Assembly (NCBI GenBank): GCA_015178975.1
Contig: WHVD01000042.1
Span: 239,501 to 303,500 of the forward strand
Direction: 5' to 3'
Origin: Hysterangium stoloniferum
Lineage: Eukaryota; Basidiomycota; Agaricomycetes; Hysterangiales; Hysterangiaceae
DNA: 64,000 nucleotides
Shown piece after piece: positions 1 through 64,000 of this stretch (positions are counted from its first letter, which is position 1; every line of letters starts with the position of its first letter). Under the pieces are notes generated by a model. That model did not search any database. It was given only the letters and a program-made list of their open reading frames with translations, and was not told the DNA's origin. Both the position numbers and the translations under genes were made by a program.

Positions 1-266
1 AATCGGAATTAGTATATCCAGTAAGTTTAATACTGTTTGAACTGCCCAGGCAAAGTTCAAGGTTCCTTGTGCCATTCAGATAGCGAATGTCACAAATAGC
101 AGTGGTCCAATGAAGTGTGCAATAGCTGTCAGGGAATTGTGACAACTGTTGAACAGCATAGGCGATATCGGGATGTGTGGAAATGGCCAAGTAAAGTAGG
201 CACCCAACAAGAGATTGATAGGGTATTTTGAGTAGATCATTGGTTTCGATGGGGGATAGGGAGGTA

Positions 267-1872
267 CAGTGGCTTCCAAAACTGTCCCAATGTTTTGGTA
301 ATTCTCAATAAATGCTTTATAACCTACCAAATAAATTTTCTAAAATAGTGAAAGTATTCTCACATATACCTTAGCATACTAGCTTTGATATACCCAAATA
401 TTACATAATATAGATGGATATTGGTGTCACAGTGAATATTTAAAAATGACCAATCATTGGGACAGTTTTGCAACCACTCTTTTTGAATCAGATATCTTGT
501 TATTATAGTACTTTGTATGGCCTCCCTTAGCCTTTATTACAGCATCAAGTCTTCTGGGCATACTTTCTATTAGTTTCTGACACTCCTGAGGCTCAATCTT
601 TGGCCATTCCACTTCCACCCTCTCCCATAACTCCCAAACTCCCTTTGGTGGTGAAGGATATTTCTGGAGCTGTTTCTTCAGGTGAAACCAAAGATTTTCT
701 ATGGGATTCAGGTCAGGAGACTGTGCTGGCCAGTCTAACACCTGAATATGATTTTTAGAAAACCATTTTTGTGCCATCTTGGATGTGGGTTTAGGTTGAT
801 TATCCTGCTGGAAAATGGCCTCACCTGCTGGAATCTTCAAATCTTCAATACTCTGGAACAAATGCTGAGCCATGATCTCCACATATTGTACATAATCCAT
901 CATTCCTTCAATATCTGCAAGCATTCTCACTCCATTCCAACCCATACAGTCCCACATCATGATATTTCCACCTCCATACTTGACTGTAAGTTGGGTTGTC
1001 CTATCAGAAAGTGGCTATCCAGCTTTCTTCCACACATTGATATCCATCTGACCCAATCATATTTATCTTGGTCTCATAAGACCACAAGACCCTTTTCCAA
1101 TCATCCACAGTCCAGTTTTTGTACATACCTGAGGGCAAAGCTTAACCTGGCTTTCTATGTTGAGCCTTGAGCAAGGGCCTTTTTGCTTTCACTACAGCTT
1201 TTAAACCATGCTGTTTCAAGATCCTCCTAACTGTTTTGGATGAGACATGGGATTCATTGATGGAATTAATGAAGTGTGTGGCCTGGACAGCATTATCTAG
1301 CTTGCCAGAGGTGATTTGATGTATGTATGATCCTCCTCTGGTCAGTAGGAGAAAGCTTGGAAGGACATCCTCCTTTCAGGTTTTCTTTGTCTATGTCCAT
1401 CTCCTGAGCAATTCTACTGATAGTAGACTTGGTAACACCTGTTGTAGAGGCTACATTCCTATTGGAGAGTCCATTTTGTAGGAGGGAGATGGCTTGTTCT
1501 CTTTTGAGAGGGAAAATAGCTTTCATGATAGGAATGACAGTTAAAATGTGACATTTCATGTCACATATTAATTAGAACATCAAGTAGATGTCACATGATT
1601 TTTCTTGTAATTTTCCTAGCCCTCTGGAATATAATATGATATAATGAAATGTGTGAAAAGAGAGGTTGCAAAACTGTCCCAATGATTAGTCATTTTTAAA
1701 TATTCACTGTGACACCAATATCCATCTATATTATGTAATATTTGGGTATATCAAAGCCAGTATGCTACGGTATATGTGAGAATATTTTCACTATTTTAGA
1801 AAATTTATTTGGTAGGTTATAAAGCATTTATTGATAATTACCAAAACATTGGGACAGTTTTGGAAGCCACTG
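267..1872 (-). mobile_element. Tc1/mariner element, 1,606 bp, with 209-bp TIRs
   Basis: A complete-ended DNA transposon sits between TA dinucleotides (265-266 and 1873-1874) inside the copia fossil. Its terminal inverted repeats are 267-475 and 1664-1872, beginning CAGTGGCTTCC. Each TIR carries the sequence AAAACTGTCCCAATG at its outer end and again, inverted, at its inner end, as if four transposase-binding sites were present. The transposase lies on the minus strand and is broken. The two TIRs are still highly similar, so the insertion is much younger than its copia target. Confidence 0.95.
454..1559 (-). pseudogene. Tc1 transposase (DD34E type), broken
   Basis: The N-terminal part (start codon at 1559, open to 1293) has a helix-turn-helix, LLQNGLSNRNVASTTGVT, followed by GCPSKLSPTDQR, typical of the Tc1 paired-like DNA-binding domain. 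The C-terminal part (960 to 454) has the second catalytic Asp in QQDNQPK and the third acidic residue in [11 protein letters not shown], and ends in the conserved PRRLDAVIKAKGG tail. The middle part (about 960-1290) lies in other frames, so at least two frameshifts separate the parts. At about 1,070-1,085 the first catalytic motif, normally WSDET, reads WSYET, so the first catalytic Asp is lost. It cannot encode an active enzyme. It may still be cross-mobilised through its intact TIRs. Confidence 0.93.
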
Positions 1873-3814
1873 TATGGTTAAAGTGACAAAGTTTAAGGTT
1901 GTGATCCATGGGTGTAGAAATGGTAGAGGATGTGCTTTGGCCAAATTGTCGTACTATTCTGTCAATCAGGGCAGTGTGGGAGAGATATACAGAGTGATTT
2001 GGTCGATCCCATACTGCACTGCCAATGATGAAACTGACAGAGCCAAGCTCTGGAATTGTCCACACATGACACATTTGATCTTTGAAGAGATTATTTTGGT
2101 GGGAGTACTGGCAATGGAAAGAAAGTCGTCAACATGTATGGTGGCAATAATAATACCAGTGGTCATTTGTTGATAATAGATGCAAGATTCACAGGTAAGT
2201 CTGGTGAAGCCACAGGCCAGAATCTGCTCATTCAACATTTGATTCCATATTCTGCCACTTCGCTTCATACTGTATAGACCTTGGACTATAATCCCTACAT
2301 AATCCTCTTTCCCTGGCTCCTCAAATCCTTCAGGTTGTGCCATAAACTGCACTTTGTCATCAGGAAGAAGGCCATAGAGAAAAGCAGTCTTGATGTCAAT
2401 CTGCTTTGCATCCCAACCAAGAGTAGCTGCAATATAGAGTAAGTTATGCCAGGATTCCATGCATGCTGTTGGTGAGGTCATTTTATGATAATATTTACCA
2501 TAAACTTGCTCAAAACCCTTAAAGACCAACCGTACGTTCCATTGAACTGCTCTACCAGATTCATCCTGTTTGATTCAAAAGACAGGGTGCCCCTTTCTAA
2601 TCTTGCAACCCTGGGGAACATCAGAATGGGGAACTAGTTGTAAACCCCCATCTGTTTGAGTGAGTCTAACTCCTCCTGGTAGCCAGCTTGCCATCAATGA
2701 GTATCACCTGAACAGAGGGCTTCAGCCCAAGTCTGTGGTTCATCATTGCATGTTAATGGGTCAATGCCCAGTGTGTCGGGCATAGTTGGAAAAGAAAGAT
2801 GTGCATCCAGTAGGTCTGTATCTATTGGGAGAGATGACAAAAGATTTTTCAGTTCATCAGAATCAATGGTAGGTGATGATGACGCAATAGTGGCAGTGTG
2901 TAATTCATTGATAGCATTTGATTGCTCGTGTCACTATAATTGCAATCATTCAGCACTGTCCCTAGACTCCTAAATAGCATAACCAAGCCTGGCAGTTGAG
3001 GTAGGTTGTCCAGCAGTGGTTCAATTGGACCGTTGAAGGAATGGTTCTGGTAAGTCATTGGATATCTCAATGTGGTATGGTTCCTGTAATGGAATGATTG
3101 CAGGGGGAGGATCAGAAAGCTCGGTAGGGATACCATGGGAGTAGTGATCACCAGATGAAAGGAGTGGCTCAGAGTAGTCATTAGATTGGGCAGTAGAATT
3201 GTTTGTGGTGGTTTGCAGATGGCCATCATGGCTCTTGAGAAACTTGATATGGTATGAGCTATATATTAGTCGCATTTTTGGGTTGTAGCACCTATATGTT
3301 TTAGACTTATCATCATATCCAATAAGAATACACTCAATTGATCACTCGTAAATCTTAGGGTTTGTCCAATTTTGGATTAAGACAAAGGCTCAATAACCAA
3401 TTTCTTGTAGGTAAGAGTAGTCTGGTTTGCAACCATGCCATAGTTCCCAAGGTGTTTTATCTATCAGCAATTTGGTAGTAGTTTTGACATGTAGATGAGT
3501 AGCAGTGAGGTAGAATTTGTCCTATAAGTGTGCAGGTAGTCCTGCATAAATACGCATAGTTCTGGCTTTGGCCATCAAAGTGGAATGTGGTTGTTCCACT
3601 CATCCAATATGTGCTGATGTATATGGAGCTGTAAATTGATAATTGGTACCTCTGGATGCTAACCAATTAGTCATTTTGTGACTTTTGAGCTCTCCATTGT
3701 TGGTATGATAAGTGCCGACTTTTAATCCAGTTTTGACTTCCTGTGCACATTTGTGTTTGTGTCTGAGCTCTCACACTTCTTGTGTTTCACATACACCTCC
3801 CTTCTTCATTCTAA

Positions 3815-4150
3815 TAGAATTTTGGTAGGTGAAAGCTTGGAGGGATGACCACCAGTGGACTTAGAGAGATGAGAAGCTTAGAGTGAAGCCTGGAGACTGT
3901 GCCAATGCCATGACCAGTAGAAGCTCCAATATGGCTAGCTGTATGGCCAGCATCAAGCACCGAGAGAATATGATTCTAGCTGGCAAGAGAGAAAGTGCAC
4001 ATTTTGGGAATTGGGGCATTGCTGGTTACTAAAGGCCATGTATTTATACTCCAGCACAATGTGGTCATGTGACATCATATAATATCACATGATTTTGTTG
4101 ATAGGACCCAGTTGGAGGTAAACAATCAACAAGGTGACATGACTATAAGC
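3815..4150 (-). pseudogene. Tc1 transposase N-terminal fragment
   Basis: The minus strand encodes a second, different Tc1 N-terminus, including HILSVLDAGHTASHIG, GIGTVSRLHSKL and GGHPSKLSPT. It matches the layout of the transposase at 22,704 (LNTGHSARHISVSTGYS, then GGHPSKLST). The sequence upstream of its start (4,030-4,150) also resembles the 5' leader of that element, with CATGTGACATCA against CATGTCATGTGATC. No catalytic region and no TIR is present, so this is a truncated remnant. Confidence 0.8.
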
Positions 4151-4160
4151 ACTGATAGTC

Positions 4161-5691
4161 ATTGAGGCTGTTCCAGAACCCTCACCTTGGGTGTGCAAGA
4201 GGAAGGTGGACAAGTTCAGGATAAAGAAAAGAAAATTATTAATTCAAATTTTCTGGTTTTTATACCCAGCCCCTGAAATTAACTATCTCCAGGCATGTGT
4301 TCCTATAACACATAATGGATTACTGATGGCTACTACTTTGTACCTAATCACCTCTATGGGATTTTGGCCTTAACAAGGAGTTACTGTTATGATCCATTCC
4401 CAGATACTTTAATCTTCTGTTCTCAGACATTCCAATATTCTGATGTATCCTTTGTCTCTGGAAACTAACTAATCTCTGGACATACCAAACTTCACCCTTG
4501 TTCTGCATTTGGTAACTTATCTGTTGACAAGTATTCATTCATTTGTCTATTACATATGTTCCTGCTCCAGAAATCCTCCCGAATTCATTCTTATTGTGAT
4601 CTTAATTAGTAGTACAATAGCCAGAGAACCTATATTAGTTTCTGCACACTTGTACTTACACCTGTTAGGATATGTACAGGGCGGGTCTCTGGAGAAACCC
4701 GTGGAATATCCGGTAGGACTTGGCTTCAGCTTATAGGCTGCACCCTCACTAGATCGTGTTGTCCAATTTCAGACAGGTGGATGGGAATCCCAGGGAGTCC
4801 GGGCAGGGGTTGTGGGTTGAGGGGTTGTGGGTTGAGGGGTCGTAGGTCAGAGGTTGTGGGTCATGAGTTGAGATAGGTGAGAGAGATAGATGCGCCGGAG
4901 CCTGTGGGCTCCAACTAGTGTGAGTGGTGTAATTCAAGTAGGAGTTTAGAGTGGAAAATGTATTAGATTACTGGGGGAAATCTAAGCCGATTTTCTGACT
5001 GGATTGTATGTACAACATCTGCCAGTTTAAATAGACCATGGAGTGAATGTCATACAGAATCTAGTAATAATGAAACAAAATGAGCAAAACATAAAATGGG
5101 AATAGTAAACACCAAATTGGTGTTAGGAATGGGATGGAATGGAGCGGAGTCTGAATAGTGACAAATCATAAACCATAACGGGAAATGGAGTGGAAGTGGA
5201 GTCCGAATAATGACAGGTCATTTGACTAAAATGGGAATGGGGCTCTGTTAGAGAGGTGATGGGTTTTCTGAGTGGGGTTCAGTGACTGAGCATGGGACGA
5301 GGTCAGATATAGACAGAGACGGAGTCCGGTGGGTTTTCCGGTGACTGAAACACAATGTAATGAAGATGAATGTAGATGAGTCTGATGTACGGAGTCCAGT
5401 GGGAATTCTGGTAAACTGATAATGGGTGCGTATAGGGCGTGGGTGCGTATAAGTTAATGCCCAGAGTCTGGTGGGATATTCGGTTGTAACAACACCTTAG
5501 ATCTGACATTGACTTAGTTAGCTTATTCCTCTTCTCCTTCTGTACACTCAATATTCAGAACTCTTTGGAACTCTGAATATCTGTAAGCTCTTCAGCATTT
5601 ATCAGTTCTCTGAAATTAATATGTAAGCTGAAGCCAAGTTCCCAGTTATTTCCCAATAGTTCCAGAATAAGTCCTGACACAGAACTTAACA
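4161..5691 (+). mobile_element. 3' end of a Ty3/gypsy element with LTR-B
   Basis: 4,161-4,384 resembles the 3' untranslated tail of the Ty3 copy at 49.9-50.06 kb (ACATAATGGAT, then CCTCTATGGGA). LTR-B follows at 4385-5691 and ends in GAACTTAACA. It contains a solo LTR-A at 4663-5491; without it the LTR is about 470 bp. Nothing of this element upstream of 4,161 is recognisable. It is a 5'-truncated fossil. Confidence 0.75.
4663..5491 (-). repeat. Solo LTR-A nested in LTR-B
   Basis: An 829-bp LTR in reverse orientation runs from TGTTAGGATATG (plus-strand reading) to GGTTGTAACA. It is flanked by the exact 5-bp duplication ACACC (4658-4662 and 5492-5496). It matches the LTRs of the Ty3 element at 10,098. 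The tract GGGTTGTGGGTTGAG at about 4,808 is repeated in tandem inside it. Confidence 0.9.
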
Positions 5692-6558
5692 CTTTCACAC
5701 TTTGATATGGATCTTGCAAATATTTGGTTATGCCATTTGGATTATGCAATGCTCCAGCAACTTTTCAACAATTAATGAATGAAATTTTTGCAGATTTACT
5801 TGATATTTGGGTAATCATTTATCTTGACAACATACTAATATTTTCCAACAATATCAAAGAGTATTGACAACATGTTTGAGAAGTTGTTTGATGACTTTGA
5901 CAAAACAAATTATTTGTGAAACCTGAAAAATGTGATTTCCATCAAACTAAAGTTGAATTTTTAGAATACATTATTTCTCCTGATGGTGTATTTATGGATC
6001 AAGAAAAATTCAAAGCCATTCAAGATTGGTGTGAGAGGTACCATCTGGGAAGTGTAACCATTTGATTGTCTCATACTGTACTTCTCAGTTTTCCTTTCTT
6101 ATTTTTCACCTTTTTTTTTTTGATGACATAATTCTTTGATTACACACATTTATTAGTTTAAAGGTCTATGTATGCCTGTGGGTACATAGACCTTTATGGG
6201 CACATATGTACTGCTGTCTTGTGTATACTAGTGGGTGTAACTGGAGAATCAGACACTTTTACCCCATAACCACAACTTGCCCAAGACATTATTTGAAGTG
6301 TCCTGCAAGTGGTATTGTCTCAGCCATTTCTAATAGCTAGTAACTACATTTGCTCTGAGCTTTGTACTTACTGTCAAAGCTCAGAATTATCTACTTGAAC
6401 TCACTCATCACTGCCTGCACCTCTTTGCACCTTTACTTCTTTCTTGCAAATCACTCTTAGTAGATTCCATTTCATTGGAATATTTCATCTGAATTGTACC
6501 ATAAAGGTCACTTCCTTTTATCATCTTAATCACCTCCTGCTCCCCTATGGTTGCTTAC

Positions 6559-7976
6559 TGTTACGACCGTGTCGCAACCCTAGGAGGATATCTGAAAACT
6601 ATTAAGTATACCAAATTCTAATATACTCTAAAGGTCATTTAAACATCTGGAATGTGATTCAAACATAATTTGGTTTTGAAAACTTTCAAAAAGTTTTAAA
6701 CTCTCTCATACATTACAAACTAAAGAATCTTTCTGGACACGAGTAGACAATAAAAAAAATTAGTAGTTTGAAACACTAATACTTTTAAAAAGTAGATACC
6801 TTTAGATAGTCCATTCCATGCATATGTATATCATTGGCACCTCTAAATACATATGTATTACTTCGGAATGGATCTGTCAATCTGAACAGATTTCTACTTG
6901 ATTCAACATACCCAGAATATATAGGTAATTTCACTTAATAAAGAAGGCCATAGGATGAAAAATTTTCAATGACATCTCATATATTTTACTAGGAAATAAC
7001 TACATTACAGCTTTTAAAAGACAAAGTACTAATAAAAGTATTAGTAGACATCTGTAAAAGGAAGGAAATTATATACAATAGAATTTGTTAAATAACTATG
7101 GGTTGTATAAGATGTAATATGGAGAACTATTTCTGATGGTTGTTTTTTGATGATATAATTGTTTCAGAATAGATATCACTATTTAAAGATGGAGTTTTGT
7201 AAAAATAAGACTTTTATTAGTAAATATTTGAGATTATAGTAATTATAAACACCCTCCCTATCGGTCCCTGAGGTTATCGCCACTTATCGACGATTCAAGT
7301 TACTATTCAAGTCACCACATCGGAAACCATTGGCCCCCGAAGCTGACATACGCTTTCGTGATGATCAAACTCCATTTACACCCACATCAAAATATACTCG
7401 TACTATCTGGTTAAACTTTTGATACATCCCTTTTATTATCATGATCCATCCTATCCTATGTTTCACATATGTCTATCCATATTTGTAGTCCTCGAACTAT
7501 TTCCTTTTTCTGTAATTCTGCTCTCAGTTATCTCTTTGGCCTCCGAACTAATCATAAACTTCCCATTCCTAGTCAAGCTTATTGTTAATACCATTTTCCA
7601 CCTTTCTCCCTGTTAGTATTTTCTAGACGCCTGTTACTTGTATATGAACCCGCTGTAGTTGTAGTTACTAGGCAATCAGAATATCGACTCAGAATACCCT
7701 CATACGTCTGTAACAGTCTCATATGAAGGATCTCCTCATCCACCTTTGCATGCACTCACCCACTCCCGGCCCCAACCCCTTGGCCTGACACTTGACTTAC
7801 CCTTCAGTCCCAATCGGTATCTCACCGAAAGGAACTCTTTAGGATTAGTCTTCGCCTGTCTGAAATTTAAGGACACACTATGGATATTTGCAAGGGTGCA
7901 GCACATAAGCTGAAGCCAAGTCCTTCCGATCGGTCCCTGTCGGCCACCGACATAAGTCAGTTTTCAGTTCTTAACA
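6559..7976 (+). repeat. Solo LTR-D nested in LTR-C
   Basis: It begins TGTTACGACCGTGTCGC and ends CAGTTCTTAACA. Target duplication CTTAC (6554-6558 and 7977-7981). It carries the AT-rich insertion 6583-7255; without it the LTR is about 740 bp, the same length as the copies at 10,170, 17,897 and 40,193. Confidence 0.92.
6583..7255. mobile_element. 673-bp AT-rich insertion of unknown type
   Basis: It interrupts LTR-D exactly between two copies of CCCTA (6578-6582 and 7256-7260), so it arrived as a unit with an apparent 5-bp target duplication. It has no TG..CA ends, no obvious TIR and no coding potential. A partial internal inverted repeat is visible (CTAATACTTTTAAAAAG near 6,775 against CTTTTAAAAG and AAAGTATTAG near 7,010-7,045). 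A non-autonomous DNA element is the likeliest explanation, but the family is not recognised. Confidence 0.6.
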
Positions 7977-10169
7977 CTTACAATGATTATTCTCCCTTTT
8001 TACTTATATTGTACTTCAATAGTCAATATAATATTATTGTACCTAGGAGGTTGATATTCTTCATATATTGAATGGTCAGAACTTCCATGACTCTTCACAA
8101 TTGGCCTGAACCACAAAAAGTTCACAATATTCAATCATTTCTAGGATTTGTGAATTTCTATCCAAGATTCATGCCAAGTTACTCTGAAATTGCTTTACCA
8201 CTGACTCAACTTACTTGAAAAAAAGTTCAATGGCATTTTGACAAAAAATGTCAACAAGGATTTACCACAGCACCAACTTTGATTCATTGGCATCTGGAAA
8301 ATAAAGCTATACTTGAAACTGACACTTCTGATCATGCTATAACCCAATATTTTCTATGCAGACTCCCAACAATGAAATTCATCCAGTCACCTATCATTCA
8401 CAAACTCTTTTGACTTCCAAAATCAATTATGGTTCTTATGACAAAGAATTATTAGCAATATTCAAATCCTTCAAAATTTGGTGATATGATTTCGAAGGAA
8501 CAAAAGAACCAATCAAAGTCTTAACAGATCACAAGAATCTTGAATATTTTGTGACAACTTGAATTGTATCCTGATGACAAGCTTGATGGGCAGAATGTTT
8601 ATCAACTTTCAATTTAGGCCAGGAAGACTAAATTGAAAACAGATATTTTATCAAGAAGTGACATCCATCCTAATGAACCTGATTACTTGAAAAAGAATCC
8701 AACCAATCTTTGACCAGTATTTATAAATGAACAAATCAGTGCTTCCATTTGTGCAACATACTATCTTCCTATAGTGGCAAAAGTAACATTCATTATGGAT
8801 ATAGCTCAATTATTTAAAGACATTTTGAAAGCTCAAATGAAGATCAATCACTCTCAACAAAATACAAGAAAGTTCTGACAATGTTGAAGAAGATTGGTGA
8901 CATAATGTTTTCAAAATAGGATTTACATATGTCCCTGACTATCAAAATATTCAACTTCAAATTCTTCAATCAAGACACATTCATATTACTGCAGGTCATT
9001 TTGGACAAGCAAAAACATATCAAATGATATATTGAGATTTCTTCTGGCCACATCTTTGACAAGATGTGTAACTTGTACAGAATCAAAAAGTTCACAACAT
9101 CAACCAATTGAATTACTTAAGCAACTTCCAATTCCTCTTTGACCATGGCATTTGATTTCAATGGATTTTATTGAACAATTACTGACTTCTGATGGTTACA
9201 ATACAATACTTGTAATTGTGGATCAATTATCAAAACAAGCAATATTAATTCCAACTTACAATACAATCAATGCTCCTGAATTAACTTGACTTTTTGTATT
9301 ACATGTTTTTTCAAGACATGGAGTTCCAAGTCACATAACATCCAATTGAGGATCCAAATTTGTATTGCATTTCTTTGGATCCCTTGGAATGGCACTTGAC
9401 ATGAAACTACATTTTACTCCAGGATATCATCCAGAAGGTGATGGACAACCTGAACAAGTCAATCAAACACTTGAATAATACTTACAAATATATTGCAATT
9501 ATCAACAAGACAATTGGGAAGAATTATTTCCCCTTACAGAATTCACTTATAACAATGCACTGTCTGAAACAACTGGTGAAACACCATTTTTTGCAAATAA
9601 AGGTTATCATCCATTGGTAGAAATTCACCCTGAAAAAGATCTAGCTTCCACTCTAGCTCATGATTATATGACAGACATAAACATCTCAAATCAAATATCC
9701 AGAAAGCTCAAAAACATTATCAAAAATATGCTGACATACATTGAACAGAATCATTTGATTTTCTGATTCATTCTCAAGTCTTTGTATGATCTGACTTTAT
9801 TTGAACAACCATCAAAAGAATCATTGGAAAAATTATTAGGGCTGTTCGAAATTATTGCTCAACCAGGAACATAATCATATACATTAAAACTTGCCAATCA
9901 TCTCAAAGGAATCCATCCTGTATTTCACATTTCTATGTTAGAACCATTTCATCCCAATACATATTTTCCCAAATTGAAAACAACCACCCCCACCACTGAT
10001 TTATGTTGAAGAAGAACCTGAATATGAAATTCGAGAAATTTTGGACTCAAAATTCAATAAGAGATACAAGGAGAATTTATGATATTTAGTTGCTTGGTGT
10101 TATGACCGGAAATCCCACCGGACTCCAGGCACTAACTTATATGCACCTGTGCCCTATACGCACCCATTA

Positions 10170-10892
10170 TGTTAAGAACTAAAAACTGACTAATGTCGGT
10201 GGCCGACAGGGACCGATCGGAAGGACTTGGCTTCAGCTTATGTGCTGCGCCCTTGCAAATATCTGTAGGGTGTCCTTAGATTTTGGGCGGGCGAAGACTA
10301 ATCCTAAAGAGCTCCTTTCGGTGAGATACCGATCGGGACCGAAGGACAAGTCGAGCATCGGGCCAAGGGGTCGGGGCCGGGAGTGGGTGAGCGCACGCGA
10401 AGGCGGATAAAGGAATTCTTAGTATGAGACTGTCGCAGACGTATGAGGGTATTCTGAGTCGATATTCTGATTGCCTAGTAACTACAACTACAGTGGGTTC
10501 ATATACAAGTAACAGGCATCTAGAAAATACTAATGGGGAGAAGGGCGGAAAATGGCATTAACAATAAGCTTGACTAGGAACGGGAAGTTTATGATTAGTT
10601 TGGGGGCCGATGATAACCGAGAGCGGGATTATGATAAAAGGAAATAGTTCAAGGACTACAAATATAGATAGACATATGTGAAACATAAGATTGAATGGAT
10701 CAACATATTAAAAGGGACATATCAAAAGCTTGACCAGACAATACGAGTTATTTTGATGTGGGTGTAAATGGAGTTTGATCTTCGTGAAAACATACGTCAG
10801 CTTCGGGGCCGATGGTTTCCGAGATGGTGACTTAAAACGTTGATGAGTGGCGATAACCTCGGGACCGATAGGGTTGCGACACGGTCATAACA
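10170..10892 (-). repeat. Solo LTR-D in the 5' LTR of T3-2
   Basis: Reverse-oriented LTR from TGTTAAGAACT to GGTCATAACA, flanked by the exact duplication CATTA (10165-10169 and 10893-10897). Removing it gives an LTR-A of about 820 bp, like the solo copies. Confidence 0.93.
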
Positions 10893-11678
10893 CATTATCA
10901 GTTTACCGGAATTCCCACTGGACTCTGTACGTCAGACTTGTCTATGTTCGTCTTTGTTACATTGTGTTTCAGTCACTGGAAAACCACCGGACTCTGTCTC
11001 TGTCTGTTTCTGACCTCGTCCCATGCGTCAGTCACCAGACCCTGCTCAGAAAACCCCGTCATCTCTCTAACAGAGCCCCATTCCCATTTTAGTCAAATGA
11101 CCTGTCACGATTCGGACTCCGCTCCCGCTCCATTTCCCATTATGGTTTATGATTTGCCACTATTCGGACTCCACTCTGTTCCGTCCCGTTCCTAACACCA
11201 ATTTGGTGTTTACTATTCCTGTTTTATGTTTTGCTTGTTTCATTTCATCATTACTGGATTCGGTATGACATTCACTCCATGGTCTATTTAAACTGGCAGA
11301 TGTTGTACATACAATCCAGTCAGAAAATCGGCTTATATTTCCCCCAGTAATCTAATACATTTTCTGCTCTAAACTCCTACTTGAATCACACCGCTCACAC
11401 TAGTCAGAGCCCACGGGCTCCGGCGCATCTATCTCTCTCACCTATCTCAACTCACGACCCATGACCTCCAACCTACGACCCCTCAACCCACGACCCCTGC
11501 CCAGACTCCCCAGGATTCCCATCCACCTGTCTGAAATTGGACGACACGATCTAGCGAGGGTGCAGCCTATAAGCTGAAGCCAAGTTCTACTGGATATCCC
11601 ACGGGTTTCTCCAGAGACCCGCTCTGTACGTATCCTAACAGTATTTTCTGACTAAGACTCGCAGATTGTTTTTCAATA

Positions 11679-13053
11679 TGCCACCAAGAAAGAAAGCAAA
11701 TGCACAGGCATCATTACCTGGACCGTTGACTCTTCATTCCCCGTTAACTTTGTATACCAGCCAGATGCTTGCGAACCAATAGGAACCCATGGAAGAAGCC
11801 TGTATCGAAGAAGTCCCGGAAAACCAGGATGAATCTGAGCACGAGGACAAATCTGTGGCTCCTGACAAGGGCAAAGGTGTCGAAAATCCTTTGCCTAGTC
11901 AACGACTGCACTTGGGGGGATCCTACTTCTGAATTTTTAGCAGGTACTATAGATAAATTTATGATGCACCTGCTCAAAGAACGAAAGAAAAGGAACAAGA
12001 ACCTCCATGGTCAAAAGTCAATGCTCTGGAACCCTTCACGGGTTCCAACCCAAACAAACTCTCTACTTTCCTCATGCAATGTCGCTTCAATTTCCGCAAT
12101 TGATCCACTGCATTCTCCACAGACTCCTGAAAAGTCAACTATGCACTTTCATACTTGTCAGGATCCGCGTTGAAATGGTTCGAACTGGCTTTTAGTGGAA
12201 TTTCCGAGGAAGAGCCGCTTTGGCTCGAAGATTGGGATGCTTTTGTTGAGGAGCTTGAAACCAACTTTGGCACGTATGACCTGACAGGAGAAGCTGAGAA
12301 CAGTCTCCAAATCTTTGTATGAAGGACACACAGCGCATCACGGACTGCATTGTCCAATTCAATAATCTTGCAGCTCATTGTCAGTGGGGCGATCCTGCTC
12401 TCTGCCACCAATTCTACACCGGTCTGCTGTCCCACCTTAAAGACGAAGTCTTGAAAGGAGAAGATGGCAAACCAAAAACCCTTTCCCATATGTGCCTCAA
12501 AGCTCAAAACGTGGACACACGCTATTGGGAATGTTGCGTGGAAGTTGCCCGCAAGACCTCTGCGGACAAAGTAAACAAGTCCACAGCCAATAAAACCAAC
12601 AACAACAACTCGTCAACCAGCAACCAAAACTCCACACAATCTGACAAGAAGAATGATAAAAAGTCTTCAAACAACAACAACAACAAGGACAGTAACAAGG
12701 GTCAACAGTCCAGCAAGCAAGCCGGAAAACCCAACCTCTCAGGCAAACTCAGACCTGATGGCAAATCGACCCCACAGGAAAGACAACATCGCATGGACAA
12801 TAACCTCTGTCTCTTGTGCGGGAAACCCGGTCATTGAGTCCCGGAATGTCCACTGGAAAAAGCAAACTCTTCAAAGGGTCGAACAGCCAAGGCCTGCACA
12901 GAAACCCCGTCGAAGGACAAACCGGCTTCTGACTCAAAAAAAGAGTAAGCAACCCCGCGGACTCTGCACGGGTTGGGGGTTGCGTTGCCTCTCTGTGCAT
13001 TCAAGAGTTTACTTGTCTCAATGCATCTGCTCTTTCACATTCTGATTCATTTT
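11679..13053 (+). CDS. Ty3 Gag region of T3-2 (fossil)
   Basis: The first plausible start, about 40 bases after the 5' LTR, opens with a short basic stretch. A capsid-like part follows (about 12,020-12,540). Then comes a low-complexity linker rich in Asn, Lys and Ser (about 12,570-12,730), with runs of AAC codons. Last is a CCHC zinc knuckle around 12,810-12,850 (LCLLCGKPGH). Gag packages the element RNA. The region is broken across frames, so it is a fossil. Confidence 0.75.
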
Positions 13054-13064
13054 TCATTAAACTT

Positions 13065-13712
13065 ATGTCTAATATGATTCTGAAATTTGTTTTTTCAGCT
13101 CTTATAGATTCAGGCTCGACTCATTGTTTTTTAGATACAAAATTCACGCAAAAGAATTCTTTGTCAACTTATCCGATAAATCCCATCAGCCTCCGCCTCT
13201 TTGATGGCACAAGTAATTCGGTTGTTACCCAAGCTTGTGATTTACCCATCTGTTTCCCATGTGGAACATCTCAATTGGTCACTTTCTATGTGACCCAGTT
13301 AGACTCAAGTTGCTCGGTGGTCCTAGGACACAACTGGCTTACCCGTTACAATCCATTGATTGACTGGATAGCTAACAGTACAACATTCCGGACTCCTGTG
13401 GCAGCTGAGGAAACTGTGCCTGTCCTGGCCTCCATACCCATGGCCTTCCCGGCACCTGCAGTCTTGAGGACTCCTGTGATCCCTACGGCATCCATGGCTT
13501 CCCCAGAACCCATGGCACCTCCGTCTATTTCTCTGATTAATGCTGCAGCTTTTATTAGGGCTTCAAAAATGGATGGGTCCCAGGCATTCACTATCAACTT
13601 AAAAATTGATGAAGCAACTGGACATTTTTCAACCCCAGTACCTGAATCTGAGCAAGGTGCTGACCTAGAAGGCGTCCACAGAACTTTCTGCGATTCGCGA
13701 TTTCCTGGATGA
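13065..13712 (+). CDS. Ty3 aspartic protease region of T3-2
   Basis: It contains the retropepsin active-site motif ALIDSGSTHCFLD near its start and the flap/strand motif VVLGHNWLTRYNPLIDW about 80 residues later. Both are typical of Ty3 chromovirus proteases that cleave Gag-Pol. An Ala/Pro-rich linker follows (about 13,390-13,530). It leads directly into the RT region. Confidence 0.85.
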   Translation: MSNMILKFVFSALIDSGSTHCFLDTKFTQKNSLSTYPINPISLRLFDGTSNSVVTQACDLPICFPCGTSQLVTFYVTQLDSSCSVVLGHNWLTRYNPLIDWIANSTTFRTPVAAEETVPVLASIPMAFPAPAVLRTPVIPTASMASPEPMAPPSISLINAAAFIRASKMDGSQAFTINLKIDEATGHFSTPVPESEQGADLEGVHRTFCDSRFPG

Positions 13713-13716
13713 ACGT

Positions 13717-15279
13717 TTGTCCATAGGTTTTATCAGACCCTCAAAGTCTCCTTTTGGAGCACCTGCTCTGTTTGTCAGAAAAAAGGATGGATCCCTTCAA
13801 CTATGTGTTGATTTTAGAGGACTCAATGCTGTCACCAAAAAGGATAAGTATCCACTTCCACTCATATCTGCCCTGCGGAATGCCTGGATTTACACCAAGA
13901 TAGATCTCAAACATGCCTATCACTTGGTCTGGATCGCCACAGGTGACGAATGGAAAACCACTTTTAGAACCCACTATGGGGCCTTCGAGTGGTTGGTGAT
14001 GCCCTTCAGACTCACCAATGCTCCATCTGTTTTTCAGCATTTTCTCAACAACATTTTCTCTGACATGCTTGATGTATGCATTATTGTTTACTTGGACGAC
14101 ATTCTTATCTACTCTGAGAATCCCGCGGAACACGACAAACAAGTCCGTGAAGTTCTCCGGAGGCTCAGACAACATGGTTTATTCGTGAATGGTAAAAAAT
14201 GTACTTTTGACACGGACTCCGTGGAATACCTGGGTTTCATGATGGGACCCGATGGACTCCGCATGGATGAAACTAAAGTGCAAGTCATCAAAGATTGGCC
14301 TGAACCCCGAAAAGTTAAAGATATACAATCCTTCCTCGGCTTTGCCAATTTTTACCGACGGTTTATCTGTGGATATTCCGACGTCACAGTTCCCCTTACC
14401 CGTCTTACATGTAAGGATACTCCGTGGAATTTTAACGATAAGTGTCAAAAAGCTTTCAATCTTTTAAAAAATTCTTTTTCCTCAGCTCCTATTCTGTCAC
14501 ATTGGAAACCGGACTTCCCGCTCATTGTTGAAACGGACGCCTCGGATTATGCACTTGGAGCCATTCTGTCTATCCAGGACTCCAATGGAGAAATCCACCC
14601 CATGGCTTTTCTGTCCCGGACGTTTACCGGAGCAGAGCTAAACTACGACATTCATGATAAGGAACTCCTGGCAATCTTTTCAGCTTTCAAAGCATGGCGG
14701 CACTATTTGGAAGGCTCGGGAACTCCTATTGACATTGTAACAGATCACAAAAACCTGGAATACTTTTCTACCACAAAACTTTTGACCCATCGGCAGGCCC
14801 ACAGGTCTGAATATCAATCTGCCTTCAACATGATTATCCATTTTCGACCCAGCCATCTCGGCGGCAAACCTGATGCTTTAACTAGACGATGGGATGTCTA
14901 TCCTAAAGAGGGGAGCAATGACTATGCCACAGTAAACCCACACAACCTGAACCCTATTTTCATGAATCAACAACTTACTGCATTGGTCTGCGCAACTTTC
15001 CTCATCAATCCCATTGTCCATGGAATGATCATTATGGATATTGAGAAGTTACATCAAGATATTCTATTGGCAATTCCACTACACCTGATTACTAGAGCTC
15101 ACCTTGACAATCCCATGACCCTGATCAACCTCGGTGGTCTCTTGATCAGCATGGTTTCATTAGACTTGACGATCGAATCTATGTACCAGACTCCAATGGC
15201 CTCCACCTCAGGATCCTTCAATACGAACATGATCATCCACTCTCAGGACATTTCGGGTACAACAAAACTCTATCATTAA
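13717..15279 (+). CDS. Ty3 reverse transcriptase and RNase H of T3-2
   Basis: A long open stretch of 520 residues. RT motifs in order: PFGAPALFVRKKDGSLQLCVDFRGLN without its first part at the start, then YPLPLI, the KIDLKHAYH block, EWLVMPFRLTNAPSVFQ, and the catalytic YLDD near residue 128. The connection domain has FLGFANFYRRFI. RNase H shows ETDASDYALGAIL, the Glu of HDKELLAIFSAFKAWRHYL, and TDHKNLEYF. The end of the stretch reaches into the integrase leader. Reads as one of the least decayed pol segments in the window. Confidence 0.92.
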   Translation: MSIGFIRPSKSPFGAPALFVRKKDGSLQLCVDFRGLNAVTKKDKYPLPLISALRNAWIYTKIDLKHAYHLVWIATGDEWKTTFRTHYGAFEWLVMPFRLTNAPSVFQHFLNNIFSDMLDVCIIVYLDDILIYSENPAEHDKQVREVLRRLRQHGLFVNGKKCTFDTDSVEYLGFMMGPDGLRMDETKVQVIKDWPEPRKVKDIQSFLGFANFYRRFICGYSDVTVPLTRLTCKDTPWNFNDKCQKAFNLLKNSFSSAPILSHWKPDFPLIVETDASDYALGAILSIQDSNGEIHPMAFLSRTFTGAELNYDIHDKELLAIFSAFKAWRHYLEGSGTPIDIVTDHKNLEYFSTTKLLTHRQAHRSEYQSAFNMIIHFRPSHLGGKPDALTRRWDVYPKEGSNDYATVNPHNLNPIFMNQQLTALVCATFLINPIVHGMIIMDIEKLHQDILLAIPLHLITRAHLDNPMTLINLGGLLISMVSLDLTIESMYQTPMASTSGSFNTNMIIHSQDISGTTKLYH

Positions 15280-15293
15280 TAAGAAGAGAATAT

Positions 15294-16517
15294 ACTTGGC
15301 CCAGACTCCGTGGATTCGTTAAACACTATTGTAAATCTTGCACTACTTGTCCCCACTCGAAATCTCAGTGACACAAGCCATACAGCCTTTTGAAACAACT
15401 CCTGGTACCGGAACATCCGTGGAATTCTATCTCTATGGATTTCATTGAACACCTACCAGATTCCAAAGGCTTTTCCACCATTCTAGTCATTGTTGACAGA
15501 TTCTCAAAACAAGGTATATTCATCCCTATTTATGATACAATTACGTCTGTGCAGTTAGCGGAACTTTTCATTATCCACGTATTTTCCAAGTACAGAGTTC
15601 TGTCCCATGTGACTTCCGATCGAGGATCAGAGTTCATATCTTACTTCTTTAGATCCCTTGGGAAATCCTTGGACATGACATTACATTTCACATCCAGACA
15701 TCACCCGGAAGGTGACGGACAAACTGAACATGTCAACCAGACATTGGAACAATATCTCCGTGTATATTGCAATTACCAACAGGACAATTGGAAATCCTTG
15801 TTACCACTTGCAGAGTTTGCTTACAACAATGCACCCTCGGCCACTACTGGCGTTTCCCCGTTCTTTGCAAATAAAGGATATAATCCAAATATTATAGTAC
15901 ATCCAGAACGAAACCTCGCCTCTGCTCACGCTCAAGAGTTGACCACGGACCTCCACGAGCTCCACGAGGAACTCCAGACTGCAATAATGTCTGCCCAAGA
16001 GCAATATCAACATTCAGCGGACAAACACCAGATCCCGCCACTAACCTTCATAATTGGCAATCGTGTTTTTGTCAAAGCTCAATTCTTCCGGACTACCCAT
16101 CCATCAAAAAAGCTTGCTGAAAAATATTTAGGTCTGTTTGAAATTATCGCACAAGTAGGTTCAGTCTCTTGGACTTTACAGCTTCCGGATAGCATGTGCA
16201 CGATACACCCAGTATTTCATGTTTCTATGCTAGAACCTTGTAATGCTAACACTATCCCAGATTGCGTGCAATCTCCACCTCCTCCAGTCATTATTGATGG
16301 AGAACTAGAGTTTGAAATCTCGCAAATTTTAGACTCGAAAATTGACAAGTGTCAACGCACTTGTAAACTGCTTTACTTGGTCAAGTGGGCGGGTTACGAG
16401 AGCACTGATGAAGAAACCTCATGGATTTTGGCCACGGAACTTGGTAATGCCATGGAAATCGTTACTGACTTTCATACAGCTTACCCACTCAAACCTGGAC
16501 CACTATCATCTCTCTGA
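15294..16517 (+). CDS. Ty3 integrase and chromodomain of T3-2
   Basis: The HHCC zinc finger is represented by CKSCTTCPHSKSQ at about 15,330. The catalytic core follows with SMDFIEHLPDS, SDRGSEFIS and HPEGDGQTEHVNQTLEQYL (the DDE triad region). Then comes the GPY-like region (about 16,070-16,240) and the chromodomain with FEISQILDSKID, LLYLVKWAGY and ETSWILA (about 16,300-16,470). Chromodomains of this class can direct integration to modified chromatin, which fits the dense nesting seen here. Confidence 0.92.
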
Positions 16518-17033
16518 CCACACTCTGCAGACCCCGTGTTACATTTGGACTCATTTTCATTATTCCCTGTTGCCCTATGTCTCTCTTTGCTTTTACAGGT
16601 TCTGACATGTTTTCAAGTCCTTAAGCAGAATTTCCGTGGACTTTGATTTTTATGTTTTTCACACCTTACTTTCATTTTCAAAAAAAAATTATTATCAAGT
16701 TTTATATTACTTTTCTCAGTCTACATTTATGGGACTGAGTTTTTTCCCTGCCTCCTCAGCCACCTCCTCAGGGAGCTCTGCTACCTCCACAGGCACCTTA
16801 TCCTCATCTGACCTGGCATCCTCGGAACTCCCAGCTTGCGGCTCCTCATAGATATAGCTGCCAAACTCTGCTAGGAACTTCCAAAATTCCGACTGGAGCC
16901 CATGGAGCTCATTCACCACTACAATTTGGACTTTGTTGCTTTTTCAGAGCAACTCATTTTGGGCCTCTATGCCCTCAGCGATCCATCCCAAAACCTTGTC
17001 CAACCTGGAAAACCCATCTGACCTGCTAATGTC

Positions 17034-17678
17034 TCATGCCCCAGACCCCACAGCCTGCTCATGAACGAGTGAGCACCTCGCCTTGAGGTGCATGCATTGG
17101 TAGCAGCCCAGACCCCAGCCAGACTTTCGATTGCATTCAGTGTTCCAGTCATTACAACTGGAACACCGCGGGTCATTCCATGTGGGTAGGCAGACTGGTG
17201 CCACCTTCTTTGCCTTCTGTTGATATGGTTAGTTCTACGGTTATCCCACGGACCCGATGCTTACCTTTTGGGGGCTCTCTGGCTCCCCCTCGGACTCCGA
17301 CTCAACTTCTGTTGCCTTGCGCTGAAAATGCCAAGTCAAAAAAAAATGACAAGTTGAAACATTGGGACTTACCTTGCCCGCGACAATTGCAGCTCTGTCC
17401 ACAGCCACCCATGCTTTCTCCATGGCCACCCACACAGCCTCCTCCTCTTCTCGCTTCTTCTGCCTCACGGCCTCTTCCTCCGTGGCCAATGCCGCTTTGT
17501 ACTCCCTGTTCAAAGCCTCCTCGGCCTCCCTGGCCTCCTTCTCTGTGTCTTCGTGAAGTCGGCACTGCTCTTCTCGCCACACCAAAAGTTGGGCTGTGCT
17601 CCAAGGCACCCGATTCAGAGTGCCCGTGGAGGGCCCAGTGGCTGGCATAGGTGTTCGCGGTGTTGCTTTTGGTCCCAT
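17034..17678 (-). CDS. Antisense zinc-cluster/coiled-coil gene inside T3-2
   Basis: A minus-strand gene lies between the chromodomain end and the 3' LTR. Exon 1 (17678-17265, 138 codons) starts MGPKATPRTP and is mostly charged coiled coil (EEQCRLHEDTEKEAREAEEA and EEAVRQKKREEEEA). A 48-nt intron (17264-17217) has GTAAGC at its donor, a CTAAC branch site and CAACAG at its acceptor, and keeps the frame in phase 0. Exon 2 (17216-17034) carries a cysteine cluster: CSSCNDWNTEC, then GCYQCMHLKARCSL. It resembles the small zinc-cluster proteins found beside fungal Ty3 elements, probably DNA- or RNA-binding; that role is inference. Counterparts occur at the same place in two other Ty3 copies (36.5-37.4 kb and 48.9-49.7 kb). 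Further antisense coding potential (16,716-16,919, acidic) lies downstream but is not assigned here. Confidence 0.7.
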
Positions 17679-17874
17679 TATGTCAAAGATGGGGGTAATA
17701 AAGAAGAAGAATTTCTATTTTTCAAATTTAGATATAGGCTCATCGTGTTTGAACCTTACCTTCCAGATCACATGACTCCTTGACACATACATGTAACTGA
17801 CATGACTTTTGACACATGTGCATAGCCGACAAGAACCTTATCGAGGTCTAGAGCCTCTTTGGGACTTCGGCATA

Positions 17875-17886
17875 AAGGGAGGGTAC
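17875..17886 (+). other. Polypurine tract of T3-2
   Basis: AAGGGAGGGTAC directly precedes the 3' LTR start TGTTACGACC. The same tract precedes the LTR at 37,646. It is the plus-strand primer site of Ty3 elements. Confidence 0.75.
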
Positions 17887-17896
17887 TGTTACGACC

Positions 17897-18637
17897 TGTT
17901 ACGACCGTGTCGCAGCCATTCAGCCCCGAGGTTAGCGCCACCTATCGACGATTCAAGTTATCGCTCAAGTCACCACATCGGAAACCATCGCCCCCAATGC
18001 TGATGTATGCTTTTGCGATGATCAAACTCCGTTTACGCCCACATCAAAATATACTCGTACTATCTGGTTAAACTTTTGATACGTCCCTTTTATTATCATG
18101 ATCTATTCTATCCTATGTTTCACATATGTCTATATATACTTGTTACCCTCGAACTATTTCCTTTTCCCATAATTCCACTCTCGGTTATCTCTTCAGCCTC
18201 CAAACTAATCATAAACCTCCCATTCCTAGTCAAGCTTATTGTCAATACCTTGTTCCGCTCTTCTCCTAGTTAGTATTTTCTAGATGCCTAATACTTGTAT
18301 GTATATGAACCCGCTGTAGTTGTAGTTATTAGGCAATCAGAATATCCACTCAGAATACCCTCTTATGCCTCTAGCAGTCTTGTACTAAGAATCCCCTCAT
18401 CTGCCTTCACGTGCACTCGTGCACTCTCGGTCACCGACCCTTGGCCCGACACTCGACTTAACCTTCGGTCCCAATCGGTATCTCACCGAAAGGAACTCAT
18501 TAGGATTAGTTTCGCCCACCCGAAATTTAAGGACACTCAACGGACATTTGCGAGGGCGCAGCACATAAGCTGAAGCCAAGTCCTTCCGATCGGTCCCTGT
18601 CGGCCAACCAACATCAGTCAGTTTTCAGTTCTTAACA
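17897..18637 (+). repeat. Solo LTR-D in the 3' LTR of T3-2
   Basis: 741 bp, TGTTACGACCGTGTCGC to GTTCTTAACA. Target duplication CGACC (17892-17896 and 18638-18642). It inserted only 10 bases into the 3' LTR. Confidence 0.93.
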
Positions 18638-18698
18638 CGACCGGAAATCCCGCCAGACTCCGGGCACTAACTTATACACACCCATTATCAGTTTATGG

Positions 18699-19388
18699 TG
18701 TGCGCGTGTAAAGGGTCGGGTAGTTTACTACTCAATGTGCGATTGTTATCGACTAACGATAGTACGATATACAACCGACTAGTAGTTTGAAGTGATCAAG
18801 TATAGATTACAATTGACCCTTAAGGTGCAATCGGTAAATAATTACAAGAGCGGATCGACCTTGCGATACGGTCCGATTGCATAGCTAGCTGAACTAATGG
18901 CCAAGTAGTGGAGAGAAAGTATATATTGTGAGGGAGAGAGAATATTCTAAGAACGTGAACTACGATGGATATTCTTACTGCACGAACCAAGAGGTAGAAG
19001 TCAAGTCGAGTGGTAGTAACTGACTTCGACTGTTTCAGTGCGAAGTGTAGTTACTGTAGATATAGTAAGAGAGATAGAGCGAAGACTAGTTTCAGACTAG
19101 GCCCCGAACCAGTACTTGCGTGTGCAGGTGATGGTTGTCGGGGTTGAAAGGTGTCTGAGTTTTATCCATGTGACTACTACCTGTGACATGTGCATACTTC
19201 TTGTGGGCGAGAGCGCCCACAAGCATACATGGACTCTCGAACTAAATAAAGGGGGTTTGACCCGTATTTATGAGATATAGAAATAGAATAAAAATATAGA
19301 ACATAAAGAGAATAATGAGATTATAAAGCGGTTAAGGAGTAAGGCTTAGAGCCTTTAACTGCACATCCTATATGACTTATCCTTCACA
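18699..19388 (+). repeat. LTR-E, 690 bp, left copy
   Basis: TG..CA-ended sequence from TGTGCGCGTG to ATCCTTCACA. An inverted copy of exactly the same length is at 30703-31392, about 99% identical, with differences mostly at CpG sites. It contains the near-palindrome CTTCGACTGTTTCAGTGCGAAG region and the CACCCACAAG-type motif shared with LTR-C and LTR-F, so the three are related. No target duplication is visible on either copy. Confidence 0.8.
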
Positions 19389-19751
19389 GTGCATGTGGGG
19401 CGTGGACGTGGTGTGTGTGCGTGCAGCGTAGATGTGGTGCGCGCGCGCAGGGCATGGATGTGGTGCTTGGATGTGGTGTGTAAGTGTGGGCATATGGGTG
19501 CGGCACATGGATGTGGGTGGGTGGGTGCAGTGTGTGGATGCAGGTGCAACAGCACAGGCATGTGGGTGCATAGGTGCTGGTATATGAGTGTGGCATGTGG
19601 ATGTGGGCATGCCACACAGGTGCACAAGTGCACAAGTGTACTGCATGGGTGTGAAAACACGCTGCATAGGTACGCAAGTACACAAGTGCACTGTGCGGGT
19701 ACATGAGTGCACTGTACAGGTATGCAATTGTGCTGCACAAGTGCACTGCAC
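19389..19751 (+). repeat. GT-rich minisatellite left of the BCS1-like fragment
   Basis: Degenerate short repeats. The first half has units like GCATGGATGTGGTG and GCGCGCGCGCAG; the second half has units like TGCACAAGTGCACTG and GGTACGCAAGT. Several frames stay open through it, giving Cys/His/Val-rich translations that are not proteins in their own right. Confidence 0.85.
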
Positions 19752-20461
19752 CGACTGTGGTGTTCCCTACCATCAAGGCTACCTTTTGCATGGTGTTCCA
19801 GGATCTGGAAAAACAAGTTTAATACACAGCATCACAGGCAAACTAGACCTCGATGTCTACATTGTCTCTCTTGCCAAAAAGGGTCTGGATGACTTGAGCT
19901 TAAATGAGCTATTCTGCAACCTTTCCAAGCATAGTATCCTGCTCATTGAGGACATTGACACAGTGTTCCAGCATGGTATCACAGCATGCATGGGACTTTC
20001 AAGATCGAATAGCAATCCAGAAGATTCAGATTTTGAGACAGATCTCGGTGGCAACTCTGATAGCAGTATTACACTTAGTGGGCTGCTCAATGCGCTGGAT
20101 GGGATTGTGGCAGTGGAGGGGCATATCTTGTTTGCGATGATGAATCAGTATTCAGCACTTGATGAGGCTTTACGGCATCCTGGCCAGTTGGATGTCCATG
20201 TGGAGTTTAAACATGCGACATGGTGGCAGATAAAGAAGCTTTTTAAGAGTTTTTACCCCCCAAGGAGTGAGAAGGAGGAGGAAGAGCTGAGGTGGAATAA
20301 TAGGCGGCCCAGGTCATGGTGGAAGTTGTTTGCATTCACTGAGGCAGAGTCTGAGGAGCTTGCTGAGAAGTTTGCGAATGCTGTGCCTGTGGATACATTT
20401 TTGCTGGTGAGTTTTCAGGGGCATTTGATGTTGTTTAAGGAACGGCCAGTGGATGCTGTGA
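19752..20461 (+). CDS. Captured BCS1-like AAA ATPase fragment, intronless
   Basis: About 235 residues of an AAA domain of the BCS1 family (mitochondrial inner-membrane AAA chaperone and its many fungal relatives). Visible parts: HQGYLLHGVPGSGKTSLIHS (Walker A), SILLIEDIDTVF (Walker B), an acidic insert of the kind BCS1 paralogues carry, then ITLSGLLNALDGI, the sensor-1 region FAMMNQ and ALRHPGQLD. A C-terminal helical part ends FQGHLMLFKERPVDAVN. The arginine-finger stretch reads HPGQ instead of the usual RPGR. The N-terminal targeting and BCS1-specific domains are absent. It is open without introns and lies in an open frame of 335 codons (19588-20595) that includes minisatellite on both sides. 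Lack of introns suggests capture from RNA. Whether a chimeric protein is made cannot be seen. Confidence 0.88.
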
Positions 20462-20600
20462 ATGTAGAAATGTGCGAGTGCACAACTGCACTGCGTGGGG
20501 GTGCAAGTGCACCGCACAGATACGCAAGTGTGCCATGTGGGTGCGCAAGTGCAGTGCATGGGTGTGGTTCGAGGGTGCACTGTGCAGGTGCATAGCACAT
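20462..20600 (+). repeat. GTGCA-rich minisatellite right of the BCS1-like fragment
   Basis: Units such as GGTGCAAGTGCACCGCACAGAT and GGGTGCGCAAGTGCAGTGCAT continue the same kind of repeat found on the left side. The captured fragment is therefore embedded in a minisatellite rather than beside it. Confidence 0.8.
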
Positions 20601-21997
20601 GTTATGGTTTGAAGGGTGACTGGGCCAACAGAAGCAGATGGCACCACCGAGCAAGGTGATGTAAGGGTGCAGGTTTGGGTCACCAGGAGATACCCTCAAA
20701 TTGACAAGCGATTCAGGCCAGAGAAGCGGATGTGGGCCTACTTTCAAAGAGCCATCCCATGGTGCTGCATAGAGATGGGTTACTGCTACATGTCAGTGCT
20801 AAGGTACCTTACCCAGTCCTTCCAACAATGAGGAGATGGTGTGAGGTCAACAGTTGAGTACGAAACAGAGAAAAGGACTGACCTCCAAAACTTGTGGACA
20901 CATGTGGATGCAGGGCCGTGTCACCTTACAATGAAGCCTTCACACTGTTTTGACTTTTAAGGTCACCTACTCTTAGCCTTCCCCTCTGCTAAAGCTTTCC
21001 ACTGAAATAGTCGAAGCTTTGCCTTTCTGACCTTTGTAACACCATGCCCTGACAACATCTCACCAATGGACATGGACCCGTTCCCCTCCACCCTCTCCAC
21101 TTTACTTTCATCGGTGGTTGACTAACTGCAAAAGGTCCGATAACTCACAGGGCAACACCTAGACTGGATACATCTGGAGGGAACTGAGGAAAGTGTACAC
21201 ACCCAACCCTGGTGCCATATTTGGGTTCACTATCACAATCGCACTGAACTCAGTTGATTTTGTGATTTTTTCTTTTCCTCTGGACCCACCTACTCACAGC
21301 ATTTCTGGACACATTCTAGACCCACCACAGGCTAGACCTTTCGGGAACACAGACCACAACCTAATTGTGCATGACAATGGTTAATTTGTGAGATTGTTGT
21401 GGAACCACAATATCACAAATGGGGGGTGGTATAGGGGGTATAGGGTATACATCCTGGCCAGGAAGGCTCACAGCATTATGTATGCTGCTAGGTCCTATAG
21501 ACTAGCAGCGTGGGAAGATCCTAATCCTGAGTCTTCCACTACCTGGCCACAGTGAAGCATCATGAACCTCCTCTGGCACTCATTTAAGGAGGAGGTGATT
21601 CTGATGGACTTTAATGATAGCTTACCTTCCTAACCCCAAGATGCACTGCCCAACAAGTTACATGACAGCCTGTCCACCTACAGGACATCTACTATGAGGA
21701 ATGCCTCATGTCCTGGAAGGAGACAATGTGGCAGTGTCTAGAAGGCTATTGAGTAGTCCATTTGCTGTTCAAGGACTGGAGGAGTGCTCGACTAGGGACT
21801 GGAAGGAAAAGAATGGATCCATTTCCCTCCCCTTTCCACATCAATATCTTCCCTCACCACCCCTAAACCCACCAACCTCTTCAAATGCTGGGGTCTTGGC
21901 ACCTTATAGTTTGGGGGGCTCCACACAAGACACCTGGGGGGCATCCCCGAAACTTTCCAGAACTTCGTATAGCACATCCCTTCAAACTGGGGGGCAC
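20601..21997 (+). other. Non-coding internal region of the LTR-F element
   Basis: No convincing gene. It is largely matched, inverted, by 27,509-30,000 in the other copy: the MWAYFQRAIPW-coding stretch (20,727-20,760), the near-palindrome around 21,000-21,030, the TATAGGGGGTATAGG tract, and the stretch ending in the polypurine tract at 21,987-21,997. Probably the 3' non-coding part of the retroelement. Confidence 0.6.
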
Positions 21998-22356
21998 TGT
22001 GAGGAGTATGCTTTTACCACAGTTTCATTGTAGTAAAACGCTCCTTTTATTTCATTTATATTTTACTTATTTTACTTATATTTCCTATCCTTTACATTCT
22101 TCGACTATTGCACCATTTCATTAGTTTGAAGCTCTGTGTATACTTCTGGGTGCTCTCAGCACCAAAGAACAACAGACACACTTTTACCCAATATAAGACA
22201 CAAACTAGGTCTACAGTGAGCGGTGATCAGGGTAACATGTCAGCTACCACATAGGTAGCATTATCTGAGCTAACGAACACTTCTGGCCTCGAACTATAAC
22301 AGTCGAGGCCTCCACTCAAATAATTCTTCTTCCCCTTCTACTCATTTCTTCATATA

Positions 22357-23957
22357 CAGTGACTTACAAAATGTATCCAATGTTTTGTAGTTTCAGCTTA
22401 TATATGCTATATCCCAGTAGATAAAATAGTAGAAATCACCAAAATATTTGTGAACATGACCTATCATGTATATATGTATATGGTAGAACTATATTATGTA
22501 ATATCCATATATGGAAACACTATGAATATTTTAATGGAGATGGTTCATTGGATATGTTTTGTAACTGACAGGTTCTAGCATGAAAACCATGTGCCTATGT
22601 TGATTGTTTGCAGTTGTTTATGTTTTTCAACATGTCATGTGATCATTCTATACTACAGTATAAGTAGAAGGGCTTCTCAGCTAAGATTCCCTCAATTCTA
22701 ACTATGCATCCCCTTTCCACTGCTGCCCAGTATAAGATCCTTTTTCTACTTAATACTGGCCATTCTGCCAGACATATTTCAGTTTCTACTGGCTATAGCT
22801 ATGCTACTATCTCTAGACTTTGTTCTAAACACTGTTCCCACCTTTCTAAGTCCTCTGGTGGTCACCCTTCCAAACTCTCCACAGCCAACATCCATTTTGC
22901 ACAACACCTTATCAGCTCTGGAAAGGCTGATACAGCTGTAGATGCAACAAAGGCACTTTGCACTATCACCAACCAGTCACTCAATCCTCAAACAGTGCAT
23001 CGTGGACTCAAGGCAGCTGGGATGAAGCCTGTGGTAAAGAAGAAAAGGCCTCTTCTTTCTAAGAGGCATAGGAAGGAGAGGATGGATTTTGCTTTGGCAT
23101 ATCAGGATTGGACTGTGGAGGATTGGAAGAAGGTGGTGTGGTCTGATGAGACCAAAATTAATAGGCTGGGGTCAGATGGCAGGAAGTGGGTGTGGAAAAA
23201 GGCAGGGGAGGGCTTGAGTGACAGGCTGGTTGAGGGAACCCTGAAGTTTGGTGGTGGATCTTTAATGGTTTGGGGTGCATGCTGTGGGAGGGGGTTGGGT
23301 ATGCATGCAAGATTGATGGAAGGATTGATGGGGATCTCTACATCCAGGTTCTGGAGGATCAGCTGCAAGCCAGTCTTAAGGACTATGGTAAATCTGCCAA
23401 TGGTATCATCTTCCAGCAAGACAATGACCCCAAGCATACCTGCAAGAAGGCCCAGAATTGGTTCCAAGAAAATGGTTTCAGGGTTCTCTCATGGCCAGCA
23501 CAGTCTCCTGACTTGAATCCCATTGAACACCTATGGAATCACCTGAAGAGGAGGTTGGCAGGGTATGAGAATGCACCCAGGGGATAGAAGAGTTGTGGGA
23601 GAGGGTGGTGGATGAATGGTACAATATTGATGAAAAGGTGTGTCAGGATTTGATTTAAAGTATGCCTAGGAGGGCTTCAGATGTATTAAAGGCAAAGGGT
23701 GGCTACACTAAGTACTAAATACTAGTAATTTCCTGCCTAAATGTGTCAGTTACAAAATGTATCCAATGAATGCTCTCCATTGAAATATTCATAGTGTTTC
23801 CATATATGGATATTACATAATATAGTTCTACCATATAAATATATACATGATAGGTCATGTTCAAAAATATTCTGGTGATTTCTACTATTTTATCTACTGG
23901 GATATAGCATATATAAGCTGAAACTACAAAACATTGGATACGTTTTGTAAGTCACTG
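22357..23957 (+). mobile_element. Tc1/mariner element, 1,601 bp, with about 213-bp TIRs
   Basis: Flanked by TA (22355-22356 and 23958-23959). TIRs 22357-22570 and 23744-23957 begin CAGTGACTTACAAAA and differ at only a handful of positions. As in the element at 267, the outer site ACAAAATGTATCCAATG recurs inverted at the inner end of each TIR. The transposase is on the plus strand and nearly whole. A different family from the element at 267, but of the same architecture. Confidence 0.96.
22704..23718 (+). pseudogene. Tc1 transposase (DD34E), nearly intact
   Basis: Start MHPLSTAAQYKIL, then helix-turn-helix LLNTGHSARHISVSTGYSYA and GGHPSKLS. The catalytic residues are all present: Asp in VVWSDETKINR, Asp in [12 protein letters not shown], and Glu in [11 protein letters not shown], with the usual 34-residue spacing between the last two. 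The tail is PRRASDVLKAKGGYTKY. The frame changes near 23,300 and again near 23,580, and there is an in-frame stop (TAA) near 23,657, so it is a recent pseudogene. The usual family length is about 340 residues, which matches the span. Confidence 0.94.
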
Positions 23958-24766
23958 TATAGAATGGTCAGAACTTCCACCACTCTTCACACATGAGTAA
24001 GCCTCCTAAGTGTCAAGACCCATTCCTGGGAACTCCATGGAATATCCTTCAGATGTTATATTAGGTTCTGAACCATCTTCCAGACCAGTATAAAGATCCA
24101 GAGTCCACTGGAACCCGACCCTCATCCCTCAAGTCCCCTTTGACTCACATCCCATTCTGTCAGTCTGCCCCCAACTAGAAACCTTCTGTTATGACCCAGA
24201 AAACCCACCAGACTCTGGACTCCACCCTACAGTATATACACCCAACACTCTGTATCTCACAGACCAGTCACCAGACTCCGACTGGACTCCTGGAACCTGT
24301 CAGGGGACAATCTCAAGTTTTCTAAATTCATCCCTGACCTTCCTTAATATAGTCTCATAAGTCAAGGATAAGAGTACCTTGTTTTTATCACATTTTCAAA
24401 CTCAGCTGCACCTTTAGTTAGTCACTCGCTAGCCGAGGGTTCCTTAGACTTTTCTCTTCGGATTCCCTCTGCTAGGTAAGTAATAATGTACATTGTATGT
24501 ATATAATAGATAGGTATAAAACTTACTTCGGATTCCCTCTGCTAGTGCCCCAACTCAGTCATAGTGCGAGTCAGTGTGATCTAGAGAGTTGCCCTTACAG
24601 AACCCCTCCAACAGAGCATAGAACCCTGCTCCCGTTATGGTCCCATGACCTGTCATGATTTGTCTGTGTCTCATGCACCAGTCCTCGGACTCTGCCAGAC
24701 CTGCAAATCAACCTGTTTACACCCAACTCTCTGTTTTTGTCACTGGACTCCAACTGGACTCCCAGA

Positions 24767-26315
24767 TGTTAGAAATGGCTGACCGAAATATGACAATGCT
24801 GACCAGATGATGTGCGCAGTGGACAAAGAAGCTCTGTAATTATTATTACATAATACAGCGCTACTGATTCTGCACCTCGAGCCGTAACCACAAAAACTAA
24901 CACCCCCACTCGGAGAAGAGGTGCAGTGTAAAGGTAGAGAAGAGATAATAAATAAATGAAGATGAAATAACTCTCACTAAAAATGCAAAACCCCCACTGA
25001 ACTTAAGGCCCGGTGATATACTGTAGAACTAAATCCTCAGCAACACCCTGCGAGTGGCTCGGCCAACGTCCTTTGGGGTTGGAAGTTCTCCAGTGCCGCA
25101 AGTATTAGTATTGTTGGCCTTCACTTCCTTGGAGTCCCATTTTGAGGCAGAGTCGGAATCGGAAGCAATGTGGGCAATGTAAGCAGCGTTATCTTCTGAC
25201 AACTGATGTAACCGTCTTCGAGACTTTGCTTCACTGATGACTTTGTCCTTGATCTTCTGTGGCATATCAGCAATGCAGCGTGAGGACCGATGGCCCGGAC
25301 GTCCACACCGATGACAGACGTCCCTGTTTTTTGGGTTCAGCCAGTCAAACTGGGCTTCTCCCTCAGACTCTGAGTCCAAATCTGAATCATCCTTCTTTCG
25401 GCGCCATTTCCCTTTTCCTTTTCCTGCTCTCTTCTGTGAATACAAGGCTGCCTCAAGTTCCTGGGTCTGAGTGCTGCCATTAAGTGCAGTTTTCGTATCT
25501 TCTTGATCAGTTAAGGTTTTCTTAACAATAGTAAGAGTAGGCTCTAATGATCCTGATGTGAGAAGAGTCCGAACGATTGCAAAAGAAGAGTCGAGGTTCA
25601 TGAGAATGGAGTCAACAATATCTGTTGCAGCGGGTGCATGCCCAAGAGTTGTAAGTTCTTCAGCAGCCGAAACAATGTCCTGGATATAGAGTGAGACTGG
25701 TTTGGAGGTGTCATGGACTGGATTATAAAGACGTTTCTTGAGTTCAAAACGGGCTGCACGAGAATCCTTTTTGTATTCAGATTTGAGGCTCAGCCAAACG
25801 TCGTTTGCAGTTTGTGGTGGAGTTGTATCCTTGAAGTGGGTTGTCCGAACAGCGTTCGATGAAATTGTTTTGTAGAGGGCTGCCCTAGCTCGTTGGTCTG
25901 CTTTGAGCCATGCCTGGAGTGTAGTGTCATCCTTTAGTGGTTTTGATGAGCTCTTTATGTGCTCCATAAAGTCAATGTCCTCTCCAAAAGTCATCTCAAA
26001 CTCCTGAGTCCAGATCCCATAATTTTCACCAGTGAATTTGTTTTGGTCATCGAAGGTTCGAAGTAAATCATATATGGTAGGCTGTACCATGATGATGTGG
26101 TAGTACGAGATGTTGAAATAAAAAGTGGAGAAAGAGAAAAGAGAGTATGAGAGTTGATGCACTGGCGGGGCCCGTAACCTGTTAGAAATGGCTGACCGAA
26201 ATATGACAATGCTGACCAGATGATGTGCGCAGTGGACAAAGAAGCTCTGTAATTATTATTACATAATACAGCGCTACTGATTCTGCACCTCGAGCCGTAA
26301 CCACAAAAACTAACA
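24767..26315 (-). mobile_element. Gag-only copia element with identical LTRs
   Basis: Two 136-bp LTRs (24767-24902 and 26180-26315) that I read as identical base for base. They are flanked by the exact target duplication CCAGA (24762-24766 and 26316-26320). Between them is a single long minus-strand gag and a purine-rich tract (rc CGAGTGGGGG) before the 3' LTR. No protease, integrase or RT is present and there is little room for any. It looks whole and very young. It matches the class called TR-GAG in plants; movement would depend on enzymes from a full-length copia elsewhere. Confidence 0.93.
25029..26162 (-). CDS. Copia Gag of the gag-only element
   Basis: An uninterrupted 377-residue frame. 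The N-terminal domain is the copia Gag/UBN2 type, with FTGENYGIWTQEFEM, AWLKADQRARAALYKTIS, VWLSLKSEYKKDSRAARF and LKKRLYNPVHDTSKPVSLYI. A Lys-rich linker (GKGKGKWRRKKDDSD) leads to one CCHC zinc knuckle (CHRCGRPGHRSSRC) near residue 290, for RNA binding. The product would form particles that package its own RNA; replication proteins must come in trans. The frame could begin at the second Met (MVQPTIYDLL, codon 25), which fits copia Gag starts better than the hydrophobic upstream stretch. Confidence 0.93.
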   Translation of the reverse strand: MHQLSYSLFSFSTFYFNISYYHIIMVQPTIYDLLRTFDDQNKFTGENYGIWTQEFEMTFGEDIDFMEHIKSSSKPLKDDTTLQAWLKADQRARAALYKTISSNAVRTTHFKDTTPPQTANDVWLSLKSEYKKDSRAARFELKKRLYNPVHDTSKPVSLYIQDIVSAAEELTTLGHAPAATDIVDSILMNLDSSFAIVRTLLTSGSLEPTLTIVKKTLTDQEDTKTALNGSTQTQELEAALYSQKRAGKGKGKWRRKKDDSDLDSESEGEAQFDWLNPKNRDVCHRCGRPGHRSSRCIADMPQKIKDKVISEAKSRRRLHQLSEDNAAYIAHIASDSDSASKWDSKEVKANNTNTCGTGELPTPKDVGRATRRVLLRI

Positions 26316-27023
26316 CCAGAACCCCTCTAACAGAGCATAGAACCCTGCTCCCATTATGGTCTAATGACTTGTCATGTTTCAGACCCCACTCCTGTTCCGT
26401 TCCATCCCTACTACCTAGTTTTATATTTACTTGTTTCATTTTATGTTTAATAGTTCTGCCCCTCATTAATACCGGATTTGGTATTATTACATTTCACTCC
26501 TTGTATGTACTGTCTGTGAAGAGTGGTAGAAGTTCTAACCATTCTATATACGAAGAATATCGACCGTTAAAGTACGATACCACGATGTATTGACTGTCTA
26601 AGTCTAATACGGACCGAACACGTATTGACTACTTAGTTCAATACGGTAGAGAGAAGTAGCTATCTAAAGTAAGGTAGATAGCTAGAACGAATAAGCAGAA
26701 TCGACTGGTTAAGTGCAATTCTGGACAACTGCTCGAGTGCAAGTAGAGTAGTTAGAGAGTCAAATAACAGAGTAGCGTGGATGTAGTCCACGCGAGTTGA
26801 GATAAGGATTGAGTTTCGACTGATACAGTTCGAAACTCAGTTTGAATGAGTAGCTAAAGCCCGTCTGTGACGGTCGAGACGATACACCAATCACAACTTA
26901 CAGGACACTAACGGGTGTCTGGGTAAGTTCGTGGTTGCAGTGTAAAAAGTGTCTGAGTTCTAATTGGTGCTGAGTGCACCCACAAGTATACACAATGCTT
27001 TGAACTAATGAAATATGCAATAT

Positions 27024-27397
27024 CACTAGAGGCACCTCAAGGTTTTTGGAGTTGGAAAACCTTCCAAAAATCCTACTATTTGGCCAAATTTTCTAGGAAT
27101 TCTTTGACTGATAAATTTTTTGAAAATTTCAAGTTTTAGTAGGATTTTCCAAAGTGGAAAATCATATTTGAAAACTTTAAATATTTGTATCAAAAAACTC
27201 TGACTACTGATGTTTCCTCAGATTTTGTGATACAAATATTTAAAGTTTTTAGATATGATTTTCCACTTTGGAAAATTCTACTAAAACTTAAAAATTTCAA
27301 ACAATTTATCAGTTCAAATAATTCTCAGAAAATCTGGCCAAATAATAGGATTTTTGAAAGGTTTTCAAACTCCAAAAACCTTGGGATGCCTCCAGTG
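27024..27397. mobile_element. 374-bp foldback MITE in the 3' LTR-F
   Basis: Ends CACTAGAGGCACC and GGATGCCTCCAGTG, flanked by TAT on both sides (27021-27023 and 27398-27400). It is absent from the partner LTR at 33,261. Nearly the whole length is an imperfect inverted repeat (TTTTTGGAGTTGGAAAACC against GGTTTTCAAACTCCAAAAA, and TTTTCCAAAGTGGAAAATC in both arms), with a small loop near 27,205. No coding capacity. Confidence 0.88.
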
Positions 27398-28739
27398 TAT
27401 TCGAAGAATATGAAAGATAGAAAAATATGAATAGAATATGTAAAATATAAATGAAATAAAAGGAGTGTTTTACCACAATGATACTGTGGTAAAAGCATAC
27501 TCCTCACAGTGCCCCCCAGTTTGAAGGGATGTGCTACACGAAGTTCTGGAAAGCTTCGGGGATGCCCCCCAGGTGTCTTGTTGGAAGCCCCCCAAAATGC
27601 AAGGTGCCAAGACCCCAGTATTTGAAGAGAGGTTGGTGAGTTTAGGGGCGGTGAGGGATGATATGTCGATGTGGAAAAAGGGAGGGAAGGGAAGGGGAAA
27701 AAAATAGATCCATTCTTTTCCTTCAGTCCCTAGTCGAGCACTCCTTCAGTCCTCGAACAGCAAATGGACTACTTGATAGCCTTCTAGACACTGCCACATT
27801 GTCTCCTTCCAGGACACGAGGCATTCCTCATAGTAGATGTCCTGTAGGTGGACAGACTGTCATGTAACTCGTTGGGCAGTGCATCTTGGGGTTAGGAGGG
27901 TAAGCTATCATTAGAGTCCATCGGAATCTCCTCCTCCTTAAATGAGTACCGGAGGAGGTTTATGATGCTTTGCTGTGGCGAGATAGTGTAAGACTCAGGA
28001 TTAGGATCTTTCCATGCTGCTAGTCTATGGGACCTAGCAGCATGTCAGGATGTATACCCTATACCCCCTATACCGCCCCCCACTTTGTGATATTGTGATT
28101 CCACCACGATCTCGCAAATTAACCATTATTGTGCACAGTTAGGTTGCAGTCTGTGTTCCCAAAAGGTCTAGCCCATGGTAGGTCTAGAAAGTGTCCAGGA
28201 ATGCTGCGAGTAGGTGGGCAAGTCCGGAGGAAAAAGAAAAAATCACGAAATTGACTGAGTTCAGTACGATTGTAATAATGAACCCGAATACGGCACTTGA
28301 GTTGGGTGTGTACGCATTCCTCGCTCCAAAATCCCAACACTGGCACATAACCACTTCTCCTGCCCCCGTCGCAGCCAAATTTGACATCACAAGTCATGCC
28401 TATCGAAAATGCATTCGTCGCTATGCCTAACGAAAGCACATGAACTGAAATCGAAAGTGAAAGGGGTGAAGGGGAAAGAGTCCCTGTCTGTTGGTGAGAC
28501 GTTGTCAGGGCATGGTGTTGCACAACCAGAGGGCTACAGGCACGTCGACATGTGTGAGAAGCACACTCGTGAATTTGACCGTGAGAGATGAGCGCATCAA
28601 CGCAACTCGCAAATTCGACCGCAAACGACGAGCGCATTGGCGGGCTCATGAACTCCATTAGAAGTCAGCATCCATCGGTGAGGTCATTGAAGCATGGTGT
28701 TGTGCAGCCCGTGAGCTACGAGCGCATCAATGTAGTATA

Positions 28740-29590
28740 TCTTCAAGCTGTGCCCCCACACCGCATTTGTGCACCTGTGTAGCACAAGTTGCGCACTCAT
28801 GTAGCCCAGTCGCACAGTCGTACCATTGCGCAGTCGCACCATCACGCAGTCGCGCCGTCGCACACCCGTGCAGCGCAGTCATGCGGTCTCGCACACTTGT
28901 ACAGCGCAATTGCGCAGTCACGCACTTGTGCAGCGCGGTCGTGCGGTCGTGAACTCTTGTGGCTCAGTCACGCAGTCGTACCATTGCGCAGTCGTACCAT
29001 CATGCTGTCACACAGTTGCGCCGTCGCGCACCCATGCAGCGCAGTCGTGCGGTCACACACTTGTACAGCGCGATCGCGCAGTCACGCACTTGTGCAGCGC
29101 AGTTGTGCGGTCGCACACTTGTACAGCGCGATCGCGCAGTCACGCACTTGTGCAGCGTGGTCGTGCAGTCGTGAACTCTTGCGGCGCAGTCACGCAATCG
29201 CACCATCATACCCCGTCCCTCTATTTTCCGACGTTCCTTTGAAACAACCTCTGCTAGACCAGATTCCCCGGACATCTCCCCAACCAAGAGAAGTTCCGTC
29301 GACGCCATTTCCCACAAGTCAACAACGTCGTGGGACAGTAGTAGTGTCGATGCTGATGACAAGGAGTGGGGAAGAGTACGAGACCGAGGTCAGGACCAAG
29401 ACCGACGTCGAGACAAGTCACGGGCTTTACTGAAGAAGCAAGGTGAAAGACCAAGAGTCGACTTTTGAAAAAAGGATGGAGGTTGCAGTCGCACAGTCGC
29501 GCACTTGTGTAGCGTGGTCATGCGGTCGCGCACTTGCGCACTCATGCAGTGCAGTCGCACATGTGTGCACCCGCGCGGCGTCGCACACTG
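28740..29590 (+). repeat. CGCAGTCGTGC-type minisatellite with embedded unique piece
   Basis: Tandem degenerate units such as GCGCAGTCGTGCGGTCGCAC and CACTTGTACAGCGCGATCGC fill 28,760-29,210 and resume at 29,480-29,590. The insert 29,213-29,478 is not repetitive. Long open frames here (for example 28789-29433) are read-through of the repeat and are not called as genes. Confidence 0.85.
29213..29478 (+). pseudogene. Captured host-gene fragment within minisatellite
   Basis: A non-repetitive 266-bp island with protein-like composition on the plus strand: a Ser/Asp/Pro-rich part (SARPDSPDISPTKRSSVDA), then a charged part (DKEWGRVRDRGQDQDRRRD) ending KKQGERPRVDF and a stop. Codon usage and the sharp edges against the repeat suggest a captured exon from an unrelated gene. 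I do not recognise the family. It is opposite in strand to its host element. Confidence 0.5.
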
Positions 29591-30159
29591 AATCCGAATC
29601 TGTGAATGGCTGATCAGAAAGTGTCACACACCGAGCCTGAAAGTCGCGAAGGTCAAGAAAGGCAAAGCTTCGACTATTTCAGTGCGAGGATCTGACCATG
29701 AGGAAGGATCTTGTTGAACGGTGTGCACCGAACCCATAAGTTGCAAAGGTCAGAAAGGCAAAGCTTTGACTATTTCAGTGCAAAGCTTCAGCAGAGGGGA
29801 AGGCTAAGAGTAGAAGACGGTGTGAAGGCTTCGTTGTGAGGTGACACGGCCATGTGTCCACATGTGTCCACAAGTTTCGGAGGTCAGTCTTTTACTCTGT
29901 CGTACTCGACTGTCGACCTCACCCCATCTCCTCATTGTTTGGAAGGACTGGGTAAGCCTTAGCACTGACATGTAGCAGTAACCCATCTCTATGAAGCTAC
30001 ACGCTCATGTACTGCATGCAGCTCTCGACCGTTCCATTGGCGAGACTGGTGACACAGAGGTGACAATCCATATGCACCTTCCCCTATACAGCCCACACCT
30101 ATGCACCCACACACCACATGCCGTACACCCACATCCATGCGCAGGACCTTCATTATCAC

Positions 30160-30420
30160 GGAGTACTCGAATGACTGATGTTAATGTCTTCGCCGCGCTG
30201 CATAGCACTTCGCCATGGGATGGCTCTTTGAAAGTAGGCCCAAGTCCACTTCTCAGCATCGATTTCCTCAAGGTAGCTGTGCATAACCATATCACTGCCA
30301 TCATCCAGATCCAGGTCAGTGACGGCATTGGCAGATGACTGCATCTTGTTGCTGCAGCTGCTTTTCTTGTTCAGTGGTAAGCATGAGTTCATCCTTGTCC
30401 TCTGTGCCACACCCTTACGC
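30160..30420 (-). pseudogene. Second captured fragment in the LTR-F element
   Basis: A unique stretch between minisatellites, with minus-strand coding potential (VTDLDLDDGSDMVMHSYLEE, then WAYFQRAIPW) over about 50-90 codons. The copy at 18.7-24.0 kb has the BCS1-like fragment in the corresponding position. The two copies share only the part from WAYFQRAIPW onward. Origin unknown; it may be coding remains of a different gene. Confidence 0.4.
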
Positions 30421-31790
30421 CCACACCTACACAGCGCACCCACAAGGTGCACCTGCGTATCTGCGTGGTGTGCTTGCGTGGTACACTTGCACACCCGTGC
30501 AGCACCCCGGTGCACTCATCCACTCGTGCGGCGCACCCACATCCATGCGCTGCACCCACATCCATGCGCCGCACCCACATCCATGCGCCGCAACCATACA
30601 CCCTCACTTACACACCACATCCAAGCACCACATCCATGCCCTGCGCGCGCGCACCACATCTACGCCGCACGCACACACACCACGTCCACGCCCCACATGC
30701 ACTGTGAAGGATAAGTCATATAGGAGGTGCAGTTAAAGGCTCTAAGCCTTACTCCTTAACTGCTTTATAATCTCATTATTCTCTTTATGTTCTATATTTT
30801 TATTCTATTTCTATATCTCATAAATACGGGTCAAACCCCCTTTATTTAGTTCGAGAGTCCATGTATGCTTGTGGGCGCTCTCGCCCACAAGAAGTATGCA
30901 CATGTCACAGGTAGTAGTCACATGGATAAAACTCAGACACCTTTCAACCCCGACAACCATCACCTGCACACGCAAGTACTGGTTCGGGGCCTAGTCTGAA
31001 ACTAGTCTTCGCTCTATCTCTCTTACTATATCTACAGTAACTACACTTCGCACTGAAACAGTCGAAGTCAGTTACTACCACTCGACTTGACTTCTACCTC
31101 TTGGTTCGTGCAGTAAGAATATCCATCGTAGTTCACGTTCTTAGAATATTCTCTCTCCCTCACAATATATACTTTCTCTCCACTACTTGGCCGTTAGTTC
31201 AGCTAGCTACGCAATCGGACCGTACCGCAAGGTCGATCCGCTCTTGTAATTATTTACCGATTGCACCTTAAGGGTCAATTGTAATCTATACTTGATCACT
31301 TCAAACTACTAGTCGGTTGTATATCGTACTATCGTTAGTCGATAACAATCGCACATTGAGTAGTAAACTACCCGACCCTTTACACGCGCACACCACGTCT
31401 ATGCCCCGCGTGCGCGCACCACATCTACACCGCACGCGCACACACCACCTCCATGCCCCATGCATGCACATTCACCATATCCATGCGCCGCACGTGCACA
31501 CCACCTCCATGCACCATGCACACGCATGCCCCGCGTGACGTGTTGGTGCGCTCATGCAGCGTACTTGCATACCCGAGCGACGTGTTGACGTGCTCACACA
31601 GTGTGCTTGTGTGCCTGTGCAGCTACACGCTCATGCACTGCACCCAGCTCTCGACCGTTTCACTGGCGAAACTGGTGACATAGTCGTTTGCACGCTGCCA
31701 CACCCACATCCATGTGCTAACGTACTGCACCCCACTCTCGACTGTTCTATCAGCGAGACTGGTGACAAAGTCATTTGCATGCTCTTGCTG
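30421..31790 (-). repeat. Minisatellite with embedded LTR-E, right copy
   Basis: GT/CA-rich units flank LTR-E (30703-31392, reverse orientation). The repeats on its two sides begin with near-identical words (CCACGTCCACGCCCCACATGC and CCACGTCTATGCCCCGCG). This suggests that the LTR sits between repeat units rather than in a simple 5-bp target. 31,620-31,790 holds two copies of a module with CACTGGCGAAACTGGTGACA. Confidence 0.75.
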
Positions 31791-31899
31791 GCAATAGGTG
31801 ACGATCCCGTATGTGCCTTCTCCTATACCCCCTATACTGCCCCCCTGTTGCGATATCATTGTTCCAGAATGATCTCGCAACATAACGATTGTCCCCCAT

Positions 31900-33155
31900 G
31901 TGATGTAATTTTCGAGGGAGCGTCCCGGGTCCAATGGAAATGTATCTGTCCTAGGCTTGGTCTGTCGAGGGGTATCCAGTGCGGTGTGTCCATGGTCATC
32001 TTCCATTTGCAGAAACTTCATCAGCGCCCCCCATTCTGGAATTAGGGGCTTGTGTTGATGAATTCCCAGTGGTATCTCCATGGGAAAGCTTTTGTTGAGT
32101 CCTGCAAGATGGGATACCTTTACCGTTGGTGAGTTCTGTCCCGTGCCTTTTCTATCATCAAAACCATTGTCTGATTTCTGCCCCCCAGTTTCCAAGCCTT
32201 TACTGCAGTCCCAATCATTTGAGCTATTGGACGACTTATTGGAGGGTCCACTCGGCAGAGTAGATGGGATAGGATGGATAGGTGATGGATGGCGAGATTC
32301 GTCAGGACACTGCAAATCTCAACCTGAGGATGATGGGGAACTGGAGACGACTTTGGCTGCAATCTTTTCTGCAGACGCATTCGAGAAAGACGACTGTCCG
32401 TTTTTGGCAGTTGATCTGGCATAGATTCCAGGACATTCTTCGTGAAAGGGACCAGAGCTGGAGGATGAAGATGTTCGTTCTGGCTCATCAAATCCACTGA
32501 GCAATTCCGCCATCATCTTGTTACATCTCTCCAGGTTATGCATTAATTTCGACCTGAGAGCAAAGTAGGCGAAACACACATTTGAGGGTTTACTGTATAT
32601 GGATTCCTTCAATGTTTGAATGTATATGAAATCTGTATCAACCCTTGGCACGATGTGGTCCCCTCCGAGCAATACATGCATAATCTGTAGCAGATCATCA
32701 TGCACACAAAGTAAATCAGTGAGGAGAGTGAACAGTTCCATCTTGATACCCGCTATTCCCTTTTCTCAGAAGAACATCACTTCGTTTGACCACTTTGGGA
32801 TCAACTTTGTTACCTCGTCGAGAGTTCCAGGCCAAGTGAATAAATCGTGTGCTGATATGATGCCATGATACCGACCTAGCCAAACTGCTACTGTTGTAGG
32901 CATGGATGGGTATCTAGTCCAGTAATTCTTCGTGGCAGCGATGACCTTATCTCTCGAAACTCGAGGAGCGTAGTAAGAGCCCCACTTCACATTGACAGGC
33001 TCTGAATAAAGTAATTGGCCATGATGCTCGAGCATAACTTGTCTCGGCGGGAAGACCAGGGTATTCTTCATGAAGGTGTGAGCATTTTGCCTTTCCAAGG
33101 GACTCGACTGCTCGAAGTTTGAGTTACCTTCCATTTTAACCAGATTCGCGACGCT
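31900..33155 (-). pseudogene. Unknown coding region in gag position of the LTR-F element
   Basis: Minus-strand frames just after the 5' LTR. One begins MEGNSNFEQSSPLERQNAHT at 33,155 and includes TRYPSMPTTVAVWLGRYHG. A second, around 32,740-32,319, includes MELFTLLTDLLCVHDDLLQI and a Ser-rich linker. A Pro/Ser-rich one follows (32,315-31,900). Position and order suggest a structural (gag-like) role, but there is no zinc knuckle and I do not recognise the family. The region is broken. Confidence 0.5.
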
Positions 33156-34133
33156 CAGCGTGCGAGGAGTTCTAGATAGCCTCTTGTATTTAGAATTTGA
33201 TAGTTGAATAAAAAAGAGGTTTTCTTCGTAGGGAAAGTACGGTCCAGCCCGGATCACCACTGTGAAGAGTGGTAGAAGTTCTAACCATTCTATATACGAA
33301 GAATATCGACCGTTGAAGTACGATACCACGATGTATTGACTGTCTAAGTCTAATACGGACCGAACGTGTATTGACTACTTAGTTCAATACAGTAGAGAGA
33401 AGTAGCTATCTAAAGTAAGGTAGATAGCTAGAACGAATAAGCAGAATCGACTGGTTAAGTGTGATTCTGGACAACTGCTCGAGTGCAAGTAGAGTAGTTA
33501 GAGAGTCAAATAACAGAGTAGCATGGATGTAGTCCATGCGAGTTGAGATAAGGATTGAGTTTCGACTGATACAGTTCGAAACTCAGTTTGAATGAGTAGC
33601 TAAAGCCCATCTGTGACAGTCGAGACGATACACCAATCACAACTTACAGGACACTAACGGGTGTCTGGGTAAGTCGTGGTTGTGGTGTAAAAAGTGTCTG
33701 AGTTCTGATTGGTGCTGAGTGCACCCACAAGTATACACAATGCTTCGAACTAATGAAATATGCAACATTCGAAGAATATGAAAGATAGAAAAATATGAAT
33801 AGAATATGTAAAATATAAATGAAATAAAAGGAGTGTTTTACCACAATGATACTGTGGTAAAAGCATACTCCTCACACTGTCAGCTCGAAATATGGACACC
33901 TGAATGAGTGTACGAGGATGCAGCACATAAGCTGAAGCCAAGTCCATCTCAGCATTACTCTCTGGGAATTATTCTGATACCACATTCCTTGTGCTAACAT
34001 CCTGGAAACTCCCTGGACTTATTACCTGGGAACTCCATGGGACATTCCTGGAAGAAAGTGTGTTTGGAATTAATTACCAGAAACCTCTGTGGGACTTCCT
34101 TGGAGCTTATCCTTTGTGTTCCAGAACTTAACA

Positions 34134-34503
34134 CTAAGGAGTGCTGGATTTGCAGAAGCTGTCATGACTGTCACAGTCACAGAATTGTCACAAAACATTC
34201 AAGGTAATCTTTGACAATCCTTTGACTCATCTTCAACCAAAACCTCAACTCAACTTCTATTCAATATCTTCAACACCTTTGAAAAACATTTGGTGAACAT
34301 TCAACTTGTCTCATTTTGATGTCACATACTGTATGATTTCATTCTTAGGTCATAGTATAATCATAGTTAAATGAAGAAAAGCATAAAAGAGCATACTGTG
34401 GGCTGCACAAGTTCCCCACAATAACGAGAACTCTGAATCTCCAGGAAGCGTATAAGGCCTTCAATTCCTTTAGAAATGTCGGTTTCCATAATTGCCAATC
34501 ATC
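34134..34503 (+). other. Gene-free stretch between LTR-G and an LTR-A fragment
   Basis: The target sequence into which LTR-G inserted. It has no clear frame, repeat or RNA. Short runs of coding-like sequence (GAAGCGTATAAGGCCTTCA) cannot be assigned. Confidence 0.4.
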
Positions 34504-35174
34504 TCCTCTCTAGACTTGTCCACATTCGACTTTGTTATGTCATGTATCAGTCACCGGAATACCCACCAGACTCTGTCCCTGTCTATGTCCGACTCTGTCC
34601 CACGCATCAGTCACTGGACCCTGCTCAGAAAACCCATCATCTCTCTAACTGAACCCCGTTCCCATTTTAGTCAAATGACCTGTCACAATTTGGACTCCGC
34701 TCCGTTCCATCCCGTTCCTAACACCAAATTTGGTGTTTACTATTCTCGTTTCATGTTTTGCTAGTTTCATTTCATCATTACTGGATTTGGTATGTCATTC
34801 ATTCCACGGTCAATATAGTCTGGCAGATGTTGTACATACAATCCAGTCAGAAAATCGGCTTAGATTCCCCCCAGTAATCTAATACATTTTCCACTCTAAA
34901 CTTCTCCTTGAATTATACTGCTCTCACTAGTCGGTGCCCACAGGCTCCGACACATCTATCTCTTTTATTTATCTCAACTCCCGACCTCTCGACCCACAAC
35001 CTCTGACCTATGACCCCTCAACCCATGAACCCCGCCTGGACTCCCCAGGATTCCATCTGCCTGTCTGAAATTGGACAACACGATCTCGCGAGGGAGCAGC
35101 CTATAAGCTGAAGCCAAGTCCTACTGGATATCTTGTGGGTTTCTCTGGAAACCTGCCGTGTATGTACCCTAACA
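34504..35174 (+). repeat. LTR-A fragment (5' end missing)
   Basis: Matches LTR-A from its AGACTTGTC segment to its TACCCTAACA end. The first about 130 bases are missing. It abuts the next LTR without a gap. Confidence 0.82.
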
Positions 35175-36121
35175 GTGAAGAGTTGTGAAAGTTCTAACCA
35201 TTCTATATACAAAGAATATTGACTGTTTAGGTACAACATGATGATGTATTGACTATCTAAGTCTAATACAGATCAAAGCATGTATTGACCGTCGAAGTTC
35301 AATACAACTGAAAGGATTAGTTATCCTAAGTGCTGAATAGATAGCTAAGGTGACTGGAAAGAGAATTGACCTTACAGTATGATTCTGAGCGACTGCTCTA
35401 ATGATTAAGGAAATAATATAAGAGAGTCAAACAAAGCAGAGTAGTCCGGATGTAATCTGCACAAATTGAAATAACGGTTTGGGTTTCAACTAATATAGTT
35501 CAAAATGGTGATTGTGCTGATAGTTAAAGCCCATCTGTGATGGTTGAGATGATACCCCAATCACAACTTGCAGGACACTAAGTGGGTGTCTGGGCAAGTT
35601 GTGGTTATGGGGTAAAAAGTGTCTGAGTTTTAACCATAGGTGTTAAAGTACATAGGTCTAGTGTATATGCACCCACAAGAGTCTATGTACCATAGGATTA
35701 CATAGGTCATCAAACTAATATATAGGTATGATAAAATAGAGAGAAAATAGAAATAATAATTGAAATACAGTGTGGATCTGTCCAGGCTATATTTCAGAAT
35801 ATATTTCATGGTACCTCTCACAGTGCCCCCCAGGTCAAAGAGCTATGTCAAAGAAGGTGTTGAAGGACACTTGGAACTCCCCCCCATACATCCTGAGCAG
35901 AACCCCCAAGGTGCAGGATAGCATTTCCCCAAGCAAGATGTTTGGTGCAAAAAGACATTACAATGTCTTCCCATTTCATAACATCACTGGTGGAAGTCGA
36001 CCCGTCCAGTCTCTGAATGGAAGATACCTAACATCTGTAGGCCTTTTGATGTGTTTGAATGATAGCTTGAATGCAGTTAGAGGAGGTGACTGTAATGCAG
36101 GTGATGAGAGGGAGCCAGGTG
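35175..36121 (-). mobile_element. LTR-C with adjoining polypurine tract and 3' flank
   Basis: LTR-C in reverse orientation (35175-35822). On its internal side is the tract that reads CTGGGGGGCAC on the minus strand, as next to LTR-F. So it is the 3' LTR of a minus-strand element whose internal sequence remains only to about 36,121. No coding region is recognised in the remaining 300 bp. Confidence 0.7.
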
Positions 36122-36229
36122 TGAGAGGTACTGTGAAATATACTCCGAAATATAGTCCAGACAGGCCCACACTATATTTCCATTATTATTTCTATTTTTC
36201 TCTCTATTTTATCATACATATATATTTAG
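36122..36229 (+). repeat. Truncated LTR-C in the opposite orientation
   Basis: TGTGAGAGGTACTGTGAAATA and the following about 100 bp match the start of LTR-C, but on the plus strand. It therefore faces the copy at 35175-35822 head to head across 300 bp. Confidence 0.75.
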
Positions 36230-38133
36230 GGCAGGTTACAAGGGTACAGATGAAGAACTTCTTGGATTTTGGCCATGGAACCCAGGAATGCAATGGAGAT
36301 CATTACTGATTTTCATGCAGCTTACCCAGTCAAACCAGGACCATTATCATCTCTCTGACTGCACTATCCACAGACCTTGTACATATCTCAGATTCATCTC
36401 ATGTTTCCTTGTCACCTTATGTCTCTCTTGCTTTTACAGATTTTTTGACTTGTCTCATTTTGTCTTAGGCAGATGTCCTGCAGATACTCCTATTTTTCAC
36501 ACTTTCCATTAAAGTATTAAAAAGAACAATATATTTCTAGTCTTCTATTACAATAGGTGGGCTAGGCTTTCCCCTGCCTCAACAAACTCTTCATGAAGCT
36601 CTTTAAGCTCTGCAGACCCCATGGCATCTTCAGTCCCCTCAGTCTCCTCAGAACTACCAGCCTCCACAGCATTGAGCCATTCATAACCCTTGTAGTTCTC
36701 CATGAACTCCCAGAAGAGTCCACAGAACTCTTGAAAACTGCCCACCAATGTCTTTCTGACATTGTTGCCCTCCCACAACAAGACATTTTGGGCCACAATG
36801 CCTGCAGCAATCTGTCCCAGTACCTCCTCAAAGGCTCCCAGCCTCTCCACATGACTTCCTGATTCCCAGGACCCAGAACCTGATACATCTTGCAAAGGGA
36901 ACACTTGGCCTTCAAGTGTGCACACCCCAACTGGACTTCCTGTAGCATTCAATGTTTCAGTCATTACAACTGGAGTACTGTGGGTTGCTCTTGGTCTCCA
37001 GGCAGGCAGGACCATTCCTCTGAGTCTTCTGTCAAACATATGTAAGTTAGTCAAAGGATTTTTCCACAGGTTGCTCACTTACCTTTTGGTGGCTTTCCAG
37101 TTCTCCCTTAGACTCCAACTCAATTCAGCCACTTTGTGCTATTGGGATGGTCAGTATAAGACTTCAAAAAAAAAAAGAATTACTTTGCCCACAGCCACCA
37201 TGGACACCTTGGCACACTCTGCAGCAACTCAAGCCACCACCTTTTCTACCTCTGCCTTTTTGGCCACCACCACCTCACCTTTCTTTCTCTTTTCCTCCAC
37301 CTCTTTCTCCATGGCCACCACTGCCTGGTACTCCCTCTCCAACTCAACCTCTTCTTCCCCTGCATTCTTCTCAGCCTCTTCATGCTGGCAACATTGCATG
37401 AGCCATTGAGCAGCTGTGAGAGGTGCCCAATGGGCAGAGCCCATGGCAGTTGGTTTTCATGGTATCAGTTTTGGTCCCATAGTGATGAAGTGGGGGAATG
37501 AAAGAAGAAGAAGAAGATTTTTATTTTGAATTTTTTATATAGGTTCCTCACATTTGAACCTTACCTTCCAGATCACCTGACATCTTGACACATATGGGTA
37601 ACCGACAAAGTCTCTCATGGGACTTCAGCATTGAAGGGAGGGTACTGTTATGACCAGAAAACCCACTGGGACCTGGACCCCATTCTATATGTGCCAACTC
37701 TCTGTATTGTACAAACAATGCACCAGGCCCTGCCTGGACATTCCAGACCCCCTTGTTCTCAATCCATCTTTGCCCATTTGTCATCTGGTTTAGTTTACCA
37801 CTGTGTTTCCCTATCTGTTTGGCATCTGGTTTCTTGTCTTATTGTACTCTTGAAATGTCTTTTTGTGTATCCAAGTTAATAGTATAATAATCTACTAGTC
37901 TATATAGTCCAGTAGTTATTTGTACATACAATCCAATCAGAATATGTATCAACTCAGTTTCTACTTGTCTCTTGCACTTTGTGTATTCTCAGAACCCACA
38001 GGTTTCCCATCCACTCCTGTTTGAAATTGGACAATGTGATCTGTGAAAGCATAGCACATAAGCTGAAGCTGTGTCCTTCCCAGAACTTCTGTGGGTTTCC
38101 CTGGAGACCCAGCCATGAGCCCCATGCTTAACA
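36230..38133 (+). mobile_element. 3' end of Ty3/gypsy T3-3 with antisense gene remains
   Basis: The chromodomain tail (GYKGTDEELLGFWPWN) is at 36,230-36,360. The antisense region runs 36,548-37,444. The polypurine tract AAGGGAGGGTAC lies at 37,634-37,645, followed by a 3' LTR at 37646-38133 (TGTTATGACCAG to GCTTAACA). The order is the same as in T3-2. The 5' three quarters are missing. Broken. Confidence 0.82.
36548..37444 (-). pseudogene. Antisense zinc-cluster/coiled-coil gene, second copy
   Basis: Counterpart of the antisense gene in T3-2. A coiled-coil part near 37,444-37,229 has EEVELEREYQAVVAMEKEVEE. An intron with the same boundaries is still visible at 37,082-37,029 (GTAAGT donor, CTAAC branch, GACAG acceptor). 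Downstream of it is the region equivalent to the cysteine cluster. The sequences flanking the intron (CAAAAG before, AAG after) match T3-2. The gene is a fossil with several breaks. Confidence 0.65.
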
Positions 38134-39270
38134 TAAACAGAGACCTGTAGAGGAGATTATAGAAGGGGACTACATTTTGATCAACCCCCATTCCCTTGAA
38201 CTCATTGAAGCCAAAGGTGGTGGGCAAAAACTCATTCAAAGACAAATAGGGCCATTTGAAGTTTTGGAAAAAATCAACACTCAAGTTTTCTGACTTAAAC
38301 TCCCTTCTGAATACCAAATGCACCCAGTCATCAACAGGGAGCATCTCAATAAATATCATTTCTCTCCTAAGTAATTCAGACAAAGGACTCAACTCAATAA
38401 TCCAAGGGAATTAAACACCAAGGATGAAGAATACAAGGTCAAAGTCATAGTAGGGCACAAAAAGCATTGTGTGAAGGATAGGCTGCAAACAGTACAATAC
38501 TCTATAAGGGAATTGAGTATTACTTTGATTCTTTAATTTTCCTATATTTTATATTATTTTTCCTTCACTTTAAATACAAAATATATCTCACATTTAGTAG
38601 TGCAAAGGTCCATGTATGCTTGTGGGCACACAAGCACCCACAAGCCCATAATAGTCACAATAGAAAAGACACTTCTAACCCCAACAACCACCACCTGCAC
38701 AATGCAATCTCAATAACATCCACATCACCACACTTATATTTTGACTGTGAGCAAAGCTTCACACTGAAACAGTCGAAGCTTGCTCACTACTACTCAACCC
38801 ATCTTCAAGGATAAAACTTAGCATAATAGAATGCATCTCTCGAAGCTACTCCATTCCTTTCTCACAGTAGCAACACTATTCCTACTCTCTCTCTCTCATT
38901 CTATAAGTAATCTCTAATAGTACCTCTAAATTGATCTGTGTCCCAACTACCATCAGTCTGATTGCACCTTGAGGTCAACCTCCATTCTTAAGTATTTCAT
39001 CTCATTCATCACACCTTGAAGGTCAATCGTATTTCTATCATTAGAATAGTAGACTATTATTATCATTTAATTACTACTATTCTAATAAGTTGATATTGCT
39101 CCCACATTGAGTGGTAATTTACTTGACTCTTCACACATTGAAATTGATTACTTTTTCAAGTCCAATGGAAAGGATACAGGCCAGAAGAGGATACTTGGTT
39201 AAACAGTAATGACCTCCGAAACGCCCCTGCACTCCTCAGGGCCTACAAGGCCATTTACAGGATTTAACAA
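38134..39270 (+). mobile_element. Ty3/gypsy T3-4 fragment: integrase tail and chromodomain
   Basis: QRQIGPFEVLEKIN, then PVINREHLNKYHFSP (the GPY/F region), and after the solo LTR a chromodomain piece VQWKGYRPEEDTW. A different Ty3 lineage from T3-1, T3-2 and T3-6. Broken; no LTRs of its own are seen. Confidence 0.82.
38470..39135 (-). repeat. Solo LTR, LTR-E relative, in T3-4
   Basis: TGTGAAGGATAGGC to GACTCTTCACA, with exact target duplication CATTG (38465-38469 and 39136-39140). It holds the same near-palindrome (CACTGAAACAGTCGAAGC) and the CATGTATGCTTGTGGGC motif as LTR-E. Confidence 0.9.
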
Positions 39271-40192
39271 ACTATATACTACCTTCTCACAATTAAGAAT
39301 ACAAATTTATCATTTTATCTATCTAAAGATGTAATCAACTCCCCCTCCTCCCACTCTCCCTTTTCATGGTCTGAAAAGTAGCAGGACTGTTAGTGACACC
39401 AAAGATCATGACTAGTGGCTCAAATAATCCTCTATTGGTCCTAAATGCTGCCTTCCACTCATCTCCCTTCTTTATCCTAACATTGTTATAACCCCATTTA
39501 ACTTTTTCTGTTCAATTGGTGCTAAGTAGTAAAGCTTGCATCTGAACAGTTCTGAACCAGGTTTTAATTCAATGGCATGATCCCAGGGCTTTCTATCAGG
39601 TAGTCTGTCAAAAGGACTCTTTGGAGGACACCCCCTTAAATTGGTGGTAACTGGGGACTGAATCCTCAAAGGTTTTCTTCTGGTCCTGTTTATGAGACTT
39701 TTCTACCAGCTTCTGAGATACAGTAGAAGTAGCATTGACATTGGACAGAGGATAGATTGTTGTAGCCCAGATCCTGTCACTGTCTTCAACCGCTGACTGG
39801 TCATCTTCCTCCTCATCCTCATCTTCAGTTTTAATGAGATTAGGGAGTTTCCTTTTTTTAAGTTCTGTGCCTTCTTCTGCCTCTTCCTAAAGTGAACCTC
39901 TCCAGTCCTCCAATTTATTTCTGGGTTGTGTTGGTATAACCAAGTGTGACCAATGATAGCAGACTTATTGCCTAGGTTACATACAGCAAAGGTGGCTTTT
40001 TCTATATGGTTTTGAATATCATTGTTAAATGTACTTCCTCTTAGATTAGATAGATCCCCCATGATTCAGTGTTCCATCAACACTGTAGATTGGAACAGCT
40101 CTAGGAAGCTTAACAGTATTAAGGTTATGATAATCCACAATTTTTTTATCCAAAGGAAGAAGACCTGTGCTCCAGAATCAAGGAGGGCTGTA

Positions 40193-40926
40193 TGTAAAGA
40201 ACTGAAAACTGACTAATGTCAGTGGCCGACAGGGACCAATCGGAAGGACTTGGCTTCAGCTTATGTGCTGCGCCCTCACAAATATCCGTAGTGTGTCCTT
40301 AAATTTCGGACAGGCGAAGACTAATCCTAAAGAGTTCCTTTCAGTGAGATACTGATCGGGACCAAAGGATAAGTCGAGTGTCGGGCCAAGGGGTCAGGGC
40401 CGGGAGTGGGCAAGTGCACGCAAAGGCGGATGAGGGGATCCTTAGTATGAGACTGCTACAGATGTATGAGGGTATTCTGAGTCGATATTCTGATTGCCCA
40501 GTTACTACAATTACAGTGGGTTCATATACAAGTAACAGGCGTCTAGAAAATACTAATGGGGAGAAAGGTGGAAAACGGTATTAACAATAAGCTCGACTAG
40601 GAACGGGAAGTTTATGATTAGTTCGGAGGCCGATGATAACCGAGAGTGGAATTACAGTAAAAGGAAATAGTTCGAGGACTACAAATATAGATAGACATAT
40701 GTGAAACATAGGATAGAGCGGATCATCATAATAAAAGGGACGTATCAAAAGTTTAACCAGATAGTATGAGTATATTTTGATGTGGGCGTAAACGGAGTTT
40801 GATCACCGTGAAAGCATACATCAGCATTGGGGGCGATGGTTTCCGATGTGGTGACTTGAACGATAACTTGAATTGTCGATAGGTGGTGATAACCTCGGGG
40901 CCAAGTGGCTGCGACACGGTCGTAAC
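40193..40926 (-). repeat. Solo LTR-D in T3-5
   Basis: TGTAAAGAACTG to GGTCGTAACA, 734 bp, with exact target duplication CTGTA (40188-40192 and 40927-40931). Confidence 0.93.
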
Positions 40927-41694
40927 ACTGTAACAGAAAATCTGGCTCCTGTTTCTAGTATTCTGAGGACAACTGGAAGGTGTGTAGAAGTCTTGGGATG
41001 AGTGCTTCTGATAAAAATCCTTTGTGGGGAATTTCTGAGTGAGATGTTGTTGACATGAGTTTGGCTTCAGTGTTTAAAGAGTCTGATTGAGATGGGGTAG
41101 TATCTGGCAGACTATCTAGCACACTAAATTTGTTACTCCATTGGAACATGTCTTTCACCAATGGTGCCTTCAAAAATCCTTCTTTTCCTCCTCAAACCCC
41201 TTCCCCTCCTTTTCCATTTCCTTCTTAAGTTCCTCTTTCATATATGCCTTGATGGCATCATAATCCATACTGTTGATGTCCATATTGGACCTACACTGAT
41301 TGGCCTTGTTCCCTGGTTTCCTACACTTGAAACAAACAATGGGTTTAACAGACTTCCAACCTGAGTCAACCTCAGATTGCTTGACATTCTGGGCTGCTTA
41401 ACTGGAGGGATTAGGATGGTTATTGTGCTGAGGTGGGGCTGGTTTTTGGGGCACAGAGAGCAGGCCAGAAGTTCTCTTGCTAGCTTCTCTTTGCCTCCAT
41501 TGCCTATCCAACTTTGTGGCCCAGTCAAACCAGCCTTTCAAGGTAGTAGGCATTTCTGGGAGAGCATATATCCTGTCTACCAAGGCAGAATTGAGGCCCT
41601 GCTCAAACTTTTCAATGAGAGCAGCATCATTGTATAAAGTATCCTCCTTTAATTGCCTAAACTTGGCAATATAATCCTCAGCACTTTGTGAACC

Positions 41695-42214
41695 TGTTAA
41701 GTGTCATGTCAGAAACCTATTCCAGAACTATTGGGAAACAACCAGAACTCAGGAACTTCTAGATAGGGTCAGGATGTTGGCTTCAGCTTATGCGCTGTGC
41801 CCCTATGAAAAATGCTTGGGATGACCTTAATTTCAGAGGATTTATGCCAGAAGACTATGGGTATTCAGAGTTCCAAAGAGTTCCAAATATTGAACATACA
41901 AAAAGATGGAAGGAATAAGTAACTAAATTGATATCAGATCTAAGGTGCAGTACAAATGTGCTGGGCTAATATAGACATTATTGTATTGTACTACAAACTA
42001 GGAGCACAATAAGATGGGATTAGGAATGCAGATTCTGAAATGGGAACATAATAAGGGAACAGGTGAACAGCAGTCACGGACCAATTACCAAATGCAGAAC
42101 AAAGGTGAGGTTAGTAAGTATAGGATCTGGTAATATTCCATGGACAGAAGTTGTAATAGGAAGTTGTAATGAAAAGGTACAGAAGATTGAAGTATCTGGG
42201 AACCAAGCATAACA
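41695..42214 (-). repeat. Solo LTR-B in T3-5 gag
   Basis: TGTTAAGTGTCATG to CCAAGCATAACA, 520 bp, with exact target duplication GAACC (41690-41694 and 42215-42219). Confidence 0.92.
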
Positions 42215-42757
42215 GAACCCTGTTTGAATTGGTTCAACTTATGTCTGGCTATGCTGGCAGGGTTAGGATCTCCAAATGTCTGCTTTAACTCTTTTAGGAA
42301 ATCTTCCCCAAGTAGAGTCAATAGTCCCTCTAGTGGAATACTCCTTTACTTTGAGTTTGGCCCAAGGTTCAGCAGTTCCTTCTTTCATGTCAGATAGGGC
42401 AAAGATGATCTTGTCAGAGTAATCATGCATTCTCTTTCCCTGAAAGTAGAAAGAGAGTTGAGTGACAAAAGTGTTTGTCCTCTGCTGTGAACCATCAAAG
42501 GAGTCTGGAGTGGCTACTTTGAAAGTTTTCACTGTTGAGGTATGTGATGGTGAGAGACTCTCCAGAAGCTGCTGCATCTGAATAATCTTCTGCTGCAGCT
42601 CTTCAATGGAAGGAGTAGGGGGTATGGAGGTAATAGGAGTGGATAGGGTAGGAGTATGGTTATCCATGGTATCTGTAAAAAAAAGGGGGTGGGGTCCAAT
42701 AGGGTAGGATGTGATCTTCCCTCAGGAGTGTGTGTGGAGAAGAAAACTAGCTACAAA

Positions 42758-42975
42758 AGTGTCTTGGGCAAGCTGTGGTTACAGGGTAAAAGTGTCTGAA
42801 TTTTCAGTTATGCCCACTGTCTATGTACCTACAGGCAAACATAGATCTTTGAACTCACACAAACAAATATAAACAAAGAATACTTTAGTTAGAAAATAGT
42901 AGAAAAATAAGAGAAAAATCTAAGAAATATAATATGATGAAATGGTTATATTTCCCAGAGAGGGGTACCCCTCAC
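42758..42975 (-). repeat. LTR-C-like fragment
   Basis: It contains AAAGTGTCTGAATTTT, the CTATGTACCTACAGG motif and the terminal GGGGTACCCCTCACA of the LTR-C group. The far end is missing. Confidence 0.65.
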
Positions 42976-42984
42976 ACTACCCAA

Positions 42985-43061
42985 GGCCAGGTGGTGTAGT
43001 GGTTAACACCTTGCTATGCTGTATATGTGAAAGACCCTGGGTTCAATTCCCAGTCTGGCCA
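42985..43061 (+). tRNA. tRNA-like sequence, probably a pseudogene or SINE head
   Basis: Acceptor arms GGCCAGG and TCTGGCC pair over 7 positions (one G-U). The D-arm GTGT/ACAC has an A box (TGGTGTAGTGG). The T-arm CTGGG/CCCAG has loop TTCAATT and B box GGTTCAATTCC. The anticodon region between the arms is 26 nt, about 4 nt too long, and I cannot form a 5-bp anticodon stem, so no anticodon is assigned. With intact polymerase III boxes it could be a tRNA pseudogene, an intron-bearing tRNA or the head of a tRNA-derived SINE. Confidence 0.5.
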
Positions 43062-43947
43062 TTCATTTTCTACCTTACTTATTTAATCTTACAGTGGGGA
43101 GCTTACCCCCCACAGGTTCAACCTTGTAACTTAATTACACCACCCATATAGCATGTGTCCCACTGATGACCCGGACTTCCATATTCAATCAATATTGTGG
43201 TAGTGGAAAACGGAAAATATAAGGGTTTAATCTGGTATTTTTCAATTCAGTCGGTTCAATTCCCACACGCTCATGTCCCTCTGACACTGTACCTGACATA
43301 CCTGTCTGACACACCTGTCTGCACCTAACCTGTGAGGTATCAGCATTATCTCATAAGGTTCTGAATTATTTAATATTTTCTTGAATTTATTGTATTTTTA
43401 TTATATTTCTATTGTGAAATATAAGGCTTAGTTCCTTTCAAAGAATCCAAAAGGTTTATTAATTAAATTATATCCTGTATCTTCTTTAATAATCTTTTAA
43501 CTTCACATAATAATATCATATATGAGCTCATATGATGCTATTATATCTTAGTTAATTTATTATAAATTTTAACTAATTATTTATATTTTATTTACTTAGT
43601 TATTGTTTCTCAGCACTTTGCTTTACCCTTGTGCAATGCACTCTTGAAGCCCGGAAACACATTACATCATCATTTGTGCCCAGTGCTTCAAATTTGGGAT
43701 TGAGGGAATGATTTGTCAGCAGGTGACAATTACAACATGTGACAGCATGAGTCACTGGCTTTTGCTTCTGTCCTGAATCTTGGCCTCTAAACTTTTGAGT
43801 TCAGGCTTAGAGTGCAACCCTTGTCTCAGACATGGGAGTCATATGAGAGAAATAGGGTAATAAATTATTAGACATGATATTATAAAATAAATAAATAGTT
43901 AAATAATTTAGTTATCAAAATGTATAAGGAGGGCTAAATTTCAAAAT
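43062..43947. other. AT-rich stretch without a recognisable gene
   Basis: The first about 100 bp after the tRNA-like sequence could be a SINE body (TACAGTGGGGAGCTTACCCC hairpin at about 43,090). The rest is AT-rich with no coding frame. Nothing further can be supported. Confidence 0.4.
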
Positions 43948-44763
43948 TGTTATGACCAGAAATCCTGCCAGACTCTGGGCACTAACTTATATGCACCTGC
44001 ACCCTACATGCACCAATTATCAGTTTACTGGAATATCTGCCGAACTCTGGATGTCAAACCTGTCCACACTCAACCTTCATCATTTCATGTATCAGTCACT
44101 GGAATACCTGCCAGACCCCACTCCTGTCTATCTCTGACCCTGTCCCATGCACCAGTCACCAGACCCTACTCAGAAAACCTGACAGCTCTCTAACTGAGCC
44201 CTGTTCCTGTTATGGTCAAATGACCCGTCACGATTTGGACTCCACTCCACTCTGTTCCATTCCTAACACCAAGTTTGGTGTTTACTATCTCATTTTATGT
44301 TTGCTAGTTTAATTTTCATTATTACTGGATTTGGTATGTTATACATTCCACAGTCTATATAGTCTGGCAGATGTTGTACATACAATCCAGTCAGAAAATC
44401 AGCTTAGATTCTCCCCAGTAATCTCAAGTATATTTTCCACTCTAATCTCCTCTTTGAAACACACCACTTTACCTCATCAGAGCCCACAGGCTCCAACCCA
44501 TCTATCACTTGACCTCCAAACTATCTCAACCCTGACTCATCTCTGCCCGACCCCTCGACTGTGGACTTCCCGCAGTTGACTCTCTGACCTCTCAACCCAC
44601 AAACCCCTCCCGGACTCCCCAGGATTTCCATCCACCAGTCTGAAATTGGACAAGACAATCTTGCAAGGGCGCAGTCTACATATAAGCTGAAGCCAAGTCC
44701 TACTGGCTTTCCCATGGGTTTCTCCAGAAACCCTCCGATAAGCTCCATGCACAACTCTTAACA
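43948..44763 (+). repeat. Solo LTR-A, 816 bp
   Basis: TGTTATGACCAGAAATCC to CAACTCTTAACA, matching LTR-A throughout. The five bases on either side (AAAAT and GTAAT) are not identical, so the target duplication has decayed or the flanks have recombined. Confidence 0.88.
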
Positions 44764-45450
44764 GTAATAAATCAACTTATCACACATAAATTTTACTGCA
44801 CAGCTCATGTATCTCATCATCCTAAGGACAATAATAGCCTTAGTCTGATACACTAACTGCAAGCACCTACACTTGCAGAATCTAGAATTCTTTGTCAGCA
44901 CTCTTGAACTTAGCTAATTATCTAAGTTCCCCCAGCCTCACAGCTACCCTTAGGCTTATTAATTATGTACATAATAAACCTAATAAGTATTCTTACTGAA
45001 ATCCCTGCCAACACTTAGATTATTCATGGCCCATCCCTAAGTTAGTGAATTAATCAAGTACAACCACACAAGAAATCCAACACAAATTATTTTCTCTATT
45101 AATAAATTATTTAACACCTTGTTAAATATCTATTAATAGTTACAAATGAGCATACAAGAAACCGAAGCTAATATCAAGTCTCTACTAAGTTACTGTGCAT
45201 ATACTCAGCTTCTAGCCTCTATTCTCAAGGAATACATAGCTGTTTATTTGCTAAAAGAGTCATATATTATTCTATTGAACCTTTCAATAATCAAAATAAG
45301 CATTGATTTTAGTTGTTTAAGCTTAATAGTGCAACTAATTAATCTATCAGTATTTAAATTACTGGACCTTTGCTTATTTTATTATTGAAGCTCTGTGACA
45401 CTATAGCATATATTGAGCTATCTAAGAGAAACCCCTAAATACATTACATA
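44764..45450. other. AT-rich stretch, possibly a decayed DNA transposon
   Basis: Mostly non-coding. An 80-codon plus-strand frame (45146-45388) begins MSIQETEANIKSLLSYC. Its first 30 residues faintly resemble the N-terminal helix of pogo-type transposases, but its second half is plain hydrophobic AT-rich translation. I do not call it a gene. Confidence 0.3.
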
Positions 45451-46128
45451 ACCCTGTGTGTCTCATGCACCAGTCCTTGGACTCCACTGGACCCCCTGCA
45501 CATCCAACCTGTCTATACCTGACATTGTCTCATGCATCAAGTCCCTGGACTCCCGGAGCCCTCTAACTGAGCCCTGCTCCAGTTATGGTTAAATGCCCTG
45601 TCATGTTTTGGACCCCACTCCCATTCCGTTCCATCCCTAATACCTAGTTTGGTATTTACTTGTTTCATTTCATGTTTAATAGTTCTGCCCCTCATTAATA
45701 CTGGATTTGGTATTATTACATTTCACAGTCTATATAAGTCTCCTATATTCATGTACTTAGAATCCAGTTTCAATCTCGAACAAGTTACACCCTCATCCTG
45801 ATCCAGTCTCTAGTCCTCTTGTCTGTCTGCATGCTCAATTCCCAGAACTCCCATGGGAACTCCAGAATCTACATCTTCCTGTATGCATTCTGTCAGCTCA
45901 AAATATGGACACCCAAATGAGTGTACGAGGGTGCAGCACATAAGCAGAAGCCAAGTCCATCTCAGCAGTATTACTTCTGGTAATTATTCTGATACCACAT
46001 TCCTTGTACTAATATCCCTGGAATCTCCCTGGACTTATTACCCAGGGAATCTGTGGGACAATTCCTGGAAAAGAGGTGTTTGGAATAATTACCAGAAAAA
46101 TCTGCAGGACTTCCAGAGCTTTGTTTGG
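45451..46128 (+). repeat. LTR-G fragment
   Basis: It shares long blocks with LTR-G: CTGTCAGCTCAAAATATGGA near 45,890, and GATACCACATTCCTTGTACT. It is truncated at both ends. Confidence 0.72.
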
Positions 46129-48877
46129 AACTAAACAATTTGGACAACATTTTGGTATTTTCTGAAGATCCCACACTTCACAATAAACAAGTCTGTGAAG
46201 TTTTCTGAAGACTCCAAAAAAACAGTCTTTTCACTAATGGTAAAAAATGCTATTTTGACATGGACTCTATTAAATATTTAGGTTTCATTATTGGGCCTGA
46301 TGGTGTCCATATGGATGAAACTAAAGTTCAAATTGTCCATGATTGGCCCAACCCACAGAAAGTCAAGGATATCCAGTCATCTTTAGGCTTCACAAATTTC
46401 TACCTTTGATTTATTCAGAACTATTTGGATATTACAATACCACTCACTTGACTTACCTGTAAATCTCAACCATGGGTTTTTGACATGAAATGCCATTCCA
46501 ACTTTCAGACTTTAAAAATGCCTTCACTTCTGCTCTGATTCTTTCTCATTGGAAACCTGATGTTCCAATTATTGTGGGAACTGATGCTTCCAATGGCAAA
46601 ATTCACCCAGTTGCATTTCTTTCCTGGACACTTTCAATTTCTGAACTCAATTATGACATTCATGATAAGGAACTTTTGGCTATCTTCAAGGCTTTCAAGC
46701 ATTGGCAGCACTATCTCAAAGATTCTGCAATTCTGGTCAATTTGCTACTGATCACAAGAATTTGGAATATTTCTCAACAACTAAATTTTTCACCCATTGA
46801 TGCCCAATGGTCTGAATTTCTCTCCACTTTCAATATGATTATCCATTTCTGACCCAGACATCTTGGTGGAAAACCAGATGCCATGACTCAATGATGGGAT
46901 GTCTATCTCAAGAGGAGGAAAGTAACTATGCCATTGTTAACCCACACAATATGAAACCAGTTTTTACAATGCAACAACTTTCCACATCTATCTGAGTGAC
47001 TTCCCTCTACCATCCAATTATGTGTAGCATTATGATTATGGACATTGAGCAACTACATCAAGATATCCTCTCCACACTCACTTCTGATCCTGCTCTCAAG
47101 TCACACCCAGAAGTTCCTGAAGATCCCAATCAACCCCAGTGGTCCCAAGACTCTCAAGGGTTCATTCATCTCGATGGATATATTTACATACATTCCAGAT
47201 TCTGACAATCTCTGACTCTGCATACTTCAGTACAAACACAAACATCCAATCTCTGGACATTATGGCATTAAAACACTCTTGGATTAATCTGAAGAGAATA
47301 TACTTGGCCCAACCTCCAAGATTTTGTAACCCAGTTCTGTAAGTCATGCACTACCTGCTTACACTCCAAATCCTAGAGAAATAAGCCATATGGCCTTCTC
47401 AAGCAACTTCTGATACTGGAAAAACCCTGGAATTCAATTTCCATGGATTTCATTGAACAACTGCTTCCAAAGGCTATACATCCATCCTCATTGTTGTAGA
47501 CCAATTCTCAACACAAGGAATTTTCATACCCACTCATGATACAATCACATTCTTGCAACTAGTGGAACTTTTCATCTTTCATGTATTTTCCAAACATGGT
47601 GTTCCATCTCACATAACTTCTGATCAAGGTTCCAAGTTTGTTTCCCATTTCTTCAAGGCTCTTGGAAAAGCTCTCAATATGAAATTACACTTCACCTCAA
47701 GATATCATCTGGAAGGTGACAGAAAAATGAAATATGTCAACCAAACCCTGGAACAATACCTCTGCATTTATTGCAACTATCAACAGGACAATTGGAAATC
47801 CCTTCTTCCACTCATGGAATTTGCTTACAATAACTCTCCAAATGCCACTACCAGCATCTCTCCCTTCTTCCTTCTTCACCAATAAAGGATGCAATCCTAA
47901 TCTCACAGTACATCCCAAATGAGATCTTGCATCTGCTCATGCTCAAGAATGGATTACTGACCTTGATGAGTTACACCAGGAACTTTGGAAAGCCATTTCT
48001 TCTGCCCAGGAACATTATGAATGTTCCATGGATAAAAACAGAATCCTACCTCCTAACTTCAAGATTGGAGACCATGTTTTTGTAAAAGCTCAATTCTTCC
48101 AAACTACCTGACCTTCCAAGAAACTTTCCAAGAAATTCTTAGGTCCTTTCAAGATCATAGCACAAGCTGGCTCACTTTCCTGGACTCTCTGACTTTCCAA
48201 TGGTATGCAAGTAGTTCATCCCATTTTCCACATTTCCATGTTAGAACCCTGTGTTCCTAACAACATCCTGGAATGCACTCAACCTCCACATCCTCCAGTC
48301 ATCATTGACAGAGAACCCAAATTTGCAGTTGCTGAGATTTTGGATTCTAAAATCAACAATTGCCAACATACTTGTAAATTGCTTTATTTAGTCAAATGGG
48401 CAGGCTACAAAGGTACTGACAAAGAAACTTCATGAATATTGGCCATGGAACTTGGACATGCTATGGAAATTGTAACCAACTTCCACACTACTTATCCTAG
48501 TAAAACCAGACCTTTATTAGCACTCTAATTTTCCATTCCCTGTCTGTCTATCTGTCTGTCTGTCTAGTTTCTGGCCATTTCCAATCACTTCTGACACTTC
48601 CAACTTTACTCTCTTTCACAGAATTTTTCAGGTCACACCAAGAAATTTTTGCTCAAGTCAATTAATTAAAAAAAATAAAGATAACAATTATTTCAGTGTT
48701 TCCAGTACTTTAACTAAATTACTCCTCCAGTTCAACTCCCATCTCATCTGCAATCTCCATCTCAATTTCCACTCCCCTCACCATTTCCTGCACCTCCTCA
48801 TCTTCACTTTCCAGCTTTTCCCCTGACACCCACCTCTCCTCAACCATATCTGCCAACAGACCATTCAGCTCATCTTT

Positions 48878-49730
48878 TTACTTATCAGTGTATCTTTCAG
48901 AAACCACAATTATGCTGATACTGATTATTACCTTCTCCAAGAATTCATTTTGTCTCTGGAAGTTCCAATTCATCATCTGGAATCCCTTTTCTTGGATGTC
49001 ATTATGGTGCTCTAAGGTTTCCTGAGCCTTCATCAGCTCCATCCCAATAAATACCATTGCATTTACAGTATCTCTGAGGAGTCTGATACTGGTATCATCT
49101 TCCACACTTGGCCCTACAGTTTCTGAAGGCTTGGTTTTTTCTGAGGTTTCCATGATCACTATTTTTTCAGCCTTCTCTGTTTTTTCCACCTCTTTGACCT
49201 TCTGGCCTTTTTTGCCATTTGGAGTCAACTTCATGGCAAGAGTGCATGGAATCCTGTTTACTGTGCATGGGTAACAGGTTCCACCCCATTTTACCTTCTG
49301 TCTCCAACAAGTAATACCCCAGCTCACACATCACTGACACAGAACTTCATGGGCAGTCTCCATATGTTCTGAAGCCCTGGTCTTTTGTTTCTGTTTCAGA
49401 TATCAGCCACATGCTGGAACTCTTACAAAACAACTCACTTTGGACTCAAAGGCATAGCCTCTTCCTCCTCATCCACTTCATCAGCTTTCTGTTGTTGTTT
49501 TCCATTATTGGAAACACATGGAACATTGCTGGTTCACTCACCTTTCTGTCCCATTTCTCTTTTAATCTCTGTTCTTCCACCTTGGCATCCTGCCATTTCT
49601 TCTCCACCTCATCCTGCAACCTCTGATCTTCCACTATTTTCCAAAACCATTCCCTCCTCTGCTCCTCTTTCTCTTTCTCCACCTTAATCCACTCCAACTC
49701 ACATTTTTCTGCCTCTCTGAACTCCCACAT
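48878..49730 (-). pseudogene. Antisense zinc-cluster/coiled-coil gene, third copy
   Basis: Minus strand, between chromodomain and 3' LTR of T3-6. The upstream part (49,730-49,446) is coiled coil, with EKCELEWIKVEKEKEEQRRE and DEVEKKWQDAKVEEQRLKEK. The downstream part (49,327-48,878) has a cysteine cluster, GGTCYPCTVNRIPCTL, then a basic stretch (NGKKGQKVKEVEK). It is more diverged than the other two copies but has the same order of parts. Fossil. Confidence 0.6.
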
Positions 49731-50261
49731 TAACTCTTTCGCCTCCTCCTCTTGTTGTCACCTTACCTCCTCCATCCTCTGTCATTTGCATTGAAGTTCT
49801 TCAACTTTCAACATTTTGGCAATTTTGGCTCCTGAATCTTCCAGAGTGATGGTAAATAAAGGATGATGAATTGACATCCAAGTCATAGTTAAAGAAATAA
49901 AAATCATTATTCAAATATTTGGAAGTTTGTATACTCAGATCAGCAAGCCAAAACTCTCCACTTCCAAACATATGTTTTTTCACGACACATAATGGATAAC
50001 TGAAGTTCAACACTTAGTACCTAATTGCCTCTATGGGACTTTGGCCTAACAGGGGTACTGTTATGACCCATTCCCAGATACTTCAATCTTCTGTAATTAT
50101 CTGTAATGTTCCTTAACTTTCCAAACCAACTTCCAACCATGGAATATTTATAGTTCCAGTACTTCTGAACCTTATCCTTGTTCTGCATTTGGTAACTTGT
50201 CAGTCAACAAGTATTCATTTGTTTGCTTGTTGTATTCCCATTTTGGAATACTTACCCTAAT

Positions 50262-50897
50262 TGTGAAGAATGGTGGAAGTTCTAACCGTTCTACTGTATA
50301 TACGAAGAATATTGACCGTTTAGATACAACATGTAGTTGTATTGACTGTCTAAGTTCAATACATGCTGAACAAGTATTGACTATTTAGTTCAATATGTCT
50401 GGGTGAAGTAACTATCTAAGATAGAGTAGATAGCTACAATGAAATAAAGGAATCGACCGTTAGGTGCGATTCCAAGTGACTGCTTGAGTAGAAAAGAGTA
50501 ACGAGAGTCGAATGGTAGAATAGTGCGGATGTCGTCCGCGCGGATTGAGATATAAATGGGGTTTCGACTGGTACAGTTCGAAACTAAGATTATGTAGATA
50601 GTTGAAACCCATTTGCAACGGTCGAGACGATACCTCAATCACAACTTACAGGACACTAACTGTGTGTCTGGGTAAGTCGGGGTTGCAAGGTAAAAAGTGT
50701 CTGAGTTTTAACTACGGGCACTAGAATACATAAGTCTGGCGTGTATGCACCCACAAGAGTCAATGTACCGCATACATAGGTCATCGAACTAATTATAAGT
50801 GTATAATAAAATAGAGAGTAGTAGAAATAATAAAGGGAATATAGTATGAGCTCATCCAGACTATATTTCCTGAGTATATTTTGCTGTACCTCTCACA
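50262..50897 (-). repeat. Solo LTR-C in the 3' LTR of T3-6
   Basis: 636 bp, TGTGAAGAATGG to TACCTCTCACA on the plus strand, with exact target duplication CTAAT (50257-50261 and 50898-50902). Confidence 0.93.
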
Positions 50898-51242
50898 CTA
50901 ATCCATCTTATTATGATCCTAGTTTGTAGTACAATAGTGAAAGAACTTATATTAGTTTCCATGAATTTGTACTTTACCTTAGATCTGATATCAAATAGTT
51001 TCTTATTCCTTCCTTCTTTCTGTACACTCAATATTTGGGACTCTTTGGAACTCTGAATATCTGTAATCTTCCCACATAAATTCCATCTCTGAAATTAAGG
51101 ACATTCCGAACATTTGTGTAGGGGTGCAGCACATACATACATACATAAGCTGAGGCCAATGTCCTGACCCTATCTAAATGTTTTTGAGTTCCCAGTTATT
51201 TCCTGATAGTTCTAGAATAAGTTCCTGACACAGCACTTAACA

Positions 51243-51805
51243 CCAAGCTCCACTACATTTACAGAGTCAGACCTTCCGACTAGTACAATCTCTATCATTG
51301 CCTCCCCCTCAATTAGCTCATATCATATCATCAGCCCCCCAACTTAGAGTCCTCCTCCCCCATTTTGCTTAGATTTTAACAAGTAGCTCAGTAATACAAA
51401 TAAAATATTGTCCATTTTTCTATATATTGTCAACTTCTAATAATTTGTCCATTAGGGTAGGCTGGGTTGGGGGTGTCTGGGTACTGTAGTGTACAGGACA
51501 AGTAGGGATTGGAGAGTAGAAGGTCCTGGTAGGTTCAACTGTTCAGACACTTTCTTTCTTGGAGACATGATGGAAACAATCTGTGAGATTGGATCAGAAT
51601 ATACTATTAAGCTTGGGGCTTATGGGCAGAAATCTAGGAAAAACCTGTGGATGTTCTGGGGATGGGTAGGACTTAGCTTCAGCTTATGTGCTGCACCCTC
51701 ACACAATCATCAGGTCCTAACTTCAGGCATGGGTTGGGAGGCCTGGGGAGTCTGAGAATCCACAATGACTCAAAGTTGGGAGATGTGGGGGCTCTAAGAA
51801 TATGC
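51243..51805. other. LTR debris, no gene
   Basis: It contains one copy of the shared LTR motif (GGACTTAGCTTCAGCTTATG at 51,670) and a pyrimidine-rich stretch (51,290-51,360). The frame at 51,489-51,755 overlaps the LTR motif and is not a gene. Confidence 0.5.
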
Positions 51806-51807
51806 TG

Positions 51808-54800
51808 TATCATAAAATGAGCATGTGCTCTGGAGCCTCCAGGAGGCTCCAGCAGCACCAGAGTATTCAGAGAACATCACCCAGTTTCAAATGCTCTCAG
51901 AGCACTAAAGAGATGACAATATCTCTTGCAAATATTTTTCTCTCACTACTCTCACTACTTTATTTACTCTAGTTGTATTTATAATATTTACAAAAAATAT
52001 TCATTTAGAAAAATAAATTTAAGAACTTCAAATACAATTGTGATGCAAAAAGTGATTATTATTATTATCAAAAATTTGTATCACTAGTCACACAATTACA
52101 AAACACAATAAAAAATATAAGAAAAATAAATAAAAACAAGCCATAAACAATGTTCATGCTACAAGCAATGAAACAACCAGTGGAGTTGGCTGTCATGAAG
52201 ACATGTAGAGCTTGTTGTTATAAAAAATATAACCCGGTAAGAAGGACAACAGTAACAATACTGCATCTTCAAGCACAGCAGGGACAGTAATGTGACAAGC
52301 AAAAAAACAAGAAAGAAAAAGGAGAAACAGTATATTCCAGGCAGAAGTAAGGACAAGTGTGGGGTGAGGGCCAAGATGAATCCAAAGTGTCGAAGCAGAG
52401 ACAATGATGTGAAGGTGAAGGAAGAGATGTGTAGAGATGAAGGTGGGGAAGAGGAGACAAGTGTGGATAGTGCTAGATGTTCAGGCAGAGAAAGGATAAG
52501 GTCACAAAGAGGAAGGTGATGAGAGCATGAAGGGAAACTAAGTAGGGCCACACTGCTATAAGTATGTCACAGAATGTTTGAACCATGACTGGTATGCTAG
52601 TGTGACTGACACATGTTTATCACGTTATGTCACATTATTTCCCAGCAATATAGTGGCTCAGGGTTCTAGCCGGCTGTATCTAAATCTATGTGAATGTATT
52701 TACTCTCTCTCAGAGACTCTGGGAGCTAGTGTGTATCCTCTATAGCCTATTGAATAAGACAAATAAGGTTGCAAGTAATGAAACTCTGTTATATTTCTGC
52801 TTTAAATACTCTAGAAGTGATATTGGTACATTATCTGTTGTAAAATAATACATATTAGATGTTTTGCACTTTAAGCACTCTGAGAGTCTTTGGGAGTCAG
52901 CACCTATCCTTTAGAGCCAAAAAAAGGGATGGGAGCAAACCAGATCGTGGATGGCAGCTCCAGTGGCTAAACCACTTTACTGATGTGGTGCAAGTTGAGA
53001 TGAATGAGTAGTTATTAGAGACAAGGGTAGAAACCAAGTGGATGTGGACTGATTGGAGTGAAGTACAACGCTACAACATCAGTAAAGTGGTTTAGCCACT
53101 GGAGCTGCCAGCCATGATCCGGTTTGCTCCTGTCCCTTTTTTTGGCTGTAGAGGATAGGTGCTGACTCCCAGAGGCTCTCAGAGTGCTTAAAGTACAAAA
53201 CATCAATAATTTGTATTATTTTACAACAGATAATATACCAATATCACTTCTAGAGTATTTAAAGCAGAAATATAACAGAGTTTCATTACTTGGAACCTGA
53301 GATCTCTTCCTTATTTGTCTTATTCAATAGTCTATAGAGGATAGGCACTAGCTCCCAGAGACTCTGAGAGAGCATAAATACATTCACATAGATTTTGTTA
53401 AAATGGTAATTGAAACTTTAATGGATATTTGTGGGTAACTAGGTATTAGGCTGTGTATTGTTACAGTTGCTTAGTAATACTTAACCTTTTTGCTATCAAC
53501 CATATGTAACGATGCTCACTATCCTCTACTTTCAATAGGTTATGGGCCCTGAGGGCTTCTCACTCAGATTCGTCACTCGCAATTTGGTTCCTTCGAGTCA
53601 TAACTTGCTGTGTCTTGTTATTTACTCATCATATTCGGATCAACAGCCATATTAAGGCTTAGAAGCTGTTTTATCCACACAGTTTGAGGCATCTTGTTAT
53701 TTCCTCACTTTGGATTGGTGGGCATATTAAAGCATAGAAGCCACTGTATTTGCACAGTTGGAGTCTCTACTCATCATGTCTTGGTATTGGCGGCTGTATT
53801 AAGGCTTAGAAGCTGCGGTACTCACACAAATTGAGTCGTTACTCATCATATTTTGGTACAGGTGGCCGTATTAAGGCTTAGAAGCCACTGTACCCATAAA
53901 GTTCAAGTTACAACTCATCACATTTTGGTTTCATGTAATGCATCATTCATGTAAGCCCTTACACATGTAAGGCATCACTCAGTTTGCTACCCTTTGTTTT
54001 ATTTGGGTCCGCTGAGTCGTTATTTGTCATACCCTGTTTTTGCATAATACATCATTCGTGTAAGCCCTTATACATGTAAGGCATCACTCAGTTTGCTACC
54101 CTTTGTTTTATTTGGGTCTGCCAAGTCGTTACTCATCGTACCCTGTTTTTGTGTAACATATCATTCGTGTAAGCCCTTATGCATATAAGGCATCACTCGG
54201 TTTGCTACACCCATTGTTTATTTGGTTTTATAAGCCCTTGCACATGTAAGGTATCACTTGTTTTTCCCAACCCCCACTTTACCCATCTTGAAGGGTGTCA
54301 TATCCCTTCTAATTGCTCTCCACCGTATCAAATCAAAACACAGCCCATGGCATGGCATCGCTCTCAATTTGCACTCTGGAGATTACTGGAGATTAAAGGA
54401 GTATCACCATACCTAGGATCGAAGGAGTGTTAGGGAAGTTTCAATTAAAGGAGTGTGTTAAAATGGTAATTGAAACTTTAATGGATATTTGTGGGTAACT
54501 AGGTATTAGGCTATGTATTGTTACAGTTGCTTAGTAATACATAATACTTAGAGCACAAAGGGAAACTAAGCAGGGCCACACTGCTATAAGTATGTCACAG
54601 AATGTTTGAACCGTGACTGGTATGCTACTGTGACTGACACATGTTTATCACATTATGTCACATTATTTCCCAGCAATATAGTGGCTCTGGGTTCTAGCTG
54701 GCTGTATCTAAATCTATTGAAAGTAGAGGATAGTGAGCATCATTACATATGGTTGATAGCAAAAAGGTTCGACACTTTGGATTCATCTTGGCCCTTACCC

Positions 54801-55366
54801 CCACACTTGTCCTTACTTCTGCCTGGAATATACTGTGTCTCCTTTTTCTTTCTTGTTTTTTTTGCTTGTCACATTACTATCCCTGCTGTGCTGGAAGATG
54901 CAGTATTGTTACTGTTGTCCTTCTCACTGGGTTATATTTTTCATAACAACAAGCTCTACATGTCTTTATGACAGCCAACTATACTGGTTGTTTCATTGCT
55001 TGTAGTGTGAACATTGTTTATGGCATGTTTTTATTTATTTATGTAATTTATGGATCATTTTTTATTGTGTTTTGTAATTGTGCAACTAGTGGTACTAATG
55101 TTTGATAATAATAATAATCACTTTCCGCATCACAATTGTATTTGAATTTTTTAAATTTATTTTTCTAAATGAATATTTATTGTAAATATTATAAATATAG
55201 CTAGAGTAACTAGAGTAGTGAGAGTAGTGAGAGAAAAATATTTGCAAGAGATATTGTCATCTCTATAGTGCTCTGGGAGCATTTGAAACTGGGTGATGTT
55301 CTCTGAATGCTCCAGTGCCGCTGGAACCTCCTGGAGGCTCCAGATCACATGCTCATTTTACTGATG
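51808..55366. mobile_element. Foldback composite with nested inverted repeats
   Basis: Outer inverted repeat: 51,808-52,398 against 54,770-55,366, from AAAATGAGCATGTGCTCTGG to CAAAGTGTCGAA. Inner inverted repeat: 52,680-52,990 against 53,074-53,395, ending in AAATCTATGTGAATG. A third pair is 53,488-53,541 against 54,716-54,769 (CTCACTATCCTCTACTTTCA). A direct repeat of about 160 bp lies at 52,528-52,687 and 54,560-54,719 (AGGGCCACACTGCTATAAG). No transposase is seen. It looks like repeated insertion of foldback elements into each other, plus a separate repeat-flanked insert (53396-54540). Confidence 0.75.
53396..54540 (+). mobile_element. Insert with 85-bp direct terminal repeats and tandem arrays
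   Basis: 85-bp direct repeats (53396-53480 and 54456-54540) begin TGTTAAAATGGTAATTG and differ at one base. Between them are two tandem arrays. One, at about 53,560-53,910, has units near 60 bp with TATTAAGGCTTAGAAGC. The other, at about 53,930-54,240, has units near 109 bp with CATGTAAGGCATCACTCAG. There is no coding capacity. The form suggests a miniature terminal-repeat element, but LTR ends (TG..CA) are not clear. Confidence 0.5.
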
Positions 55367-55909
55367 AACACATCCTAGACTATGTAGACTGAGTAATTAT
55401 TGTACTACTAATCTGGTGAAACAAAAAGATATTGAGGTTCCTGTATTTCAGCTCCTGCCAGGAGATAGCTGAAAATTTTCCAATATAAAGGAGGAAGTTG
55501 TACAATTGGTGAAACAGAGTAAATTTAAACTGCACCATTCAGAAGACTTGAATGACCCCTTGGCTTCCGGTCTCCACTGAGTCTACTAAGGATATTGTGT
55601 CTAGGAAAGAATTAGATAAGAGGACTCGCACAGATGAAGGGCTGGGGTGGCACTTAATCAGAGTGGTCAAGCTACACAATAATGTTAGGTATATATATCT
55701 GCTAATTGTGATAGATAAATACACACCTTGTTGATGCATGCAGAAACTCTGAAATTTGTGAGCCATACACTATAAACAACAAAAGCACAAGACAACCAAT
55801 CAGATTGTACCAAGATGCATTGATGCACTTCAGACAGAAAGGAGGGTGATGACAGTGGACTGTGATGAAGCTTTGCCCATTGAGATGTCCGCAGCAGGTG
55901 GAGATATAT
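55367..55909. other. Gene-free stretch left of the palindrome
   Basis: I see no gene, repeat or RNA that I can support here. Frames on the minus strand (55,702-56,319) run across the LINE boundary and are not genes. Confidence 0.5.
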
Positions 55910-55976
55910 ATAAATGAAAAAGAGATAGAGGTACTCCACAAATTGATGGTATCTCTGTTATACAATAAGTACATCA

Positions 55977-56587
55977 TGCACTGGGCCCTGGAACATGCCA
56001 AGTCCCACTCCTTAAAACTCTGGGAACAAGACTGGCTCCACCTCCCCCACACCAACCAAGCTGCTGTCACACTCCACAAACCCCCTGCTGTGAAACTCCC
56101 AAAGTTCCACAGGAATATGGTGGTCCCTGCCACATCCACACACATGTCATCCAGGCCATCTTGGGCCATGGCTTCTTCAGTGCCTACTACCAACATTTCC
56201 TCCCAGACCTCCCCACCTCCTGCCCTTGTGGCACAGAAGACATCCAGTCCCACCTCCACATCCTTTCTGAGTGCCCCCTTCACGAGGAATACCACCACAC
56301 CCTCTGCACTGCCTCTCAAGACCTATCGCTCCCCATTATCCTTGGCACCTACAAGGGCCTTGAAGCCCTAGCTGAGTTCATCGCTGCCTCTGACGCTTTC
56401 TGGAAAGCATAACCGGCCCACCATCCGCACCCTCCCCTTCCCTACATTTGACCCTCTTGCCCATACCAACCAGCTACATATGTACATATCCTGCCACCCC
56501 CACCTACCATTAGGGTGCTATTTCTCCCAACCACTATGTACCTTAGTTATGTGATGCGGTATATAAATGTATTAAAAATAAATAAAA
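55977..56587 (+). mobile_element. LINE 3' fragment (Tad-like), left arm only
   Basis: 5'-truncated non-LTR element with 10-bp target duplication AAGTACATCA (55967-55976 and 56588-56597). It encodes the end of the RNase H/zinc region: HGFFSAYYQHFLPDLPTSC, CPCGTEDIQSHLHILSECPL, then ILGTYKGLEALAEFIAASD and a stop at about 56,410. The tail is AATAAATAAAA. It has no partner in the right arm, so it is younger than the palindrome. Confidence 0.88.
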
Positions 56588-56633
56588 AAGTACATCACAT
56601 GTGGCCTAAATTTCAAAAATGCACATCACGTGA

Positions 56634-56895
56634 CCCTCCGCACTGCCTCTCAAGACCTATCACTCCCCATTATCCTCGGCACCTACAAGGGCCTTGAAGC
56701 CCTAGCTGAGTTCATCGCCGCCTCTGATGCTTTCCGGAAAGCATAACCGGCCCACCATCCCTGCTCTTCCCCGCCCTACATTCGACCCTCTTGCCCATAC
56801 CAACCAGCTACATACACATCCTGCCGCCCCCACCTACCATTAGGGTACTTTTCTTCCAACCGCTATGTATCTTAGTTATGCGACGCGGTATATAA
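56634..56895 (+). mobile_element. LINE 3' fragment, left arm, shared site
   Basis: 262 bp of the same LINE family, from within the final coding segment to the tail GCGGTATATAAA. It is flanked by a 19-bp duplication beginning AAAAATGCACATCACG (56615-56633 and 56896-56914). A LINE copy sits at the mirror position in the right arm. Confidence 0.88.
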
Positions 56896-57685
56896 AAAAA
56901 TGCACATCACGTGAAGGCGCCGCTACACGTCTAGCGACAACTAGTCTGAGGCAAAGTCGCTGCACCATAACATCAAATTATTACTCAGGTTAAACACAGA
57001 TCTCGCCTCAAGTTGATAAATGGCATACTTCCTTTAAGATACGTCAGGAGCACGTTCCCTTGTTTCAGCACATTATATTATAGAATCATTACTCGCTGGA
57101 CTTGTTAGTTGCGTCGGGAATAGCCTCGCGTCTTTCGAACTTCTTGCCTCATGTGTTATCTTATTTCGAGATTTAAATTTGAATTTGCGCCACAGTACTA
57201 GATGTATGGGGGTGGGAGCGCGATTCAAAGGATTATATTATTCTGGTTAAAGCTGCTCCCTGTTCGAATTCGGTAGTGTTGGTGAACAAGAAGGCCAATT
57301 TATGCATAATCTCCGAAAGTAATAAGTATCTCACATCTTCGTATTAAATTTTTTAAAATTATATATAAAGAATCTTGGCTGACATGAGCAATAGTTGTAA
57401 GAACGTAGCCAACAAAGGGCTTCAAAGGACTTCCAAGGGTATTTGATGGTAACACCACGTGACTAACTGTGACACGCCCCTTGTCTAAGTTAACCACACC
57501 TCCACATTTTGGCTAGTTTGGACAATCCTTGTTTTTTTCGCTTTGTGTGGAGAGGCTCAAATAAATAGAATGGGAAATAATAAATTAACTCTGTTGTTAT
57601 GCAAACAGTTGTCAGCACCTCTCTCTGTCTCTCTAAAGTTACATTTTCTCTGTCTCTCTAGTTTTATATTTCAATTCGCGCGACG

Positions 57686-59679
57686 ATGTCTAAGTCTCAG
57701 GTAGAACAGGATTCACTTTTCGAACTTGCAGACTACTTGAGCAAACTCTCTCTTTACCCCGCTATTAGTGGTCCCAATGCACCACCATTGCCTGCTCCCC
57801 AATACCGAAGTACCATGATGCCACTGACTCTGCAACCTAGAGGCTATCGGAGACTTCGTGACAACCATCGCGTCAATCTCATCAGTGGGGCAGAAAAATG
57901 TTTGTAATTCCTTGATGTTGCCCTTTACTCACAATTTTATTTTTGAATAGACTTTACGAAAATGACCGATGTCGATCAGACTCCCTTCTGTAATCTCGAT
58001 GTGCCACTCCAGAGGGACCTTACTGCAGCCTTTGATTACAATCATTTTATCATCGAATCTCCCACCGACCTAGTCCATCTTTTGGATCGGTTTTTATTTC
58101 CCTCTACAGATGCAATCTTGAAGGTTCTTGACGAGAGCCATGGCGAATGGTCCTTCAAGACAGTCGAGAGGCTGCGGACGGATGAAGATGGGACCCAGCC
58201 TCTACACCCGATACTGTTCTGCCGATCAGTGGTATCGGGAAAGCCACAATCCGTTAAAATGGTTATTATCCCTATCGGGCCTTGGGAGTTTGGTCAGCGA
58301 GATTTTGGTGACCTTGCGGGCGGAGGACTTGTAAGATCAGAATTGTTCTCCTTAGAGTCAATGATTTACTGACGACCAGCATAGTTTGACGATACGACAG
58401 ATTCGAATGCCTGGAAAATAACTCCATGGACAAATGCGGACAAAATGCGAGCTTATGTATATTTTTAAAACAACATTTTACTGTAACTTATAGCTCACGA
58501 TATCATCCTTAGCTTTATGATATTTGTCTAGACCTCGATTGTCCGTTTTTTGTTGTTACTTCCTACCATCTGTGGTCTTTTGGTCGTTTTTCTACTTGTG
58601 AGTGTTAGGCAACTTATTTTTCTTTAGTATCTGTTTTCATACTCGTCCCTGCGTCTAGATTATACAAGCGCCTGCTTTACATTACCCCTCCCTTTCAACA
58701 ATTCCCGTGTTTCAATTATAGGGATGCTTATATACTGGATTCATTCATCCTTCGGAAAGCAGCGATCATTCAATCTACCAACGGTGATTATTATTGTGCA
58801 TTTGAGACTTGTAAGAGATTTATTCATGGTCTGCAGATTGTAGCGGAAATGGGACTTGAGCCTAATTTCCTGGATAAGGAACGACTTGATCACTCGAAAA
58901 GGTTTCGAAACAGCTTTCCCAAAGATGTAGATGGGATAGATAATCAAGGATCCCAACCACCAAAACGACAGCGATTGATTTTGACAACAGAGGTTACTCC
59001 CGATCCTACAATTAACACTGCTCCCAACAACTACAAAGTCAAGGTCACCGAGACGCCTTCAATCATGGCCACTGATTCCTCTGGTTTATCCACTCCGATT
59101 ACTCAACCCGGTCTTCAACTAAATATTGTCTCAGGCGTAAGCCGCTACCGAAAACCTAATCCATTGTTGAGGGAGCTTCTTGCCCGTAAAAAGACGACGG
59201 GAAAACTGAATGCCAAGGGAATAATTCTCGGCAGTACTGACTCTGCTCCTTCGGATATTTCTTTCAGGTCGGCCTCCACAACTGTATCACGAGCTCCCTC
59301 GAGTGCTGATCCCCTGCCGGAGAAACTTATCCCCAAAAAGCGTAACGAGTTTTGTGAATCGTGGCGGAATATGGTCGCACTTGGAGGGGACATGCCTACC
59401 ACTTTGCATGTCCATAAAAAGGAGGTGCTACTTCCCGTGTCCAACCACTTCACGGGTGAGTGGAGTGGCGACATCGTACCGGTCACCGAAGATGACCGTG
59501 TTTCGTCAACTTCGAGTGTTTCAGAGTGTTCCTTAACTCCAGAGGAGCTCGCGGAGTATGCTCCCAAAGCAGATGTTCGTGACTTAGAGGATTTCCCTGT
59601 GCATCAGTGGCGTTTTGATTCCACTCCGGTTCTCGATAGCACCCGAGAAAGTGAAGATGGACTAAGTTGGGCATCTTAG
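57686..59679 (+). CDS. Hypothetical multi-exon gene, left arm copy
   Basis: A host-type gene with small introns. Exon 1 is 57686-57899 (MSKSQVEQDSLFELADYLSK). Intron 57900-57950 has a GTTTGT donor and GAATAG acceptor. Exon 2 is 57951-58330 (MVIIPIGPWEFGQRDFGDLA). Intron 58331-58384 has GTAAGA, a TTACTGAC branch and CATAG. Exon 3 is 58385-58456 (NAWKITPWTNADKMRAY). Intron 58457-58512 follows. Exon 4 starts at 58513 (LDCPFFVVTSYHLWSFGRF). The junction to the last exon is unresolved: the good donor GTGAGT at 58598 keeps frame only with an unusually short 30-nt intron. The last exon runs to 59679, with a basic PPKRQRL cluster (possible nuclear signal), a long Ser/Thr/Pro-rich middle and an acidic C-terminus (EDGLSWAS). 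About 590 residues. A CT-rich leader (57,617-57,668) precedes the ATG. I do not recognise the family; no catalytic motif is visible. The copy on the other arm is identical. Confidence 0.78.
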
Positions 59680-59795
59680 CTACTTGTACTATTGTAAAAA
59701 ATAGTAATTATCTTTTGATTCACTATAATACATGATCGAAAGTGGACATTGCATATTCGTCAAAGCACTGTCATCAAAACTCCCTTGTTCCCTAG

Positions 59796-59884
59796 TGGCG
59801 TTTTGATTCCACTCCGGTTCTCGATAGCGACGAGAAAGTGAGGATGGACTAAGTTGGACATCTTAGCCACTTGTACTATGGTAA
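59796..59884 (+). repeat. Partial duplicate of the gene's 3' end beside the axis
   Basis: 89 bp here repeat 59,608-59,697 (last coding codons, stop and 3' flank) with about six changes, for example GCGACGAGAAAGTGAGGATGG against GCACCCGAGAAAGTGAAGATGG. A mirror copy lies on the other side of the axis. It is a second, diverged 3' end, placed directly at the point of symmetry. Confidence 0.88.
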
Positions 59885-59900
59885 ATGATTCACTATAATA
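59881..59900. other. Unpaired spacer at the palindrome axis
   Basis: 20 nt (GTAAATGATTCACTATAATA) separate the two arms. TGATTCACTATAATACAT also occurs at about 59,717 in the arm (and its mirror). The spacer therefore looks like a piece of the flanking sequence, as expected if the fold-back formed by strand switching at a short homology. Confidence 0.85.
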
Positions 59901-60101
59901 CATAGTACAAGTGGCTAAGATGTCCAACTTAGTCCATCCTCACTTTCTCGTCGCTATCGAGAACCGGAGTGGAATCAAAACGCCACTAGGGAACAAGGGA
60001 GTTTTGATGACAGTGCTTTGACGAATATGCAATGTCCACTTTCGATCATGTATTATAGTGAATCAAAAGATAATTACTATTTTTTACAATAGTACAAGTA
60101 G

Positions 60102-62095
60102 CTAAGATGCCCAACTTAGTCCATCTTCACTTTCTCGGGTGCTATCGAGAACCGGAGTGGAATCAAAACGCCACTGATGCACAGGGAAATCCTCTAAGTC
60201 ACGAACATCTGCTTTGGGAGCATACTCCGCGAGCTCCTCTGGAGTTAAGGAACACTCTGAAACACTCGAAGTTGACGAAACACGGTCATCTTCGGTGACC
60301 GGTACGATGTCGCCACTCCACTCACCCGTGAAGTGGTTGGACACGGGAAGTAGCACCTCCTTTTTATGGACATGCAAAGTGGTAGGCATGTCCCCTCCAA
60401 GTGCGACCATATTCCGCCACGATTCACAAAACTCGTTACGCTTTTTGGGGATAAGTTTCTCCGGCAGGGGATCAGCACTCGAGGGAGCTCGTGATACAGT
60501 TGTGGAGGCCGACCTGAAAGAAATATCCGAAGGAGCAGAGTCAGTACTGCCGAGAATTATTCCCTTGGCATTCAGTTTTCCCGTCGTCTTTTTACGGGCA
60601 AGAAGCTCCCTCAACAATGGATTAGGTTTTCGGTAGCGGCTTACGCCTGAGACAATATTTAGTTGAAGACCGGGTTGAGTAATCGGAGTGGATAAACCAG
60701 AGGAATCAGTGGCCATGATTGAAGGCGTCTCGGTGACCTTGACTTTGTAGTTGTTGGGAGCAGTGTTAATTGTAGGATCGGGAGTAACCTCTGTTGTCAA
60801 AATCAATCGCTGTCGTTTTGGTGGTTGGGATCCTTGATTATCTATCCCATCTACATCTTTGGGAAAGCTGTTTCGAAACCTTTTCGAGTGATCAAGTCGT
60901 TCCTTATCCAGGAAATTAGGCTCAAGTCCCATTTCCGCTACAATCTGCAGACCATGAATAAATCTCTTACAAGTCTCAAATGCACAATAATAATCACCGT
61001 TGGTAGATTGAATGATCGCTGCTTTCCGAAGGATGAATGAATCCAGTATATAAGCATCCCTATAATTGAAACACGGGAATTGTTGAAAGGGAGGGGTAAT
61101 GTAAAGCAGGCGCTTGTATAATCTAGACGCAGGGACGAGTATGAAAACAGATACTAAAGAAAAATAAGTTGCCTAACACTCACAAGTAGAAAAACGACCA
61201 AAAGACCACAGATGGTAGGAAGTAACAACAAAAAACGGACAATCGAGGTCTAGACAAATATCATAAAGCTAAGGATGATATCGTGAGCTATAAGTTACAG
61301 TAAAATGTTGTTTTAAAAATATACATAAGCTCGCATTTTGTCCGCATTTGTCCATGGAGTTATTTTCCAGGCATTCGAATCTGTCGTATCGTCAAACTAT
61401 GCTGGTCGTCAGTAAATCATTGACTCTAAGGAGAACAATTCTGATCTTACAAGTCCTCCGCCCGCAAGGTCACCAAAATCTCGCTGACCAAACTCCCAAG
61501 GCCCGATAGGGATAATAACCATTTTAACGGATTGTGGCTTTCCCGATACCACTGATCGGCAGAACAGTATCGGGTGTAGAGGCTGGGTCCCATCTTCATC
61601 CGTCCGCAGCCTCTCGACTGTCTTGAAGGACCATTCGCCATGGCTCTCGTCAAGAACCTTCAAGATTGCATCTGTAGAGGGAAATAAAAACCGATCCAAA
61701 AGATGGACTAGGTCGGTGGGAGATTCGATGATAAAATGATTGTAATCAAAGGCTGCAGTAAGGTCCCTCTGGAGTGGCACATCGAGATTACAGAAGGGAG
61801 TCTGATCGACATCGGTCATTTTCGTAAAGTCTATTCAAAAATAAAATTGTGAGTAAAGGGCAACATCAAGGAATTACAAACATTTTTCTGCCCCACTGAT
61901 GAGATTGACGCGATGGTTGTCACGAAGTCTCCGATAGCCTCTAGGTTGCAGAGTCAGTGGCATCATGGTACTTCGGTATTGGGGAGCAGGCAATGGTGGT
62001 GCATTGGGACCACTAATAGCGGGGTAAAGAGAGAGTTTGCTCAAGTAGTCTGCAAGTTCGAAAAGTGAATCCTGTTCTACCTGAGACTTAGACAT
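60102..62095 (-). CDS. Hypothetical multi-exon gene, right arm copy
   Basis: Mirror twin of the gene at 57686-59679, same family comments. Exons by reflection: 62095-61882, 61830-61451, 61396-61325, 61268 to about 61184, and the last exon ending at 60102. All open frames in it, including antisense shadow frames, translate identically to those of the left copy. That means no base change or indel over the gene. The CT-rich leader (62,113-62,164) differs from the left copy at one position near 62,154, where the identical core ends. The two genes are convergent, with stop codons 422 bp apart. Transcripts that run past the axis would be self-complementary, so either copy could make double-stranded RNA; that is inference. 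Confidence 0.78.
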
Positions 62096-62835
62096 CGTCG
62101 CGCGAATTGAAATATAAAACTAGAGAGACAGAGAAAATGTAACTTTAGAGAGAAAGAGAGAGGTGCTGACAACTGTTTGCATAACAACAGAGTTTATTTA
62201 TTTATTTCCCATTCTATAGCCTCTTTACACAAAGCGAAAAAAAAACAAGGATTGTCCAAACTAGCCAAAGTGTGAGGTGTGGTTAACTTAGACAAGGGGG
62301 CGTGTCACAGTTAGTCACGTGATGTCACCATCAAATCCCTTTGAAGCCCTTTGTTGGCTATGTTCTTAAAACTATTGTTCCTGTCAGATTCTTTAGCCTT
62401 CTTGTTCATCAACCTACCGAATTCGAACAGGGAGCAGCTTTAACCAGAATAATACAATCCTTCGAATCGCGCTCCCACCCCCATACATCTAGTACTGTGG
62501 CGCAAATTCAAATTCAAATCTCCGGATAAAATAACACATGAGGCAAGAAGCTCGAAAGACGCGAGGCTATTCCCGACGCAACTAGCAGGTCCAGCGAGTA
62601 ATGATTCTATAATATAATGCGCTGAAACAAGGGAACGTGTCATTACTCTATAATATAATGCGCTGAAACAAGGGAACGTGCTCCTGACGTATCTGAAAGG
62701 AAGTATGCCATTTATCAACTTGAGGCGAGATCTGTGTTTAACCTGAGTAATAATTTGATGTTATGGTGCAGCGACTTTGCCTCAGACTAGTTGTCGCTAG
62801 ACGTGTAGCGGCGCCTTCACGTGATATGCATTTTT

Positions 62836-63066
62836 CTTTTTTAATACATTTATATACCGCATCACATAACTAAGATACATAGCGGTTGGGAAAAAAAGTA
62901 CCCTAATGGTAGGTGGGGGCGGCAGGATGTGTATGTAGCTGGTTGGTATGGGCAAGAGGGTCAAATGTAGGGAGGGGAAAGGCGGTTATGCTTTCCGGAA
63001 AGCATCAGAGGCGGCAATGAACTCAGCTAGGGCTTCAAGGCCCTTGTAGGTGCCAAGGATAATGGT
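62836..63066 (-). mobile_element. LINE 3' fragment, right arm, shared site
   Basis: The same LINE tail as at 56634-56895, in mirror orientation. It is flanked by TGCATTTTT words (62,828-62,836 and about 63,068-63,076), which are the reverse of the left-arm duplication. It starts about 35 bp further downstream in the LINE and keeps a longer tail. Being at the mirror position, it was probably present before the arms were duplicated; independent insertion at the same site is less likely. Confidence 0.8.
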
Positions 63067-63163
63067 GTGCATTTTTGAAATTTAGGTCTCGCGTGATGTG
63101 CTTATTTTACAACAGAGATACCATCAATTTGTGGAGTACCTCTATCTCTTTTTCATTATACAA

Positions 63164-64000
63164 TGCTGTGACCCATGGGGGGCAAGCCCCCACCATGCTA
63201 CTACCCCACAGCTTTACTTGGTCACTTCGTGACCTGCTGGATCAATAATAATGTCTTTAAATACTACATCAGCAGTTTGTATTACCTTCTGTGACCACTT
63301 CTGTACATTCCAGCTTCCCATTTATTCAATCAGAATTTTATGTCAAAGTGATTGAATTTTACATTATTTAGAATTATATATGTTAAAAATTGCAACTAGT
63401 ATTATCTCAGTCTCATATTAGGGTATAACAGACTGAGGTGTGGATGGCGTGGCCATACAGTTTAAATACCATGCAATGAATATGTGGAACAAAGGGATGA
63501 TGTGTATCTTTGATCATGTGTTCTAAAAATAGATGCCAATCGTCAAATCCATTGTTTGTGGTGTATACATTCCAACACTCCTCCTTGGCAAGAACAAACA
63601 TTAATGGTCTCCTCCTTAGTGAAAACAACGTGTGCTCCTCCTCGCATGGAAATTGAGTTAGATGAGACCAAGGAAGGGACAAAGATGGGAAAATTTTGAG
63701 GTGTCTGGGGCCTTGGTGAAGATAACAGCAAGGTTATCTTTGGTGTTGACATAGTTTAAGGTAAAGTCTCCCGCTAAGACATGCTCCCTAAGAAAATAGT
63801 ATTTGATATTGATGTGTTTGACCTGAGAATGTAAGAGTGAGTCCTTGGAAAGTGTAATGGCGGCATTGTTGTCATACAGGAGAGTCATAGGGGGTGAGGG
63901 AGGAAATTGGAGGCCTGTAAACAGTGTGTCAAGCCAACTGCCTTCCTTGGCAGCTTCAAATGTGGCAACATATTCAGCCTCACAGGAGGACACTGCAACT
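63164..64000 (-). mobile_element. 3' end of a Ty1/copia element
   Basis: Minus strand: copia RNase H end with SSCEAEYVATFEAAKEGSW, LLYDNNAAITLS and HINIKYYFLREHV (about 63,990-63,680), then non-coding, then a 267-bp LTR (63164-63430, TGTTATACCC to GTCACAGCA on the minus strand). It runs off the right edge. A different copia family from the one at 1-3740. Its LTR end sits at the outer edge of the palindrome. Mostly readable, with few breaks in what is visible. Confidence 0.85.

Follow-up and report, generated by a model that had tools for sequence, protein, structure and literature searches.

The locus studied here carries two copies of one gene in an inverted repeat with identical inner parts and diverged outer parts. 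This raises the question of whether the two arms are kept alike by continuing exchange, were made alike by a single copying event, or only seem alike for some other reason. The original prediction had attributed the pattern to gene conversion between the arms, of the kind known from the palindromes of the primate Y chromosome.

Identical core within diverged arms

Alignment of the window (the whole stretch of DNA that was analysed, 64,000 nucleotides) against itself returned a single long inverted match, at 57366-62395, with 98.2% identity. Its parts, as delimited by alignment of the two arms, are the following:

55913-59880, + strand: left arm in total, 3,968 bp, with the limit of inverted homology at 55913
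59901-63157, - strand: right arm in total, 3,257 bp, with the limit of inverted homology at 63157
57628-59880, + strand: left core arm, 2,253 aligned columns with 0 substitutions and 0 indels against the right core
59901-62153, - strand: right core arm, exact reverse complement of the left core
59881-59900, no strand: spacer of 20 nt between the core arms
55913-57627, + strand: left outer arm, the older part of this arm, with inverted homology to 62154-63157, including two LINE-like 3'-end copies
62154-63157, - strand: right outer arm, likewise the older part, containing a single LINE-like 3' end as well as 41 bp of extra sequence

The arm lengths agree with the 3.3-4 kb first described, and both the 20-nt spacer and the 2,253-bp core, which had been reported to lack any mismatch or indel, proved exact in the arm alignment. 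The core is the longest exact inverted match of the window, the runner-up measuring 431 bp, and the palindrome is real in the assembly and not the product of chance. As in a gene palindrome of the Y type, two inverted arms carry the same gene.

Outside the core, the contiguous arm alignment (left arm, 56583-57627) contained 38 substitutions in 895 aligned columns and 16 indel events, in line with the substitutions and numerous indels first described there. The 54 events (54/54) all fall outside the core, with a P of ~3e-30 under uniform divergence. Even divergence is thereby excluded, and the unevenness along the arms for which a self-alignment had been proposed is borne out. The main comparison, from which the columns of the second LINE-like copy were excluded, opposed the core (0/2,253 aligned columns) to the non-LINE outer part at 56896-57627, which held 26 substitutions in 637 columns (4.1%) and 10 indels (Fisher p 6e-18 for the substitutions). 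The upper 95% limit of core divergence is 0.13%, against 4.1% in this non-LINE outer arm, and the outermost piece (55913-55979) is 94.0% identical to the opposite arm over 67 bp. Identity between the core arms is hence far above the expectation from the age of the duplication, a pattern that would also result if a fold-back had occurred late within an old repeat.

The passage from outer arm to core is abrupt. Divergence steps from ~4% to zero at 57627/57628 with no fading toward the core, and the outer events are evenly spread up to the core edge (KS p 0.37; on average at column 429 of 895 from the edge). Indels are dense beside the core: of the 10 counted in 56896-57627, 9 lie within 57261-57627. 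On its inner side, the identical tract extends to the symmetry axis. Selection at the protein level was considered as the cause of the core identity and rejected, because identity extends to ~420 bases of the core that probably do not code for protein, namely 58 bp ahead of the ATG, three tentative introns and 201 bp beyond the stop codon; these show 0 differences where 17 were expected (P 2.5e-8).

Ageing of the outer arms and order of events

The outer substitutions comprise 29 transitions and 9 transversions. The transitions are even between the arms, the left arm holding the C/G base in 15 and the right arm in 14, and one-sided repeat-induced mutation was rejected on this ground. In the right outer arm, the 41 extra bp at 62640-62680 read as a tandem duplication, and about 0.6 kb of the extra length of the left arm corresponds to the first of two LINE-like pieces:

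55977-56587, + strand: LINE-like 3'-end copy 1, in the left arm only, flanked by 10-bp direct repeats
56634-56893 (approximate bounds), + strand: LINE-like 3'-end copy 2, also present in the right arm at ~62840-63065

The repeats that flank copy 1, AAGTACATCA, lie at 55967-55976 and 56588-56597, and the corresponding empty site in the right arm, 63094-63103, is read straight through. The piece is called LINE-like on the strength of its 3' tail and target duplication; its frame at 55969-56409 gave no Pfam match. With this left-only insertion and with transitions balanced between the arms, the outer divergence looks like the natural ageing of both arms. Since the core is without differences, the outer arms have diverged and one insertion is confined to the left, age differs along the palindrome, which is old in its outer arms and young in its core.

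Copy 2, which occupies matching positions in the two arms, differs between them by 7 substitutions in 215 aligned columns. Its left and right versions share features against copy 1, some sites group the right version with copy 1, and the 5' ends and 3' tails are unlike between the arms. These differing ends and mixed sites led us to consider two independent insertions; one shared insertion followed by small deletions is the simpler account, not a proved one, and is the one adopted here. The order of events would then be a shared LINE-like piece, the inverted duplication, the left-only piece together with point changes, and finally the rewriting of the core. Were the copy 2 insertions independent, this order would lose one step.

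The inverted ends at 55913 and 63157 also recall a foldback-type DNA transposon, of which the long terminal inverted repeats would have captured the gene. Such elements with long inverted repeats exist. However, Pfam scans of four arm sequences detected no transposase family, the ends display no convincing target-site duplication by eye, and a search of the window revealed no additional copy of these ends. None of these three marks of a foldback or TIR transposon being present in what was searched, we consider this origin highly improbable.

A gene in each arm

Each arm carries one copy of the gene, modelled by eye and by script with splice sites of the fungal type:

57686-59679, + strand: gene copy 1, with exons 57686-57899, 57951-58330 and 58385-58456 and a last exon running to the stop codon at 59677-59679
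60102-62095, - strand: gene copy 2, identical to and convergent with gene copy 1

Two introns have good sites and a third has a good donor at 58457, while the frame of the last exon is open for 339 residues from 58660. From 58457 to ~58.7 kb, 24 combinations of splicing remain open and none is preferred. The multi-exon gene announced for each arm is plausible and modelled only in part, its middle splicing having these 24 options. The form of the introns, together with the transposon families matched in the window, suggests that the DNA is fungal. Judged from its sequence, the gene is likely intact; this is not proved, because so many splicing combinations are possible in the middle.

Searches for relatives of the predicted protein returned little. 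Pfam assigned 0 families to exon 2 (57953-58330) and to the joined N-terminal part (250 aa), and the last exon (P0001) obtained two sub-threshold scores only, with E-values of 0.12 and 0.15. No match to P0001 was present in the PDB, where exon 2 gave only matches at E 0.23 and 0.73. The viral contigs searched contained no relative. Among 55 candidate stretches from bacterial genomes, a single one was matched (39% identity over query residues 86-130), which we take as a chance match.

Structure of the symmetry axis

Around the axis, the sequence is made of repeated gene tails:

59606-59698, + strand: tail copy A, the end of gene copy 1 and the start of its 3' flank, 92.5% identical to 59794-59885
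59794-59903, + strand: tail copy B, a direct tandem copy of A without 17 bp of A's 3' flank, crossing the spacer to the junction
59878-59903, no strand: candidate fold-back junction, ATG (59878-59880) and CAT (59901-59903) around a 20-nt loop

In each arm, the 3' end of the gene (A) is followed by its direct copy (B), and 59886-59903 is an 18-bp exact match to 59716-59733 of the gene's own 3' flank. Copy B continues through the spacer on the left and ends at the junction on the right. Because B passes through the spacer on the left only, the left strand would have been extended beyond the axis and turned at CAT to pair with ATG (59878-59880), leaving the 20-nt loop. A fold-back would thus have run from left to right, probably primed from the left arm at the ATG/CAT junction, and the left arm would have served as its template at the axis. 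A short spacer of native sequence and microhomology at the junction are both features of a fold-back, the 3-nt match being minimal and possibly due to chance.

Short inverted repeats with a small loop also seed palindromes in yeast fold-back duplications. In the excerpted text of that report, a 5-bp repeat separated by 35 bp served in two of the three inverted duplications from the wild type, and in another example the repeat was imperfect, 11 bp long, with 6 bp between its halves; the 3-nt match of the present junction is shorter than these repeats (PMC10622511). The yeast events proceeded through hairpin-capped and then dicentric chromosomes with telomere capture, whereas the present palindrome is interstitial and has old edges (PMC10622511). 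A fold-back should moreover leave arms of one age. As the palindrome has two ages, a single simple fold-back is insufficient.

The axis is also informative about an artefact of assembly, in which the core arms would in truth differ, or only one core would exist, the inner palindrome having been created by a chimeric read or during read correction. Long palindromes are difficult to assemble, and this one is seen in one assembled sequence. Against such an error, the spacer corresponds to 3' sequence of the locus itself, and the right side possesses a separate, diverged outer arm and a flank unlike that of the left. In addition, no identical core was found in the two other self-palindromes listed by the self-alignment of the window (27019-27401 and 52682-53395). 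We therefore regard an artefact as unlikely. Fold-back at a PacBio adaptor was rejected separately, three adaptor motifs being absent from 59701-60100.

One copying event or many

Given the assembly, the palindrome has two ages separated by a sharp step, and its young tract touches the axis. If the assembly is right, the presence of a homogenised young core within older arms lends good support to copying between the arms, a process that is conversion when the term is taken broadly. Because the outer events are even, the step is single and sharp and the tract reaches the axis, one recent event anchored there suffices. Our main reading, with a probability of roughly 0.5, is an older inverted repeat whose inner 2.25 kb was recently rewritten once from the other arm, starting at the centre.

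According to this reading, the older repeat would have aged until its outer arms diverged by ~4% and one of them gained a LINE-like insertion. Much later, one inner arm would have been rewritten between the axis and a point 58 bp upstream of the start codon. This may have begun with a break at the axis, after which a strand would fold back or invade the opposite arm, copy outward and finally leave through homology with the older outer arm. Fold-back at this axis may have founded the whole palindrome or only its inner part. A single event and several events whose ends all lay within the old edge cannot be told apart.

The same two-age pattern is predicted if the old repeats were terminal inverted repeats around a single gene, and if this gene was recently doubled by a fold-back that reconnected to the far repeat through homology. 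In that case, pre-existing gene copies would not have undergone conversion. The fold-back signature of the axis speaks for such a late duplication. The old repeat would nevertheless have to reach within 59 bp of the start codon and yet exclude the gene, and we consider this course of events improbable.

Recurrent conversion between the arms, holding the core identical in the manner of Y palindromes while the outer arms escape, would likewise leave a homogenised core with older edges. For human palindrome P6, the sections consulted give 2,068 bp as the mean (minimum) length of the inferred conversion tracts (PMC3723533). A possible second, small tract is also visible in the outer arm, where an exact patch of 130 bp (56906-57035) coincides with the longest run without any event (131; p 0.011, post hoc); as a weak post-hoc hint, this patch may represent an earlier small conversion tract. 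On the other hand, the outer divergence is even up to one step and the edge has no gradient. A more graded edge would be expected from a long series of tracts with varied ends, yet such a series is possible. Recurrence appears doubtful to us on balance. Of the conversion first proposed, the copying is supported by the young core in older arms, if the assembly is right, and the recurrence is not called for, since with a single step one event suffices.

Comparison with known palindromes

The suggestion that gene-bearing conversion palindromes lack a precedent in fungi fails in its broad form, in view of the mating-type (MAT) locus of Cryptococcus (PMC526376) and of a palindrome in Zymoseptoria tritici (PMC3681731), as far as the portions of these reports drawn on here extend. 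In Cryptococcus, the MAT pheromone genes lie in inverted repeats, a state ascribed to intra-allelic gene conversion and likened to Y palindromes (PMC526376). As in the present case, fungal genes sit in inverted repeats whose identity is ascribed to conversion (PMC526376, PMC12510652). The Cryptococcus repeats measure ~500 bp, usually flank another gene pair, belong to a mating-type locus and were compared across lineages (PMC526376, PMC12510652), whereas the present locus has arms of 3-4 kb, a 20-nt spacer and a gene without assigned family, and is represented by one sequence. Chromosome 14 of Z. tritici bears a very large palindrome, located between positions 500 and 550 kb and flanked by Copia remnants (PMC3681731). 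It is likewise fungal and in transposon-rich DNA, and its authors compare it with Y palindromes; however, it sits in an insertion described as virtually devoid of genes, unlike the gene-bearing arms studied here, and the portions drawn on contain no test for a homogenised core (PMC3681731).

Outside fungi, paralogous gene pairs of Caenorhabditis, convergent or divergent, similarly occupy near-perfect inverted repeats, the F44E5.4 locus having arms of 2,207 bp, a spacer of 126 bp and 99.7% identity (PMC1803023). In the Caenorhabditis examples, as the consulted text gives them, the arms are closer within than between species and one was lost in C. briggsae, a comparison that our one sequence does not offer (PMC1803023). 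The arms of human P6 are also inverted and kept alike by multi-kilobase copying, and its recurrent conversion was inferred from 378 Y chromosomes, against one sequence here (PMC3723533).

A literature search, mostly of titles and the beginnings of abstracts and hence weak evidence, gave no fungal gene pair like the present one outside mating-type loci among the matches listed. That a recurrently converting fungal palindrome in transposon-rich DNA keeps a gene pair identical outside the known mating-type loci is rather unlikely in our estimation. The P6 arms are much longer than those described here, and long palindromes are expected to be unstable in a fungus. Provided that the assembly is correct, an old inverted repeat and its recent axis-anchored recopying are preserved together at this locus, which, given long reads and a few strains, could serve to tell copying in a one-off repair from conversion that still goes on in a fungus.

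As regards mobile elements, several frames of the window match transposon families in Pfam, namely copia-type gag and RVT_2, RVT_1 with RNase H, and a Tc3-type transposase domain.

Other repeats, a domain match and a predicted tRNA gene in the window

In the left arm of the main palindrome, visual inspection of 55967-55976, 56588-56597 and 56615-56633 shows that both insertion sites of the LINE-like elements, so called from their 3' tail and target duplication, have a target resembling CACATCACGTG. Because it recurs at both sites, this target hints that the family may prefer certain targets.

Another self-palindrome, 714 bp long, lies at 52682-53395. Its arms are diverged, being 89% identical over 323 aligned columns when the sequence was split in half and the halves were aligned, and no identical core was found by this half-versus-half alignment. 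An imperfect palindrome of 383 bp (27019-27401) sits within one copy of a repeat. Since the other copy (33260-33879) runs without a break at the matching point (33755-33780), this palindrome resembles a small palindromic (MITE-like) insertion.

Segments 18696-19569 and 30533-31395 form an inverted repeat pair that is 96.7% identical; two of its stretches, 431 and 170 bp long, match exactly. Divergence rises toward one end, where tandem repeats occur (30527-30596).

Domain match and tRNA prediction elsewhere in the window
19588-20592, + strand, frame with a Pfam match to an AAA ATPase with BCS1-type lid domain
42985-43061, + strand, tRNA-Tyr gene (predicted by ARAGORN)
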